The notes under the pieces: model-generated
The model's database searches: none
What the model was told of the DNA's origin: nothing
Seen by the model: only the letters and a program-made list of their open reading frames with translations
DNA from: Acetohalobium arabaticum DSM 5501
GTDB taxonomy: Bacteria; Bacillota; Halanaerobiia; Halobacteroidales; Acetohalobiaceae
DNA length: 64,000 nucleotides
Reading direction: 5' to 3'
NCBI RefSeq assembly: GCF_000144695.1
Contig: NC_014378.1
Coordinates: forward strand, 1,028,781-1,092,780
Translations under genes and position numbers: made by a program
Shown here: piece by piece, positions 1 through 64,000 of the stretch
Layout of the letters: each line of letters opens with the position of its first letter
Numbering within the stretch: position 1 is the stretch's first letter

Positions 1-1
1 A

Positions 2-1012
2 GAATTAATCATTATTGTAGCTTTGATTGGAATTTTAGCCCAGTTAATGGAGAAGACTGAGTTGTTAACTGAGATGATAGAGGCATACTCATATATTTTT
101 AATCAAAAGGTAATAGCTATGTTTATTCCTTCGATTATAGGTGCTTTACCGATTCCCGGCGGTGCCATTATGTCAGCGCCGTTAGTAAAATCAGTTGGGG
201 ATGATATGGGATTAAATGCTAGAAAAGAGATGGCTGTTAATTTCTTATATCGGCATATCTGGGGCTTTGTCTTTCCGATGATGCCTGGTTTAATTTTGGC
301 AGCACAGTTAACTAGTATAAGCATGTATACTCTTATTAAACTCCAGTTTCCTATGGCTATAGTTATGGGAATTGCAGGCTATTATAGTCTATTTAAGGAT
401 AAAGAGTTTAATAAACAGGAAAAAGAATCCAAAAGCATAAGGAAGGTTTGTTCTCAGTTGTTGATTACAAGTTTACCGTTATTGATTACTCTTATAGTTC
501 CGTTATTATTTAATGTATCTTTGATTATTGGGTTACTTATGGGGTTATTAGCTGTTATTATAATGAAGTATCAAAAATTCAGCTGGCCTCTATTATTAGA
601 AAGTATTGATTATGAATTGACGATCTCTATTGTAGGTATTATGGTATTCAAAGAGTTTATTAATTCAGGTCCCGATTTAAAGTTATTGACAGATTTATTA
701 TTAAGTTTAGGCCTGCCGACTATGGTTTTAATAACTATCATTCCGGCTTTAGTTGGTTATATTACAGGAGCTATTATATCAGGTGTTGGTATTTCATTCC
801 CTTTATTATTACCTGTTATTGATCAGGACCCTGTTTTGGTGATGATTATGTATAGTGCAGTCTTTTTTGGCTATTTTGTTTCACCGGTTCATTTCTGTTT
901 AATATTGACTAATGAGTATTTTGGAACAAAAATAAAACAGGTTTATCGTGATTTATTCTGGCCGACAGTTACAGGATTGATGACTCTTTTCTTATTAGCT
1001 ATAGTTTATTAA
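2..1012 (+). CDS. DUF401-family membrane protein (5' partial)
   Basis: The open frame is already running at the left window edge, so the true start lies upstream; the TTG at 23 is only the first possible internal start. The visible ~336 residues are almost all hydrophobic helices, with a conserved glycine/proline-rich segment (ALPIPGGAIMSAP, near residue 48) and a second half repeating a similar plan (GAIISGVGISFPLLLP). This matches the DUF401 family, distant relatives of ion-transporter/permease folds in the cytoplasmic membrane. The substrate is not known. It stands alone ahead of the acetyltransferase gene. Family call is fairly secure, function is not. Confidence 0.7.
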   Translation, partial: ELIIIVALIGILAQLMEKTELLTEMIEAYSYIFNQKVIAMFIPSIIGALPIPGGAIMSAPLVKSVGDDMGLNARKEMAVNFLYRHIWGFVFPMMPGLILAAQLTSISMYTLIKLQFPMAIVMGIAGYYSLFKDKEFNKQEKESKSIRKVCSQLLITSLPLLITLIVPLLFNVSLIIGLLMGLLAVIIMKYQKFSWPLLLESIDYELTISIVGIMVFKEFINSGPDLKLLTDLLLSLGLPTMVLITIIPALVGYITGAIISGVGISFPLLLPVIDQDPVLVMIMYSAVFFGYFVSPVHFCLILTNEYFGTKIKQVYRDLFWPTVTGLMTLFLLAIVY

Positions 1013-1149
1013 GAATTATGCATATTTTTGGTTAAATTGGATATAATATTTATGGAATTGAGTAATTTTATATATAATGCAGGAAAAATTAAATAAGTAT
1101 GGAATTACATATAAGTGATCAAAATTGTTTCAATTAGAGAGGTGATGGT

Positions 1150-2043
1150 ATGGAGCAATTTGTTTATGCGAATGAAGGTAAAGTATTGTTACGCGAGGCT
1201 GTCCAAGATGATATTCCAAAGATTGTTGAACTTTTTGATGAACTTCCCAAAAATGATTATTGGCAGACAGAGGAGTTGGCTCAAGGCCGTTATGATTTGA
1301 TAGATACAACAGGTGGAATAATCTGCGTAGCAGTTTTAGGAGAAGAAATAATTGGCTACACAGAAGTTGTGTTACCTGATTCCAAGGATGATTTTGGTTT
1401 TGTAACTAAGCTGCAGATTGATGATGAATATAAACGTCGTAAATTTGGAACAGAGTTAGTCCGCTATGGAATGATTCTAACTAAGAAGAAAGGCTATGTT
1501 GGTTCTGTAGTCTGGCCTGATATCGATAAATCAAAAGGTTTATATAAAAAGATAGGCTTTAAAGAAATAACGGATAATCAGAAGGTGATTTTTGAAGTAA
1601 AAGAAGACTTGCCGTCAGTTGAAGGAGAATCAATCAAAGAGATTTCATCTTTAGATGAATTTAAAGAGTTAGAATTAGCGGTTGGAAGCCAATATAAAGT
1701 TGAATTTATCTGGCAGCGCGGTTTTGAGTTAGCTGAGGAAGGTTTACTAAATTACAATCAGCCATTAATTCAGAAGGTAAGTGTTGATGCAGGAGAAGGA
1801 GTCATCTTCTTTGATAATCGGCATTTATTTATTGCTGTTGCAGAAGAAGATAGAGATGATTTAGATTTAATTACAGATTTATTACAGTATGGTTCAAAGA
1901 TTGCTCAACAAGAAGGAGCGGAAGAATTATTAACTTATATACATATTGATGATTGGGAAGAGATTAAATCAGACCTTGAAGATATTTGGGAGATTAAAAA
2001 AGATGAAACCCGATTAGAAATGAAAATGGAATTTGAAGACTAA
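1150..2043 (+). CDS. GNAT-family N-acetyltransferase
   Basis: A 297-aa soluble protein. Residues ~10-155 form a GNAT acetyl-CoA-binding domain: strand with GGIICVAVLGEEIIGYTEV, then the pyrophosphate-binding turn region RRKFGTELVRYGMIL, then GLYKKIGFKE near the end of the fold. The C-terminal half (160-297) is acidic and resembles a second, degenerate GNAT-like domain. ATG at 1150 is chosen because an AGAGAGGTGATGGT ribosome site lies just before it. Acceptor substrate unknown. It is a single-gene unit, closed by a hairpin shared with the convergent rqcH. Confidence 0.75.
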   Translation: MEQFVYANEGKVLLREAVQDDIPKIVELFDELPKNDYWQTEELAQGRYDLIDTTGGIICVAVLGEEIIGYTEVVLPDSKDDFGFVTKLQIDDEYKRRKFGTELVRYGMILTKKKGYVGSVVWPDIDKSKGLYKKIGFKEITDNQKVIFEVKEDLPSVEGESIKEISSLDEFKELELAVGSQYKVEFIWQRGFELAEEGLLNYNQPLIQKVSVDAGEGVIFFDNRHLFIAVAEEDRDDLDLITDLLQYGSKIAQQEGAEELLTYIHIDDWEEIKSDLEDIWEIKKDETRLEMKMEFED

Positions 2044-2045
2044 TT

Positions 2046-2079
2046 TAATTCCTCCTGGTGGATTCCAGGAGGATTAATT
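2046..2079. terminator. Bidirectional terminator between GNAT gene and rqcH
   Basis: Stem built from TAATTCCTCCTGG and CCAGGAGGATTA with a short loop, flanked by T/A-rich tracts on both sides. It lies exactly between two convergent genes and overlaps the rqcH stop codon. Confidence 0.75.
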
Positions 2080-3847
2080 ATTGTTGATCCATTTCTTCGA
2101 TTATCTCTTGTTGAGGAGTAACATAGAGAGTCTGTTGATTTTCGTAATAGACCATGCCGGGTTTAGCTCCTTTGGGTTTGTTGACATGTTTAGCCAAAGC
2201 ATAATCCACAGGAACATTGGAAGAATTCTTTCCTTTGCTATAGTAGGCTGCTAGATGGGCTGCCTCTTCAATAGTATTCTGGGGGACTTCATCCCGGGTA
2301 TGGTTTTTAATGATTACATGGGATCCTGGTATATCCTTAGCATGGAGCCAGAGATCCTGGTCAGAGGATTCATACTTAACTAACTTATCATTCTGGTGGT
2401 TATTACGACCGACTCTAATATCGAAGCCATCGGAAGATTTGAATTTAAGCGGTTCTGATTTTTTACTTTTATTTTTGCGTGAATCTTTTTTGGATTTCTG
2501 TTTCTTGATATATCCTTCAGAGGTTAATTCTTCTTTCAGTTCCTGTAAATCTTCGATATTTTCTGCCTGTTCTACTAAAACCTCTACTTGTTTTAAATAG
2601 TTAACTTCATTCTTTGCTTTTCGTAATTCATTTTCCAGATAATCTACACTTTTCTTTGCTTTATCATATTTTTTGAAGTACTTTTGGGCATTTTCGGCTG
2701 GGGATAAATCTGCATCCAGCTGGATATTGACTGTTTCCTCTTCATCTGAATAATAATTTGTAGCTTCTAGTTTTGTCTGTCCTGGTTTTATCCGGTAGAT
2801 ATTGGCTTTAATTAACTCGCCTTTGATTCTATACTTTTCAGCATTTCTAGCTCCCTTTAACTGGCCTTTTACTCGGCGATATTTCTTCATTGCTTTTTCG
2901 ATATTATCTGAGGTTACTCCTTTAAGGGAGTTTTTAAGATCGGTAATTTCTTTTAATCTGATTTTAGTAGTAAAGTAGTAATCCAGTAATTCATTGGCTG
3001 TAGCAAACTTTTTTTTCTGATACTCTGATAGGCTGGTTAATTCAGTTACTGAATAGGCCTTGAATTTATCATCTTCAATAATCAGATTAGGTTCGAAGTC
3101 TTCAGCCTTTATCTGTTCGATTAATTTTTTAAACTCTGGCCATAATTTCTCTAAGGAGATACTACTTATCTTTCTAATCTTATCATTTTTATTCAGTCCG
3201 GTTCGATAGGCTAATTCTTTGGCTATTAAGGGACTGATACCACGGATATTATCCATTATAGCACGATAGACTTTCTTTTCTATATCGGCCGATTTAATCC
3301 GCTTTATAAATTCATCCTTCTTAACAGTTAAGGGGTTGGTTTTACCCTGTTTAGGCGGTTTTTTGTATTCATGTCCGGGCAGGATTTCTCGATGCCGACT
3401 CATATCAGAAGTAACCCGTTTGATACTATCCAGGATCTGATTCTTATTATCAATAAGGATAATATTGCTATGGCGGCCCATAACTTCAATTAATAGAATT
3501 TTGGTTTCAATTTCGCCTTGATTATTTTTAGAATCTATATAAATCTTTAAAATGCGTTCAAAGTCCGGCTGTTCTATTTTGCGTAAACGGCCGTGTTCTA
3601 GGTGTTTACGGAGTAACATACAGAAGGTAGGAGGGCGAAGCGGGTTTTCATGGTCACTGTCAGTAATATGAATTCTGGGATTCTGTGGACTGGCTGACAA
3701 GAGTAGTTTTATATTTTCACCTGGCTGTCTGAATCTTAAAGTTAATAGATTTTCTTTTGGTTGATATATCTTGTCTAAACGGCCTCCAATTAATTCTTCT
3801 TCTAATTCAATTTTAATTGCTTGCAGAGTTAATCCATCTAATGCCAT
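2078..3847 (-). CDS. rqcH: RqcH / NFACT-family ribosome quality control protein
   Basis: A ~589-aa NFACT protein (Rqc2/FbpA family). In bacteria RqcH binds peptidyl-tRNA on stalled 50S subunits and adds C-terminal alanine tails; in older literature it is annotated as fibronectin-binding protein. Visible features: N-terminal NFACT-N domain (MALDGLTLQAIKIELEEEL, then LRFRQPGENIKLLLSA), a central helix-hairpin region and long charged coiled coil (~residues 290-440), a Lys-rich linker, and the C-terminal NFACT-R domain with DGFDIRVGRNNHQND and DLWLHAKDIPGSHVII. The ATG at 3847 is preferred over an upstream one (3877) because GAGGTGAAAAAG sits just before it and family members begin MALDG. Confidence 0.93.
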   Translation of the reverse strand: MALDGLTLQAIKIELEEELIGGRLDKIYQPKENLLTLRFRQPGENIKLLLSASPQNPRIHITDSDHENPLRPPTFCMLLRKHLEHGRLRKIEQPDFERILKIYIDSKNNQGEIETKILLIEVMGRHSNIILIDNKNQILDSIKRVTSDMSRHREILPGHEYKKPPKQGKTNPLTVKKDEFIKRIKSADIEKKVYRAIMDNIRGISPLIAKELAYRTGLNKNDKIRKISSISLEKLWPEFKKLIEQIKAEDFEPNLIIEDDKFKAYSVTELTSLSEYQKKKFATANELLDYYFTTKIRLKEITDLKNSLKGVTSDNIEKAMKKYRRVKGQLKGARNAEKYRIKGELIKANIYRIKPGQTKLEATNYYSDEEETVNIQLDADLSPAENAQKYFKKYDKAKKSVDYLENELRKAKNEVNYLKQVEVLVEQAENIEDLQELKEELTSEGYIKKQKSKKDSRKNKSKKSEPLKFKSSDGFDIRVGRNNHQNDKLVKYESSDQDLWLHAKDIPGSHVIIKNHTRDEVPQNTIEEAAHLAAYYSKGKNSSNVPVDYALAKHVNKPKGAKPGMVYYENQQTLYVTPQQEIIEEMDQQ

Positions 3848-3983
3848 CTTTTTCACCTCACAGAATAATACTAACATTTATAAAAAATAATTGCAAATAT
3901 TGAATTGTAATTTTTTAGTAATCAATTGAATAGTAATAAATATGAGTCAAAATAAGGCATAAGTTAAAGTAAGGAGGGAAGCT

Positions 3984-6704
3984 ATGGAAGAAAGAGATGA
4001 TTTTCAAGCGTATCAATTATCAATTTCTGATGTTACTACTGAACTAAAGACGGATTTAGAGACAGGACTGTTATCATCACAGATTCCAGCTAGACAGGAA
4101 AAGTATGGTCCTAATCGGCTGCCGGACCAGAGTAGTCCTTCAATATTGGGAATGATGTTAGAACAGTTTAATGATTTTATGGTCTGGGTATTGATTGGAG
4201 CAGTTGTTATTTCTGGGTTTTTAGGCCAGATGGATGATGCTATTGCTATTATAGCTATAGTTATTCTAAATGCAATTATGGGGTTTGTACAAGAATATCG
4301 AGCAGAAAGATCACTGCAGGCTTTAAAAGAGTTAGCAGCTCCAGAAGCAGCTGTTCTCCGCGATAATGAAAGGAAAGAAATTCCTACTGATGAACTGGTT
4401 CCGGGAGATATTCTCTATTTAAAGCCTGGGGATAAGATTCCGGCTGATGGAAGAATTATTGAAAGCAATAATTTAGAAACTAATGAGGCATCATTAACAG
4501 GGGAATCGATTACAGTTAAAAAGGATGCAAATAGAATTACAGCTGAGGATGTTGCTCTAGGGGATAGAACCAATATGGTTTATATGGGGACTACTGTTGT
4601 TAAGGGTCGGGCCAAAGTAGTAATTACTGATATAGGCCTTGAGACAGAAATGGGCCAGATAGCCAATATGCTGCAGAATACAGAAGAACGCGATACGCCT
4701 TTACAGAAAAGACTGGATACTTTAGGTAAGTGGTTAGTTTATATCTGTTTTCTGGCCTGTGCGGCAGTAGTTGGTCTGGGAGTAATCAAAGGTGAACCGA
4801 TTTATAAAATGTTCCTTTCGGGGGTCAGTCTGGCAGTAGCAGCTATTCCGGAAGGTTTGCCCGCAATTGTAACACTTTCGTTGGCTATTGGTGTGCAGCG
4901 GATGATTAAACGTCAAGCGATAGTTAGAAAGTTACCTTCTGTAGAGACATTAGGCTGTACGACAGTAATCTGTTCCGATAAGACCGGAACTTTAACCAAG
5001 AATGAAATGACAATTAAAAAGATTTATACTGATGGTAAGACTTATGATCTGAATTCAGAAGCTTTATCTGCTGAGGGAGTTAGAAAGTCATTACAGATTG
5101 GAGCTATCTGTAATAACGCTTACTTGAAACAAAAATCAGATGGCATGTTAAATCAAAACAGTTGGGAAGTGATGGGGGATCCAACAGAAGGAGCCTTCTT
5201 ACTGGCTGCTAGAAAAGCAGGAATGAATAAAGAGAGATTACAGCAGCAGTTTTCGCAATTAAAAGAGGTTCCTTTTAGTTCTAACCGCAAGCGGATGTCG
5301 ATGATTGGTAAGCGAAATGGAGAGAATACATTATATCTAAAAGGGGCTCCTGATATAGTTTTAGATAGATGCAGCCATTATTGGGAAGATGGTGAAGTAA
5401 AGCAATTAACTTCAAATAAGTTAAATCATTTTAAACGCCAGAATGAAGAATTATCCAGTCAGGCATTGCGGGTACTGGCGGTGGCAGTAAGGAAATTGCC
5501 GAAAAATCTGGATCAAGATCGGCTGGAGAAGTATGAAACTGATTTGGTTTTGGTAGGTTTAGTAGGGATGATAGATCCTCCTCGTCCGGAAGTTAAACGA
5601 GCAATTGCAAGATGTAAACGGGCCGGAATTAAACCGGTGATGGTTACCGGAGATCATAAGAATACAGCCCAGGCAATTGCTGATGAACTGAATCTATTAA
5701 ATAGGAATGACGAAGTTGTTACTGGCAGCGAACTTAAGCAGATGAGCGAAGAGGAATTCAGATCCAGAATAGATCGAATAAGAGTCTATGCTCGGGTAAC
5801 TCCCGAAGATAAATTAAGGATTGTCAAGACGCTTAAGAATAGAGGAGAAGTAGTCACAATGACCGGTGATGGTGTTAATGATGCACCTGCAGTTAAAGAA
5901 GCAGATATAGGAATTGCAATGGGAGAGAAGGGGACTGATGTAACTCAAGAGGCTTCTTCATTGATCCTGGCTGATGATAACTTTCGGACGATAGTAGCAG
6001 CGGTAGAAGAAGGTAGAGCAATCTATGATAATATCCGTAAGTTTATTCGTTATCTTCTTTCCTGTAATATTGGTGAGATATTAACGATGTTTTTGGCATC
6101 GCTTTTTGGATTTGAGCTGCCATTAATACCGATTCAGATTCTCTGGGTTAATCTAGTGACCGATGGGCTGCCGGCTTTGGCTCTGGGAGTTGATCCAGCT
6201 GCCGAAGATATTATGGAGCGTTCGCCAAGACCTCCTGATGAAAGTATCTTTGCCCATGGTCTAAAAACTAGGATAATATCTAAGGGGATATTGATAGGCT
6301 TAAGTACCCTCTTTGCCTTCATTTTAGGATTAAAGATAAGCGGTGGAAGTTTAGCAGAGGCAAGAACTATGGCCTTTACTAATTTAGTAATGGCCCAGCT
6401 CTTTTTTGTCTTTAGCTGTAGGTCAGAAGAATACAGTATCTTTGAAATGAATCCCTTTTCCAATCTGCATCTGGTGGTTTCTGTAATAATTTCATTTATA
6501 ATGCAGCTGGCTGTTTTATATCTTCCCGGTTTAAAAGGTGTATTTAAAACTACTGCTTTACACCAGGGGGAATGGCTTATTATCTTAGTTACTGCTGGTA
6601 GTGCTACTATTTTAGTAGAGTTCTTTGAAGGAATACTTCATAAAATCAGCAGTAAAATTCAATATATTAGAATTAAAAATGATAAAAATGAATCAATCAG
6701 TTAA
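3984..6704 (+). CDS. Calcium-type P-type ATPase (P2A)
   Basis: A 906-aa cation-translocating P-type ATPase of the SERCA/PMCA-like bacterial group, expected to export Ca2+ across the cytoplasmic membrane using ATP. Seen in order: cation-ATPase N-terminal domain, TM1-2, actuator domain with TGES (residues ~173), the AIPEGLPAIVTL ion-binding helix near 289, the phosphorylation motif CSDKTGTLT with Asp332, nucleotide domain, MTGDGVNDAPA hinge motif, and the C-terminal TM5-10 bundle (ILWVNLVTDGLPALALGVD). All catalytic motifs are intact. Preceded by a strong AAGGAGGGAAG ribosome site and followed by its own terminator, so a monocistronic gene. Confidence 0.93.
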   Translation: MEERDDFQAYQLSISDVTTELKTDLETGLLSSQIPARQEKYGPNRLPDQSSPSILGMMLEQFNDFMVWVLIGAVVISGFLGQMDDAIAIIAIVILNAIMGFVQEYRAERSLQALKELAAPEAAVLRDNERKEIPTDELVPGDILYLKPGDKIPADGRIIESNNLETNEASLTGESITVKKDANRITAEDVALGDRTNMVYMGTTVVKGRAKVVITDIGLETEMGQIANMLQNTEERDTPLQKRLDTLGKWLVYICFLACAAVVGLGVIKGEPIYKMFLSGVSLAVAAIPEGLPAIVTLSLAIGVQRMIKRQAIVRKLPSVETLGCTTVICSDKTGTLTKNEMTIKKIYTDGKTYDLNSEALSAEGVRKSLQIGAICNNAYLKQKSDGMLNQNSWEVMGDPTEGAFLLAARKAGMNKERLQQQFSQLKEVPFSSNRKRMSMIGKRNGENTLYLKGAPDIVLDRCSHYWEDGEVKQLTSNKLNHFKRQNEELSSQALRVLAVAVRKLPKNLDQDRLEKYETDLVLVGLVGMIDPPRPEVKRAIARCKRAGIKPVMVTGDHKNTAQAIADELNLLNRNDEVVTGSELKQMSEEEFRSRIDRIRVYARVTPEDKLRIVKTLKNRGEVVTMTGDGVNDAPAVKEADIGIAMGEKGTDVTQEASSLILADDNFRTIVAAVEEGRAIYDNIRKFIRYLLSCNIGEILTMFLASLFGFELPLIPIQILWVNLVTDGLPALALGVDPAAEDIMERSPRPPDESIFAHGLKTRIISKGILIGLSTLFAFILGLKISGGSLAEARTMAFTNLVMAQLFFVFSCRSEEYSIFEMNPFSNLHLVVSVIISFIMQLAVLYLPGLKGVFKTTALHQGEWLIILVTAGSATILVEFFEGILHKISSKIQYIRIKNDKNESIS

Positions 6705-6718
6705 TTGGAGCTAACAAG

Positions 6719-6755
6719 CCAGGCGATCTAGGATTTAGATTGCCTGGTATTTTTT
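6719..6755 (+). terminator. Rho-independent terminator of the P-type ATPase gene
   Basis: CCAGGCGATCTA pairs with TAGATTGCCTGG (one G-T pair) and is followed by TATTTTTT. Confidence 0.88.
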
Positions 6756-6865
6756 GTCCAGAATGCAGGAATTTATTGTGACTAACACGAAATGAGTAGA
6801 ATAAAGGATAGGGACGTATTTTAAATAAAATATTCAGTATTGAGTTAAGAAGGAGGAAAAAGATA

Positions 6866-7336
6866 ATGAGTGAGGAAACACAACAGTTAATAGTCTTTAA
6901 TTTAAGCGGAGAAGAATTTGGAGTTAAGATTACTAAAGTTCAGGAGATCATTCGAATGAAAGAAATTACAGAGCTGCCTAATAGTTCTGAATTTATGGCC
7001 GGAATCATTAATCTCCGCGGAGATATCATATCAGTTATTGATTTACGGAATAAGTTTGGTGTTACTCAGGAAGAGACTAAAAAGACCCGGATAATTATTG
7101 TAGAGATGGATGACCAGGATGTTGGATTGATTGTTGACTCCGTTTCCGAGGTGTTAAGGATTAATTCTGAAAATATTGAAGATGCTCCGGATAGAATTGC
7201 TGGCATCAAGCAGGATTATTTAAAGGGAATTGGTAAGATAGATGAAAGAATTATTATTTTACTTGATTTAGATAAATTATTGACAGCTGAGGAAAAGATC
7301 GAATTAGAAAATATTGATGAAAATGTTGAGGCTTAA
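6866..7336 (+). CDS. cheW: Chemotaxis coupling protein CheW
   Basis: A 156-aa single CheW domain (residues ~7-145), which links methyl-accepting chemoreceptors to the CheA kinase under the membrane. Typical landmarks: VFNLSGEEFGVKITKVQEII, the ELPNSSEFMAGIINLRGDII hinge, and DSVSEVLRI. It is the first gene of a cheW-cheA-cheY-cheB run with 22-40-bp gaps and strong ribosome sites, so one transcription unit is likely. AAGAAGGAGG precedes the ATG. Confidence 0.95.
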   Translation: MSEETQQLIVFNLSGEEFGVKITKVQEIIRMKEITELPNSSEFMAGIINLRGDIISVIDLRNKFGVTQEETKKTRIIIVEMDDQDVGLIVDSVSEVLRINSENIEDAPDRIAGIKQDYLKGIGKIDERIIILLDLDKLLTAEEKIELENIDENVEA

Positions 7337-7376
7337 TATAGTTTTAATGTATATTGTGTAAGGGAGGGATAGCGGT

Positions 7377-9377
7377 ATGGATATGGAAGAACTTCAGGAA
7401 CTGTATGTAACAGAAGCAGAAGAACATTTAGAAGTATTAAATCGTTCCTTATTGGACTTAGAGGATAATCCGCATAATTTGGATATTATTAAAGAATTAT
7501 TTAGAGCAGCCCATACTCTTAAAGGAATGGCTGGAACAATGGGGTTTGAAGAAGTTAGTAATCTAACCCATGCTATGGAGAATATCCTGGATAAACTAAG
7601 AAATGAAGAGATGAAGGTTACTACTGAAATTATGAATCTATTATTTAAGTCAGTAGATACTTTAGAGATATTAGCCAATGAAGGAGAAGAAGCACTGGGT
7701 TATGATTTAGATGAAGTTATTTCTGAACTTAAGGCTTATGCTTCTGGAGAAATTGAAGCTAATGAATCGGCTTCACCAGAGGCAGATATCGGTACAGAAA
7801 TAGGAGGAACATATAGCCTACAGTTAACTGATGAAGAGATTGAAGAGCTTAATGATAAGCTGACAGATGAATCAGCCATTTATATGTTGAATGTAATTTT
7901 GGAAGAAGACTGTGTCTTTGGATCTCTGCGAGCTAAGATGGTCGTTAATGAATTAGAAAGCTATGGTGAATTAATTAAGGGCCGACCAGAGCTGAAGAAT
8001 ATTGAAGAGAAGGAAGTTGAAGAAAAATTCCATATTATTTTCATCAGTGAGACTGATAAAGAGGGAATATTGAACTCTTTAAATCGGATTTCGGAAATAG
8101 AAAGCATAGAATTAGAAGAAGTTGAAGGAGTAGAGGAGTTAAAAGCAAGTGAAACTGAAGAAAAAGAGAAAAAGGATAAACAGGATTCTTCTCCTAGTAA
8201 ATCATCATTATCCAGTAAGCTACGGTCTAGCAGTAAGATTAAAGTGGATGTAGATAGGCTGGATGATTTAATGAACTTAGTAGCTGAATTAGTGATCAAA
8301 AGAACTCAGGTTGAGTCTATTGGTCTTGATTATGAACTGGATGAATTAAATAAGAAGCTTAAATCATTAGGTAAGGTAACCAGTGAGCTACAGGATGAAG
8401 TTATGAATATGCGAATGGTACCGATTAATTTAGTCTTTAATCGATTTCCGCGCCTAGTACGGGACTTATCTCAGGAGTTAGGTAAAGAGATTAATTTAGA
8501 GATTGAAGGAGAAGATACAGAGTTAGACCGGACAATTATTGATGAAATCGGTGATCCTTTAGTACATATTCTGCGGAATGCTTCTGATCATGGAATCGAA
8601 AGTCCGGAGGAGAGAAAAGAAGCCGGTAAAGACCCTGAAGGTACTATCAAGTTATCTGCTTTTCATGAAGGTAATAATGTAGTGATTGAAATTAAGGACG
8701 ACGGCGGCGGTATCAATCCCGAACATATTAAACAGAAGGCTGTAGATAATGGAGTAATCAGCAGAGAAGAGTCTCAGAAGATGAGTGATAAGGAGATTAT
8801 TAATTTGATTTTTGCTTCTGGTTTTAGTACTGTAGAGGATGTTAGCGATGTTTCTGGCCGGGGAGTAGGTATGGATGTAGTTAAAAATAAGATTGAATCT
8901 TTGAGCGGTTCTGTTGATATTGCTTCAGAGGTTGGTAAGGGTACTACTTTTACTATCAAACTACCGTTGACTTTGGCTATTATTCAAGGATTTTTAATTA
9001 ATATTGCCGACCAGAAGTATGTTTTACCGCTAGAGACGATTCAGGAGATTGTAAAAGTAAAACCGGATAATATAAAGACGGTCAATCAGCAGGAAGTAAT
9101 TCAGCGTCGAGGAACAGTAATTCCTTTGATTTCTCTGCGAGAAGAACTGAATAAACCAGGTTATGAAGAAGACCCGGATCACATTTCGGTTGTAATTATC
9201 GAAATTGATCAAGAGTATTATGGATTTACTGTTGATTCGATTGTTGGACAGCAGGAAGTAGTTATCAAACGTATTAATGATTTGGCAGATGAAGTGAAAA
9301 AGATAGCAGGAGCAACTATCTTAGGAGACGGCAGCGTAGCCTTAATAATTGATGTGGAAGAAATAACCAACTATTAG
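7377..9377 (+). CDS. cheA: Chemotaxis histidine kinase CheA
   Basis: A 666-aa CheA. Domains: HPt (1-~110) with the phospho-accepting His46 in AAHTLKGMAG; a CheY-binding P2-like segment (~150-260); an acidic/Ser-rich linker; the P3 dimerisation helices starting KVDVDRLDDLMNLVAELV; the HATPase domain with N box ILRNASDHGIE, G1 DDGGGI and G2 GRGVGMDVV; and a C-terminal CheW-like P5 domain (~530-660). It autophosphorylates in receptor arrays and passes phosphate to CheY and CheB, both encoded directly downstream. An ATG two codons later is an equally good start. Confidence 0.96.
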   Translation: MDMEELQELYVTEAEEHLEVLNRSLLDLEDNPHNLDIIKELFRAAHTLKGMAGTMGFEEVSNLTHAMENILDKLRNEEMKVTTEIMNLLFKSVDTLEILANEGEEALGYDLDEVISELKAYASGEIEANESASPEADIGTEIGGTYSLQLTDEEIEELNDKLTDESAIYMLNVILEEDCVFGSLRAKMVVNELESYGELIKGRPELKNIEEKEVEEKFHIIFISETDKEGILNSLNRISEIESIELEEVEGVEELKASETEEKEKKDKQDSSPSKSSLSSKLRSSSKIKVDVDRLDDLMNLVAELVIKRTQVESIGLDYELDELNKKLKSLGKVTSELQDEVMNMRMVPINLVFNRFPRLVRDLSQELGKEINLEIEGEDTELDRTIIDEIGDPLVHILRNASDHGIESPEERKEAGKDPEGTIKLSAFHEGNNVVIEIKDDGGGINPEHIKQKAVDNGVISREESQKMSDKEIINLIFASGFSTVEDVSDVSGRGVGMDVVKNKIESLSGSVDIASEVGKGTTFTIKLPLTLAIIQGFLINIADQKYVLPLETIQEIVKVKPDNIKTVNQQEVIQRRGTVIPLISLREELNKPGYEEDPDHISVVIIEIDQEYYGFTVDSIVGQQEVVIKRINDLADEVKKIAGATILGDGSVALIIDVEEITNY

Positions 9378-9404
9378 TGAAATAATTAAGTAGGAGGGTT
9401 CGGG

Positions 9405-9767
9405 ATGGCTAAAGAGATCTTAATTGTTGATGATGCACAATTTATGCGGACAATGCTGTCAAAATTAGTTGAAGAAGATGGTTATAAGGTAGTAGGAGAG
9501 GCAGTAGATGGGAAAGATGCAATAGAGAAGTATAAAGAATTGGAACCTGATTTAGTAACTATGGATATTACAATGCCGGAGATGGATGGTATTGAAGCAA
9601 TGGAACATATAAAAGACTTTGATCCTGATGCAGATATTATTGTCTGTAGTGCTATGGGACAGAAACCGATGGTGGTAGATGCTCTAGAAGCAGGAGCAAA
9701 GGATTTCATTGTTAAGCCGATAAAGCCAGAAAAAGTAAAAGAGGCTTTAGCTAATATATTAGGTTAA
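9405..9767 (+). CDS. cheY: Chemotaxis response regulator CheY
   Basis: A 120-aa stand-alone receiver domain. Acidic pair Asp9/Asp10, phosphorylation site Asp54 in VTMDITMPEMDG, the switch residue region IIVCSAMG, and Lys104 in DFIVKPIKP are all in place. No output domain follows, consistent with a diffusible CheY that acts on the flagellar motor. GTAGGAGGG precedes the ATG; the gene lies 27 bp after cheA. Confidence 0.94.
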   Translation: MAKEILIVDDAQFMRTMLSKLVEEDGYKVVGEAVDGKDAIEKYKELEPDLVTMDITMPEMDGIEAMEHIKDFDPDADIIVCSAMGQKPMVVDALEAGAKDFIVKPIKPEKVKEALANILG

Positions 9768-9789
9768 TTTTGGTTAGAGGAGGGATAAA

Positions 9790-10860
9790 TTGTCATCCCT
9801 AATAAGAGTATTAGTTGTTGATGATTCAGCTTTTATGCGTAAAGTGATTTCAGAGATGCTGGATACGGATAGTATTGAAGTTATTGCTACTGCAAGGAAT
9901 GGAGAGGATGCTTTAAAGAAGCTTGAAGAATATGAACCTGATTTAATTACTCTGGATGTTGAAATGCCTAAAATGGATGGGTTAGAATTTCTGCGTAAAA
10001 TAATGCCTGAAAGATCACTGCCTGTTATTATGTTAAGTACTTTAACCAATGAGAATGATACAACTACTATTGAGGCTTTAGAATTAGGAGCAGTAGACTT
10101 TATTCCTAAGCCTTCTGGTTCTATCTCGCTGGATATTGATAAAGTAGAAGAAAAACTGATAGAGAAAGTAAAAGTAGCTGCGGAATGTAATATAGAAAAT
10201 TGTAATACTAAAAAAACTAATTTAACCGATACCAATCAATCGACCACTTTTAGCCGGGAGGATAGAAGGTTAAATCGAGAAAGCAAGAATGATGATGAAG
10301 TAGTAATCATAGGTGCTTCGACAGGTGGGCCGAAAGCTCTAAAAGAAGTGATGACTAAAATAAGTAGTGATTTCAGCATCGGTATTTTAGTTGTCCAGCA
10401 TATGCCGCCTAACTTCACTGCTTCTTTAGCTCAGAGACTGGACAGGCTATCCCAGATTAAGGTCAAAGAAGCAGAAGAAGGAGATATGATTAAGCCTGGT
10501 CAAGCCTTATTAGCACCTGGTGATTATAATATGTTAGTAACAAAGGGCGGTAAGATTACTTTAAGCCAGAATAAAAAGCTGCATAATGTACGTCCAGCTA
10601 TAGATTTAACGATGGAATCTGCTGTTAAATATTACGGCAGTCAGACTTTGGGAGTAGTCTTAACCGGAATGGGTAAAGACGGCACCCGGGGGTTAAAGGC
10701 TATCAAATCTGCTGGCGGCTATACTATTGCTCAAGATGAAAAGACTTCCGTAGTCTACGGCATGCCGCGCTCAGCTTATGAGGCCGGAGTAGTTAATAGT
10801 GTTAAACCACTACCACAGATTAGTGATGAAATTGTAAGATTATCTAAAAAGTTAAAATAG
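9790..10860 (+). CDS. cheB: Chemotaxis protein-glutamate methylesterase CheB
   Basis: A 356-aa CheB: N-terminal receiver (Asp56 in LDVEMPKMDG, Lys in DFIPKPSG), a ~45-aa polar linker (~125-165), and a C-terminal methylesterase/glutamine deamidase domain with the nucleophile Ser177 in GASTGGPKAL, the VVQHMPPNFT strand-loop, and GMGKDGTRGL bearing the catalytic Asp region. It removes methyl groups from receptors for adaptation. The start is TTG, chosen for the GAGGAGGGATAAA ribosome site. No cheR, cheC or cheD is visible in this window, so the operon is a partial set. Confidence 0.95.
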   Translation: MSSLIRVLVVDDSAFMRKVISEMLDTDSIEVIATARNGEDALKKLEEYEPDLITLDVEMPKMDGLEFLRKIMPERSLPVIMLSTLTNENDTTTIEALELGAVDFIPKPSGSISLDIDKVEEKLIEKVKVAAECNIENCNTKKTNLTDTNQSTTFSREDRRLNRESKNDDEVVIIGASTGGPKALKEVMTKISSDFSIGILVVQHMPPNFTASLAQRLDRLSQIKVKEAEEGDMIKPGQALLAPGDYNMLVTKGGKITLSQNKKLHNVRPAIDLTMESAVKYYGSQTLGVVLTGMGKDGTRGLKAIKSAGGYTIAQDEKTSVVYGMPRSAYEAGVVNSVKPLPQISDEIVRLSKKLK

Positions 10861-10866
10861 ATTATT

Positions 10867-10906
10867 AAAAAGCCTTTAATCAGAATTCTAATTAAAGGCT
10901 TTTTAT
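10867..10906 (+). terminator. Rho-independent terminator of the che operon
   Basis: AAAAAGCCTTTAAT and ATTAAAGGCTTTTT form a perfect 14-bp stem with a 10-nt loop and a terminal T run, 6 bp after the cheB stop. Confidence 0.9.
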
Positions 10907-10908
10907 AA

Positions 10909-11130
10909 TTGTTGCAGTTTAGAGTTGATATCTTGCAAACGCTCCGAAAATCAGTCCTAGTTACTCAGCAGTAAATCAATCTTAGTGTTATAATTTAAAG
11001 ATTTCGTTTTATATGTTAACCATTCTCTCTTTTGGGACTGCTTTAAAGTCGCTTGTTGCAAGATATCAACTAATTGTACAAAATTATATGAGGAAGCGTT
11101 TAAAACCAGATCAATGAAATTCTGTGTTGT
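10909..11130 (+). repeat. ~222-bp repeat with a 149-bp core bounded by 16-bp inverted repeats (copy 1)
   Basis: The core 10923-11071 begins AGTTGATATCTTGCAA and ends with its perfect reverse complement TTGCAAGATATCAACT. The same ~222 bp occurs in inverted orientation at 60705-60926, with its core (60764-60912) exactly the same length and only scattered differences by eye. No open reading frame is shared. It resembles a MITE or an intergenic structured element rather than an IS. Confidence 0.8.
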
Positions 11131-11289
11131 AACTATAGCTTGGGAAGTTTCTCCGTTCCAGATCTTTTTTTCGAAACAACTCAGACTGTGATTGCAGTAT
11201 CATGTCATAACAATATCATACTGCAAATCGTCAATATATGCCTAAAGCAACTCTAATTAGTGATAAACATAGCAATATATTTTATTATC

Positions 11290-11417
11290 AATAGTCAATA
11301 TGTGTCCAGAGCGATTCTTAAAACAGCCCGAAGCCACGACGGCGAGAGGGCTGTTTTTGAGAGCGAATGAGGCAGGAGGCCGAATGAGCGGCAAGCGGCG
11401 GATACATATTGACTATT
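11290..11417 (+). repeat. 128-bp inverted-repeat element with internal hairpin (family 2, copy 1)
   Basis: AATAGTCAATATGTGTCC at the left end matches the reverse complement of the right end except one base. The interior is clearly GC-richer than the surroundings and holds AACAGCCC...GGGCTGTT followed by T5, which could terminate the neighbouring leftward topoisomerase gene or a small RNA. The right arm next to the terminal repeat (about 11360-11417) is recognisably homologous, on the opposite strand, to the left part of the element at 60463-60701. Between this and the previous repeat (11131-11289) only AT-rich sequence and an imperfect TTGCAGTAT/ATACTGCAA hairpin near 11200-11240 are seen. 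Confidence 0.7.
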
Positions 11418-11447
11418 CCTGCAATATCATGATGGCTACTAGACCAT

Positions 11448-13835
11448 TCATTCTGTTTTATTTAACTGCGGCAGCCTGATAACTTCTTTAATCTTATCAT
11501 CATCTAACTTGAACTGCGTATACATTCTACCGACACGTTCTGTTTCAGTAATTTCACTTACTGGAGCTTCTTCTAATTGGCCTTCTTCAGTAACAAATAA
11601 TAATTTATCTTCTTTGCTAGCGGTTATAATATCTATAACTTCATAGCTATCATTGGTTAAAGTCTTTAATCCTTTACCGTTGCGGTTTTGGATCTGATAG
11701 GCATTTATATCAGTACGTGTTGCCCTACCATCAGCAGTAGCTGTTATTACATAGTTACTGTTAGCAGTTAAATTAAAGCTGATTACTTTATCATTTTCTG
11801 CTAAATCTATTCCTTTGCTGCCTTTAGTATTTCGACCGGTATCGGAGATGCTGTCTTCACTAAAGTGGATAGTCTGTCCACCCTTAGTTCCTAATAATAA
11901 GTTTTGTTGGCCGTCAGTTACTTTAGCTCCGATTACTTCATCTTCTTCATTTAAATTAATAGCTTTAATAGAAGAAACAGTAGTTTCATATTCTTTACCA
12001 ACTGTCTTCTTTATCAATCCTTCTTCAGTAGCAATAGTAATATATTTTTCTTTAGTTTCATCGGTCAATATAAGAATATCAACTATCTCTTCGTCTAACG
12101 GTAGTTTTAGATAATCACTTAGTGGGTCACCAGTAGATAAGCCGTGGTGTTCTGGAATTTTATGAGTCTTAAGGATATGGACTTGTCCGGTATTGGTAAA
12201 GAATAGTAAATCATCTCTAGTTGTTCCTGTCATAATATCAGTAATGTAGTCTCCTTTACCGGCTCTAATATTTTCTATGTCAGTAGTGCGTTTGAGATAC
12301 TTGTTGTAGGAGAAAGAAAGAACAATATCTTCATTTTTAATTAAGTCACTCTCATCTAACTCTGCTTTGGATTCATCAGTAATAATTTCTGTCTTTCTTT
12401 CATCGCCATATTCCTCTTTGATTTCGATTAATTCTTTTTTAATTAAGTCATCCATTACTTCTTTTTCATTCAGAATTGAGTTTAAAGCTTCGATTTTTTC
12501 TTTCAGTTCAGTTAATTCTTCAGTGATTTTCTTTCTTTCCAGACTGACTAAACGCTGTAATTTCATATCTAAAATAGCTGCAGCCTGTTTTTTTGATACA
12601 TTTAATTTATCCTGTAGGTTCTTTTTAGCTGTGCTGGGTTTTTGGGAGTTGCGAATAATACTAATTACTTTATCTAAATTATCGATAGCTTCTTTTAAGC
12701 CAAGCAAGATATGTTGTCGGTCTTTAGATTTTTGTAGTTCAAATTCTGTTCTGCGGGTGACGACTTCCCGTCTAAAGTCTAAGAAGTGCTGTAGAATGGT
12801 CTTTAAGTCCATTACTTCTGGTTGCTGGTCTACTAAGGCTAACATATTGATTCTTTGAGTAGTCTGTAGGGATGTGTATTTATACAGCCGGTTGAGAATA
12901 ATTTCAGTATTTGCTTTACTTTTAAGTTCGATAACGATTCTTAAACCATCTTGATCACTTTCGTCACGTACATTTGTAACATTATCCACTTTACCTTTCT
13001 TAATTGTATTGGCAATTTCTTCGATCAACTTTGCTTTATTTAATTGATAAGGAATTTCAGTAATTACAATCCTTTCACAATTACGGCTCCGTTTTTCAAT
13101 TTTAGTCTTGCCCCGTAAAGTGATGCGGCCTTTGCCAGTGCGGTAAGCCTTTTTGATTTCATCATTACCGATAATCTTACCGCCGGTAGGAAAATCAGGT
13201 CCGGGGATATATTCCATTAAGTCTTCTATAGTTAAGTCTTGATCTTCTAACAGCTGAATTAAAGCTGAAATTACTTCCTTGAGATTATGAGGCGGAATAT
13301 CAGTGCTCATTCCCACAGCAATTCCGCTGGAGCCATTAACTAATAAATTAGGTACACGCGAAGGTAAGACAGTAGGTTCCTGTAGGCTGCCATCGAAGTT
13401 ATCTACAAAATTAATAGTTTCTTTTTCGATATCGGCCAGCAGTTCCTCAGATAAAGGAGCCAATCGTGCTTCTGTATACCGCATAGCAGCAGCACTATCA
13501 CCATCGATTGAGCCGAAGTTTCCGTGGCCGTCGATTAATTTATAGCGCTGACTGAAGTATTGGGCCATCCGCACCATAGCATCATAGACAGCAGCATCAC
13601 CGTGTGGATGGTACTTACCTAATACCTCACCAACAATACGTGCTGATTTTTTATGAGGTTTATTAGGTATTAAACCTAATTTTTTAGTTGCATAAAGAAT
13701 CCTTCTATGTACTGGTTTTAAGCCGTCCCGGACATCCGGAAGAGCCCGGCTGATAATAACACTTAAAGAATAATTTAGATAAGATTCCTTCATTTTTTCT
13801 TCAATTGGAACAGAGGTTATTTCTTGTTCAATCAT
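11448..13835 (-). CDS. Type IIA DNA topoisomerase subunit A (gyrase A / ParC type)
   Basis: A 795-aa topoisomerase A subunit that cleaves and reseals duplex DNA. N-terminal winged-helix domain with the catalytic Tyr120 in AMRYTEARL, preceding [18 protein letters not shown], a tower and coiled-coil gate (~360-490), and a C-terminal six-bladed beta-pinwheel (from ~500). The gyrase-box heptapeptide (QRRGGKG in classical GyrA) is degenerate here, NIRAGKG-like, so supercoiling gyrase versus topoisomerase IV cannot be decided. Position 81, equivalent to E. coli GyrA Ser83, is Ala. Its B-subunit partner is encoded 2.7 kb away in the opposite direction. Confidence 0.88.
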
Positions 13836-14063
13836 ATTTATCTCCTTTCTAGGACAATTTTTTTCAGTTTCATAACAATACTTATTATATCATTAAAAAT
13901 CTTTCTTGCAAAAGTAGATTGAGTTTACATAGAAAGCATATATGAAATCTTTACATTCTGCAAGTAGTTTCTGTAATCCTCAGTTTAAAAATACATAATA
14001 ATTTTTTTGATGGATATAATATTCTTTAAAGGTAATTATATTATATGATAGAGGTGAGATATT

Positions 14064-14522
14064 ATTTTAAAGGATTCGGCAGTTACCGGTGCAATAGCAG
14101 GACTTATAGGTAATATTCCCAAAACAGTTATTACAAATCTATTTCAAAGCTTAGGTTGGACAAGATATAATTTTGGTCAGATATCTGCTGGTTATTTTGT
14201 TAAAGAAGAGGTAGTTTCAAATTCTATTGCGGTAGTTACTGGTTATATTGCGGATTATATTTTGGCTATGCTGTTAGGAGTGGTTATTGTATACCTGTTT
14301 CGAATAATGGGGAATGATTATCCAGTCTTTAAAGGTTTACTGTTTGGGGGGGTTAGCTATATATTTCTGTATGGTGTTGCTATGGCTCTTAATTTTACTC
14401 GGGTTAGTTTATTAACTCCACTGCCTAACTTAGTACTTTTAGTGCCTCATGTTGTATTTGGTGCTACTACTGCCTGGGTTGTCAACTATTTGATGGCTAA
14501 AAATACTTTAGAGGAGGGTTAA
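14064..14522 (+). CDS. Membrane protein, tandem paralogue 1, probable AUU start
   Basis: Family not recognised. About 152 aa with four predicted membrane helices; the N-terminal part (KDSAVTGAIAGLIGNIPKTV) is followed by TRYNFGQISAGYF and YIADYILAMLLGVVIVYLF. No ATG, GTG or TTG exists at the conserved N-terminus: the first ATG (14256/14262) would remove ~65 conserved residues. GAGGTGAG at 14051-14058 is correctly spaced before ATT at 14064. The downstream gene has the same N-terminal pattern and also begins ATT-TTA-(A/C)AG-GAT. The stop codon lies inside the next gene's ribosome-site region, so the two are translationally close. Confidence 0.7.
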   Translation: MLKDSAVTGAIAGLIGNIPKTVITNLFQSLGWTRYNFGQISAGYFVKEEVVSNSIAVVTGYIADYILAMLLGVVIVYLFRIMGNDYPVFKGLLFGGVSYIFLYGVAMALNFTRVSLLTPLPNLVLLVPHVVFGATTAWVVNYLMAKNTLEEG

Positions 14523-14523
14523 T

Positions 14524-14991
14524 ATTTTACAGGATAGACTTAAAGATTCAGTTCAGTTAGGAATAATTGCTGGAGCATTATGTAATCTTCCTAAGGTAGT
14601 AATGATGAGCATTTTTAAGTATCTAGGTTTAGTAAAATATAATTTTACTCAGATGACTGCTGGGATTTTTGTTAGAGAAAGTGCTTTATCAAGTCCTTTT
14701 GCATTAGCTGTAGGACTGGTATCTGATTTTGCTGTTGCTTCTCTGTTAGGGATAATACTTGTATATATCATGAGAATGACCGGTAAAGATTATCCAATTT
14801 CAAAAGGCTTTCTTTATGGAGTTATGATCCATATTGTAGTCTATGGATTGGCTAAAACATTAAATATTACTTCCGTTGAATTATTGAATCCGGTATCTAA
14901 CTTTATAGTCTTATTCCCAAATATTACATTTGGCATCTTCAGTGCATTGTTTATTGAGCGGTATGGTATTTTAGAGGTAGGTACTACTTAA
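14524..14991 (+). CDS. Membrane protein, tandem paralogue 2, probable AUU start
   Basis: About 155 aa, paralogous to the gene before it along its whole length: QLGIIAGALCNLPKVVM, LVKYNFTQMTAGIFV, the glycine/aliphatic helix VASLLGIILVYIM, and FIVLFPNITFGIFSALF. The start is placed at ATT 14524, 5 bp after GAGGAGGGT (14511-14519) and one base after the previous stop. An internal ATG at 14602 would cut off 26 conserved residues. Function unknown; a small integral membrane protein of the cytoplasmic membrane. Confidence 0.7.
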   Translation: MLQDRLKDSVQLGIIAGALCNLPKVVMMSIFKYLGLVKYNFTQMTAGIFVRESALSSPFALAVGLVSDFAVASLLGIILVYIMRMTGKDYPISKGFLYGVMIHIVVYGLAKTLNITSVELLNPVSNFIVLFPNITFGIFSALFIERYGILEVGTT

Positions 14992-15045
14992 TGAATACAA
15001 GGTTACTGTTTTATAAATTCTTTAAAAAGAAAGGAGAACAGAAGA

Positions 15046-15774
15046 ATGCCGTTTTGGGAATCACAGCAGGTATTGACTGCTTACCAATGGATATTTCGAG
15101 CAGTTGTTGTCTTTACATGGTTATTTGTGATGACTAAATTAATGGGGCAGAGGGAAATTGGAAGGCTGACTCTCTTTGATTTTGTAATTGCTATTACAAT
15201 TGGTAGTGTTTCTGCAGGTTCACTCGGTAATTCTCAAACAGATTTGAATGGGGTATTATTAACAACAGGAACATTAGCGTTACTTAATATTATCATTGCA
15301 GTTTTAGCTTTAAAAAGTTTAACCTTTCGAAGAATTGTACAGGGAGAACCGCTTGTGTTAATCCAGAATGGGAAACTTCTTGAAGATACGATGCGGAAAG
15401 CCAGAATAAATGTTGATGATCTGTTAATGGGGCTTCGCAGAAATAAAGTACCTAATTTATCGGATGTAGAATTTGCTGTTCTTGAACCTAATGGAAAAAT
15501 AAGTGTTATTCCAAAGTCCCAATCGCGTAATGTAAAGCCAAAGGATCTAAATATTGACACTAATTATGAAGGGTTTCCTACAGTAGTTATTGAAGACGGC
15601 AATATTCTTAAAGATAATCTTCAGGAAAACAATTTGGATGTAGACTGGTTAAAGGGAGAATTAGAAAACCAGGGAGTTGAAGATAAGGATAAGGTTTTGG
15701 CAGCAATGTTAGATACTCAGGGTAGATTGTATATTAGTAAAAAGAATCAGAAGAATGAAGAGTTAATTCATTAA
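15046..15774 (+). CDS. YetF/DUF421-family membrane protein
   Basis: A 242-aa DUF421 (YetF-like) protein. Three N-terminal membrane helices (residues ~15-95) contain the signature TKLMGQREIGRLTLFDFVIA and ITIGSVSAG; after them come two small soluble domains (~100-220) beginning LVLIQNGKLLEDTMRKARI, VDDLLMGLRR and EFAVLEPNGKISVI. Members are inner-membrane proteins associated in Bacilli with spore or envelope functions, with no settled biochemical role. AGAAAGGAGAAC precedes the ATG. Confidence 0.88.
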   Translation: MPFWESQQVLTAYQWIFRAVVVFTWLFVMTKLMGQREIGRLTLFDFVIAITIGSVSAGSLGNSQTDLNGVLLTTGTLALLNIIIAVLALKSLTFRRIVQGEPLVLIQNGKLLEDTMRKARINVDDLLMGLRRNKVPNLSDVEFAVLEPNGKISVIPKSQSRNVKPKDLNIDTNYEGFPTVVIEDGNILKDNLQENNLDVDWLKGELENQGVEDKDKVLAAMLDTQGRLYISKKNQKNEELIH

Positions 15775-15776
15775 AA

Positions 15777-16382
15777 TCAGTTGCTGTTCTGTTTTAAGAA
15801 TCCAGGCATTTCTTCACCATAAGTCTGTTTAGCATTTTCAAGGCCTTCACCTGTATATTTAACCCATCTTTTTTGTCTATTAATATCTTCAAAAGTTATT
15901 ACAGCATTTATATCGTTAGGTAAATCTATTACCTGGTCTGATTCAAAGACTAAAGCAGGTATAACTTCTTCGCTTTCATTAAATTTCTTATTAAAAGAAA
16001 CCTTATCAGAGATAGAACTATTTTTTTCGGCTTCTTCAGTTTTAACCCCTATTATTTGTACCTCATACATTATATTTGGGGCTAGAGGTCTGGATAATTT
16101 CAATTCTGGACTTTTTTCTACTTTAAACTCAAATTCATTAGGTGCTAAATATAGACTAACATTTAACGCTGGACCTCCACCAAGATTTTTTAGTAATAGA
16201 TGCTTTTCTCTTAAGTTGGTCGATTCTTCATTTGTTGTATTCAAAGGCGGTCTTATGATTACAGGGACTGCACGCCATTCCTGCTTCAATTGTTCCCGAA
16301 ATATATGGACCATAAAGAGTGTGGCTAGTGCTGACAGGAGTGTTGCTATAGCTGATAGGCTTTCAAAATTCATATTCCTCAC
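15777..16382 (-). CDS. Hypothetical N-terminally anchored protein
   Basis: Not recognised as a named family. 201 aa: a short N-terminus, one membrane helix (ALSAIATLLSALATLFMVHIF region, residues ~8-28), then a soluble beta-rich domain containing LKNLGGGPALNVSLYL, a pattern seen in small proteins annotated only as hypothetical in many bacteria. Convergent with the YetF-like gene (2-bp gap) and divergent from the topoisomerase B gene. Start ATG has a GAGGTGAGG site on the minus strand. Confidence 0.6.
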   Translation of the reverse strand: MRNMNFESLSAIATLLSALATLFMVHIFREQLKQEWRAVPVIIRPPLNTTNEESTNLREKHLLLKNLGGGPALNVSLYLAPNEFEFKVEKSPELKLSRPLAPNIMYEVQIIGVKTEEAEKNSSISDKVSFNKKFNESEEVIPALVFESDQVIDLPNDINAVITFEDINRQKRWVKYTGEGLENAKQTYGEEMPGFLKQNSN

Positions 16383-16477
16383 CTCTAGTAAATGATTAAA
16401 TATTAAAACTATTATTTTCTTTTTAGACCGCTTTTATAAGTAACTTTTTTATTAGATTGGTATTTTAGATTAATCTT

Positions 16478-16486
16478 TGGTATAAT
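16478..16486 (+). promoter_or_regulatory. Extended -10 promoter candidate for the topoisomerase B gene
   Basis: TGGTATAAT matches the extended -10 consensus (TGnTATAAT); a good -35 is not obvious. It leaves a ~45-nt leader before the start codon. Confidence 0.5.
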
Positions 16487-16498
16487 AATAAGCGGTAA

Positions 16499-18448
<1,950 letters not shown>

Positions 18449-18450
18449 TG

Positions 18451-18481
18451 TTGTTGTAGGTTTTCAGATAGTTTTGTACTG
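18451..18481 (+). repeat. Left boundary repeat of the helicase island
   Basis: Begins 3 bp after the topoisomerase B stop. 18455-18481 is the perfect 27-bp reverse complement of 25001-25027, and 18451-18474 is a perfect 24-bp direct repeat of 25028-25051. The sequence contains TTCAGATAGTTTT, the reverse complement of a motif repeated several times at 24899-25019. Confidence 0.85.
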
Positions 18482-18508
18482 CAATCATAAATTATATAAG
18501 TAATGAAG

Positions 18509-18547
18509 CCTGTATCTTTTGTTAAAAGGGTACAGGTTTTTTGTTTT
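18509..18547 (+). terminator. Terminator downstream of the topoisomerase B gene
   Basis: CCTGTATCTTTT and AAAAGGGTACAGG form an imperfect stem followed by TTTTTTG. It lies just inside the left island boundary. The rest of 18548-18884 is AT-rich non-coding sequence with a TATAAT at 18685-18690 that may serve the helicase gene. Confidence 0.8.
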
Positions 18548-18884
18548 TATTGAGTATTAGATTTTATTTCTATAATTTTAAGATATAAGAGATTATCAGA
18601 AAAAAGAAATTTTTAAATTAATCTACATTTTTTGGAAAATTAATTTTATTTATAAAGGAAAATGACTTTTTATGTTGTAATTGATATAATAAAAGAAGCT
18701 AAATATTTTAATTTATGTAGTTAAAGTTTTTAATAAATTAAGTTCTAAATTAAGAGTAAGTAGGAAAAAATAATATAAATTGTTGAGTTTAAGATTTAAG
18801 AACGCATAATTAAAAGTATTATCTAATAAATTAATTAAAGATTATGGTATAAATAATTTATTTATTATAAAGTGGGGGATTATC

Positions 18885-21800
18885 GTGCAACCTGAATCAG
18901 TTGATAGAACAAATAAAATATTTGATTATTTAGATGATATAGTTAGATTAGGACATAAGGTTGTCCATAGATTAGAAGACCATAATAATTTCTTATTATA
19001 TCAAAACAAGTTACCAGTAACTGAGAATGTAAAAGCTAATGATCTTTTTTATCAGTTGCAATCTTCTTTATTAGAAATAAAAAGATGTGATTTACCCGAA
19101 CGTCCTGAGATTCCTAAAAACTTAAATAATTGGATTAAGTTTTCTTCTGCTCTAGATTCAGAACCAGAAATTATTTTTAAGCGTAAAATGTTCAATAATC
19201 AAAAACAAGAATGCTTTTATGATATACCAGAACGACCATTGATTTTTAAAGAATATAAAGAGAAATTAGAAACTTGGATTAAAGAAGTTGAACCATTAAA
19301 AAAAAGTAGAGAATTATTTGATGAATTATTTAGTGTCAGCAAAACATTAAGGTATGAAGAAAATTTAGAATTAATTTTAGGCTATGGAATACTACATTGG
19401 AAAAAAGATAATAAATTAATTAAGTATCCGTTATTAACTCAAAAAGCTATAATTGAACATGAAGCTAAAAAGGATAAAATTATAGTCAAGACACCTGATG
19501 ATGCAATGTGGGATTTGGAGTTAGAATCGTTGATTGATGTAGGTATTTCTGATTTAGGAGACATAAGGGATAAATTTGATGAAATAAAGTATAATTATGA
19601 TTTTGAAGAGGGAAATCCTTATTTAAATTTATTTTATGAAGCTACAGGTATAACTCCAGATGGAAAATTAATTAAAGATATTGAAGATGCTAGTTTAAAA
19701 CCAAATGAAAATTTAAGGATAGTTAATGGTTGGACACTTTTTGTGCGTAAAAGAAATCAAAATGAATTAATTGAGGATATTAGAGCATTTAATGAGCAAT
19801 TAAAAGAAAATAATATTACTTTGCCAAATAGTTTACAGAGTTTAGTAGAAGATCCTGATGAAACAACTGTGAATTGGGATAAAAGTGAATTTCATGATGA
19901 ATGGACAGGGTTATTAGATAATGATATATTGTTTCCGAAGGAAGCTAATGAAGAACAGATTCAAATTTTAGATTGTTTACAGAAATCAAATGGAGTGATA
20001 GTACAAGGACCACCAGGGACAGGAAAAAGCCATACTATTGCTAATTTAATTTCTCATTTTATGGCTCATGGACAGAGAGTTTTAGTTACTAGTCAAAAAG
20101 ATCAAGCTTTAAAAGTTTTGAGAGATATGATACCTGAATCTTTGAAATCATTATGCATAAGTGTTCTACAAAATGATGTTAATCGAAAACAAAAGCTAGA
20201 AAAAGCAGTTTCTTATATTTCTGAAATTGTTTCTAAAGAAGATTATAGTAAGTTAAAAGAAAAAGCTAATGATTTAGAAGAAAAGTTTGTTACTTTAAAA
20301 AAGAGATTACAAAAAATTTCTACTAAGCTTAAACGTTTAGCTGAAGCTGAATTACCTATTATAACAGATAATATGAAGTATTCTTTATCTCCAGCAGAGG
20401 TAGCTAAAAAAATAGAACAAGAAGATAAATATCAATGGTTCACGGATCATCCTTCTTATAAAACAACTAGAGCTATAATAGATAATGAAGATGTTATTAA
20501 ACTTGAAGATGAATTTCCCTTAACAGATGATGAGTTTGAAGAATTAAAAGTTTTACGTCAAAATTTATTACCTAAACTTGATGAATTATCTACTTATCAA
20601 TTACCTGATACAGATAATTTACTTACTCCAGAAGAGTTTAAAGATATGGCCCAAAATTTAGAGAAAATTTATCAATTAGAGCAAAAGGCAGATGATTATT
20701 TTCCTAATTTAGTATTAAAAGAAGACGTACAGAAAAATACAATTGATTTAATAGAGAAAGGTATTAAAGTTTATAATGTAATTGAAGCTTCGTGGGCTAA
20801 AAGGCTTATAGATGATGCTTCTGAGTTCAAAGAACAGTTAAATGATGCTTTAGATACTTTGGGGACTATTTATGAAAACATAAATAAATTGCATAAAAGC
20901 ATAGGATTAATAACTAGTATTGAATTAGATGAGAATGTTTCTTTGGATAAATATAAAGAGTTTGTAGATTCTGCTTTAGAACGAGTTAATCAAGCGAAAA
21001 AACCATGGAAATGGTTTAGTTTATTTGATGGAGGAGAAAAGAAGGCATTACAGGAGATTAGATTTAATGGTCAACAACCTAATAATCAAGAGGAATGGGA
21101 AAAAGTAAAAGATTATATTAAGTTAAAGTTAAAAGTAAATAAATTTGTTCAATTCTGGTCAGGGTTAAAAGATAATTTTGCATCTTATTTACCAGATTTA
21201 TCTCAGCAAGCTGATTTTCAACAAGTAGAAAAAGTATATCAAAAGTTAGAAAGTGCTTTTAATTATAAATATGAGTTGAGACTTAAATTAAAAAATGAAT
21301 TATCTAAAGTTATAATAGGAGAAGATAAAGTACTAGAAGAGAGATTAGAAGAGGAATTAGAAAATATTTATCAGGCCTTAAAAATCAAATTAGAACAAAG
21401 AGAATTTATTGAAGCTGAGCAAATTTTTACTGATTTGAAAGAAAATTTAGCAGTTTTACAGCAAAGAAATGCTCATCCTATAGTAGATGAATTAATAGAC
21501 TGCTTACCTGATGAGATACATGTAGTTAAAGAAAAAGTAGCTAAATGGAAGAATAATTATGAGCAGTTAAAAGAAATAGAAGAATTTTTACCAGATTATA
21601 ATAAATTTAAAGAATTAGTTGATAAATTATCAACTCAGGCTTCTAATTGGGCTGAGCAATGGATGAATCCAGAATATACTTTGGAAGATTTAAATATTTC
21701 GGTTTGGGAAGAAGCCTGGGAAGAAGCTATTTTAGAATCATATTTAGAAGATATTTCAAATAAAGAAGATAAAATTAGCAAATTAGAGGCAGAACAAGAT

Positions 21801-23492
21801 AAATTTCAGCAACAAATAAAGAAAGCAAAGGAAAACTTGGTATTGACAAAGACAAAATTAAGACTTAAAGATAGTATTACTGATTCTGATTTAATGTCTT
21901 TAAATAAGTGGAAAAAAGCAGTTAAAAGATATGGTAAGGGTACTGGAAAGTATGCTCCAAAATGGCGTAGAGAAATGCAGAAACATATGCAAGAAGCTAA
22001 AGATGCTATTCCAGCTTGGATTATGCCTATTTATAGAGTATCTGAAACAATCCCAAAGGAATTTGGCTGTTTTGATGTATTAATTATAGATGAAGCAAGT
22101 CAATGTGATATTCGAAGTTTACTTGCTTTGTGTAGAGCAGAAAAGGTGATAATTGTAGGGGATGATCAACAGATTAGTCCTAGTGCAGTAGGGGTTCCTC
22201 ATGATAAAGTTGATGCTTTTATTAAACAACATTTAGATGATTTGCCGCATAATACTATGATGGATTTAAAGACTAGTCTTTATGATATAGGAGAAATTAT
22301 TTTTAATGCTCAGTCTAGATTAATGTTAAAAGAACATTTTCGATGTGTACCAGAGATAATTGAATTTAGTAATCGCCTTTGTTACAACAATGAAATATTA
22401 CCTTTACGTAATGTCCCAGATTCTGAAAAGTTAAAGCCTACTTTGGAAAGTAATTTTGTAGCTGAAGGCTATATTAATGATAGAGGAAAGATTAATAAAC
22501 CAGAAGCAGAAGCAATTTGTAAAAAAGTCAAAGAGTTAGCAGAAGATCCTCGTTATAAAGATAAAACCTTTGGAGTTATTTCTTTAAAAGGGAAAAAGCA
22601 GGCTAAATATATTTTTGATGAAATTGATAATTACCTTACTTCGCAGCAATTAGCAGAACATGATTTTTTAGCTGGTGATGCTTATACTTTTCAGGGTGAT
22701 GAGCGAGATGTAATTATTTTATCATTAGTAGTTGCAAATAATCGTAGATTTAGAGCTTTAACTAAAGAAAGTGCACAACAAAGATTTAATGTAGCAGTTA
22801 GTAGAGCTAAAGATCAGTTGATATTATTTCATTCAGTAGAGTTAGGAGCTGATTTAAATAACAAGGAAGATATGAGGTATAAGTTATTAAATTATATTCA
22901 AAATGGTTCCATAGAACGTGAGGAATTAGAGAATCCAAAGGAACTTTGTGATTCTGTATTTGAAAAAGATGTTTATGATTGGTTAACTGAAAGAGGATAT
23001 AAAGTTACTCCGCAGGTTGAGGTAGGAAACTATAGAATTGACCTAGTAGTAGAGGGTAGAAAGAATCGACTTGCTGTAGAATGTGATGGGGATAGATGGC
23101 ATCCTCCTGAGAAGTGGTGGGAAGATAGAATGCGTCAGCGACAATTAGAACGGGTAGGTTGGACATTTTGGAGAGTATCAGGAACTACCTTTTATAGTAA
23201 TCCAGATGAAGCTATGCAATCTATTATTCCTAGATTAAAAGAGTTAAACATTGAGCCTTTATTAAAAAAAGAAAAGGAGCAAATTAATAAGCTAGAAAAA
23301 AATTTAAATCAAAAAGATGAAGTTGCTAATAATTTTACTCCAGATGATGTTGTTGAAGGCCCACATGGTAATAGAGGAAAAATTATAGCAGTAGAAAGTG
23401 ATAATTTATTAGTTGAAGTTGGCCCTAATAAAAAAGAGAAATGGAAAATGCAAAATTGTAGTTTCATTAAACAAGATAAGGTAACATGTTGA
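18885..23492 (+). CDS. SF1 helicase-endonuclease fusion, putative phage-defence protein
   Basis: A 1535-aa protein. Residues 1-340: unrecognised N-terminal region. Walker A GPPGTGKS at 375-382 begins an SF1 (Upf1/DNA2-like) helicase; its core is split by ~600 residues of coiled coil (~430-1030); Walker B is at Asp1069-Glu1070 (LIIDEASQ), followed by VGDDQQISPSAVG, and motif VI QRFNVAVSRAKDQ lies near 1300. The C-terminus (~1365-1470) is a PD-(D/E)xK/Vsr-like nuclease with Asp1386 and Glu1399-Cys-Asp1401, as in the REase_MTES_1575 family. Helicase-Vsr fusions are known defence genes (for example the Hhe type), but no DUF4011 domain is seen here. The gene is A-rich and alone in a repeat-bounded island. 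GTG start follows a GTGGGGG site. An IS abuts its stop codon. Confidence 0.82.
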   Translation: MQPESVDRTNKIFDYLDDIVRLGHKVVHRLEDHNNFLLYQNKLPVTENVKANDLFYQLQSSLLEIKRCDLPERPEIPKNLNNWIKFSSALDSEPEIIFKRKMFNNQKQECFYDIPERPLIFKEYKEKLETWIKEVEPLKKSRELFDELFSVSKTLRYEENLELILGYGILHWKKDNKLIKYPLLTQKAIIEHEAKKDKIIVKTPDDAMWDLELESLIDVGISDLGDIRDKFDEIKYNYDFEEGNPYLNLFYEATGITPDGKLIKDIEDASLKPNENLRIVNGWTLFVRKRNQNELIEDIRAFNEQLKENNITLPNSLQSLVEDPDETTVNWDKSEFHDEWTGLLDNDILFPKEANEEQIQILDCLQKSNGVIVQGPPGTGKSHTIANLISHFMAHGQRVLVTSQKDQALKVLRDMIPESLKSLCISVLQNDVNRKQKLEKAVSYISEIVSKEDYSKLKEKANDLEEKFVTLKKRLQKISTKLKRLAEAELPIITDNMKYSLSPAEVAKKIEQEDKYQWFTDHPSYKTTRAIIDNEDVIKLEDEFPLTDDEFEELKVLRQNLLPKLDELSTYQLPDTDNLLTPEEFKDMAQNLEKIYQLEQKADDYFPNLVLKEDVQKNTIDLIEKGIKVYNVIEASWAKRLIDDASEFKEQLNDALDTLGTIYENINKLHKSIGLITSIELDENVSLDKYKEFVDSALERVNQAKKPWKWFSLFDGGEKKALQEIRFNGQQPNNQEEWEKVKDYIKLKLKVNKFVQFWSGLKDNFASYLPDLSQQADFQQVEKVYQKLESAFNYKYELRLKLKNELSKVIIGEDKVLEERLEEELENIYQALKIKLEQREFIEAEQIFTDLKENLAVLQQRNAHPIVDELIDCLPDEIHVVKEKVAKWKNNYEQLKEIEEFLPDYNKFKELVDKLSTQASNWAEQWMNPEYTLEDLNISVWEEAWEEAILESYLEDISNKEDKISKLEAEQDKFQQQIKKAKENLVLTKTKLRLKDSITDSDLMSLNKWKKAVKRYGKGTGKYAPKWRREMQKHMQEAKDAIPAWIMPIYRVSETIPKEFGCFDVLIIDEASQCDIRSLLALCRAEKVIIVGDDQQISPSAVGVPHDKVDAFIKQHLDDLPHNTMMDLKTSLYDIGEIIFNAQSRLMLKEHFRCVPEIIEFSNRLCYNNEILPLRNVPDSEKLKPTLESNFVAEGYINDRGKINKPEAEAICKKVKELAEDPRYKDKTFGVISLKGKKQAKYIFDEIDNYLTSQQLAEHDFLAGDAYTFQGDERDVIILSLVVANNRRFRALTKESAQQRFNVAVSRAKDQLILFHSVELGADLNNKEDMRYKLLNYIQNGSIEREELENPKELCDSVFEKDVYDWLTERGYKVTPQVEVGNYRIDLVVEGRKNRLAVECDGDRWHPPEKWWEDRMRQRQLERVGWTFWRVSGTTFYSNPDEAMQSIIPRLKELNIEPLLKKEKEQINKLEKNLNQKDEVANNFTPDDVVEGPHGNRGKIIAVESDNLLVEVGPNKKEKWKMQNCSFIKQDKVTC

Positions 23493-23562
23493 GCTTGCCC
23501 CTCTAAATTTGGACAAGATTTAATTAAATTTATTAAACATAGAATTCCACTAAATTACTTGC

Positions 23563-24540
23563 TTATACAGCAAATTTAACTCTTGAAACTAAGTTGTTTA
23601 AAATATTTTTATGATAAACTGCTGGTGGCATTTTACCAACAGATGAATGTGGTCTCCTGTTGTTGTATCTATCAATAAATTTATCAATTGATTTTCTACA
23701 ATGGGTAATATCAGAATAATGGTTACGATAAATTTCAGATCGTTTAAGTGTTCCATGAAAGCTTTCTATATGAGCATTTTCTTCAGGTGTATTTACTGTA
23801 GTTCTCTCATGAGATATATCAAGCTCATTAAGTTTTCTCTGAAATTCTCTACTTTTAAACTGGGTTCCATTATCAGTTCTTAATGTTAAATTTTCAGTAT
23901 TTCTATTGTCTGTAGCTTGTTCTAAAGCTGCAAGAGCCTCTTTAGTACGGCATCTTAGGCTTTGATAATGACCAACTATTTCTCTAGTATAAACATCAAT
24001 TATATCAAACATATATACCCATTGACCATTTTCATCTATGTACATCTGGACCATATCCATTTCCCATAGCTGGTTAGGTCCAGTTAGTTCATGTTTCTGT
24101 TTTAATTGATAATTTTTAGGCTTTGGTACTATCTGCTCCTGCAGGAGATCTAAGACCTTCATAATGCGGTAAATCCGCTTATGATTAACTTTGAGCTCTT
24201 TTTCATAATTTAAGTAGTTAGTTACCATTCTGTAGCCTAAATGAGGAAATTCATTACAGTATTCTTTTACCAATGAAATTACTTTATGTTCTGGTACTAG
24301 ATTTCCATCTTTATCATAGGCATGATGACCTGTATAAAGTTTATTCTTAGTATTATTTTCCTGATTATCGTTGCTGTTTTGACGGTAATAATAGGTGCTT
24401 CTGGCTATATTAAAAGTTCTACACAGTTCAGAGATGGTATAATCTGTTTTTAAACTATTTATTATTTTAATTTTATCGTCTGTATTTAATCCTGCCAGGG
24501 CTTTTTTTAAGGATTTCCATCTGTACTTTTTGTTGACCAA
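23563..24540 (-). CDS. IS3-family transposase OrfB (DDE integrase)
   Basis: 325 aa: an HTH_21-like N-terminal segment (residues ~30-130, with RSTYYYRQ, HLGYRMV and KRIYRIM) and an rve integrase core with the DDE triad in LWEMDMVQMYIDENGQW, LRTDNGTQFKS, and NTPEENAHIESFHGTLK; ends with YNNRRPHSSVGKMPPAVY. All three acidic residues are present. The frame is +1 (equivalently -2) relative to orfA at the A7 tract 24502-24508, not the -1 usual for this family. A TTG within the overlap gives a possible independent start. Confidence 0.88.
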   Translation of the reverse strand: MVNKKYRWKSLKKALAGLNTDDKIKIINSLKTDYTISELCRTFNIARSTYYYRQNSNDNQENNTKNKLYTGHHAYDKDGNLVPEHKVISLVKEYCNEFPHLGYRMVTNYLNYEKELKVNHKRIYRIMKVLDLLQEQIVPKPKNYQLKQKHELTGPNQLWEMDMVQMYIDENGQWVYMFDIIDVYTREIVGHYQSLRCRTKEALAALEQATDNRNTENLTLRTDNGTQFKSREFQRKLNELDISHERTTVNTPEENAHIESFHGTLKRSEIYRNHYSDITHCRKSIDKFIDRYNNRRPHSSVGKMPPAVYHKNILNNLVSRVKFAV

Positions 24541-24772
24541 TGATCTTTTGCATCTCCTGAATTTGCTTGTCTTTTTCTTTTAATTTAGCTTCTTGTTCGG
24601 TAGGAGATTCACCATTAAGTTTGCTCATTCCTCCATCTAAAAACTCCTTTTTCCAGGCATAGATGGAGTTGCGGCTGACATCATATTCTTCAACTAGATC
24701 AGATATATTTTCATCTTTAAGAACACGAAGTACAATTTCCATTTTAAGTTCAGGATCATAAGATTTAGGCAT
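24473..24772 (-). CDS. IS3-family transposase OrfA (helix-turn-helix)
   Basis: 99 aa. Residues 1-50 carry a transposase HTH (KSYDPELKMEIVLRVLKDE, then LVEEYDVSRNSIYAWKKEF) and residues ~60-90 a leucine-zipper-like helix (AKLKEKDKQIQEMQKIIG). It overlaps orfB by 68 bp. Together they would form the OrfAB transposase only if translational frameshifting occurs in the A7 run. Confidence 0.87.
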   Translation of the reverse strand: MPKSYDPELKMEIVLRVLKDENISDLVEEYDVSRNSIYAWKKEFLDGGMSKLNGESPTEQEAKLKEKDKQIQEMQKIIGQQKVQMEILKKSPGRIKYRR

Positions 24773-24898
24773 TTGCTTTTACCCCCTATAATTATTATAA
24801 AATGTTAAGTTGGTGTTTGTCCAACATTATTAGGGGGCGTAACAAATCATTTAAAAACTTGTAATTAATAAGAATGCAGAAGTTTAGTAATTTTAGTC

Positions 24899-25100
24899 CA
24901 AAACTTTATGAAAAAAGTATAGGCTAGTTCAAAACTATATGAAATTTAATTAAAAACTTTGTGAAAAATAGAGTTGATAAACGCTTAAATTTCGTTTCGC
25001 CAGTACAAAACTATCTGAAAACCTACATTGTTGTAGGTTTTCAGATAGTTTGAGAATATGAGCATGAAGTTTGAGAATGGGTTTCGGAAAGTTTGAGAAT
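24899..25100. repeat. Array of short repeats at the right boundary of the helicase island
   Basis: Copies of CAAAACTwTvTGAA occur at 24899, 24930, 24952 (first base A) and 25006 on the plus strand. They end in the 27-bp inverted repeat 25001-25027. A mirror arm TGTAGGTTTTCAGATAGTTT follows at 25032-25051, making a 20-bp perfect palindrome arm pair. Then AGTTTGAGAAT is repeated three times at 25047, 25068 and 25090 (21-22-bp spacing, two helical turns). Such spaced arrays are typical of transposase-binding ends of larger transposons, or of iteron-like protein-binding sites. No gene is present between 24839 and 25246. Confidence 0.7.
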
Positions 25101-25164
25101 AACCAAAAATATGCATCGTATGTATATTTATTAATGAAAATAATAAATAGCTGTAATAAATAAA

Positions 25165-25202
25165 ACCTGTAGCTTTTTACTAAAAAGCTACAGGTTTTTT
25201 GT
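25165..25202 (+). terminator. Strong stem-loop with T run outside the island
   Basis: AACCTGTAGCTTTTTA pairs with TAAAAAGCTACAGGTT and is followed by TTTTTTG. It ends like the terminator at 18509-18547 (TACAGGTTTTTTG) and may be the pre-insertion terminator of the topoisomerase gene. Confidence 0.75.
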
Positions 25203-25246
25203 TTAAAAGAGAATCATAATAAATATGTAGTTATTATTAGATGGTA

Positions 25247-26377
25247 GGTTGTTGAATAAAAAATATTTCCAATTCAAAAAGGAAAAGTTGCTCACTTTCT
25301 AGTATTACTTCAGGTGACCAAACCTAAATCACTAGAAAGGAGCAACTACTAATGATTATATCACCTGAAGAATTAAAAGAAAATACCTTTTATCAAATTT
25401 GTTCCAAATTAGATGAGATTTATTATACAAAGTTTTCTCCTCAAGAGAATCAAGGTCGTGGTAGACCTAAAAAATATTCAGATTTACAAATGATTAAATG
25501 TCTATTATACAAAGTTAAAAATAAAATTTATTGTTTGCGAGAACTAGAGTCTAAGCTTAAGGAAGATCTTTTAGCTCTGGGAATCATTAAACTTAATGAC
25601 GTTCCAGACCATTCTACTTTTGCTCTTAGATTTAATCAGCTTGAAAAGATGAAATTTAATATACTTTTTCAGTCAGTGATTAAAGAATTAAATCCTGATA
25701 CTAGAATTACATCTATTGATGCAACTGCTTTAAGAAGTTCAAAGAATGATTCAGATGCTAAATTAGGTGTATCAACTAATTTAGGTAGATATAAAGGATA
25801 TAAATTACATTTAATAGCTTCAAATGACTCTATTCCACTATCATTTAAGTTTACCACAGGAAATGTCTATGATAACACTTTTGATTACTGTAAAGAAATT
25901 ATGGAACCGTTAGGTGAACATGATATTTTCATTCTTTTAGGTGATGCAGCCTATGATAGTACTAAATTGTTCAAATTAGCAGATGATCTAGGTTTTAAGT
26001 TATTGACCGATATAAATTATAGAAATGCAGATTCTATTGATGATTTTACTGATAAATGTAGAATAGAAAATGGAATCTATTTTAACTCTCCAATGGGAGA
26101 AAAAATGTACAAAAATAGATTAACGATAGAAAGATCATTTTCAATTTTAAAAGAACGATATAACTTAGAAGCTCCTAGACTATATGGCTTTAAAAGATAT
26201 AGATCTCATGTTATGTGGACACTCTTACTGTATTTAATTGAAAAATTGATCGACAAAGAAAATGGAATAACAGATAATAAATTTTCTTGGAATAGATAAA
26301 TTTTGATAGTAATTAGAAATCAAATTTTAAATCTAATTGCTAATTAAGCAACTTATTAAACTAATTATTCAACAACC
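25247..26377 (+). mobile_element. IS5-like insertion sequence, apparently complete
   Basis: 1131 bp bounded by a perfect inverted repeat GGTTGTTGAATAA / TTATTCAACAACC and flanked by TA on both sides, which fits a TA target duplication. It carries a single intact DDE transposase gene. Confidence 0.88.
25352..26299 (+). CDS. DDE transposase of the IS5-like element
   Basis: 315 aa. N-terminal DNA-binding part with GRGRPKKYSDLQMIKCLLYK, then catalytic segments ITSIDATALRSSK (first Asp), FILLGDAAYDSTKLF (second Asp) and NRLTIERSFSILKERYNLE (Glu in the Y/R-x-E signature). The reading frame is uninterrupted and begins 105 bp inside the left end after AAAGGAGCAA. Family placement in IS4/IS5-type DDE transposases is secure; the exact IS group is not. 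Confidence 0.88.
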   Translation: MIISPEELKENTFYQICSKLDEIYYTKFSPQENQGRGRPKKYSDLQMIKCLLYKVKNKIYCLRELESKLKEDLLALGIIKLNDVPDHSTFALRFNQLEKMKFNILFQSVIKELNPDTRITSIDATALRSSKNDSDAKLGVSTNLGRYKGYKLHLIASNDSIPLSFKFTTGNVYDNTFDYCKEIMEPLGEHDIFILLGDAAYDSTKLFKLADDLGFKLLTDINYRNADSIDDFTDKCRIENGIYFNSPMGEKMYKNRLTIERSFSILKERYNLEAPRLYGFKRYRSHVMWTLLLYLIEKLIDKENGITDNKFSWNR

Positions 26378-26397
26378 TAAATATAATCTTAAATGGT

Positions 26398-26554
26398 ATG
26401 CAAAATGCTACTTTTCTACATGGCTCTAGTATTCAAGAAATGATTGTTAATAAAGAAATTAGAGAATTCTTTCATGAATTGTTATTTGCAGAAATGGATT
26501 TGATTGATAAAATGATTAAATATGGAAAGACAAAAGGATGGCTACCTAATGTTC
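26398..26554 (+). pseudogene. Gene fragment squeezed between two insertion elements
   Basis: Starting 20 bp after the IS5-like element, an open frame gives ~52 residues of helical, acidic protein (IREFFHELLFAEMDLIDKM, then KYGKTKGWLP) before running into the right end of an IS200/IS605 element at 26555. The KGWLP-type ending recalls spore-coat-like DUF3231/CotF proteins, but the match is weak. Neither a full start region nor a C-terminus remains, so it is treated as a relic. Confidence 0.4.
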
Positions 26555-26700
26555 GTGAACTACTCGGCAATGAATTACCGAGCTTCATGGTCGCTTGCTT
26601 TTATGGGAATTACCCGTAATATCAAGCAAGTTACCCAATCGGCGTGTCCAACGTCACTACTCCTATCTAGCATAGGTGCTAGACTCAGAGATACTTTTAT
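26555..26700 (-). mobile_element. IS200/IS605-family right-end remnant
   Basis: The reverse complement of 26555-26665 matches the right end of the element at 47320-47432 almost base for base (including the TTACGGGTAA, CCATAAAAGCA and CTCGG...CCGAG hairpin segments), ending in AGTTCAC. Past about 26700 the resemblance to tnpB is lost, so nearly all of the element has been deleted. Confidence 0.75.
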
Positions 26701-27224
26701 TGCTCAAGATAGAAGTGTAAGCACCTCTATAAGTGCTTACTAGAAGATTTAGTGTCTTCTATCTACAACGAGCACCCTGAATATTTTACACAGTAGAGGT
26801 TTAGCTACTGCAACCTCCAATATTCACTTGTGATTTACATCTATATTGTAATAAATTATGGAGCAAATGTCAATTGTTTAAACTAATATTTGCTAATCCT
26901 TATATCTCCCATTTGAAAAAGGGAGGGTTACGGATTATTTCCTAAACTAACTCATAGTCCTTAATATACTTAGTCAGCTTATAGATTTGGATGAAGCTTG
27001 CTAAGTTCAGATATGCTCAGCATATCCTAAGAGTATTAGCGATTTTAAAGTTCACTTCTTTACATAGTCTGTTTTCTTTAATCTTAGAAGTCGTTTTATT
27101 ACCAGAAGAACGAGCTTTACGCTTATTTTTGTATCTCATACGCTTAAATTTAAGCTCTTTACCTGAGATACATTCTTGAACGTACCATTTTAAGCGTAGA
27201 CAGAAAGTTAACAAGGTAGAATCA
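26700..27224. other. Degenerate intergenic stretch
   Basis: No supportable gene. Two adjacent perfect hairpins are visible (GTAAGCAC...GTGCTTAC at 26717-26740 and TAGAAGA...TCTTCTA at 26741-26761). A 65-aa lysine/arginine-rich minus-strand frame at 27017-27214 has no recognisable family and is probably decayed mobile DNA. Confidence 0.5.
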
Positions 27225-27743
27225 GCGGATACGGTTTTTGTGATTTTTACGGAGGGGATTGGTTTGCTAGTGGTGAATGGTATTGAGCCTCGAAAATAGT
27301 GTACCTAATGATGATAGCCGAAGCTTTCGCTTCGGTCTTTCTGTAAAAGAGAGTATGTCTAATAAGCTGAAGAGGTGAAGAGGACAGATGCCAATAGGAA
27401 GTCGGATACTCCCGTAGTACTGAAGAAGCCGGGTAATTCTGGCCGAGGGAAGGAGTAGTAACAGATGGAACTGCAAGTAAAGGACACACCTTCTGGAATC
27501 AGAACCAGAGAAAAGGTGAGAACAAAACTTACTCGTATAACACAACGAGCCCGTAAAGATAAGGAAGCAAAGTTTTGTGCATTAGGACATCTAATGTATA
27601 AAAGTACTTTACGGGAAGCCTTTAGGAGACTATCGAGAACAGCAGCTCTAGGTATTGATGGAGAAACTAAAGAGAGTTATGAAGAAAATTTAGCTGAAAA
27701 CATCGATAATTTATACAAAAGTTTAAAGAATAACTCATTATAA
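27225..27743 (+). mobile_element. Truncated group II intron
   Basis: 27225-27464 has the look of group II intron domain I-III/IV RNA: GCTTTCGCTTCGG hairpin, GAAGAGGTGAAGAGGACAGATGCC, GTCGGATACTCCCGTAGTACTGAAGAAGCCGGGTAA and GAGGGAAGGAGTAG just before the reverse-transcriptase start. The encoded maturase is cut off after ~92 codons and no domain V/VI is found downstream, so the element is dead. The exact 5' splice boundary could not be fixed. Confidence 0.7.
27465..27743 (+). pseudogene. Group II intron reverse transcriptase/maturase, N-terminal fragment
   Basis: 92 residues remain. LTRITQRARKDKEAKF, ALGHLMYKSTLREAFRRL and AALGIDGETKESYEENL match the RT0/RT1 region of LtrA-type maturases (full length ~420-600 aa). 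The catalytic YADD, thumb and maturase X domains are missing because the frame stops just before the sigma-54 cassette. Confidence 0.75.
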
Positions 27744-27800
27744 TAAGAGATCAATGATTAAAGAAAGTAGCTTGCTAATAATAATGAAATTTGTAGCAAC

Positions 27801-27835
27801 TGTTCTATTTTAGAACACTGTTTTAAAATAGAATA
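27801..27835 (+). promoter_or_regulatory. Upstream activator sites for the sigma-54 regulator (pair)
   Basis: A perfect palindrome TGTTCTATTTTAGAACA (27801-27817) is followed one helical turn and a half later by a degenerate copy TGTTTTAAAATAGAATA (27819-27835). The pair lies ~140-170 bp upstream of the -24/-12 promoter. The same 17-bp motif occurs three times before the alcohol dehydrogenase gene. Confidence 0.75.
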
Positions 27836-27973
27836 GTCAATCTGGGTTTTCGAGTTATATTCAATCAGAGTTATATTAATTCTAAATAAATATTTAGTTT
27901 GAATTCTTTAATATAAGAGATATTATTCTTTTATTTTGTAAGAATGATCAATGAATTGTTTTTTTGATGAGAT

Positions 27974-27989
27974 TGGTATATTATTTGCA
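27974..27989 (+). promoter_or_regulatory. Sigma-54 (-24/-12) promoter of the AOR operon
   Basis: TGGTATATTATTTGCA: GG and GC dinucleotides separated by exactly 10 bp, close to the TGGCAC-N5-TTGC consensus. A near-identical site lies in front of the alcohol dehydrogenase, and the activator gene sits between them. Confidence 0.85.
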
Positions 27990-28119
27990 TGTATATTTAA
28001 ATAGAGAGCGTTTGGTTTTATAGATTCTTTAGAGAAAGGGGGAGTGGTTGTCAATTGGCTAACTTTAAATTGATAAAATTAATTTTAAGGGAGGTGGCCC
28101 CGTCTTAAACGGGAAAATT

Positions 28120-28599
28120 ATGAATAAAATTTTAATGATCGATCCTGATAAGTGTTCCAGCTGTAAAAATTGTGAATTGATCTGTTCTTTCTATCACGAG
28201 CAGGAATTCAATCCGGCTAAATCTCGAGTACAGGCTTTAACTTGGGAGCGGATTGGTGTTGGTATTCCTATGATGTGTATGCATTGTGAAGATGCAGCCT
28301 GTATGGAAGTCTGTCCGGTGGATGCTATTTATCGTGATGTAGAGACAGGAGCTGTCTTAGTTGATCATGACCGCTGTTTTGGCTGTAAATTATGTGTTAG
28401 TGCTTGTCCTTTTGGCAATGTAACTTATAATTTAGAGACTAAACAGGTGATCAAGTGTGATCTCTGTGGTGGTGAGCCACAGTGTGTAGAATTCTGTCCT
28501 TCAAATGCTATTGAATACAAAGAAGATAGCTCTATTAATAGAAATAAGAAGCTGGCTGTGGCTGAAAAATTCAAAGATCTTTTTGAGGAGGTGGAATAA
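28120..28599 (+). CDS. Four-cluster ferredoxin-like subunit of the AOR operon
   Basis: A 159-aa polyferredoxin of the HycB/CooF/AorB type. Cysteine groups CSSCKNCELIC, CMHCEDAACMEVCP, CFGCKLCVSACP and CDLCGGEPQCVEFCP can bind up to four [4Fe-4S] clusters. It overlaps functionally with the next gene, whose ATG follows its TAA without a gap, so it very likely carries electrons between the aldehyde oxidoreductase and ferredoxin or a quinone-free partner. GGGAGGTGG lies ~25 bp before the ATG, with a small CCCCGT/ACGGG hairpin between, an unusual arrangement that could modulate translation. Confidence 0.85.
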   Translation: MNKILMIDPDKCSSCKNCELICSFYHEQEFNPAKSRVQALTWERIGVGIPMMCMHCEDAACMEVCPVDAIYRDVETGAVLVDHDRCFGCKLCVSACPFGNVTYNLETKQVIKCDLCGGEPQCVEFCPSNAIEYKEDSSINRNKKLAVAEKFKDLFEEVE

Positions 28600-30426
28600 A
28601 TGTATAGCTGGACTGGAAAATTACTCCGAATTAATTTAACTGAACGAACATCTACAGTAGAGTCTTTATCGTGTGAGGATGCAGAAGAATATTTAGGCGG
28701 CCGGGGATTAGGTACTAAGATTATGATGGATGAAGTTGCTCCGGAAGTAGATCCTTTAAGTGCTGATAATAAATTAATCTTTGCTACTGGTGTGTTAACA
28801 GGAACTATTGCTCCTTCTTCGGGAAGATATATGGTAATTACTAAGGGGCCTTTGACTGGTACAATTGCTTGTTCTAATTCCGGCGGTTTCTTTGGAGCGG
28901 AATTAAAGTATGCCGGATATGATGCAGTAATTATTGAAGGAGAAGCCGACCGACCTGTCTATCTCTGGATTTATAATGACCAGGTTGAGATTAGAGATGC
29001 TGAAGATTTCTGGGGCGAGACTACTCATGATACGACAGATATGATTAGAGGAGAGACTAATGAAGAAGCAAAGGTTTCCTGTATTGGACCAGCTGGAGAG
29101 AATTTAGTCAAGATGGCCTGTATTATGAATGAAATGAATCGGGCGGCCGGCAGAACTGGTGTTGGAGCTGTAATGGGTTCTAAGAATCTCAAAGCAGTAG
29201 CTGTTAGAGGAACTAACGGAGTTACAGTTGCCGATAATGAAGGCTTTATGGATACTGTTAGAAAAGCTCGTCAAATGATTGAGGAACATCCCGTCGGGGG
29301 CGAAGGGTTACCTACGTATGGTACTAACATTTTAGTTAATATCCTCAATGAATCCGGCGGATTACCTGTCAATAATTTTAGAGATTCAGGCGTCTTTGAA
29401 ATGGCCGATAAAATCGGTGGGGAAACTTTAGCTGAAGAAAACCTAATTAGAAATAAAGGTTGTTACTCATGTATTATTCGATGTGGCCGGGTAACAAAGG
29501 TTACTGATCCTGAGTATAAAGGCATTGGTGAAGGTCCTGAGTATGAAGCAGCCTGGGGTTATGGTGCTGACTGTGGCGTTGATAATCTTAATATTATTAC
29601 TAAAGCTAATCACTTATGTAATGAATTAGGACTCGATGCTATTAGTATGCCGACCACGATTGCTTGTGCTATGGAGCTTTATGAAGAAGGATATATTTCT
29701 CAGGAAGAGGTAGATTATGATTTGTGCTTTGGTAAGGAAGAGATTCTGGTCGAGTTAACACGCAAAACGGCTTACCGGGAAGGGTTTGGTGATGAGCTGG
29801 CCGAAGGTTCCTATCGCATGGCTGAAAAGTACGGGCATCCGGAACTTTCTATGAGCATTAAAAAGCAAGAGATGCCGGCTTATGATCCGCGAACTTTACA
29901 GGGGATTGGTCTAGAATATGCTACTTCTAATCGCGGCGGCTGTCATGTGCGGGGTTATACTACTTCCCCAGAAATTTTGGGTGTGCCGGAAAAGATTGAT
30001 CCTAATGCTACGGAAGGAAAGGCTAAGTGGTGTGTTACCATGCAAGATTTGACAGCTGCTTTAGATGCATCAGGGTTCTGTTTATTTAGTACTTTCGGTT
30101 TGGATGCCGATATAATGGCTGAATTACTTTCGACAGCGACTGGTCTTGATTTATCAACGGAAGACTTTATTAAGATCGGCGAAAGAATTTGGAATTTAGA
30201 GAAAATATTTAATTTAGCAGCTGGCTTTACTAAAGAAGATGATACTTTACCGCCACGAATATTGGAAGAACCACAGAAAACTGGTCCTTATAAAGGAGAA
30301 GTGAATCGTTTAGATGAGATGTTGCCTGATTACTATGAATTACGGGGCTGGAATGAAGAGAGTATTCCAACGATAGAAAAGATGGAAGAATTAAATCTGG
30401 AGGAATATTATCAAAGTTTAGAGTAA
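28600..30426 (+). CDS. aor: Aldehyde:ferredoxin oxidoreductase (tungsto/molybdopterin enzyme)
   Basis: A 608-aa AOR-family enzyme; aldehyde + water to carboxylic acid, with electrons to ferredoxin (reversible). N-terminal domain with [10 protein letters not shown] and [17 protein letters not shown] contacts the bis-pterin cofactor. The [4Fe-4S] ligands are Cys288, Cys291, Cys295 and Cys494, the same numbers as in the Pyrococcus furiosus enzyme. A DVDxxxxT-like segment, [10 protein letters not shown], sits in the cofactor region. It is transcribed with the preceding Fe-S protein under a sigma-54 promoter, and a MoaD-like gene follows. Mo or W cannot be told from sequence. Confidence 0.92.
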
Positions 30427-30447
30427 ACAACATAATCTTGATTTATT

Positions 30448-30484
30448 GGCCAGTGGTAGCAATATCACTGGCCCTACTTTTTTA
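30448..30484 (+). terminator. Terminator-like hairpin after aor
   Basis: GGCCAGTG and CACTGGCC are separated by 10 nt and followed by CTACTTTTTTA. It may reduce read-through into the MoaD-like gene. Confidence 0.7.
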
Positions 30485-30509
30485 TATGAAGAATATTCAA
30501 GAGGAGGTA

Positions 30510-30788
30510 ATGATTTTGCAGATTAATTTCTTTGCTACATTTCGCAAAGTTACTGGGAATAAGCAGTATGATTATCAGGGTTCGGTAGAAAATATCAAAG
30601 AATTGCTTCTGGAGCTGTCTGATAACTTTGGTACTGAATTTCGAGAGATGGTTTTGGTGGGAGAGGAGTTGAGTCCAGAGGTAATTATTTTAGTTAATGG
30701 GATTAATATTGAACATCTAGCCCAGGAAGAGACAGAATTGAATGACAAGGATAAAGTCAGTATCTTTCCAGTGGTAGCAGGTGGGTAA
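30510..30788 (+). CDS. MoaD/ThiS-like sulfur carrier
   Basis: A 92-aa ubiquitin-like protein ending in the diagnostic Gly-Gly (FPVVAGG). MoaD donates sulfur to make the pterin dithiolene of molybdenum/tungsten cofactors. A longer frame opens at 30438, but GAGGAGG at 30501-30507 points to ATG 30510. AOR operons often carry such a dedicated MoaD, so a role in supplying the AOR cofactor is likely. Confidence 0.88.
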   Translation: MILQINFFATFRKVTGNKQYDYQGSVENIKELLLELSDNFGTEFREMVLVGEELSPEVIILVNGINIEHLAQEETELNDKDKVSIFPVVAGG

Positions 30789-30819
30789 TAACTAAATAAT
30801 TTTCCAATTTTATTTTATC

Positions 30820-30848
30820 TTGATACAACATATGTCATATGGTATAAT
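30820..30848 (+). promoter_or_regulatory. Sigma-70-type promoter of the regulator gene
   Basis: TTGATA, 17-bp spacer, TATAAT. It leaves an unusually long ~225-nt leader that contains the riboswitch candidate. Confidence 0.8.
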
Positions 30849-30935
30849 AGGATAAAATAGGATAAAAAGATAAATTTGACAAAATATATTATTCCTGTTT
30901 ACAGAACAGATTTAACTTTTCAGTTGACTAGTCAA

Positions 30936-31022
30936 TTACCTCCGATCTTACTTATCCCTCTGGGATTTGTAAGACGTTAGGGTATAGAGAGTAATCGCTA
31001 TGCCTGCCATTAGCAAAGGAGC
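30936..31022 (+). ncRNA. Molybdenum/tungsten-cofactor (Moco/Tuco) riboswitch candidate
   Basis: The order of elements matches my memory of the Moco RNA motif: ACCTCCGATC at the 5' side, a stem (TCTTAC/GTAAGA enclosing TCCC-TCT-GGGA), then AGGGTATAGAGAGTAATCGCTATGCCT and finally GCAAAGGAGC closing CTCC/GGAG. A separate hairpin GATTCAA-N5-TTGAATC (31032-31050) follows, ~20 nt before the regulator's ribosome site; with no T run, control of translation is more likely than termination. The gene context (AOR, MoaD) supports the call. A covariance-model search would settle it. Confidence 0.6.
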
Positions 31023-31078
31023 TTATTCTGGATTCAAATTTCTTGAATCTGAAGCGATGGTATAAGGAGGTGGAGCCG

Positions 31079-33034
31079 ATGGAAAGAAATGTAGAGCAGA
31101 TAACTGAAGCATGGCAGACTTATGTTTTGCAAGGCAAAGTAAATGATAAGTTGGATACTAGTATTAAAAGATCATGGCAGCGGTGTAGTGAGTATGAGAT
31201 TAATCCTTTTCAAGAATCTAATGATTGTGTATTACAGGCAAATAATTTACAAGAAAAATTAGAAGAATATGAAGAAATAATTAGAGTAGCTACTCCAATT
31301 ATGAAAGAATTACACCAGTCAATTAAGGGGTCAAATTTTATTGTGGTTTTGACTGATAATCAAGGCCATGTTTTGAAGAGTATCGGTGATGATAGCTTTA
31401 TGCCTAAAGCACAAAAAGTTTATTTAATTGAAGGGGCTAGCTGGCATGAAAAAGTAAAGGGGACTAATGCAATTGGTACCGTAATTGAAGAAGAATCTCC
31501 ATTAAATGTCTATGCTAGTGAGCATTTTTTTCAAGAAAATCATTTTTTGACCTGTTCGGCGGCTCCGATCTTCGATGCTGATGATAATTTTATCGGAGTG
31601 ATTGATATTTCTGGAGATTATCATAGTGCACAGCGACATACTTTAGGAATGGTAGTAGCGGCAGCTAGTGCGATTCAACGGCAGTTATTATTACAGCATC
31701 TCGAGCGGGAATTAATGATTTCCGAAAAGCAGAAAGAATTAATTTTAAATTCGACTGCGGAAGGTTTCTTTACGGTTAATAATGAAGGAGTTATTACTCA
31801 AATTAATCAGAAAGGGAGTCAATTATTAGGTTATGCGCCCCAGGAGTGTATTGGTAAGAAGTTCGAAACTTTCTTTCCTGAATCTACTTTTTCATCATTA
31901 ATGAAGTTAACAACTGATGGAACTGAAAAATCAAAGGAGATGGTCTGGAATCTAAAACAGAAAAGATTACAGGTTACTTCAAAGGTTATTAATGAAGAGG
32001 AAGAAGTAACCGGATTAGTAATTAAAATTAATGATTTTTCTGCTCAGAAGAAGTCAGAAACTAAAAAAGAGCAGAAGACTGATTATTCGTTTAGTGATAT
32101 TATCGGTCAGAGCAGAGAAATAAGGAAGATGATTAGAATAGCCCAGAAAGTAGCTAATAGTGATTCTACAATTTTGTTGACCGGTGAAAGCGGGACCGGT
32201 AAAGAATTATTTGCCCAAGCTATTCATAATTACAGTTCCCGGCAGGATAAAGAATTTGTACCTATTAATTGTGGAGCAATTCCTGAAGATTTAATGGAAA
32301 GTGAATTGTTTGGTTATCAGGATGGAGCATTTACAGGAGCTAAACGTGGTGGCAAACCCGGCAAATTTGAATTAGCTGATGACGGAACTATCTTCTTGGA
32401 TGAGATTGGAGAATTGAATTTTAGTGCTCAGGTTAAATTGCTACGGGTTTTGCAGGAGAGGAAGGTAAGCCGGCTTGGCAGCAATGAATTAATACCTGTG
32501 GATGTGCGGATTATTGCTGCTACTAATAAGAATTTAAAGGAAAGAATCAAAACCGGAGATTTTAGAGAGGACCTGTATTATCGTTTAAATGTAATTAATC
32601 TCGAACTTCCTCCGTTAAGAGAACGCGGTGAAGATATAATTATTCTAGCCGAATATTTTATTGAGAAGCTGGGGATGGCCCTAGGAAAATATAATGTTAA
32701 ATTATCAGAACCGGTTAAGAAGACATTTAAAAATTATAACTGGCCGGGAAATATAAGGGAGTTAAAGAATGGAATAGAAAGCGCTTTAAATTTAATTGAA
32801 GGACTGGTAATTAAAAAAGAACATATTCCAGATTATCTTGGGACTGAAACAGATCTGCAATCGCAGCATTACAGTATTGATGATGAATTATTATCATTAA
32901 AGGAAGCGGAAGCTAGAGCGATAAGAAAAGCGCTTAAATATTTTGAAGGAAATATCAGTCGGGCGGCTAGACATTTAGAGATAGGGCGGAATACTTTATA
33001 TAGAAAGATTGAAAAGTATGGTATAAATATCTGA
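31079..33034 (+). CDS. Sigma-54-dependent activator (AcoR-like: GAF-PAS-AAA+-HTH)
   Basis: About 651 aa. Sensor part: GAF-like domain (~50-195, with GASWHEKVKGTNAIGT typical of AcoR-type regulators), then a PAS domain (~205-310). Central AAA+ domain: Walker A LTGESGTGKELFAQ, the sigma-54-contacting loop GAFTGA, Walker B TIFLDEIGELN, and an arginine-finger region. C-terminal Fis-type HTH (AARHLEIGRNTLYRKIEKY). ATG 31079 with AAGGAGGTGG is preferred to a TTG at 31043 that lies in the leader. It sits between two -24/-12 promoters and likely controls both. The ligand is unknown; an aldehyde or alcohol is plausible. Confidence 0.92.
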   Translation: MERNVEQITEAWQTYVLQGKVNDKLDTSIKRSWQRCSEYEINPFQESNDCVLQANNLQEKLEEYEEIIRVATPIMKELHQSIKGSNFIVVLTDNQGHVLKSIGDDSFMPKAQKVYLIEGASWHEKVKGTNAIGTVIEEESPLNVYASEHFFQENHFLTCSAAPIFDADDNFIGVIDISGDYHSAQRHTLGMVVAAASAIQRQLLLQHLERELMISEKQKELILNSTAEGFFTVNNEGVITQINQKGSQLLGYAPQECIGKKFETFFPESTFSSLMKLTTDGTEKSKEMVWNLKQKRLQVTSKVINEEEEVTGLVIKINDFSAQKKSETKKEQKTDYSFSDIIGQSREIRKMIRIAQKVANSDSTILLTGESGTGKELFAQAIHNYSSRQDKEFVPINCGAIPEDLMESELFGYQDGAFTGAKRGGKPGKFELADDGTIFLDEIGELNFSAQVKLLRVLQERKVSRLGSNELIPVDVRIIAATNKNLKERIKTGDFREDLYYRLNVINLELPPLRERGEDIIILAEYFIEKLGMALGKYNVKLSEPVKKTFKNYNWPGNIRELKNGIESALNLIEGLVIKKEHIPDYLGTETDLQSQHYSIDDELLSLKEAEARAIRKALKYFEGNISRAARHLEIGRNTLYRKIEKYGINI

Positions 33035-33051
33035 GTTTTTTTAGGGACTGG

Positions 33052-33121
33052 CGTTAGAAAATAGAACATCAAAGGTAGTTAATAGGTGTTTTAAGTTTGA
33101 ACAATGTTGCAAAATAGAACG
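33052..33121 (+). promoter_or_regulatory. Upstream activator sites for the sigma-54 regulator (triplet)
   Basis: Three 17-bp sites related to TGTTCTATTTTAGAACA: CGTTAGAAAATAGAACA (33052-33068), TGTTTTAAGTTTGAACA (33087-33103) and TGTTGCAAAATAGAACG (33105-33121). The last two are spaced 18 bp, as in the AOR promoter, and end ~150 bp before the -24 element. Confidence 0.75.
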
Positions 33122-33268
33122 ATTATTTTGACTCCTAAGATAAAACATTGGACCTGCAGATTAATAATTATATTCGAAATTGTGTGATAATTGCAATTAT
33201 TGAAATCTTTTTGTCGATATTGATGCAACTATTTCTTGAAGTATATAAAATAACAAAAATTCAAAAAT

Positions 33269-33284
33269 TGGTATGCTTGTTGCA
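33269..33284 (+). promoter_or_regulatory. Sigma-54 (-24/-12) promoter of the alcohol dehydrogenase
   Basis: TGGTATGCTTGTTGCA with GG and GC 10 bp apart. The -24 half TGGTAT and -12 half TTGCAT are identical to those of the AOR promoter. Confidence 0.87.
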
Positions 33285-33334
33285 TTTAAAATTAAGTGTA
33301 AGTTAAAAATATTTTATCTTGGGAGGGATAATTT

Positions 33335-34492
33335 ATGAAACAAGTTTATGGTTACTTTATGTCGCCGGTTAATCTAATGGGAGCAGGAGCAGTAGAAGAA
33401 ATAGGTGATCAACTTAAGAAATTGAAGGGGACAAAGGCTTTAATTGTAACGGATGAAGATTTGGTGGAGTTAGGAATTGTAGAAGAGGTAACGGAGCATA
33501 TCAAAAAAGTAGGAATAGACTTTGTTGTCTTTGATGGAGTGCAGCCTAATCCTACAGTTAGCAATGTAGAAGCGGGATTGGAACTGCTAGAAGAAGAGAA
33601 TTGTGATATAGTTGTTTCAGTGGGAGGAGGTAGCCCCCATGATTGTGCTAAAGGTATTGCTATAGTTGCTACTAATGGAGGGGAAATTACTGATTATGAA
33701 GGCTTAGACCAGTCAACGGAACCGATGATGCCTTTAATATCTGTTAATACTACTGCTGGAACTGCTAGTGAAATGACCCGGTTTGCTGTTATTACTGATG
33801 AAGAGAGACAAGTTAAGATGGCAATTGCTGATTGGAGAGTAACTCCTAATGTAGCGATTAATGATCCATTATTAATGATGAAAAAACCTCCGGCATTAAC
33901 AGCAGCAACAGGAATGGATGCTCTAACTCATGCAGTTGAGGCTTATGTTTCTACTGATGCTACTCCTGTTACTGATTCGGCAGCGATTAAAGCTATTGAG
34001 TTAGTTGCAGAAAATTTAAGGGAAGCTGTAGCAAATGGAGATAATTTTGAAGCTAGAGATAACATGGCTTACGCTGAATTTTTAGCCGGTATGGCTTTTA
34101 ATAATGCTTCTCTTGGTTTTGTTCATGCTATGGCCCATCAGTTAGGGGGCTTTTATGATTTGCCCCACGGGGTCTGTAATGCGATCTTATTGCCTCATGT
34201 AGAAGGATTTAATTTAATTGCTAATCCGGGACGTTTAGCTGATATTGCTGAAACAATGGGAGAAAATATTGAAGAGCTATCGACTAGGGCAGCAGCGGAT
34301 AAGGCTTTAGAAGCGATTACTACTTTATCTAAAGATATAGGAATTCCACAGAGATTGAGCGATTTAGAAGGAGTCAAGAAAGAAGACTTCGATACTTTAG
34401 CTGAAAATGCGCTCAAGGATGTTTGTAGTTCGACTAATCCAAGAAAGGCAACTAAGGAAGAAATTATAGGTATTTTTGAGTCTGCTTATTAA
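33335..34492 (+). CDS. Iron-containing alcohol dehydrogenase
   Basis: A 385-aa group III (Fe-ADH) enzyme that interconverts primary alcohols and aldehydes with NAD(P). NAD-binding part: SVGGGSPHDCAKGIAI and TTAGTASEMTRF. Metal ligands lie in the conserved AATGMDALTHAVEAYVS and LGFVHAMAHQLGGFYDLPHGVCNA segments (His residues). The gene is monocistronic, preceded by GGGAGGG, and shares its sigma-54 circuit with AOR. Together they could interconvert alcohol, aldehyde and acid. Confidence 0.92.
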   Translation: MKQVYGYFMSPVNLMGAGAVEEIGDQLKKLKGTKALIVTDEDLVELGIVEEVTEHIKKVGIDFVVFDGVQPNPTVSNVEAGLELLEEENCDIVVSVGGGSPHDCAKGIAIVATNGGEITDYEGLDQSTEPMMPLISVNTTAGTASEMTRFAVITDEERQVKMAIADWRVTPNVAINDPLLMMKKPPALTAATGMDALTHAVEAYVSTDATPVTDSAAIKAIELVAENLREAVANGDNFEARDNMAYAEFLAGMAFNNASLGFVHAMAHQLGGFYDLPHGVCNAILLPHVEGFNLIANPGRLADIAETMGENIEELSTRAAADKALEAITTLSKDIGIPQRLSDLEGVKKEDFDTLAENALKDVCSSTNPRKATKEEIIGIFESAY

Positions 34493-34501
34493 ATTTAGAT
34501 T

Positions 34502-34540
34502 AAAAGCTCCTAATTTTATGATAAAATTAGGAGCTTTTAT
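34502..34540 (+). terminator. Terminator of the alcohol dehydrogenase gene
   Basis: AAAAGCTCCTAATTTTAT and ATAAAATTAGGAGCTTTT form a long perfect stem. The remaining 34541-34779 is AT-rich with no recognised element. Confidence 0.88.
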
Positions 34541-34779
34541 ATTTGCCCAGTATGATTGCTTGTTTTTCTTTATAGTGAAAGTCTAAACGGGGGTTAGCAA
34601 TGCCCACTGTTAGCTAATATGAATAATTGTCATCTATTTTATGTATATTTGATGGTTTTCATAGAAATAAAAAAGGAATTACTGGATTAGATATTGAATT
34701 AAGTAATGAATATCCATTATTTATGAAATAAAAGAAATAAAACAAAATATATTCTTATTGTACAGGGAGGTACTATATA

Positions 34780-35271
34780 ATGGCGTGTCAATGTGGAGAG
34801 GTGGAGGAGAATAAAGAAGAGTATCTGCAGCCGTTAAAAGGGATTTTAAAGGCTTATGCTGGCAAGAAGGAAGACTTAATTCCGGTGTTACAGGCGGCCC
34901 AACAGGAGTATGGCTATCTGCCCCAACCGGTTTTAAGAGAGATTTCAAAAGAGCTGGATATCTTCTTTAGTGAAGTCTATGGAGTGGCTACTTTTTATTC
35001 TCAATTTCATCTAGAGCCTAGAGGCGAGAATATCATTCGAGTCTGTATGGGAACAGCCTGTCATGTGCGCGGCGGAGATGAAATTTTAGATAAGGTTAAA
35101 GCGGAGCTGGGCATTGATGCTGGCGAAACAACAGATGACCAGAAATTTACTTTAGAATCAGTAGCCTGTATTGGAGCCTGCGGTCTGGCACCGGTAATGA
35201 CAGTTAATGATGATACTCATGGACTGTTAGTACCGGATAAGATACCCGATATCTTGGACCAATATAGATAA
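34780..35271 (+). CDS. NuoE-like [2Fe-2S] subunit
   Basis: A 163-aa NuoE/HndA/HydC-type thioredoxin-fold subunit. LIPVLQAAQQEYGYLP and EVYGVATFYSQFHLEP are family signatures; the [2Fe-2S] cluster ligands lie in CMGTACHVRGG and CIGACGLAP. It normally partners a NuoF-type flavoprotein, which is the next gene (27-bp gap including the stop). First gene of the CODH module. Confidence 0.93.
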   Translation: MACQCGEVEENKEEYLQPLKGILKAYAGKKEDLIPVLQAAQQEYGYLPQPVLREISKELDIFFSEVYGVATFYSQFHLEPRGENIIRVCMGTACHVRGGDEILDKVKAELGIDAGETTDDQKFTLESVACIGACGLAPVMTVNDDTHGLLVPDKIPDILDQYR

Positions 35272-35298
35272 TAGAGTAAAATAATGGAGGTGAAGAAG

Positions 35299-37140
35299 TT
35301 GAAATCACTAGAACAGTTAAACAGGTTACAGCAAAAAGCCCAACAAGATTTAGAAAGAGTAGAGAAACGGATTCTGATCTGTGGTGGGACCGGATGTGTT
35401 TCCTCAGGAAGTAAAGAGATTCAAGATGAATTAAGGAAGGAATTAGAAGTTAATAATTTAAAAAGTGAAGTTAAGATAGTAGAAACAGGCTGTCATGGCT
35501 TTTGTGAAAAAGGTCCCATAATAATTATTTATCCTGAAGAGGTATTCTATTGTGAAGTAGATCCGGAAGATATAAAAGAGTTAGTAGAAAAACAGCTTCT
35601 AGAAGGAGAAGTAGTGGACAGACTATTATATGAGGATCCGGTTAGTAAAGAGAGTATTCCTTCTTACCGCGAGATTGATTTTTATAATGAACAGCAGCAG
35701 ATAGCATTAACTAACTGCGGTCAGATTAATCCAGAGGATATTGAAGAGTATTTGGCAGTAGGCGGCTATCAGGCCTTAGGAGAGGCTTTAACTGGGATGA
35801 AGCCTGAAGAAGTAATTGATGAAGTTAAAGAGTCGGGACTTCGCGGACGAGGCGGCGGAGGATTTCCCACGGGTTTGAAATGGCAGTTTGCCCAGGAGAG
35901 TGAGGGAGATAAGAAGTATATTATCTGTAATGCTGACGAAGGCGATCCCGGGGCCTTTATGGATCGAAGTATTCTTGAGGGAGATCCTCATAAAGTACTT
36001 GAGGGGATGATTATTGCCGGCTATGCTGTCGGTTCTGATGAAGGCTATATCTATGTTAGAGCCGAATACCCGCTGGCTGTCAAACGCTTAAGAGAGGCTA
36101 TCAGTCAGGCGCGGGAGTACGGCCTGCTGGGAGAGAATTTATTTGGAACTGAATTTAGTTTTGATATTAATATTAAAGAAGGAGCCGGCGCTTTTGTCTG
36201 TGGTGAAGAAACGGCTTTAATAGCTTCGATTGAAGGCAGACGGGGAATGCCCCAGTCGAGACCTCCCTATCCTGCCCAAGAGGGCCTGTGGGGTAAGCCT
36301 ACCAACATTAATAATGTAGAGACCTATGCCAATATATCGACGATAATTACCGAAGGTGCTGAGAGCTTCAGTTCTGTGGGGACTGAAGAAAGCAAAGGAA
36401 CTAAAGTATTTGCACTGGCAGGTAAGATCAATAATACAGGTTTAGTTGAAGTGCCGATGGGAATTACAGTGGAAGAGATTATTTATGATATCGGTGGCGG
36501 AATCCCCGGTGATAAAGACTTCAAAGCAGTTCAGATCGGCGGTCCTTCTGGAGGATGTCTACCAGAAGAAAAACTACATCTGCCTATTGATTATGATTCT
36601 CTGCTTGAAGCCGGAGCAATGATGGGTTCCGGAGGATTAGTTGTTATGGATGAGGATACTTGTATGGTGGATGTAGCCCGGTACTTTTTGGACTTTACAG
36701 TATCAGAATCCTGTGGTAAGTGTGCTCCTTGCTCAGAAGGTACTAAACGGATGCTGGATATCTTAGAAAGAATCACTGACGGTAATGGTAAACAAGAAGA
36801 CCTAGAGCAATTAGAGAAATTAGCTGAAGTGATTAAGGATACTTCATTATGCGGTTTAGGTCAGACTGCGCCTAATCCTGTCTTATCAACACTAAAGTAT
36901 TTCCGGGATGAATATAAAGCCCATGTAAAAGATAATAAGTGTCCTGCTGGGGTATGTAAGTCATTAGTAGAGTATCAGATTACTGATGATTGTCAGGGAT
37001 GTACTAAGTGTGTAGATGAATGTCCAGGGGATGCTATTAGTGGAGAGGCTAAAGAGCAGCATACTATAGATGAAGATGACTGTATTAAGTGTGGAAGCTG
37101 TATTAATGTTTGTCCTTTTGATGCAATAGTTACTAAATAA
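35299..37140 (+). CDS. NuoF-like NAD(P)H-binding flavoprotein with extra Fe-S domains
   Basis: About 613 aa, in the order thioredoxin-like [2Fe-2S] domain (residues ~25-120, CGGTGCVSSGSKE and ETGCHGFCEKGP), NuoF core with FMN/NAD site (GLRGRGGGGFPTGLKW, NADEGDPGAFMDR, GAGAFVCGEETALIASIEG), [4Fe-4S] site SCGKCAPCSEGTKRM, and two C-terminal 4Fe-4S motifs. This is the HydB/HndC layout of bifurcating or NADH-linked enzymes. The first ATG (35284) overlaps GGAGGTG; TTG at 35299 is correctly spaced and is chosen. Confidence 0.92.
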   Translation: MKSLEQLNRLQQKAQQDLERVEKRILICGGTGCVSSGSKEIQDELRKELEVNNLKSEVKIVETGCHGFCEKGPIIIIYPEEVFYCEVDPEDIKELVEKQLLEGEVVDRLLYEDPVSKESIPSYREIDFYNEQQQIALTNCGQINPEDIEEYLAVGGYQALGEALTGMKPEEVIDEVKESGLRGRGGGGFPTGLKWQFAQESEGDKKYIICNADEGDPGAFMDRSILEGDPHKVLEGMIIAGYAVGSDEGYIYVRAEYPLAVKRLREAISQAREYGLLGENLFGTEFSFDINIKEGAGAFVCGEETALIASIEGRRGMPQSRPPYPAQEGLWGKPTNINNVETYANISTIITEGAESFSSVGTEESKGTKVFALAGKINNTGLVEVPMGITVEEIIYDIGGGIPGDKDFKAVQIGGPSGGCLPEEKLHLPIDYDSLLEAGAMMGSGGLVVMDEDTCMVDVARYFLDFTVSESCGKCAPCSEGTKRMLDILERITDGNGKQEDLEQLEKLAEVIKDTSLCGLGQTAPNPVLSTLKYFRDEYKAHVKDNKCPAGVCKSLVEYQITDDCQGCTKCVDECPGDAISGEAKEQHTIDEDDCIKCGSCINVCPFDAIVTK

Positions 37141-37159
37141 ATAGAAAGGGGTAGAGATT

Positions 37160-38995
37160 ATGAAGGAAAAAGCAAAATCTGATGGAGTAGAGACTGTCTG
37201 GGATAGGTTTGAAGAACAACAGCCTCAGTGTGGTTTTGGTCAGCTTGGTTTATGCTGTAGAAACTGTAATATGGGGCCCTGTAGGATCGATCCTTTTGGA
37301 GAAGGACCTTCGAAAGGAGTCTGTGGTGCGACAGCAGGGACAATAGTTTCCAGAAACTTAATTAGAATGACTGCTGCTGGGGCAGCGGCTCATAGTGATC
37401 ACGGTAGAGAAACGGCTTTAGTCTTTAAAGAAATAGTTGAAGGAGAAGTGCCAGGATATGAAATAAAGGACGAAGCTAAGTTAAACTCAATAGCTTCTAG
37501 GCTAGGAGTCAATACTGATAGAGAAATTGAAGAGGTTGCTAAAGATGTGGCAGAGATTGCGCTTGAAGATTTTGGGAAACAGGATGATGAGGTTATTTCA
37601 TTTGCCAATGCTTATGCACCTGAAAGTTTACAGCAAGTCTGGCAAGAGCTTGATGTTGCTCCCAGGAATATAGACCGGGAAGTTGTAGAAATTATGCATA
37701 GAACTCATATGGGAGTTGATGCTGATCCGCTTAACTTAAATTTACAGGGCATCAGAGCAGCTCTTGGAGACGGCTGGGGCGGCTCTTTAATTGGTACTGA
37801 GTTTTCAGATGTGATGTTTGGAACTCCTGAACCTGTTGAGTCTTCAGCAAATTTAGGTGTGTTAGAGGAAAATAAGGTAAATGTGATTACCCACGGCCAT
37901 GTTCCGATTCTGTCAGAAAAGATTGTTGAAGCTGCTGAGGATGAAGAAATGATAGAGTTAGCTAAGTCTAAAGGCGCCGATGGAATCGTTGTAGCCGGTA
38001 TGTGCTGTACAGGAAATGAGATTATAATGAGACACGGCATACCAACAGCCGGTAACTTTCTCCAGCAGGAACTGGCAATAACTACTGGTGCTGTAGATGC
38101 TATGGTAGTAGATTATCAGTGTATTATGCCTTCGCTTACAGATGTAGCTGATTGTTATCATACTAAAGTAATTACTACTTCTGAAAAGGCCAAATTACCA
38201 GGAGCAGAACATATTGAGTTTGATCCAGCCAAGGCTGATAAGATTGCTAAACAGATTATTAAAACTGCTATTGAAAATTATCCTGCTAGAAAAGAAGAGA
38301 AGATAGGAATTCCCGAAGAAAAGATGGATGGAGTTGTAGGCTTCTCTGTTGAATCAATAGTAGATGCCTTAGGCGGTTCATTAGATCCACTTCTTGAGGC
38401 AATTAAAGAGGGGCAGATAAAAGGAATAGCAGGTATAGTAGGCTGTAATAATCCTAAGGTAGAACATGATGAAGGACATGTTGAAGTTGCCAAGAAATTA
38501 ATTGCTAATGATATATTGGTAGTAGGAACAGGATGCTGGTCAATTGCTGCTATGAAAGACGGCCTCTTTAAACCAGAAGCGGCCGAGTTAGCTGGAGATG
38601 GTCTGCAGGCAGTCTGTGAGCAGCTTGAAATTCCTCCTTGTTTGCATATGGGAAGCTGTGTGGATAATACCAGAATTCTTGTTGCTGTATCAGCAATAGC
38701 AGAAGCGTTAGGTGTTGAACCTTCCCAGTTACCTGTCGCTGGAGCAGCTCCAGAATGGATGAGTGAAAAGGCAGTCTCGATCGGAACTTACTTTGTAGCC
38801 TCCGGGATCTTTACTGTGTTAGGCACGACACCTCCTGTATTGGGAAGTAATGAAGTAGTGAAGTTATTAACTGAGGATATAGAAGAAGTAACTGGAGGTA
38901 AGTTCGCTGTTGAGAGCACCCCTAATGAAATAGCAGATCTAATGCTTGATCATATTGCAAGCAAGCGGAAAGAACTGCTAGGAGAGAGGGGATAA
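37160..38995 (+). CDS. cooS: Anaerobic carbon monoxide dehydrogenase, catalytic subunit CooS
   Basis: A 611-aa Ni-CODH: CO + H2O to CO2 + 2H+ + 2e-. N-terminal cysteines Cys24, Cys32, Cys33, Cys36 and Cys41 (CGFGQLGLCCRNCNMGPC) supply the D and B clusters; later ligands of the NiFe4S4 C cluster are in AGMCCTGNE, GCNNPK, GTGCWSIAA and HMGSCVDNTR. No acetyl-CoA synthase gene is adjacent. The neighbours are NuoE/NuoF-like and electron-transfer proteins plus CooC, pointing to an electron-transferring CODH rather than the acetyl-CoA synthase complex. Confidence 0.95.
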   Translation: MKEKAKSDGVETVWDRFEEQQPQCGFGQLGLCCRNCNMGPCRIDPFGEGPSKGVCGATAGTIVSRNLIRMTAAGAAAHSDHGRETALVFKEIVEGEVPGYEIKDEAKLNSIASRLGVNTDREIEEVAKDVAEIALEDFGKQDDEVISFANAYAPESLQQVWQELDVAPRNIDREVVEIMHRTHMGVDADPLNLNLQGIRAALGDGWGGSLIGTEFSDVMFGTPEPVESSANLGVLEENKVNVITHGHVPILSEKIVEAAEDEEMIELAKSKGADGIVVAGMCCTGNEIIMRHGIPTAGNFLQQELAITTGAVDAMVVDYQCIMPSLTDVADCYHTKVITTSEKAKLPGAEHIEFDPAKADKIAKQIIKTAIENYPARKEEKIGIPEEKMDGVVGFSVESIVDALGGSLDPLLEAIKEGQIKGIAGIVGCNNPKVEHDEGHVEVAKKLIANDILVVGTGCWSIAAMKDGLFKPEAAELAGDGLQAVCEQLEIPPCLHMGSCVDNTRILVAVSAIAEALGVEPSQLPVAGAAPEWMSEKAVSIGTYFVASGIFTVLGTTPPVLGSNEVVKLLTEDIEEVTGGKFAVESTPNEIADLMLDHIASKRKELLGERG

Positions 38996-38997
38996 AG

Positions 38998-39534
38998 ATG
39001 GAAAAGATAATTTATGTTAATCTAGATAAATGTTTGGGCTGTCATACATGTGAAATAGAATGTGCTGTTGAAGATTCAGACTCGAAGAGTCTCTTTGGAG
39101 CTATTCTAGAGGACCCGCTGCCTCAGGCTAGAGTAAGTGTAGAATTCATGGAGGGCAATAATATTCCCTGGCAGTGTCGGCACTGTGATGATGCTCCCTG
39201 TGAGACTGTCTGTCCTACTGGAGCTATAGGTAGAGAGAATTCTGAGTCTCCAGTTGTGATAGAGAAGGATAAATGTATAGGATGTAAGATGTGTCTTCAG
39301 GTCTGTCCTTTTGGTGTAATAGAGAGAAGTAAAGCCGGTGGTGTGGTAACCAAATGTGATCTTTGTACAGATAGACTAGAGGAGGGAGCAGAACCCGCCT
39401 GTGTCGAAGGCTGTCCTACAAATGCATTAGAATTTATAACTACAAAAGAGCTTGCTAAGAAGAGGAGAGAAGCAGCAGCCGAAGGACTTGTAGCTGCTTT
39501 TCAAAAAAGTGAGTCTGACGTAAAGATGGGGTAG
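38998..39534 (+). CDS. cooF: CooF-like four-cluster ferredoxin
   Basis: A 178-aa CODH-linked ferredoxin. Four cysteine groups (CLGCHTCEIECA, CRHCDDAPCETVCP, CIGCKMCLQVCP, CDLCTDRLEEGAEPACVEGC) bind up to four [4Fe-4S] clusters. It starts 2 bp after the cooS stop with GAGAGGGGATAAAG as ribosome site, and would pass electrons from CooS to the NuoF-like flavoprotein or another acceptor. Confidence 0.9.
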   Translation: MEKIIYVNLDKCLGCHTCEIECAVEDSDSKSLFGAILEDPLPQARVSVEFMEGNNIPWQCRHCDDAPCETVCPTGAIGRENSESPVVIEKDKCIGCKMCLQVCPFGVIERSKAGGVVTKCDLCTDRLEEGAEPACVEGCPTNALEFITTKELAKKRREAAAEGLVAAFQKSESDVKMG

Positions 39535-39545
39535 GAGTGATATGA

Positions 39546-40304
39546 ATGAAAGCAATAATCAATGGTAGAGATGTTGAGCTAAAGACAGAGAAAACCATTC
39601 TGGAACTGGCAGAGGAGATGGATATTGAGATTCCAACTCTCTGCCATCATGGCGGTCTAGAGCCTTACGGTGCCTGTAGATTATGCATCGTCGAGATAGA
39701 GAAGAACGGTAGAAGAGAGCTGGATACTTCCTGTACTAGATATGTAGAAGACGGTATGAAGATCAGAACAGAGACTGAGGAGATAATAGAAAAGAGGAAA
39801 GTTATAGCTGAACTTCTGCTGGCTCGAGCACCGGAATCAAAGAAATTACAAAAGAAACTGGAGGATCTTGGAGTTACAGAAACTGAATTTACAGCCAGAG
39901 ATTATGATTGTGTTTTATACTGCGGTAAGTGTGTTAGAGCCTGCAAAGAAGAGGTGGGAATCGGTGCAATAAACTTTGTAGGAAGAGGCTATGAAACTGA
40001 AGTAGATACGCCTTTTTCTATCGATTCCGATGTCTGTATAGGATGTGGAGCCTGCGCGGAGGTCTGTCCTACAGGGGCTATAGAGGTTGATGATGAAGGT
40101 TCAACAAGGTATATTCGGTATTTCAATACCACTCTGGAGTTAAAGGAATGCAGGGAATGTGGAGACTTCTTTAGTACCGAACGAATGATTGAAAGATTAA
40201 AAGCAGAAGAAGAGTTTTCAAGTTTTGCTGAAGAATACTTTGATTTATGTGAAAAGTGTAGGAGAAATAAAGAGATGAGTAAATTTTTGGAGGTGAAGCA
40301 ATGA
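39546..40304 (+). CDS. NuoG/HydA-N-like iron-sulfur protein
   Basis: 252 aa. N-terminal [2Fe-2S] ferredoxin domain (IPTLCHHGG, GACRLCIVEIE, TSCTRYV), then two 4Fe-4S motifs (CVLYCGKCVRACKEE and CIGCGACAEVCP), then an unusual C-terminal double CxxC module (CRECGDFF and CEKCRRN) that may bind zinc or another cluster. It lacks the H-cluster domain of hydrogenase and the long C-terminal part of NuoG, so it acts as an electron relay. It overlaps cooC by 4 bp. Confidence 0.85.
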   Translation: MKAIINGRDVELKTEKTILELAEEMDIEIPTLCHHGGLEPYGACRLCIVEIEKNGRRELDTSCTRYVEDGMKIRTETEEIIEKRKVIAELLLARAPESKKLQKKLEDLGVTETEFTARDYDCVLYCGKCVRACKEEVGIGAINFVGRGYETEVDTPFSIDSDVCIGCGACAEVCPTGAIEVDDEGSTRYIRYFNTTLELKECRECGDFFSTERMIERLKAEEEFSSFAEEYFDLCEKCRRNKEMSKFLEVKQ

Positions 40305-41056
40305 AGATTGCCGTTTCAGGAAAAGGGGGAGTAGGTAAGACTACTATCTCTGCCGGACTGGCCAGAATCTTTTCCCGTGAAGGGGAAGAAGTTATTGCTC
40401 TGGATACAGATTCTTCTCCAAACTTGATGACTGCTTTGGGAGCTAAAGATACTTCTGTTACTCCATTATCAGAGATGGATGAGCTGATAGAAGAAAAGAC
40501 CGGGGTAGAGCCAGGCAGTGGATACGGCCAGATGTTTAGGCTAAACTTTACAGTAGATGATATTCTGGATAGATTCGGTGTTGAATGTGATGATGGAGTG
40601 CAGCTATTAGTGGCTGGCTCGATTAGACAGGGAGGAAGCGGCTGTTTCTGTCCTGAGAATGCACTTATAAAGAAGTTGATGGAACATTATTTAAAAGAAT
40701 GGGACCAGACTTTAATAATGGATATGGAAGCCGGAATTGAACATTTAGGAAGAGGAACTACCGAAAATGTAGATGTTTTACTGACAGTTGTAGAGCCGAG
40801 TCTGCGTTCAGTTAAGACAGCGGCTAGAATAAATAGACTGGCTGAGGATATAGGTATAGAGAATAATGTAGCTATTTTAAATAAAATGAAAGAAGAAAGA
40901 GAAAAAGAGATTATTGAAGATAAGCTGGATATTCCTCTTATATATACTATTCCTTATAATGATAGTGTTAACAAAGCTGACTTGAAGGGGAATTCTGTGT
41001 TTAATGAAGATGAAGAATTAATGAATATGATGGCAGAATTAAAACAGAAATTGTAA
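40301..41056 (+). CDS. cooC: CODH nickel-insertion ATPase CooC
   Basis: A 251-aa MinD/CooC-type P-loop ATPase. The deviant Walker A is GKGGVGKTTISAG; DTDSSPNLMTALG follows, and CxC-type metal-binding Cys residues appear in GSGCFCPENAL. CooC dimers mature the nickel site of CooS, whose gene is in the same operon (ATGA overlap with the preceding gene). Confidence 0.93.
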   Translation: MKIAVSGKGGVGKTTISAGLARIFSREGEEVIALDTDSSPNLMTALGAKDTSVTPLSEMDELIEEKTGVEPGSGYGQMFRLNFTVDDILDRFGVECDDGVQLLVAGSIRQGGSGCFCPENALIKKLMEHYLKEWDQTLIMDMEAGIEHLGRGTTENVDVLLTVVEPSLRSVKTAARINRLAEDIGIENNVAILNKMKEEREKEIIEDKLDIPLIYTIPYNDSVNKADLKGNSVFNEDEELMNMMAELKQKL

Positions 41057-41081
41057 GTTTGAAATTCAACAAAATTAGCTT

Positions 41082-41107
41082 AGTTGTGAGGAAAAGCTCC
41101 CACAACT
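41082..41107 (+). terminator. Hairpin after the CODH operon
   Basis: AGTTGTGAG and CT-CCCACAACT form a 7-9-bp stem but only TTCTT follows, so termination would be weak. Confidence 0.35.
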
Positions 41108-41135
41108 TCTTGATACAAACCAATCTTTCATAGAT

Positions 41136-41164
41136 TTGACAAAAGACAGATTATATATTAAAAT
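41136..41164 (+). promoter_or_regulatory. Promoter of the grd operon leader
   Basis: TTGACA, 17-bp spacer, TAAAAT. Transcription would start near 41171, directly before the regulatory leader. Confidence 0.65.
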
Positions 41165-41171
41165 AAATTTA

Positions 41172-41294
41172 AAATAAAGGAAGAAGAGCTTCCTAAACTC
41201 TCAGGCAGAAGGACCTTGAGTGGATAGACTCTGAGCCGAAATTTACCGGGACAGAGAGAGCTGAGTAATTAGCTTTTTCTGTCCCGGTTTTAAT
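41172..41294 (+). ncRNA. Glycine-riboswitch-like leader with intrinsic terminator
   Basis: AGAGCTTCCTAAACTCTCAGGCAGAAGGACC is close to the conserved 3' half of glycine aptamers (CTAAACTCTCAGGnAAAAGGAC), and GGATAGACTCTGAG resembles the linker that follows. The matching 5' half was not found between the promoter and this block, so the aptamer may be partial or diverged. A terminator follows at 41245-41294: ACCGGGACAGA pairs perfectly with TCTGTCCCGGT, then TTTTA. An on-switch by antitermination would fit the downstream reductase genes. Confidence 0.55.
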
Positions 41295-41316
41295 ATTTAC
41301 TTGGGAAGGTGATAAT

Positions 41317-41688
41317 ATGGCCCAATATCTAATAGTTACAGATAATCCTTTAGTCAAAGAAAATGTAGAATTAGACATTAACTATTGTGAAAGTTTAGAC
41401 GAAGTAATGATAACAACCAGGGATTTAGTCCATTCAAGATATAAATTGATAACTCATCCGTTAAGTGGAAGTGTAAAGCCGGTACAGAGTCCTTATAAAT
41501 CAATCATTTTACAGAAAATTAAGAATAATAAGTTAAATTATAAATCCTTAAGAATAATAGAGTCTGCTATAACAAAAGTTGAACAATTTAAAAAGAATTA
41601 TACTGACAGAGATTATCCTAAGGAAGTACTTAAGGACTATCAAACCATAGATTTTAGTTTGCTACAGAGTGGACTAGAAAAAATCTAG
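41317..41688 (+). CDS. grdX: GrdX-family protein
   Basis: A 123-aa protein matching GrdX, a short protein of unknown function conserved at the start of glycine/betaine reductase operons. Landmarks: YLIVTDNPLVKENV, a central RDLVHSRYKLITHPLSGSVKP and SPYKSIIL. Its place directly after the regulatory leader and before the GrdE-type gene supports the name. No catalytic motif is visible. Confidence 0.8.
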   Translation: MAQYLIVTDNPLVKENVELDINYCESLDEVMITTRDLVHSRYKLITHPLSGSVKPVQSPYKSIILQKIKNNKLNYKSLRIIESAITKVEQFKKNYTDRDYPKEVLKDYQTIDFSLLQSGLEKI

Positions 41689-41792
41689 ATTATTTGTTTC
41701 TAGGAGGAAAAGGGATTTATAGTTGTTGTAGTTTTTGTTTATAGTATAGTTAGTGTTGATTTAGCAATCAAAAAGAAAAAAGGGGGGAGATA

Positions 41793-43079
41793 ATGAAGTT
41801 AGAATTAGGAAAGATTCAGATTAATGATGTTAAGTTTGGCTCGACGACAGAAGTTAATAGTGGATTGCTAACAGTTAATAAGGATAAGTTGGTTGAAGAG
41901 ATAATTGATGACAATCAAATTAAATCTTTAGATGTTGAATTAGCTAAACCAGGTGATAGCATCAGAATTATTCCGGTTAAAGATGTAGTTGAACCTAGAG
42001 TTAAGGTTGAAGGAGCTGGAGGTATTTTTCCTGGAATTATCGCTGAGGAAGATATGGTAGGTTCAGGAAGAACTCATGCTTTAAAGGGAGTTGGAGTAGT
42101 GACGACAGGTAAAATAGTAGGTTTCCAGGAAGGGATTATTGACATGTCCGGTCCTGGTGCTGAGTATACTCCATTTTCTAAATTAAATAACATTGTAATT
42201 ACTTGTGAAGTAGCTAGCGATATAGAGCAGCATGAACATGAAGAAATTGTGAGAATGACAGGGCTTAAAGCTGCAAATTATATTGGAAAAGTAGCTCAGG
42301 ATTTGGAACCTGATGAAATAGAGGAGTTTGAAAGCAAGCCGATACCTGAAGCTGTTGCAGAATATCCTGATTTACCGAAAGTGGGTTATATTTATATGTT
42401 ACAGACCCAGGGGCTGTTACATGATACTTATGTGTATGGAGTAGATGCTAAAGAAATTTTACCGACATTAGTCTCTCCAACTGAAGTAATGGATGGAGCC
42501 ATTATAAGTGGTAACTGTGTCTCTGCCTGTGATAAGAATGTTACTTATGTACATCAGAATAATCCGATTATTGAGGATTTATATAAACATCACGGAACAG
42601 AATATAACTTTCTGGGAGCCATAATTACTAATGAAAATGTAACATTAAGTGATAAAAAAAGATCATCAAATTATACTGCTAAATTAGCAGAACAATTAGG
42701 ATTGGATGCAGCTATTATTTCACAGGAAGGCTTTGGTAATCCTGATGCTGATTTGATTATGAACTGTGTTAAGTTAGAGGAAAAAGGAATTAAGACAGTT
42801 CTTACAACTGATGAGTATGCAGGAAGAGATGGTGCTTCACAATCACTAGCAGATGCTGATCCGAAGGCGGATGCAGTAGTCACGGCTGGTAATGCTAATG
42901 AAACAGTTACTTTACCGGCTATGGAAAGGATAATTGGACATCAGAAAGTTGCTGATGTAATTGCAGGAGGCTTTGATGGCAGTTTGCATCAAGATGGTAG
43001 TATTACAGTAGAGTTACAGGCCATTACTGGAGCTACTAATGAGCTTGGGTTTGGCAATTTAACCGCTAGAGAATATTAA
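41793..43079 (+). CDS. grdE: Glycine/sarcosine/betaine reductase component B proprotein (GrdE type)
   Basis: A 428-aa proprotein of the GrdE/GrdG/GrdI family. Autocleavage before Cys242 (GNCVSACDK) would give two subunits, with the cysteine turned into a pyruvoyl group that forms a Schiff base with the substrate amine. Other family segments: TTEVNSGLLTVNKD, GFGNPDADLIMNC, GRDGASQSLADADP and GGFDGSLHQDGSI. The glycine, sarcosine and betaine versions are hard to tell apart by eye; the leader suggests glycine. AAAGGGGGGAG precedes the ATG. Confidence 0.87.
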   Translation: MKLELGKIQINDVKFGSTTEVNSGLLTVNKDKLVEEIIDDNQIKSLDVELAKPGDSIRIIPVKDVVEPRVKVEGAGGIFPGIIAEEDMVGSGRTHALKGVGVVTTGKIVGFQEGIIDMSGPGAEYTPFSKLNNIVITCEVASDIEQHEHEEIVRMTGLKAANYIGKVAQDLEPDEIEEFESKPIPEAVAEYPDLPKVGYIYMLQTQGLLHDTYVYGVDAKEILPTLVSPTEVMDGAIISGNCVSACDKNVTYVHQNNPIIEDLYKHHGTEYNFLGAIITNENVTLSDKKRSSNYTAKLAEQLGLDAAIISQEGFGNPDADLIMNCVKLEEKGIKTVLTTDEYAGRDGASQSLADADPKADAVVTAGNANETVTLPAMERIIGHQKVADVIAGGFDGSLHQDGSITVELQAITGATNELGFGNLTAREY

Positions 43080-43119
43080 AAAATTTTTGAATTTAAATAG
43101 GGAAAAAGGGGGGAGAATA

Positions 43120-44421
43120 ATGTCCTTACGTATAGTACATTATATAAATCAGTTTTTTGGTCAAATTGGTGGAGAAGAAAAAGCAGATATTCCACCAAAG
43201 ACTGAAGAGGGGCCGGTAGGACCTGGTAATGGGATTAATGCAGGACTAAAGGAGATCGGTGAAATTGTTAAAACAATTATCTGTGGAGATGACTATTTTA
43301 ATGAACATACTGAAGATGCTAAAGTAGAAATCAAGAAAGTATTAGAGGATGTAGAACCGGATTTAGTCCTTGCCGGTCCTGCTTTTAATGCTGGTCGCTA
43401 TGGTATGGCCTGTGGTGGTGTGGCAGAGTTGGCCTGTGATGAGCTAGATATTCCAGTGATTTCTGCTATGTATCCTGAGAATCCAGGTTATGAAATGTAT
43501 AAAAATTACGCTTATGTGATTAAGACTTCAGATTCTGCTGCTGGTATGAGAGAAGCAATTCCAAATCTAATAAAATTAATTAAAAGTTATAATAAGAAAG
43601 ATGGAAAACTAGGGCGACCAGAAGAAGAAGGATATATGACGCGTAATTTAAGAAAAAATATATTTGCAGAGAAAAGAGGTTCTACTAGAGCAGTAGAGAT
43701 GTTAGTTAAGAAAATTAATGGGGAAGAGTTTGAAACTGAATATCCAATGCCTGACTTCGATCGGGTAGATCCTGTCGATCCAATAGAAGACTTAGCTAAT
43801 ACTAAAGTAGCTTTAGTTACTTCTGGTGGAATTGTTCCAGAAGGCAATCCAGATAGAATAGAGTCTTCAAGTGCTTCTAAGTATGGGGAATATAAGATTA
43901 CGGAAACTGGTGAAACTGCTCATGGCGGTTATGATCCTGTATATGCCAATGAAGATCCTAATCGAGTTCTACCGGTTGATGTAATGCGTGATTTAGAGAA
44001 TGAGGGAGCGATTGGGGAGTTACATGAATTTTATTACAGTACTGTAGGTAATGGAACTGCCGTAGCTAATGCTAAAGCCTATGCTGAAGAGATTGCTGAA
44101 AAGTTAATTAATGATGGAGTTCAGGCAGTTATCTTAACTTCTACTTGAGGAACCTGTACTCGTTGCGGTGCAACGATGGTAAAAGAGATTGAAAAAGCAG
44201 GCCTTCCAGTCATACATGTGGCAACAGTAGTTCCGATTTCCAAAACTGTTGGAGCAAATAGAATAGTTCCTGCAGCTGCTATTCCTCATCCTCTAGGAGA
44301 TCCTGAGAAGAGTCTAGAAGAAGAAAAACAGATTCGTAGAGAAATAGTAGATAAGTGCCTTCAAGCTTTACAGACCGAGATTGATGATCAGACTGTTTTT
44401 AGTTATGTTAAAGGGTGCTAG
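43120..44421 (+). CDS. grdB: Selenoprotein component B of glycine/sarcosine/betaine reductase (GrdB/F/H type)
   Basis: A 433-aa selenoprotein. The in-frame TGA at 44146-44148 is read as selenocysteine 343 in the motif U-G-T-C-T-R-C-G, the UxxCxxC active site of component B; conventional gene calling breaks it at this codon. N-terminus: INQFFGQIGGEEKAD and GPVGPGNGI are family signatures. The distal part ends in VVPISKTVGANRIVPAAAIPHP, also typical. With the GrdE-type subunit it reductively cleaves the C-N bond and hands a carboxymethyl-selenoether to protein A. A frame extends upstream to 43087, but AAAAAGGGGGGAG points to ATG 43120. No grdA, grdC or grdD lies in the window. Confidence 0.93.
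44146..44182 (+). promoter_or_regulatory. Selenocysteine insertion (bSECIS) hairpin
   Basis: Directly after the UGA, CGTTGC-GGT-GCAACG (44161-44175) forms a perfect stem with a short G-containing loop 12 nt downstream, the right place for a bacterial SECIS element bound by SelB. Confidence 0.75.
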
Positions 44422-44443
44422 GGGTTATCCTAGCACTTTTTTT
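44415..44443 (+). terminator. Terminator of the grd operon
   Basis: GTGCTAGG and CCTAGCAC form a perfect stem, followed by seven T; the grdB stop codon lies within the stem. Confidence 0.9.
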
Positions 44444-44511
44444 GTTATTTTTTTCTTAATATAGTATTATATTTATATAATAGGATTTTTCAAATAGGAG
44501 GGGAAAGTAAG

Positions 44512-44835
44512 GTGGCTAAAGTAAAAGTATCAGTTGAAGCAGGAATCTGTGGCTTTACTACTTTTATTACAGCAGATGCTGATGGAATGGAGGAAGTAGA
44601 GTTAAATATTGAATCGGACTGTGAACAGGTTCAGCAGGTTCAAGAGGAGATTAATTCAGTGAATGCTATGTCTATGTTATCCAACAAAAAGCCTCATGAA
44701 ACAGAGGTTTATCAGGTGTTGGCTGCTCATTTAAAGCATGTTTCCTGTCCAGTCTATTCTGGATGCTTTAAAGCAGTTGAAGTAGCAGCAGGAATGGCTC
44801 TACCAGAAGATGTTAAGATAGAGATAGAAAAATAA
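44512..44835 (+). CDS. DUF6951-like small cysteine-containing protein
   Basis: 107 aa, GTG start after AGGAGGGG. VEAGICGFTTFITADAD at the N-terminus, and CPVYSGCFKAVEVAAGMALP near the C-terminus, with five cysteines in all. It matches a small family (DUF6951) of unknown function in anaerobic Firmicutes. It comes after the grd terminator, so probably has its own promoter. The conserved cysteines suggest metal or cluster binding, but this is a guess. Confidence 0.65.
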   Translation: MAKVKVSVEAGICGFTTFITADADGMEEVELNIESDCEQVQQVQEEINSVNAMSMLSNKKPHETEVYQVLAAHLKHVSCPVYSGCFKAVEVAAGMALPEDVKIEIEK

Positions 44836-44846
44836 AACTGAGTTAA

Positions 44847-44882
44847 TTATAACACCTGTCGAGAGGCAGGTGTTATAACATT
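44847..44882 (+). terminator. Hairpin between the DUF6951 gene and murI
   Basis: TTATAACACCTG and CAGGTGTTATAA form a 12-bp perfect stem; only CATTTTCTT follows, so termination strength is uncertain. Confidence 0.6.
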
Positions 44883-44951
44883 TTCTTAAAGTTTATGTTA
44901 TACTTAAAAGGCAAGTGCAATATATATTATACCATTAAGGGAGGATTAAAG

Positions 44952-45704
44952 ATGAAGATTGGCTTTTTTGATTCCGGAGTAGGTGGAATTACAGTCTTAA
45001 AAGAGGCCTTGAAGGTATTACCTAATAAAGATTATATATATTATGCAGATACAGCAAATGTTCCTTATGGTACTAAACCTAAAGAAGAAGTAAAGCATTA
45101 TGTCTTTGATGCGGTTGATTTTATTACTGATCAAGGAATAAATGCTTTAGTGATAGCCTGTAATACTGCTACTAGTGTTGCAGTAAATGATCTACGCGAT
45201 GAATTTCAGTTTCCTATTATAGGTATGGAACCGGCAGTTAAACCGGCTGTAGAGAAGAATAAAACTAAGAAGGTTTTGGTAACAGCAACTCCCTTAACAC
45301 TTCAAGAAGAAAAGCTTTGGGAGTTAGTTGCTAAAATAGGCTCTAAAGACATTATTGATTCTTTGCCGCTTCCTAAATTAGTTGAGTTTGCTGAAAATTT
45401 TATATTTGATGAAGAAACTATACTTTCTTATTTAGAAGAAAGATTTTCATCATATGACCTGAATCGATATAGTTCAATTGTTCTGGGCTGTACTCATTTT
45501 ATATTTTATAGAAGATTATTTAGAAAGATTATTCCTGATGATGTTGAGATAATTGATGGGAATCGTGGAGCAGTAAAACAGCTTAAGAGACAATTAAAAG
45601 CACCAGAACATAAATCTGGAACTGGGGAAATTATCTTTTATTCTTCGAAAAAAGGAAATGAAGATAATATAGCTTTAAGAGAATATATAAGGTTATTGGA
45701 TTAA
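44952..45704 (+). CDS. murI: Glutamate racemase
   Basis: A 250-aa MurI that converts L- to D-glutamate for peptidoglycan. The two catalytic cysteines are in IACNTATSVA and LGCTHFIFY; N-terminus IGFFDSGVGGITVLKEA and YYADTANVPYGTKP are diagnostic. The frame opens at 44895, but AAGGGAGGATTAAAG precedes ATG 44952. An IS200/IS605 relic begins soon after its stop. Confidence 0.93.
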   Translation: MKIGFFDSGVGGITVLKEALKVLPNKDYIYYADTANVPYGTKPKEEVKHYVFDAVDFITDQGINALVIACNTATSVAVNDLRDEFQFPIIGMEPAVKPAVEKNKTKKVLVTATPLTLQEEKLWELVAKIGSKDIIDSLPLPKLVEFAENFIFDEETILSYLEERFSSYDLNRYSSIVLGCTHFIFYRRLFRKIIPDDVEIIDGNRGAVKQLKRQLKAPEHKSGTGEIIFYSSKKGNEDNIALREYIRLLD

Positions 45705-45864
45705 ATTTACATTATTTTTAGTTTTTAGGACAAATAGTAAAGAACCCACCCTTATTTATATGGGTGATGAATTTACTAACTTATTCTTTGATTCAATATT
45801 AAAGAATAGGTTATTTTTTACTTGGTTTTTAAACCATGTGTAATTGCTTTAACTTTTGATATGC

Positions 45865-45893
45865 TTGATATTAAAAGTAATATATGATATACT
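45865..45893 (+). promoter_or_regulatory. Promoter of the IS200/IS605 element
   Basis: TTGATA, 17-bp spacer, TATACT, ~20 bp before the tnpA relic. Confidence 0.6.
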
Positions 45894-45914
45894 ATATGTG
45901 AGAGGTGATAACAA

Positions 45915-45989
45915 TTGAGCAACCAAAATAATTTAATTCATGCCAGAACATGTGTTTATAATGTTGGCTATCATAAGGAGGTGAACTAA
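45915..45989 (+). pseudogene. tnpA: tnpA (Y1 transposase) relic, 24 codons
   Basis: TTG start after AGAGGTGATAACA; the peptide SNQNNLIHARTCVYNVGYH is the N-terminus of IS200-type TnpA, joined at once to KEVN and a stop. The rest of tnpA, including the HUH and catalytic Tyr, has been deleted so that its first 20 codons now run straight into the tnpB ribosome site (AAGGAGGTG); its TAA touches the tnpB TTG. Confidence 0.75.
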
Positions 45990-47292
45990 TTGAAGTTAGC
46001 TAAATATTTTATTCATAAACCTAATCAAACCCAACAAATTGTATTAGGTTGTTTAGCTTATGCTAGTGCTAGGTTATATAATATCGGCAATTATCAACGT
46101 AAAAATTGGTCTAAAGATAGTGATAAAGAGTATCCTGATTGGTATAAACAAAAAAAGCAATTAAAAGAAAATTTTTGGTATAAAAATTTACCTTCTCAAA
46201 CAGCACAGGAAACACTTAAAATTTTAGCTGATAACTGGGATAGTTTTTATCAAAGTATGGAGGATTATCAAGATAATTCTGATAAATATAACGGTGAGCC
46301 TAATCCACCTAATTATAAACCTAAAGACAGCAAATTTAACTTCCGTTATCTCAATAATGGTTTTAAAATTATTGATGGTAAGTTAAGATTATCTATTCCT
46401 AAACAGTTAAAAAAGTATCTAAAAGAGGAATACTCTATTACCAACAAATTCTTATGGATAAGAGTGCCTAATGAGCTGTTATCCAGTAATAGAGATGTCC
46501 TTAACTCAACTACTAGAATTGAGTTTAAACCTTTAAGCGATGATACTTATAAGGTAATCTTAACTTATAAAGTAGATACTCCTACTATTAAAGAAGATAA
46601 CGGTAATTATTTAAGTATTGATCTAGGCATTAATAATCTAATGACTTGTTACAGTAATCAAAATCAGGAAAGCTTTATTATTGACGGTGGACAATATTTA
46701 GCTATTAATCGTTATTTTGATAAAAAAATCAAACATTATCAATCTATTTTGAATGGTCAAGGTAAAAAGACTTCTAAACGTATCCAACAATTATATAAAA
46801 AACGACGCAAACAGCTTTTTCATTTAATCCATAGTGCAACTAAAAAAGTAGTTGACTATTGTATTAAACATAATATATCTAGAGTAATCGTTGGTGATAT
46901 AAAAAATATTCGTGATGATGCTGACCTAGGTAAACAGAACAATCAAAAAACTCCATAAACTACCTTTTGATATTATTTATCATCAATTGGAGTATAAACT
47001 TAACTTACAGGGAATTACTTTAATTAAGAATAGTGAAAAATATACCAGTCAATGCAGCCCTTACAGTAAAAAAGTAACTAAAAAATATGCCGATAAGTCT
47101 AATCGTATTAAACGTGGATTATATGTAGACAAAAATAATAATCAAGCCTTTAATGCCGATAGTGTAGGTTCATTTAATATCTTACGCAAATACTTACAGC
47201 AGCGACGTAAAGGAAAAGATATTACTTTGCAGGTTAAAGGTTTATCAAATCCAGTTAAATATAGCTGGAATGATCATCAATTTGCAGCTTAA
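45990..47292 (+). pseudogene. tnpB: tnpB (RNA-guided nuclease, IS605 OrfB) with one frameshift
   Basis: The first frame (45990-46958) has the N-terminal helical part and RuvC-I site LSIDLGINNLMT; the second (from ~46951) gives LHKLPFDIIYH, the TSQCSPYSKKV segment and RuvC-III FNADSVGSFNILRK. They join if one A is removed from the A6 run 46945-46950, restoring NNQKLHKLPFD. The protein would be ~434 aa. It belongs to the subgroup without the classical four-Cys zinc finger. A sequencing error or slippage in the A run cannot be excluded. Confidence 0.82.
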
Positions 47293-47432
47293 AAGTAACT
47301 CCAAGTCCAGTATTAACTGGATAGGAGTAGTGGCGTTGGACACGTCGAATGGGTAACTTGCTTGATGTTACGGGTAACTCCCATAAAAGCAGGCGACCAT
47401 GAAGCTCGGTATTTCAATGCCGAGTAGTTCAC
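47293..47432 (+). ncRNA. IS605 right end / probable omegaRNA scaffold
   Basis: Between the tnpB stop and the element end lie nested stems (CTCGGTATT...AATGCCGAG and TTACGGGTAA-centred segments). In this family the right end encodes the omegaRNA whose guide is the flanking host DNA, here starting TTTGTATAAAATAG at 47433. Conservation with 26555-26665 supports a functional RNA fold. Confidence 0.6.
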
Positions 47433-47466
47433 TTTGTATAAAATAGATTTTTATTTGCTAGATAAT

Positions 47467-47504
47467 AAAAAAAGAGGTCGATCATAATGATCAACCTCTT
47501 TTTT
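47467..47504. terminator. Bidirectional terminator downstream of the ferritin gene
   Basis: AAAAAAAGAGGT...ACCTCTTTTTT with GATCAT/ATGATC pairing in the centre; T runs on both strands. Confidence 0.85.
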
Positions 47505-47514
47505 AGCTTAATAT

Positions 47515-48033
47515 TTATTCTTCTTGATCTGCATTGGCAGGATCGAAGGTTCTTTGGGCCAATTCTTGATCTAGCATAAAGATACCCTGTCCCTTTTCAC
47601 CTAAACGATCTATCTTCTTAATAATTCCTTCCATAGTATCCTCTTCTTCAACTTGTTCTTCAACAAACCAATCAAGGAAGTTAACTGTAGAATATTCGCT
47701 TTCTTCAGTAGCAATATCCATTAAATCATAGATTCTTTTTGTTACTTCCTGTTCATGCTCAAGAGCAGTTGTAAAGACATCTTTGAGAGAATCAAAATCA
47801 TTTTGCGGTTTTGAAATAGCATCAATTACTGCTCGTTCTCCTTTTTCATTAATAAAGTTATAGAATTTTTCTGCGTGGAATCGTTCTTCTTCAGCCTGTA
47901 CCCAGAAAAAATGGGCAAAGCCATCAAAATCCTGTTCAGCACAATAAGCTCCCATTGCTAGGTAATAATGGGCTGATAAGAATTCAAAATTCATTTGGTC
48001 ATTTAGGGCTTCTAATAATCTGTCTGATAACAT
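47515..48033 (-). CDS. Ferritin (non-haem, bacterial Ftn type)
   Basis: A 172-aa four-helix ferritin that stores iron and oxidises Fe2+. Ferroxidase residues: Glu in QMNFEFLSAHYYLAMG, the ExxH motif EEERFHAEKF, Glu in LEHEQEV, and the conserved NFLDWFVEEQVEEE. Minus-strand start has CCAAGGAGGC nearby. It sits head-to-head with the superoxide reductase-rubrerythrin operon, forming an oxidative-stress/iron cluster. Confidence 0.93.
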   Translation of the reverse strand: MLSDRLLEALNDQMNFEFLSAHYYLAMGAYCAEQDFDGFAHFFWVQAEEERFHAEKFYNFINEKGERAVIDAISKPQNDFDSLKDVFTTALEHEQEVTKRIYDLMDIATEESEYSTVNFLDWFVEEQVEEEDTMEGIIKKIDRLGEKGQGIFMLDQELAQRTFDPANADQEE

Positions 48034-48117
48034 TTTTTAGCCTCCTTGGAAATAAGTTTATAGCCTCATTATATTTTATAATTCCCCTTATGGTCAAATA
48101 AAATTCAAATTTAAAGC

Positions 48118-48146
48118 TTGACAGAGCAAAGATAATCTGATATATT
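48118..48146 (+). promoter_or_regulatory. Promoter of the superoxide reductase operon
   Basis: TTGACA, exactly 17 bp, TATATT. The ~130-nt leader contains no other feature I recognise. Confidence 0.75.
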
Positions 48147-48276
48147 ATAATTAGTAACTATTATTAATAGCTTAGTTGGTTTTAACTTTCTTGCATAAAG
48201 AATGCAGGAAAAAGTATGGATTAAAAGAATGTAGAAACTAGAAGATGGGAATTATACCTAGAGGAGTGATTAAATT

Positions 48277-48651
48277 ATGGAAGTTAGAGAAGTATTTAAG
48301 TGTGATATCTGTGGAAATGTTGTAGAACTGCTTCAGGCTGGAGCACCGGCTTTAGTCTGTTGTGGTGAAGATATGAAGAAGCTAGAGGCTCAAACTGAGG
48401 ATTCATCCGTTGAAAAGCATGTACCAGTAGTAGAAGAAACTGATGATGGAATAAAAATATTAATTGGCTCTACTCTACATCCTATGGAAGATGACCATTT
48501 AATTAGATTCATTGAAGTCTTGACTGAGGATAAAGTATTGAGAGCAGAATTTAAAGCAGGTGATGAACCGAAGGCAGTATTCAATGTTGACCAAGATGAA
48601 GTAATTGAAGTAAGAGAATTTTGTAACCTACATGGTTTATGGAAAGCATAA
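48277..48651 (+). CDS. Desulfoferrodoxin / superoxide reductase
   Basis: A 124-aa two-domain superoxide reductase. N-terminal rubredoxin-like centre I: CDICG and CCGEDM. Centre II Fe(His)4Cys: EKHVPVVE, TLHPMEDDHLIRFIE and CNLHGLW. It reduces superoxide to peroxide without making oxygen, taking electrons from rubredoxin. Rubrerythrin is encoded 27 bp downstream to remove the peroxide. Confidence 0.94.
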   Translation: MEVREVFKCDICGNVVELLQAGAPALVCCGEDMKKLEAQTEDSSVEKHVPVVEETDDGIKILIGSTLHPMEDDHLIRFIEVLTEDKVLRAEFKAGDEPKAVFNVDQDEVIEVREFCNLHGLWKA

Positions 48652-48678
48652 ACTAAACTCAGAAAGGGGATTTTATTT

Positions 48679-49254
48679 ATGTCAGAATTAAAAGGAACAG
48701 AAACAGAAAAGAATCTATTAAAATCATTTGCAGGTGAGTCTCAAGCACGAAATAGGTATGATTACTTTGCTTCGCAAGCAAAGAAAGAAGGCTATAATCA
48801 AATATCTAATATTTTCAAAGAGACTGCTCGCAATGAGAAAGAACATGCTAAAAGAGTCTTTAAATTTCTAAAAGGCGGTGAAGTTGAAGTTACAGCTGCT
48901 TTTCCAGCTGGTGTAATTGGTACTACAGTTGAGAATTTAGAAGCAGCAGCTGCTGGAGAGAATCATGAGCATACCAGTATGTATCCTGAATTTGCTGAAG
49001 TAGCTGAAGAAGAAGGTTTTACAGAGATTGCAAAGGTCTTTAGAGAAATTGCAGAAGCAGAAGAAGCTCATGAAGAGAGATTTTTAGCTTTATTGAATAA
49101 TATAAAGAATGATAGAGTCTTTAAGCGAGAAGAAGAGGTGCGTTGGAAGTGTGGTAATTGTGGATATGTCCATGATGGAAAGGAAGCACCAGAAGTTTGT
49201 CCCGCTTGTGCTCATCCACAGTCTTATTTCGAATTAAAGGAAGAAAATTATTAA
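48679..49254 (+). CDS. Rubrerythrin
   Basis: A 191-aa rubrerythrin: peroxide reductase of anaerobes. Diiron four-helix domain with [21 protein letters not shown] and [10 protein letters not shown], followed by a C-terminal rubredoxin domain [10 protein letters not shown]...CPACAHPQ. Same operon as superoxide reductase; AAAGGGG ribosome site. Confidence 0.95.
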
Positions 49255-49264
49255 TCAGTTTGTT

Positions 49265-49302
49265 AAAGCCTATTCGGATTGTAACCCGAATAGGCTTTTT
49301 TA
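49265..49302 (+). terminator. Terminator after rubrerythrin
   Basis: AAAGCCTATTCGG and CCGAATAGGCTTT form a perfect 13-bp stem, then T run. Confidence 0.9.
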
Positions 49303-49394
49303 AGTTTCTAAAATCTTTTTCTGACTTAAAACAGGTAATTAATTATTCCATGTTTAATTATTATAGTGTAGCAAGTATAGTTAAGGGGGCTATC

Positions 49395-51977
49395 ATGTTG
49401 AAAAAGAAGCTGCAGTTAATTATATTACTTTCAGTTATTACTACATTGGCACTAAATTTTACTGTCTATGCTGATAATGATTATAATTCACTTCTGTTTG
49501 AAGGTGTAAAGACGAATAAATTGTCGAAAGTTAAAGAGGCGTTAGAGAATGGAGCCAATATTTCAGCTAGGAATGATAAAGGAGAAACGCCATTAAAGTT
49601 AGCAGTTGCTCAGGGATATTTTGGGCTAGTAGAATTTTTACATAAGGAAAAAAAGGCTAAAGTTAATACTAAAGATAATAACGACATAACTCCTTTAATG
49701 GAGGCTGCTTTTGATGGTAACTTAAAGTTAATGAAGTATTTGGTAGCTGAAGGAGCAGAGCTTGAAGCTAAAGATAAAGACGGATGGACAGCATTGAAGT
49801 ATGGAATCAACCAGGGACATATAGAGACAATAGATTATCTATTAAATGCTGGAGCTGAGATAAATACTAAAGATAAAAGAGGGCGGACAGCTTTAATGAC
49901 AGCTGTAGATTATGGAAAATTAGAGGTAGTTAGATATTTAACAAGAGAGTATTTAGTCAGACTATCAGCTATTAATGTTCAGGATGAGCGTGGCTGGACT
50001 CCTTTAATGATAGCAGCTTATAGAGGAGATTTAGAGGCGGCTCGATATTTAGTAGAGGCAGGAGCCTATCTAAACACTCAGAATAAAAATGGCTGGACTC
50101 CGTTGATGAAAGCGGCTTATGAAGGCCACACTCAGGTAGCGAATTACTTAATAAAAGCAGGAGCAGATATTGATGCACAGAATCAAGAAGGCTGGACACC
50201 TCTGATGGAAGCAGCCTATAAAGGGCACATACAGATAGTAAAGAAACTAGTACAATCAGGTAGCTACATTGATGCTAAGAACAGTAACGGCTGGACTTCT
50301 TTAATGGTGGCAGCAAATGAAGGATACCTTGAAGTAGTAGACTATTTAGTAAGTCAAGAAGCAGATATTGAAGCTGAAAATAAGAATGGCTGGACTCCGC
50401 TGATGAAGGCGGCTTATGAAGGCCACATTCAAGTAGTAGATTACTTAATAGAAGCAGGAGCAGATATTGATGCACAGAATAAGAACGGCTGGACTTCGTT
50501 GATGTCAGCTATATATAATGGTGAAGTTGAGCCAGTTAAATTACTAATTCAACAGGAAGCTGACTTGGGGGGTAGAGATAAAAGAGGCTATACAGCTTTG
50601 AGAATGGCTGTTTTAAATGGCAGATTACAAATGGTTAAGATTTTAGTAGAAGCAGGTATTGATATTGGTATTAGAGATTACAGCGGCTGGCCTCTTTTAA
50701 AGTCTGCTGTTATGAAAGAAAATTATGAAGTAGCCGATTATTTATTGGTTTCAGGAGCAGATATTGATGCTGAAAACAAAGAGGGCTGGACAACATTACA
50801 TCTGGCTGTAGCTAAAGGGAGGTTAGAACCAGTAAAGTATCTAGTTAAGAATGGAGCCAATATTAAAGCTCAAAATAAAGCCGGCCAGACACCGCTGCAT
50901 TTGGCAGCAGAGGAAGGGAAAATAGATGTCTTAGATTACTTACTTACTAAAGATGTAAGTATTGATCTTAGAAATAATAGAGGTAGAACAGCTTTATTTA
51001 CTGCTGTAGATGAGAATAATCAGAAAATAGTAAAGTTCCTTTTGGGGCAAGGAGCAGATATAGAAGCCAGAACAGATCAAGGTAGAACTCCATTGATATT
51101 TGCTGCTTCTAGCGGCAGATTGGAGATAGTTAAGTACTTAGTAGATCAGGGAGCAGATTTAAACGCCGCAGATAACCGAAACTGGACGCCGCTTATGGCA
51201 GCTGCAGCTGAGGAAAGATTGAGGATAGTTGAGTATTTGATTTCAGAACAGAATATAAAACTGCAGGGTCCTAAGGGAGAAGAACTTCTCAGATTAGCAG
51301 CTCGCAGGGGCGAATTATCAGTAATAAAGTATTTAGTAAATAGAGAGGTAGAAATTACTAGGCAGGATCAGAAAGGCCGAAGCCCATTGATGCTGGCAGC
51401 CCAGAAGGGGTATTTGTCGGTGGTTGATTATCTGTTAGAGCGAGGAGCTGATTTGGAAGTCAGAAGCAAGAATGGCTATACCCCGCTGATGTTGGCCGCT
51501 TCTGGTGGAAATCTTAAAGTAGTGAAGTATCTATTGGACCAGGGAGCTGAGATTACAGTCAGAGGTAAGGGAAATGAAACTCCATTGATGCTTGCTTCCT
51601 ATGGAGGCAGTATGGAGATAGTTGAGTTTTTAATCGATCAGGGAGCAGAGATTAAAGCCAGAGATGAAAGCGGTTGGTCTGCTTTGATGTTTGCTGCTTA
51701 TAATGGTAAGACAGAGATAATAGAATACTTAGTAGATAAAGGAGCCCGGATTGGGATAAAGGATGATAACGGTTGGACTCCCTTGATAGCTGCTGCCTAT
51801 AACGGCTATCTTAAAACAGTAAAGTACTTAATAGAAGCAGGAGCAGATATTAAAGCGAAGACTGATAACTCTTTAACTGTTTATGAAATGGCAGTAGCCC
51901 AGGAACATTTTGAAATTTTAGGATTTTTAAAAGAAGTAATAGAGGATAGAAACCAGAAAAATTATTTTAATCTGTAA
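49395..51977 (+). CDS. Secreted ankyrin-repeat protein
   Basis: 860 aa: an N-terminal signal peptide (KKKLQLIILLSVITTLALNF, with a likely cut after VYA) followed by about 24 consecutive ~33-residue ankyrin repeats (for example GWTPLMKAAYEGHTQVANYL and ADIDAQN at each turn). No catalytic domain is seen; repeats run to the C-terminus. A longer frame extends back to 49197 over the rubrerythrin gene and its terminator, which is not credible; ATG 49395 follows AAGGGGGC. Such proteins bind other proteins, here outside the cytoplasm. The repeats are near-identical in places (for example 50080-50180 and 50380-50480), indicating recent internal duplication. Confidence 0.87.
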   Translation: MLKKKLQLIILLSVITTLALNFTVYADNDYNSLLFEGVKTNKLSKVKEALENGANISARNDKGETPLKLAVAQGYFGLVEFLHKEKKAKVNTKDNNDITPLMEAAFDGNLKLMKYLVAEGAELEAKDKDGWTALKYGINQGHIETIDYLLNAGAEINTKDKRGRTALMTAVDYGKLEVVRYLTREYLVRLSAINVQDERGWTPLMIAAYRGDLEAARYLVEAGAYLNTQNKNGWTPLMKAAYEGHTQVANYLIKAGADIDAQNQEGWTPLMEAAYKGHIQIVKKLVQSGSYIDAKNSNGWTSLMVAANEGYLEVVDYLVSQEADIEAENKNGWTPLMKAAYEGHIQVVDYLIEAGADIDAQNKNGWTSLMSAIYNGEVEPVKLLIQQEADLGGRDKRGYTALRMAVLNGRLQMVKILVEAGIDIGIRDYSGWPLLKSAVMKENYEVADYLLVSGADIDAENKEGWTTLHLAVAKGRLEPVKYLVKNGANIKAQNKAGQTPLHLAAEEGKIDVLDYLLTKDVSIDLRNNRGRTALFTAVDENNQKIVKFLLGQGADIEARTDQGRTPLIFAASSGRLEIVKYLVDQGADLNAADNRNWTPLMAAAAEERLRIVEYLISEQNIKLQGPKGEELLRLAARRGELSVIKYLVNREVEITRQDQKGRSPLMLAAQKGYLSVVDYLLERGADLEVRSKNGYTPLMLAASGGNLKVVKYLLDQGAEITVRGKGNETPLMLASYGGSMEIVEFLIDQGAEIKARDESGWSALMFAAYNGKTEIIEYLVDKGARIGIKDDNGWTPLIAAAYNGYLKTVKYLIEAGADIKAKTDNSLTVYEMAVAQEHFEILGFLKEVIEDRNQKNYFNL

Positions 51978-51982
51978 ATAAT

Positions 51983-52987
51983 CTATTCTTCGATCTTTCC
52001 TTCATAAAACAGCTCCAAAAAAATCTTCCCTAATTCAGGATCGAATTGGGTTCCTAGGTTTTCTTTGATTTCACGGACAGCCTCTTTAGGATTCATTGGA
52101 GAACGGTACGGACGATTTGAAGTCATAGCATCATAACTGTCGGCAATGGAAACAATTCTAGAGCCCAGCGGAATCTCTTTTTGCTTAAGACCATCGGGAT
52201 ATCCGGTACCGTCATATCTTTCATGGTGGTGTCTTACCATTTTAGTAATTGGTTTAAATCTTTCGATTGGAGAAAGGATTTCTTCGCTCATAATTGGATG
52301 CTGTTTGATATGGTTAAATTCACTATCACTTAGACTACTTGATTTATTCAGAATAGTTTCCTGAGTACCTACTTTTCCGATATCATGTAACTTGCCGGCC
52401 AGTTTTATTTTGTCAATTTCAGTGGAGACATCATGTTTATGTTCAGCTAATTTAGTAGCAATTTCACAGACGCGCAGGGAGTGGCCTTTAGTATAGGAGT
52501 CTTTGGCTTCTAGAGTTTTAACTAAACTAGTCATTGAGGATATAAAGAGATCCTGCAGCTGTTCATTTAAGGTATCCACCTGTTTCTCTAATTTATGTAG
52601 TGATTTAGCTTTTTCCTCTTCAAACTTAATCTGAGAAGTTTTATCACTTAAAATTTGCATGGTTCCGATATAATCATTATTTTCATTTTCTAAAAGTTTA
52701 TAAGTAGTATTAAGGTATTCTTGGTTATCTTGATTAGCAATTATGGTAGTAAATTGGTTTACATTTTTTTGTTGTAATGAATTCATAATCTGCTTGATTT
52801 TGTTTTGGGTATCATCAGGATGGACTGAAGTTATATCTTTGCCTATTAATTCTGTCTGGGAGATATTTTTGATCTTTTTAGCTTCTTCGTTAGCAAAAAT
52901 AATTTTATTATTGTCATTAGTGATTATTATACCTTTTGAAATCTGTTTTAATGCTGTTTTAAATAATTTATGATTATCTTCTGCCAT
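51983..52987 (-). CDS. PAS-HD-GYP signalling protein
   Basis: 334 aa: PAS domain (~5-120), a short coiled coil (~120-145), and a C-terminal HD-GYP phosphodiesterase domain with HSLRVCEIATKLAEH, GKLHDIGKVGT, HHERYDGTGYPDGL and the GYP signature. HD-GYP domains hydrolyse cyclic di-GMP or related dinucleotides. No membrane segment is seen, so it should be cytosolic. Convergent with the ankyrin gene. Confidence 0.9.
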   Translation of the reverse strand: MAEDNHKLFKTALKQISKGIIITNDNNKIIFANEEAKKIKNISQTELIGKDITSVHPDDTQNKIKQIMNSLQQKNVNQFTTIIANQDNQEYLNTTYKLLENENNDYIGTMQILSDKTSQIKFEEEKAKSLHKLEKQVDTLNEQLQDLFISSMTSLVKTLEAKDSYTKGHSLRVCEIATKLAEHKHDVSTEIDKIKLAGKLHDIGKVGTQETILNKSSSLSDSEFNHIKQHPIMSEEILSPIERFKPITKMVRHHHERYDGTGYPDGLKQKEIPLGSRIVSIADSYDAMTSNRPYRSPMNPKEAVREIKENLGTQFDPELGKIFLELFYEGKIEE

Positions 52988-53247
52988 GAAAAGTCACTCC
53001 TTTGAATTTGAATTAAAAGGATGATTACTGCATTATACTATTAATTTAACTATTTCTTGATTAATCATTGGTATCCTGCCCAGATAAATGAAAAATTGCG
53101 TAAATTTGAGGAAAAGACTTGAATTTTTCTTTTATTTCCTAATAAAGAAGGAGAATTTTTGGTAGATTCTTAAACTAATATAAATATGAGGTTTTTAGCT
53201 TACAGATAATATAATGGTAATTTATTTTATACTTAGAGGTGATTTAG

Positions 53248-54036
53248 ATGGGGGAGGAGAGACCAACAGTAGGCTTAGCATTAGGAGCAGGTGCTGCTAA
53301 AGGAATTGCTCATATTGGTGTATTGCAGGTATTAAAAGAAGCAGATATTAATATAGATTACTTAGCAGGTACTAGTATAGGAAGTATGATAGGGGGATTT
53401 TATGCTGCTGGTCTGGATCTTAAATGGATAGAGAGAATAGCTTATCAGATTAACTGGGATCTATTAACAGATTTTACAGTGCCGCGCCAGGGGTTAATAG
53501 CAGGAAAGAAAGTTAAAGCTTTTGTTCAGTTGCTAACTAAAAGTAAAAGATTTTCGGATTTAGATATTCCTTTTGCAGCAGTAGCAACTGATATTGAAAA
53601 GGGAGAAGAAGTTATTTTACAGGATGGATTAGTAGCTGATGCTATTCGAGCCAGTACTTCAATTCCTGGAGTCTATGTTCCATATCGAATTGATAATAGA
53701 TTATTAGTTGATGGAGCAATTTTGAATCGGATTCCTGTTAATGTAGTCCAGAATTTAGGAGCAGATGTCATTATTGGAGTTGATGTCGGCTTTGATTTTC
53801 AGGAAAATAAGGTAAATAATATCTTTGATGTTATTTTAACATCTATAAGAATTATGGAACAGGAAGTATTTGATAAGAGGATTATAGAAGCAGATGTTTT
53901 AATTAGGCCTGAAGTAGGATATATTGCTCCACAGGATTTAGACCGAGCCGAAGAAGCTGTAGCAGCAGGAATTGAGGCAGCCCAAAAGGCATTACCTCAA
54001 ATTAAAGAGTCAATTGAAAGGTGGGAAGAGCAATGA
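53248..54036 (+). CDS. Patatin-like phospholipase family protein (RssA-like)
   Basis: A 262-aa patatin/RssA hydrolase. Oxyanion-hole region LALGAGAAKGIAHIGVL, nucleophile Ser43 in GTSIGSMIG, and the catalytic Asp155 in VDGAILNRIP. Probable membrane-associated lipid acyl hydrolase. It overlaps the next gene by 4 bp (ATGA), a pairing with YlbL-type proteases seen in other Firmicutes. Confidence 0.9.
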   Translation: MGEERPTVGLALGAGAAKGIAHIGVLQVLKEADINIDYLAGTSIGSMIGGFYAAGLDLKWIERIAYQINWDLLTDFTVPRQGLIAGKKVKAFVQLLTKSKRFSDLDIPFAAVATDIEKGEEVILQDGLVADAIRASTSIPGVYVPYRIDNRLLVDGAILNRIPVNVVQNLGADVIIGVDVGFDFQENKVNNIFDVILTSIRIMEQEVFDKRIIEADVLIRPEVGYIAPQDLDRAEEAVAAGIEAAQKALPQIKESIERWEEQ

Positions 54037-55049
54037 TTAATTTTAGGAGTAAAAGAGTAAAACGTGTTTTAACTGTTAGTTTAATTATTTTAGTAGCAGT
54101 TGTCCTTTCAGCAGTCTGGCCTACAGATTATTATTTAGAATCTCCAGGAGTAGCTAAAGATTTATCTCCGTTGATAGAAGTAGAGAATGGTTATGCTCAG
54201 AATATAGAAGGCCAGTTTAGATTGACAGCTGTTTCACTGGAACCGGCTAGTCTGCTTGAATATTACTATATATCTTTTTTTGGAGCTGATGGAGTTACCT
54301 TAACACCTCTTAAGCGTCAGCTGCCTTCGGGTGTAGATCCTGAGGAATACTTTGAGATGATGCAGGAGGTTATGAAAGAAAGCCAGCTTAAGGCTCAGGC
54401 TGTAGCACTGCGTCAAGCAGGTTATGAACCTACAGTTACAGGAAAAGGAGCTAAGATTGTTGAGATATTAGAAGAAAGTAATGCTCGGGGGAAGTTAAAG
54501 CAGGATGATATAATTATTAAAGTAGATGATAAACAGGTTAATCTACTAACAGAAGTGGTTGATGAAATTAGAGCTAGAGAAATAGGGGAAGTAGTAAAGG
54601 TGACAGTTAAACGGGGCGAAAAAGAAATAGATTATAAGATCAAGACTAAGGAATTAGAAGAAACTCCAGGCCAGGCATCATTAGGAGTTTTAATTTCTTC
54701 TTATCAACGGTCATATGATTTTCCAGTTGAGATTAAGGTTGATGCGGGAGAGATCGGAGGGCCTTCAGCAGGCATGATGTTTACTCTGGAGATACTAAAC
54801 CAGTTAACTGCGGCTGATTTAACCCACGGTTATGATATAGCTGGTACTGGAACGATCACCCTGGATGGTAAAGTAGGTGAAATTAGCGGTATCAAGCAGA
54901 AGATTTTAGCTGCAGAAAAAGAAGGAGTGGATATCTTTTTGGCCCCGGATAAGAATTATGAAGCAGCTAAAGAGACTGCTACTGAAGTAAAGGTTGTAGC
55001 TATTGAAGATATTCAAGCAGCAGTTCAATTTCTTAATTCTCTAGAATAA
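54033..55049 (+). CDS. PDZ/Lon-like membrane-anchored serine protease (YlbL/SepM family)
   Basis: 338 aa: one N-terminal membrane helix (VLTVSLIILVAVVLSAVW), an extracytoplasmic region, a PDZ domain (~120-205, RGKLKQDDIIIKVDDKQV), and a Lon-type protease domain with catalytic Ser245 (GGPSAGMMFT) and Lys288 or Lys290 (SGIKQKILAA). The start is ATG 54033, overlapping the patatin stop. It converges with tmcAL, overlapping it by 17 bp. Confidence 0.9.
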   Translation: MINFRSKRVKRVLTVSLIILVAVVLSAVWPTDYYLESPGVAKDLSPLIEVENGYAQNIEGQFRLTAVSLEPASLLEYYYISFFGADGVTLTPLKRQLPSGVDPEEYFEMMQEVMKESQLKAQAVALRQAGYEPTVTGKGAKIVEILEESNARGKLKQDDIIIKVDDKQVNLLTEVVDEIRAREIGEVVKVTVKRGEKEIDYKIKTKELEETPGQASLGVLISSYQRSYDFPVEIKVDAGEIGGPSAGMMFTLEILNQLTAADLTHGYDIAGTGTITLDGKVGEISGIKQKILAAEKEGVDIFLAPDKNYEAAKETATEVKVVAIEDIQAAVQFLNSLE

Positions 55050-56301
55050 TAGGTTTTCTGTAGTCTTGACCGCCGCGGCGGTATTCTTCATTATCATAGG
55101 CTAAAGAATAGAGATCAGTTGCTCTAATTTCTGCTGCTAACATCTCTTCTTTTAGCGATTGAGGAGGATAGCTGCTTTGGTAGTGGCTAGCTATTCGATT
55201 AATTAGAGGTAGACTACCTTTATCGCTGATTGCAGATAATAATTTTCGGCCCTGTTGATTAAAGCCTAAGACTCTAAGGTATTGTGGTCCTCCAGCATTA
55301 TCAAATTTATGTAAATCCTTCTGTTTTAAATTCAATAACAGCTGAAGTAGAATTCGCTGAATTCGGGTTTGAGTAAAGCGTTTGGTCTTAATTAAATTAA
55401 TCAATTCTAGCAGTGATCCTGTCTTAAGAGCAGCATCCTTGATTCTATTTTCTAATCCAGCTGTGACATCTTCAAATTCAGCCAGTTCTGTTTTAGAAGT
55501 GCGACGTAGAATGCTTAATACTGCTAAATTAAAGTTCTGGAGGGAGATAGGTGCCTTACCCTGATTGAGTTCTTCTTTAATAATTCTATTAGTATATGTA
55601 GGAATTTTAGTAGTTAAGTTGTAATTCATATCTTCAGATAGAATTCTGTTTCGAATAGCAGTAGCACTTACAATTTCGGTTTCGATATTCTGTTGGTAGT
55701 AATCTGCTCCCCGGCGTTGAATAGTTAATGGCTGAATAGAGCTTTTACTTCTGGATAGCGCCTTTATATATTCTAGACCTAAGATATTATTGGGATTACC
55801 TATTATTTCTTGAATTTCAGTTGGTGTGAGATTAATATTAGTTTGAGTAATGTAATTAACTACTGCCTTGGCCCTGGCTTCAGGAAAGGAAAGTCCCTTT
55901 TTTAATTCGGTTTGGATCAAATTTGATAATTCAGCCGGCTCTTCAGCCAGTATCTTTCCTACAGTTAATAGCGGGTTAATTTCGCCTATTTCACTGCCAA
56001 ATACTAACTGATCTACTACTCCGGTTTTATTTAAAAGCTGGACTGCCCCATAAGCAAAGTATTCAGCACTACGGAGAGCATACGTAACCGGCAGTTCTAG
56101 AATGAGATCTATGCCAGCATTGAGGGCCATTTCGGTTCTACTCCATTTATTAGTAATTGCTGGTTCTCCCCGCTGAACGAAGTTACCGCTCATAACACAG
56201 ATGCTGTAATTGGCTTCAGTTAATTTAAGCGATTTCTCGAGATGGTATTTATGTCCATAATGAAAAGGATTATATTCAGTAATAACTCCTGCTACTTTCA
56301 T
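55033..56301 (-). CDS. tmcAL: tRNA(Met) cytidine acetate ligase
   Basis: A 422-aa TmcAL (YlbM family), which makes N4-acetylcytidine at the wobble position of elongator tRNA-Met from acetate and ATP. N-terminal nucleotidyltransferase fold: GVITEYNPFHYGHKYHLE (HxGH) and VMSGNFVQRGEPAI; then LGLEYIKALSRSKSSIQP and the RRGADYYQ, SATAIRNRIL segments. Its neighbour YlbL is its neighbour in Bacillus as well. Acetate made by Pta/AckA could supply its substrate. Confidence 0.93.
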   Translation of the reverse strand: MKVAGVITEYNPFHYGHKYHLEKSLKLTEANYSICVMSGNFVQRGEPAITNKWSRTEMALNAGIDLILELPVTYALRSAEYFAYGAVQLLNKTGVVDQLVFGSEIGEINPLLTVGKILAEEPAELSNLIQTELKKGLSFPEARAKAVVNYITQTNINLTPTEIQEIIGNPNNILGLEYIKALSRSKSSIQPLTIQRRGADYYQQNIETEIVSATAIRNRILSEDMNYNLTTKIPTYTNRIIKEELNQGKAPISLQNFNLAVLSILRRTSKTELAEFEDVTAGLENRIKDAALKTGSLLELINLIKTKRFTQTRIQRILLQLLLNLKQKDLHKFDNAGGPQYLRVLGFNQQGRKLLSAISDKGSLPLINRIASHYQSSYPPQSLKEEMLAAEIRATDLYSLAYDNEEYRRGGQDYRKPIILEN

Positions 56302-56425
56302 AATTAATAATCGACTCCTATAAATTTAAATTGATTTTCTTTAATTTTACTTAATTCTATAATAGATGATTTATTCCTTTGAAATTGGAAAATATATATA
56401 GTTTTTATTTACATATTATTTCCAA

Positions 56426-56641
56426 ATGGATATAATTTATAATAAAGCTAATTACGATAAATCTAGACGAACCACTAGAGGACTATTTAAAACTATAGAT
56501 AAGACTATTAATGCTGATGTGAACGGTAGCCTTAATATAATGCGTAAATATATCAAAGACAAATGTATTCCTGAAATGATTCGTCAGATTAGGGATAATG
56601 GGGTTGTGGACACTCCTAAAAGAATAAGGGTTGCCTGTTAA
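56426..56641 (+). pseudogene. TnpB C-terminal relic
   Basis: 71 residues that align with the end of IS605 OrfB: YDKSRRTTRGLFKTIDKTI and INADVNGSLNIMRKYI (RuvC-III Asp). All upstream parts are missing. It differs clearly from the tnpB at 45990, so it comes from another family member. Confidence 0.78.
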
Positions 56642-56707
56642 GCAGGCGGAGACTTAATTACCACACTTCTTTTGGAGCCTCCGTTGCTTGTCTTGGAGGT
56701 AGTTCAC
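56642..56707 (+). mobile_element. IS200/IS605 right-end relic
   Basis: GGAGCCTCC...GGAGG stem and the terminal AGTTCAC, the same last seven bases as the right ends at 26555 and 47432. Confidence 0.6.
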
Positions 56708-56758
56708 TAAGACCATCTTAATGGAGGATTAGGAAAGAAATGAGCTTAATTTAAAGTC

Positions 56759-56787
56759 TTGACATATTTATAACAGTTTTATATAAT
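56759..56787 (+). promoter_or_regulatory. Consensus sigma-70 promoter of the first pta-ackA operon
   Basis: TTGACA, 17 bp, TATAAT: a perfect match. It lies 52 bp beyond the IS605 right-end relic and ~190 bp before pta. Confidence 0.85.
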
Positions 56788-56974
56788 TAATATAGTTGAT
56801 ATGAGTTACATACTATATTTTAATAAACTATTATGTGAAAAAAATAATTAAAGCCTATTATCTTTATTTTTTAGGACTAGTGGTCATACCATCAGTTAAG
56901 TTAGTAACTCTAAATAATGAATAGGCATAGATAGATTGTTTATTCATTTAAAATTAATGAAAGGGGATAAAAAG

Positions 56975-57979
56975 ATGGATTTTGTTACAGAAATTAAAGA
57001 GGAAGCACAAGCCGCAGGAAAGACAATAGTCTTACCTGAAGGTGAAGAACCGCGGATGATCAAGGCTGTTCCACAGATATTGGAAGAAGAATTAGCTGAT
57101 ATTATTCTGTTAGGTGAAGAGTCTAAGCTGGAGGAAATAGCTGATGAAGAAAGTGTGGATATTTCCGGAGCTGAGATAATCGATCCTAAAGAGGCAGATA
57201 GACTGGATGAATTTAGTTCTACTTATTATGAATTACGGAAGCATAAGGGGATTTCAGAAGAAGAAGCTCTAGAACAGATGGAAGATTCGCTTTATTTTGG
57301 TGCTATGTTGGTTAAGGAAGGAATAGCAGACGGCTTAGTTGCAGGTGCTTTAAATGCTACAGCTAATGTTTTACGTCCTGTAATTAAGATTATTGGGACT
57401 GAAGAAGAAGTTTCAATAGTTTCTGGTTCCTTTTTGATGATTGTGCCGGACTGTGAGTATGGTGCCGACGGTAAGATGTTATTTGCTGACAGCGGTGTCT
57501 TTCCAGAAGGTTCTCCAGAAGAGTTGGCTGAAATAGCTATTTCATCAGCCGATACTTTTGAAGCCCTGACAGGGGAAGAACCAAAGGTAGCTATGTTATC
57601 CTTCTCTACTAAAGGAAGTGCTGAACATCCATTGGTAGATAAGATGAGAGAAGCAGCAGAGATCTGTAAAGAGAAGGCTCCTGATCTAGAAGTAGATGGT
57701 GAGATGCAGGGAGATGCAGCTTTAGTACCAGAGATTGGAGCTAAAAAAGCACCTGATAGTGATGTAGCCGGTAATGCCAATGTTTTAATCTTTCCTGATT
57801 TAAATGGAGGAAATATTGCTTATAAGTTGGTTCAGAGATTGGCTGACGCTGATGCCTTTGGACCGTTAATCCAGGGTAGTGCTCTACCTGTTAATGATCT
57901 GTCGAGGGGCTGCAGTGTATCTGATATAGTTACTGTGACAGCAATTACAGCAGTACAGGCTGCTTTTAAAGATAAGTAA
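56975..57979 (+). CDS. pta: Phosphate acetyltransferase, copy 1
   Basis: A 334-aa short-type Pta: acetyl-CoA + Pi to acetyl phosphate + CoA. Typical segments are VLPEGEEPRMIKAVPQI, GALNATANVLRPVI, AMLSFSTKGSAEHP and the C-terminal NDLSRGCSVSDIV. A second copy at 62586 differs at ~14 bases, giving five substitutions. This copy has Ser at 105-106 (MEDSLYFG), where the second has the family-typical Pro. ATG 56975 (AAGGGG) is preferred to the upstream 56936. Confidence 0.94.
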   Translation: MDFVTEIKEEAQAAGKTIVLPEGEEPRMIKAVPQILEEELADIILLGEESKLEEIADEESVDISGAEIIDPKEADRLDEFSSTYYELRKHKGISEEEALEQMEDSLYFGAMLVKEGIADGLVAGALNATANVLRPVIKIIGTEEEVSIVSGSFLMIVPDCEYGADGKMLFADSGVFPEGSPEELAEIAISSADTFEALTGEEPKVAMLSFSTKGSAEHPLVDKMREAAEICKEKAPDLEVDGEMQGDAALVPEIGAKKAPDSDVAGNANVLIFPDLNGGNIAYKLVQRLADADAFGPLIQGSALPVNDLSRGCSVSDIVTVTAITAVQAAFKDK

Positions 57980-58007
57980 AAAACAAATTAGAGGAGGAAG
58001 GTAATAG

Positions 58008-59222
58008 ATGAAAGTTTTAGTTTTAAATTGTGGGAGTTCTTCGGCTAAGTATCAGCTAATCAATATGGAAGATGAGTCAGTATTAGCTAGTGGTGTGATA
58101 GAAAGAATTGGAATTGATGGAGCATTTTTAGAACATGAACCAGCCCAGGGAGAAGAAGTTAAAGTTGAAAATGAAATTCCTGATCACAGCGTAGCAATTA
58201 AGATGGTAATTGATGCTTTATTGGATGATGACTACGGCGTAATTGATGATATGAATGAAATTAGTGCTGTAGGACATCGGGTAGTTCACGGTGGTGAAGA
58301 ATTTGCAGATTCAGTCTTAGTTGATGATGAGGTATATGAAGGAATTGATAGCGTTAAGGATTTAGCACCGCTACATAATCCACCTAACTTATTAGGAATT
58401 GAGGTTAGCCAGGAGTTAATGCCTGAGACACCTGATGTTGCTGTCTTTGATACTGCATTCCACCAGACAATGCCGGCTAAGTCTTATATGTATGCGCTGC
58501 CTTATGAGTGGTATGAAGAACATGATGTACGTCGCTATGGTTTCCATGGAACCTCCCATAAGTATGTTTCTAAACGAGCAGCTAAAATTTCAGATGAGCC
58601 GATAGAGGATTTGAAGATAATTACCTGTCATTTAGGAAATGGAGCTAGTGTAGCTGCTATTAATGGTGGTGAGGTAATTGATACTAGTATGGGCTTGACT
58701 CCGCTAGAGGGTCTAGTGATGGGAACTCGCTGTGGAGATATTGACCCAGCAATTATTCCATTTATGATGGAGAAAGAGGATCTAGATGCTAGTGAAGTTG
58801 ATACAATTTTGAATAAAGAAAGCGGAGTAGCCGGAGTTTCTGGTGTCAGTAGCGACTTTAGAGACTTAAAGGAATCTGCGAATGATGGTAATGAAAGAGC
58901 CCAGTTAGCTATTGATCTCTTCTGTCAGCGCGTTAAGAAGTATATCGGTTCTTATTCAGCTGCATTAGGCGGAGTAGATGTAGTAGTCTTTACTGCTGGT
59001 ATCGGTGAAAATGCTATTGATATTCGAGCTAAGATTTTAGAAGATCTTGATTACTTAGGACTTACTTTAGATGAGGACAAGAATGATATGAGAGGGAAAG
59101 AAGAAGTAATTACAACTGATAATTCCGATAATATTGCTATGGTAATCCCAACTAATGAAGAACTGGTTATTGCTCGTGATACTAAACGGTTAGTTATTGA
59201 AGCTCAAGAGAATGCTAGTTAA
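58008..59222 (+). CDS. ackA: Acetate kinase, copy 1
   Basis: A 404-aa AckA: acetyl phosphate + ADP to acetate + ATP. ASKHA-fold motifs NCGSSSAKYQL (N-terminus), [56 protein letters not shown] and FTAGIGENA. Same operon as pta (28-bp gap, GAGGAGG). It can use acetyl phosphate from the glycine/betaine reductase as well as from Pta. Confidence 0.96.
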   Translation: MKVLVLNCGSSSAKYQLINMEDESVLASGVIERIGIDGAFLEHEPAQGEEVKVENEIPDHSVAIKMVIDALLDDDYGVIDDMNEISAVGHRVVHGGEEFADSVLVDDEVYEGIDSVKDLAPLHNPPNLLGIEVSQELMPETPDVAVFDTAFHQTMPAKSYMYALPYEWYEEHDVRRYGFHGTSHKYVSKRAAKISDEPIEDLKIITCHLGNGASVAAINGGEVIDTSMGLTPLEGLVMGTRCGDIDPAIIPFMMEKEDLDASEVDTILNKESGVAGVSGVSSDFRDLKESANDGNERAQLAIDLFCQRVKKYIGSYSAALGGVDVVVFTAGIGENAIDIRAKILEDLDYLGLTLDEDKNDMRGKEEVITTDNSDNIAMVIPTNEELVIARDTKRLVIEAQENAS

Positions 59223-59246
59223 AGATTAAATTTTAGCTTAACTTTT

Positions 59247-59280
59247 AATCCCTTGGGATAGATTCCGAGGGATTTTTTTA
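59247..59280 (+). terminator. Terminator of pta-ackA copy 1
   Basis: AATCCCTTGGGA...TCCGAGGGATT with a T7 run. Confidence 0.85.
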
Positions 59281-59304
59281 ATTGTAAAAAAGATTCTTAA
59301 TTAC

Positions 59305-59333
59305 TTGACATTAGATTAAATTTTAAGTATTAT
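59305..59333 (+). promoter_or_regulatory. Promoter of the DUF368 gene
   Basis: TTGACA, 17-bp spacer, TATTAT, 37 bp before the start codon. Confidence 0.75.
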
Positions 59334-59369
59334 TTTCAAGAAACGGAAACTAATAAGAGGAGGTGAAGG

Positions 59370-60119
59370 ATGAATAAGTTTTTAGAATTATTTATGAAGG
59401 GAATTCCTATTGGAATATCCAATACTTTACCAGGAGTTAGTGGGGGGACAATGGCTTTAGTACTGGGAATTTATGATGATTTAATTTCAGGAATAAAGAA
59501 AATCAAATTATCAGTAGTTGGACCAATATTTTTAGGAGCTGTAGTTGGAGTCTTAGGAAGTTCTAAAATAATCACTTTTTTATTAGAGAGTTATTCTAGT
59601 CTAGTAAAGGCTTTTTTATTAGGTCTGATTTTTGCATCTAGTAAAGTAACTTTTAAACAAGTGAAAGAAATTAATTTAAAAACAATTGGTTTAAGCCTAG
59701 TAGGATTATTATTAGCTCTTATGTATTCAGTAGAGCTTGGTAGTGTTACAACAACAAGTTCTTTATCATATTTTAAGGTATTTTTTGGTGGGGCAATTGG
59801 TAGTGTGGCTATGATTTTACCAGGAGTTAGTGGTGGTACGATATTGATTATGCTTGGATTATATGAAGGAGTTTTAGAAGCAATTACTGTTTTAAATTTA
59901 TCAGTTATAATTATTTTTAGTTTAGGAGTAGGAAGTGGATTATTAGCTTTTTCCCGGATTTTATCCTTTTTATTAAATAATTTTCGATCCTTATTAATGG
60001 CTTTTTTAACCGGTTTAATTTTGGGCTCAATGCGTAGTGTTATTTCATTTCAACTAGGGATAGGAGTAATAATCAGCTTTATTTTAGGGGTAATAGTTAT
60101 TCAGCTATTATCAGAATGA
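59370..60119 (+). CDS. DUF368-family membrane protein
   Basis: A 249-aa protein with ~8 membrane helices. The family signature LPGVSGGTMALVLGIYDDL appears near residue 20 and is repeated as LPGVSGGTILIMLGLYEGV near residue 150, showing an internal two-fold repeat. DUF368 proteins have been linked to lipid-carrier (polyprenyl phosphate) recycling, as in the PopT family; that role is inferred from the family only. Confidence 0.88.
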   Translation: MNKFLELFMKGIPIGISNTLPGVSGGTMALVLGIYDDLISGIKKIKLSVVGPIFLGAVVGVLGSSKIITFLLESYSSLVKAFLLGLIFASSKVTFKQVKEINLKTIGLSLVGLLLALMYSVELGSVTTTSSLSYFKVFFGGAIGSVAMILPGVSGGTILIMLGLYEGVLEAITVLNLSVIIIFSLGVGSGLLAFSRILSFLLNNFRSLLMAFLTGLILGSMRSVISFQLGIGVIISFILGVIVIQLLSE

Positions 60120-60145
60120 TAGTCATAAAAAAAGGGGGAGGATAA

Positions 60146-60430
60146 ATGAGTATCTTTGAAGCAATTATGCTGCTTTGTTTTGGTGCTGCCTGGCCTGCAT
60201 CTATTTATAGATCATATGTTTCGCGGGATAATTCAGGAAAGAGTCTCTGGTTTATGGTGATTGTTCTAATCGGTTATATCTCTGGAGTTACACATAAATT
60301 AATCTATAGCTATGACCTTGTGATATATCTATATATATTAAATGGATTAATGGTTTCTGCTGATATTCTTCTTTACTATCGGAATTCTAGGTTAACGGAG
60401 GAAAGTGATTCAGAAATGAAGTCAAATTGA
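60146..60430 (+). CDS. Small PQ-loop-like membrane protein
   Basis: 94 aa with three membrane helices. CFGAAWPASIYRSYVSRDN and GKSLWFMVIVLIGYISG resemble half-transporters of the PQ-loop/SemiSWEET class, though no sugar-transporter hallmark beyond the helix pattern and WP residues is certain. AAAAGGGGGAGG precedes the ATG, 27 bp after the DUF368 stop, so co-transcription is likely. Confidence 0.65.
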   Translation: MSIFEAIMLLCFGAAWPASIYRSYVSRDNSGKSLWFMVIVLIGYISGVTHKLIYSYDLVIYLYILNGLMVSADILLYYRNSRLTEESDSEMKSN

Positions 60431-60462
60431 TATTATGTGTCACTTTCATGATATTGCAGATT

Positions 60463-60701
60463 ATAGTCAACAAATCTCTTACGCTTGCCATTCGTTCGAC
60501 GTCCTGTCTCACTCATTCTCGAAGATTAGTCCTCCACCCTAGCCAGCATACAGACCAATGCTGGCTATGTGAGAAGTTTATGAAGCGAAGAGATAGTATT
60601 ATTGCTCTAATTGACAAAGCTAAGAGCAAAGAGTCATGCTCCTGCAGACTTCCATGGTTCCGGACTAATTTTAAGAGTCGCTTCAGAGAAATGTTGACTA
60701 T
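60463..60701 (-). repeat. 239-bp inverted-repeat element (family 2, copy 2)
   Basis: ATAGTCAACAAATCTCT at the left and AGAGAAATGTTGACTAT at the right are inverted repeats with two mismatches. The first ~58 bp align without gaps to the reverse complement of 11360-11417, sharing CGCTTGCC, TTCG and TCCTG blocks. The interior has a perfect TAGCCAGCAT...ATGCTGGCTA stem (60541-60568 region) and GATTAGTCC/GGACTAAT. Open frames here (60427-60735) are chance. Confidence 0.65.
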
Positions 60702-60704
60702 TTG

Positions 60705-60926
60705 CAGCACAGAATTTTCATTAATCTGGTTTTAAACGCTTCCCCAAATAATTTTGCACAATTAGTTGATATCTTGCAACAAGCGACTTTAAAGCAGTCC
60801 CAAAAGAGAGAATGGTTAACATATAAAGCGGAATCTTTAAATTGTAACACTAAGGTTGATTTACTGCTGAGTGACTAGGACTGATTTCCGGAGCGTTTGC
60901 AAGATATCAACTCTAAACTGCAACAA
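60705..60926 (-). repeat. ~222-bp repeat with 149-bp core (copy 2, inverted)
   Basis: Inverted copy of 10909-11130; core 60764-60912 bounded by AGTTGATATCTTGCAA and TTGCAAGATATCAACT. Confidence 0.82.
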
Positions 60927-60948
60927 TATATCAATAAAGCCTTATATG

Positions 60949-61005
60949 AAGCCAACATTTCTCTAAAGCATGCAGCGAAAGAGAACTGTTGGCTTTATTA
61001 TTATT
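60949..61005 (+). terminator. Long hairpin downstream of the composite repeat
   Basis: AAGCCAACA-TTTCTCT pairs with AGAGAA-CTGTTGGCTT and is followed by TATTATTATTT. It may end a transcript coming from DUF368 or the repeats. Confidence 0.5.
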
Positions 61006-61082
61006 TGGCATTTTAAAGTGGGTATATTTAAAAGATATTAGCTGTAAACTAATTACTAGCTTAATGTTAAGGAGGATTGAAA

Positions 61083-62450
61083 GTGGAATTAACCGAAGAT
61101 TCCGATAGGCTAGGAAATGAACCGATTATTCCTCTATTATTTAAATTATCAGTTCCATCAATTATTGGAATGGTGATTCAGGCTTTGTATAATGTGATTG
61201 ATAGTATCTATATCGGACATTTAAGTAAGGAAGCTTTATCAGCATTATCACTAGTATTTCCTTTACAGATGATTCTAATTGCTGTTGCAGTAGGAACAGG
61301 TGTAGGCACTAGTTCATTGATTTCTAGATTATTGGGAGAAGAAGAGGATGATGAGGCAAACTCTGCGGCTCAGCATACAGTATTATTGATTATATTCTAT
61401 GGAATGGTTGCTATTTTAATCGGTATCTTCTTTTCCCGAGGATTACTTCGGTTATTTACTAGTAATAACACTTTGATTGATTTAGGCAGCTCCTATATCA
61501 GGATTATTTTAATTGGTTCCTGGGCAGTTTTCTTTCCTATTGTTGCCGATAATATTTTGCGAGGAGAGGGTAATACCTATGCTCCCATGTGGACTATGAT
61601 TATCGGTGCTTTATTGAATATTGCTCTGGATCCCTTTTTGATCTTTGGAATCGGCATCTTTCCTCAATTAGGTATCCGTGGTGCAGCCTATGCTACTGTT
61701 ATCTCTAGATTTATCAGCGGTATCTTTATCGGCTATATACTCTTTAAAAGCGAGCGGCAGTTTAATTTTAATCCAAAGACTTTTGAATTTGATTTCTCTA
61801 TTATTCATGAAATCTATCAGGTTGGCCTACCGGCAATGGTTATGCAGCTTCTAACCAGTTTTATGATCATCGGAATTAATAAGATTGTAGCTGGTTACAG
61901 CATAGCAGCTGTTGCAGTTGTAGGAGTCTATCATAGGCTGCAGACCTTCGTTTTTATGCCGGTCTTTGGTTTAGATCAGGGCTATATGCCGATAGTAGGC
62001 TATAATTACGGCCATGAAAATCCTGATAGAATGAAAAAGACCATTAGATATGGTTTAATAATCGGTTTTCTCTTTACTTCGCTAGGAGGAGTTATCTTTC
62101 AGTTATTTCCGCGTGAACTAATTAGTCTCTTTAATAATGATCCTGCCTTACTGGATATTGGTGAAACTGCTTTAAAGAGAATCAGTTTTGCCTTTCCTAT
62201 TATGGGATTGGTGATTGTAGCTTCTACTACTTTCCAGGCTATCGGGGAAGGAATTCCCAGTTTAGTTCTCTCTTTTCTGCGCCAGATATTACTATTGCTG
62301 CCTATTATGTATTTATTAGGTAGATTATATGGTCTATCAGCTTTATGGTATGCTTTTCCCATTTCGGAATTAATTACAGTTATTTTAATGGCCTTCTGGT
62401 TAGCTTCAACCTTACAGGAAGCATATCAAGAATTAGCAACTGAAAATTAA
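61083..62450 (+). CDS. MATE-family efflux transporter
   Basis: A ~455-aa, 12-helix MATE exporter (multidrug/cation antiporter; NorM/DinF-like). Family segments: PLLFKLSVPSIIGMVIQALYN, VGTGVGTSSLISRLLGE in the first half, and ALDPFLIFGIGIFPQLGIRGAA and FGLDQGYMPIVGYNYG in the middle. TTG at 61077 is only 1 nt from AAGGAGGA; GTG at 61083 has normal spacing and is chosen. Substrate unknown. Confidence 0.92.
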   Translation: MELTEDSDRLGNEPIIPLLFKLSVPSIIGMVIQALYNVIDSIYIGHLSKEALSALSLVFPLQMILIAVAVGTGVGTSSLISRLLGEEEDDEANSAAQHTVLLIIFYGMVAILIGIFFSRGLLRLFTSNNTLIDLGSSYIRIILIGSWAVFFPIVADNILRGEGNTYAPMWTMIIGALLNIALDPFLIFGIGIFPQLGIRGAAYATVISRFISGIFIGYILFKSERQFNFNPKTFEFDFSIIHEIYQVGLPAMVMQLLTSFMIIGINKIVAGYSIAAVAVVGVYHRLQTFVFMPVFGLDQGYMPIVGYNYGHENPDRMKKTIRYGLIIGFLFTSLGGVIFQLFPRELISLFNNDPALLDIGETALKRISFAFPIMGLVIVASTTFQAIGEGIPSLVLSFLRQILLLLPIMYLLGRLYGLSALWYAFPISELITVILMAFWLASTLQEAYQELATEN

Positions 62451-62585
62451 TTATATTCAGAAAATATAGTTTTTAATTTGATGCGTAAAAAAACAAGGAA
62501 AATAGACGTAATATATAGTAATATTTATATTGGCAGATGAAATTAACAATTCTAAATTAATTCAATAGTTAGGGAGGCATAAGGG

Positions 62586-63596
62586 ATGGATTTTGTTACA
62601 GAAATTAAAGAGGAAGCACAAGCCGCAGGAAAGACAATAGTCTTACCTGAAGGTGAAGAACCGCGGATGATCAAGGCTGTTCCACAGATATTGGAAGAAG
62701 AATTAGCTGATATTATTCTGTTAGGTGAAGAATCTAAGCTGCAGGAAATAGCTGATGAAGAAAGTGTGGATATTTCCGGAGCTGAGATAATCGATCCTAA
62801 AGAGGCAGATAGACTGGATGAATTCGGTTCTACTTATTATGAATTACGGAAGCATAAGGGAATTTCAAAAGAAGAAGCTCTAGAACAGATGGAAGATCCG
62901 CTTTATTTTGGTGCTATGTTGGTTAAGGAAGGAATTGCAGACGGCTTAGTTGCAGGTGCTTTAAATGCTACAGCTAATGTTTTACGTCCTGTAATTAAGA
63001 TTATTGGAACTGAAGAAGAAGTTTCAATAGTTTCTGGTTCCTTTTTGATGATTGTACCGGACTGTGAGTATGGTGCCGACGGTAAGATGTTATTTGCTGA
63101 CAGCGGTGTCTTTCCAGAAGGTTCTCCAGAAGAGTTGGCTGAAATAGCTATTTCATCAGCCGATACTTTTGAAGCCCTGACAGGAGAAGAACCAAAGGTA
63201 GCTATGTTATCCTTCTCTACTAAAGGAAGTGCTGAACATCCATTGGTAGATAAGATGAGAGAAGCAGCAGAGATCTGTAAAGAGAAGGCTCCTGATCTAG
63301 AAGTAGATGGTGAGATGCAGGGAGATGCAGCTTTAGTACCAGAGATTGGAGCTAAAAAAGCACCTGATAGTGATGTAGCCGGTAATGCCAATGTTTTAAT
63401 CTTTCCTGATTTAAATGGAGGAAATATTGCTTATAAGTTGGTTCAAAGATTGGCTGGCGCTGATGCCTTTGGACCGTTAATCCAGGGTAGTGCTCTACCT
63501 GTTAATGATCTGTCGAGGGGCTGCAGTGTATCTGATATAGTTACTGTGACAGCAATTACAGCAGTACAGGCTGCTTTTAAAGATAAGCAAAAATAA
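62586..63596 (+). CDS. pta: Phosphate acetyltransferase, copy 2
   Basis: 336 aa, the same enzyme as copy 1 with five substitutions and two extra C-terminal residues (QK) created by loss of the first stop codon. Upstream sequence is unlike that of copy 1: no consensus -35/-10 was seen, so the two copies may be expressed differently. GTTAGGGAGG precedes the ATG. Confidence 0.93.
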   Translation: MDFVTEIKEEAQAAGKTIVLPEGEEPRMIKAVPQILEEELADIILLGEESKLQEIADEESVDISGAEIIDPKEADRLDEFGSTYYELRKHKGISKEEALEQMEDPLYFGAMLVKEGIADGLVAGALNATANVLRPVIKIIGTEEEVSIVSGSFLMIVPDCEYGADGKMLFADSGVFPEGSPEELAEIAISSADTFEALTGEEPKVAMLSFSTKGSAEHPLVDKMREAAEICKEKAPDLEVDGEMQGDAALVPEIGAKKAPDSDVAGNANVLIFPDLNGGNIAYKLVQRLAGADAFGPLIQGSALPVNDLSRGCSVSDIVTVTAITAVQAAFKDKQK

Positions 63597-63622
63597 ATTA
63601 AATTAGAGGAGGAAGATAATAG

Positions 63623-64000
63623 ATGAAAGTTTTAGTTTTAAATTGTGGTAGTTCATCTCTTAAGTATCAATTAATCAATATGGAAAATGAATCGGCTTTA
63701 GCTAAAGGCTTAGTGGAAAGAATCGGAATCGATGGTGCTTTTTTAGAACATGAACCAGCTGGAGGAGAAGAGGTTACAGTTGAGAATGAAATTCCTGATC
63801 ACAGTGTAGCAATTAAGATGGTAATCGATGCTTTGTTGGATGATGATTACGGTGTAATTGATGATATGGATGAGATCAATGCAGTAGGCCACCGGGTAGT
63901 TCACGGCGGTGAAGAGTTTGCTGAATCTGTTTTGATTGATGATGAGGTATATGAAGGAATTGATAGCGTTAAGGATTTAGCACCGCTACATAATCCACCT
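63623..64000 (+). CDS. ackA: Acetate kinase, copy 2 (3' partial)
   Basis: The first 126 codons before the window ends. [11 protein letters not shown] and GHRVVHGG are intact. Compared with copy 1 the first ~60 codons differ noticeably (for example [20 protein letters not shown]), whereas the last 60 bp shown (from GATGAGGTATATG) are identical, a mosaic pattern suggesting gene conversion. The 3' end lies outside the window. Confidence 0.93.

Follow-up and report, generated by a model that had tools for sequence, protein, structure and literature searches.

The question raised by this locus is whether a single RNA could make a whole regulon answer to the supply of a metal cofactor. An earlier note had placed a candidate molybdenum/tungsten-cofactor (Moco/Tuco) riboswitch ahead of a sigma-54 activator gene rather than a biosynthesis gene, and had proposed that cofactor supply gates the activator and, through it, an aldehyde:ferredoxin oxidoreductase (AOR) and an alcohol dehydrogenase (ADH). 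The window, that is, the whole stretch of 64,000 nucleotides that was analyzed, covers 1028781-1092780 of the single-contig 2,469,596-bp genome. All genes of interest lie on its + strand, where a ferredoxin-like subunit of AOR (28120..28599; 4Fe-4S families), AOR itself (28600..30426; AFOR_C 3e-152, AFOR_N 1.4e-86) and a MoaD/ThiS family protein (30510..30788; moaD_arch above cut-off) are followed by the activator (31079..33034, 651 aa) and an iron-containing ADH (33335..34492; ADH_Fe_C 1.9e-74, Fe-ADH). The activator is AorR/AdhR-like, with GAF, PAS, AAA+ sigma-54 interaction and Fis-type HTH domains (PF00158 9e-73, GAF, PAS, HTH_8), while an NCBIfam search of the protein returned no equivalog above cut-off. 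Between AOR and the moaD-like gene, a strong terminator-like hairpin with a U run (30448-30473) would reduce read-through into the latter. Transposase-like genes, named from sequence alone, lie at 23563-26299, upstream of the AOR operon.

The reach of any RNA-based control depends on what the activator controls. Sigma-54 promoters stand directly before the Fd-AOR-moaD operon (TGGTATATTATTTGCA, 27974..27989, +) and before ADH (TGGTATGCTTGTTGCA, 33269..33284, +). The window holds three sigma-54-like sites, a number that is itself at chance level, and the informative part is the position of the sites directly before these two units. Upstream of the AOR promoter are two activator-site palindromes, TGTTCTATTTTAGAACA and TGTTTTAAAATAGAATA (27801..27835, +), and three more precede the ADH promoter (33052..33121, +). 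These TGT-N11-ACA sites, upstream of -24/-12 promoters, agree with the TGT-N10-12-ACA sites of AorR/AdhR-type regulons. When one mismatch is allowed, the pattern TGTTNNANNNTNGAACA has 8 matches in the window against 1.7 expected, a count reached in 0 of 100 shuffles; 7 of the 8 cluster ahead of the AOR and ADH promoters, at five places of which two match on both strands. Among relatives, full copies of the palindrome TGTTCTATTTTAGAACA (12 of 12 informative positions) precede ADH in Fuchsiella and Natroniella acetigena and AOR in N. sulfidigena, and a weaker 10/12 copy precedes ADH in Frackibacter. Because the palindromes are shared with relatives and accompany sigma-54 promoters in a genome in which rpoN is present, putative control of both AOR and ADH by the activator is well supported, with binding of the activator at the palindromes as the step that we infer. 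We considered whether the activator might regulate itself from a site in its own leader and rejected this: a scan of that leader for the palindrome found no site, and a CTGTTTACAGAACAG repeat near 30895 is wrongly spaced. Cmscan of the window places no Moco RNA before its AOR operon. The domains of the downstream frame confirm that the candidate riboswitch precedes an activator gene, and the anatomy supports the two-layer logic of the earlier note well, through the sigma-54 promoters at AOR and ADH, the shared palindrome and rpoN.

The identity of the RNA is clear from computation. Comparison of the window with Rfam by cmscan matched 30928-31037 (+) to the Moco/Tuco riboswitch aptamer RF01055 at 42.6 bits, above the gathering score of 36, with E = 8.5e-7 for the 64-kb window, and a search of the complete genome with RF01055 recovered the same interval. 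The match spans the whole length of the model, with near-empty P3 columns in the alignment of its 110 nt. Across the leader, other Rfam families gave chance-level matches only, and in the window as a whole just two matches exceed curated cut-offs. The second is a SECIS_4 element (44149-44186, 65.3 bits) in a selenoprotein gene at 43087-44421, which encodes the B subunit of a glycine/sarcosine/betaine reductase and has an in-frame TGA. P1, P2, P4 and P5 and the conserved core (CUCCGA, AGGG, GCCU, AAAGGAG) are all present, and the P3 stem is absent, as in the P3-less form of the family. P1 is a 4-bp helix between CTCC (30940-30943) and GGAG (31018..31021, +), with a mismatch immediately outside. 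Pairing is conserved across 22 Moco RNAs, in which 17 of 25 pairs show compensatory changes, and a model built from these 22, the window copy itself among them, scores the window RNA at 63.2 bits. The minimum free energy of the leader is below that of shuffled sequences (z -2.3). The context also accords with the family, which occupies 5′ leaders of genes tied to the Mo/W cofactor, since the putative targets of the activator include AOR. The only other Moco RNA in the genome, at 56.2 bits, lies ahead of a small ORF and moeA.

Around the aptamer, the leader has the anatomy that had been described for it. A sigma-70 promoter, TTGATA-17-TATAAT with a TG before the -10, occupies 30820..30848 (+) and matches 11 of 12 consensus positions, its assignment being a consensus match only. 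The motifs follow in the order predicted: CCTCCGA (30939-30945), AATCGCTATGCC (30993-31004) and GCAAAGGAG (31013-31021). Between the aptamer and the ribosome site is a linker hairpin, GATTCAA/TTGAATC (31031..31049, +), then the Shine-Dalgarno (SD) sequence AAGGAGGTGG (31064..31073, +) and the ATG start codon at 31079. Promoter, motif order and hairpin were therefore all found as the earlier note had them, and the two checks that it named, a covariance score and conservation of the paired regions, both came out in its favor. Its interval of 30820-31078 does contain the aptamer and takes in the promoter and expression platform as well, so that as an extent for the riboswitch aptamer it is too wide.

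A score of 42.6 bits is low for RF01055, most relatives scoring 55-90 bits. We attribute this to membership of a divergent subclass and not to decay, since the P5 pairing survives a two-sided change and the P4 loop remains a GNRA loop. This loop is GUAA (30991..30994, +), where 100 of 112 aligned Moco RNAs have GAAA, and the usual 11-nt receptor in P2 is absent. On comparison with published members, we read this as a known sort of variation and not as exclusion from RF01055, because GCAA members without the receptor have been reported and a co-change of loop and receptor described for them (PMC2408646). In P5 (31006..31014, +), GC at 31006-31007 pairs with GC at 31013-31014 in place of the usual CC:GG, a C-G to G-C flip read from the alignments. 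The nearest matches to the window RNA, Moco RNAs ahead of Fd-AOR operons in genomes G013 and G049, share both the flip and the missing receptor. A subclass model made from these three RNAs was run against 59 genomes from the class and 299 from the phylum and yielded five more RNAs in other families, all with GC P5. The traits of this small GC-P5 subclass are the P5 flip, a usually non-GAAA loop and a missing usual receptor. Of its seven other members, three precede AOR and four the ferredoxin subunit of AOR; only the window copy stands ahead of an activator. In G049 the RNA begins directly after the Fd-AOR sigma-54 promoter, and an activator gene lies just upstream. Read most simply, an RNA that elsewhere precedes the enzyme gene here precedes the gene of what is probably the enzyme's activator. 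In another genome of the same genus, a broken activator-like gene with frame interruptions lies just upstream of a Moco RNA-led AOR (G001, L033 6200-6975).

We consider it probable that this P3-less Moco/Tuco-class riboswitch controls translation of the AorR-type activator as an ON switch, and so gates AOR and ADH. In the proposed mechanism, without cofactor, ACCTCC (30938..30943, +), which comprises the 5′ strand of P1 plus AC, would pair with GGAGGT of the SD and block ribosome entry. Once cofactor is bound, most likely in its tungsten form, CTCC and GGAG would be locked together as the 4-bp P1, leaving the SD free. Activator bound at TGTTCTA-N3-TAGAACA sites would then switch on Fd-AOR-moaD and Fe-ADH from their sigma-54 promoters, so that the AOR/ADH pathway would be made only when cofactor can be supplied. 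The tungsten cofactor is the most likely ligand because P3 is absent, a form tied to the tungsten cofactor by Regulski et al. (PMC2408646), and its identity is to that extent inferred. The aptamer might instead sense the molybdenum cofactor, or both metals alike, and the two-layer logic would be unchanged. The ligand preference of P3-less RNAs was inferred solely from gene context, and deletion of P3 in E. coli abolished regulation with no change in specificity (PMC2408646); the genome also has genes of the molybdopterin-oxidoreductase family. However, P3-less RNAs track tungsten use (PMC2408646), and the GC-P5 subclass is otherwise found only with genes of AOR, a tungsten-enzyme family. We regard molybdenum sensing as doubtful.

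The case for an ON switch comes from the computed competition between the two pairings. In the unconstrained ensemble, ACCTCC pairs with the SD at P = 0.74 and P1 forms at 0.00, while forcing P1 raises the openness of the SD from 0.25 to 0.52, only a doubling. The gap between the free and the P1-forced fold is about 9 kcal/mol in the window RNA, large for ligand binding alone, in energies that are thermodynamic and leave ligand and order of transcription outside the model; folding during transcription would favor P1 first. C30939 has no partner in P1, where it lies opposite C31022, yet pairs with the SD. Such a C, 5′ of CUCC, unpaired in P1 and complementary to the SD, is found in 15 of 18 RNAs ahead of AOR genes, from five families, versus 2 of 86 Moco RNAs ahead of other genes (1 of 33 for moe/mod genes and 1 of 53 for the rest). 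Fisher p is 2e-13, a value inflated by relatedness; the signature in AOR leaders stems partly from one genus. P1 has 4 bp in 15 of these AOR leaders and 4 to 10 bp elsewhere. Four GC-P5 members have a terminator whose 5′ arm contains or overlaps the 3′ strand of P1, so that P1 would exclude or weaken the terminator, with the weakest case at L242; these are predicted to follow ON logic by another route. Both routes are predicted to give AOR when cofactor is present, and the window activator RNA is predicted to be of the same sign.

To ask how widely activators are joined to such RNAs, we crossed activator homologues with RF01055 matches in about 350 Bacillota genomes, with related genomes counted together. 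Five loci have an RNA ending 42-205 nt before activator homology, namely the window, Fuchsiella, G127, G321 and G091; as they come from E-value-limited homologue searches and strict RNA filters, further loci could be missed. A scan of 26 more distant activator homologues found no Moco RNA. A universal link between Moco RNA and activator is rejected, since no Moco RNA was detectable in Frackibacter and two Natroniella activator leaders; because these leaders lack the RNA, the arrangement varies within the lineage. The Fuchsiella activator RNA (76 bits) resembles the aor RNA of its own genome and has the C signature of the window RNA. Between it and the activator lies a 26-codon frame with a strong SD (L034 4093-4172), whose stop is two bases before the activator ATG. 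The frame looks like a copied aor leader, complete with SD and start codon, and may couple translation of the two frames.

The remaining three loci, in the distant genomes G127, G321 and G091, are built otherwise. A terminator comes after the aptamer, and an antiterminator that uses the 3′ strand of P1 forms in the pre-terminator transcript at P = 1.00, 1.00 and 0.77, respectively; these activator leaders are predicted to be OFF with cofactor. In G091 (L215 2652-17152), the activator has modABC/moeA-like genes on one side and, on the other, a moe/moa cluster led by a second Moco RNA; no sigma-54 promoter was seen immediately ahead of modA. The three leaders, together with the E. coli moaA riboswitch, which is OFF (PMC2408646), are what speaks for the window RNA working in the same way, with cofactor shutting the activator off. 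Against this, no intrinsic terminator was found following the window aptamer when one was searched for as expression platform, the SD lies outside P1, the anti-SD pairing excludes P1 instead of needing it, and the platform signature is that of the AOR leaders. An OFF switch at the window is accordingly improbable in our judgment. Very improbable is a relic, left from a rearranged AOR leader and no longer controlling the activator: it would suit a family score below that of relatives, an association present in one close relative (Fuchsiella) and missing in three, and the 42-nt linker with hairpin between P1 and SD, but not a P5 pairing kept through a double change, a P4 loop that is still GNRA, intact core bases, a retained SD-complementary unpaired C and an independent sigma-70 promoter upstream.

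In both G127 and G321, a PF00171 aldehyde dehydrogenase, or ALDH (L213 10430-12224; L214 5121-6908), lies divergently to the activator; its best NCBIfam match is the acetaldehyde dehydrogenase ExaC, below cut-off. Each ALDH is also led by a Moco RNA of its own, which directly follows the sigma-54 promoter of the gene (TGGCATGGATATTGCT; TGGCACGATTATTGCT). The ALDH leader of G127 has an antiterminator design like that of the activator leader, and in the folding analysis none could be assigned to the ALDH leader of G321. This suggests a choice of isozyme, in which a metal-free ALDH and its activator are made without the tungsten cofactor. More tentative, and in our view somewhat short of an even chance, is the broader idea that Moco/Tuco RNAs have repeatedly been joined to sigma-54 activators with opposite signs, the sign being ON where the activator serves AOR (window genome, Fuchsiella) and OFF where it serves the tungsten-free ALDH (G127, G321). 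Sensing of a single cofactor by RNA would then choose between metal-dependent and metal-free isozymes via a transcription factor.

Much of the anatomy is on record: the RNA family, its P3-less form and the tie to tungsten are known (PMC2408646), and AorR and AdhR have been predicted or shown to control aor and adh, respectively, through sigma-54 (PMC6615313, PMC7017808). Other riboswitch classes do precede regulator genes. The principle is therefore not new, and what would be new is the use of the Moco class on an activator. A literature search that covered few subscription journals, and the 2008 paper apart from its supplementary alignments, found no Moco-class riboswitch before an activator, and within the same scope neither the ON signature of AOR leaders nor the GC-P5 subclass nor the arrangement around ALDH was described. 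A Moco RNA on the activator would let one RNA gate a whole sigma-54 regulon, the cofactor-free partner ADH included. The C signature and the GC-P5 subclass offer concrete marks by which putative cofactor-ON switches might be recognized. The subclass also makes a good entry to the unsettled question of whether an RNA can tell the tungsten from the molybdenum cofactor. Control of AOR and ADH is also relevant to acid-to-alcohol conversion by acetogens.

Among known systems, the protein layer has a counterpart in AorR, for which control of aor-moaD via sigma-54 has been predicted in Clostridiales (Nie et al., 2019, PMC6615313). The likeness lies in a sigma-54 activator assigned to aor-moaD and in TGT-N10-12-ACA sites upstream of a -24/-12 promoter. 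The text of that paper is without riboswitch, molybdenum or tungsten, and here ADH has the same sites as well. AdhR of Clostridium beijerinckii, a GAF-PAS-AAA-HTH activator of alcohol dehydrogenase genes via sigma-54, resembles the window activator in domain order, sigma-54 and several upstream sites, and differs in that no riboswitch or AOR is mentioned for its regulon (PMC7017808). At the RNA layer, the moeA-operon Moco RNA of the same genome (L001, 56.2 bits) belongs to the same family, RF01055; unlike the window RNA, it has the usual GAAA loop, leads a cofactor-synthesis gene and has no anti-SD signature. A further comparison is with the RF01055 RNAs of Regulski et al. (2008, PMC2408646), whose targets are biosynthesis, transport and enzyme genes. 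The window RNA matches them in its score over the cut-off, in P1, P2, P4, P5 and core, and in the P3-less form. In contrast to them, it leads a sigma-54 activator, is predicted to be ON rather than OFF, and carries a flipped P5 and a GUAA loop in place of the usual loop and receptor.
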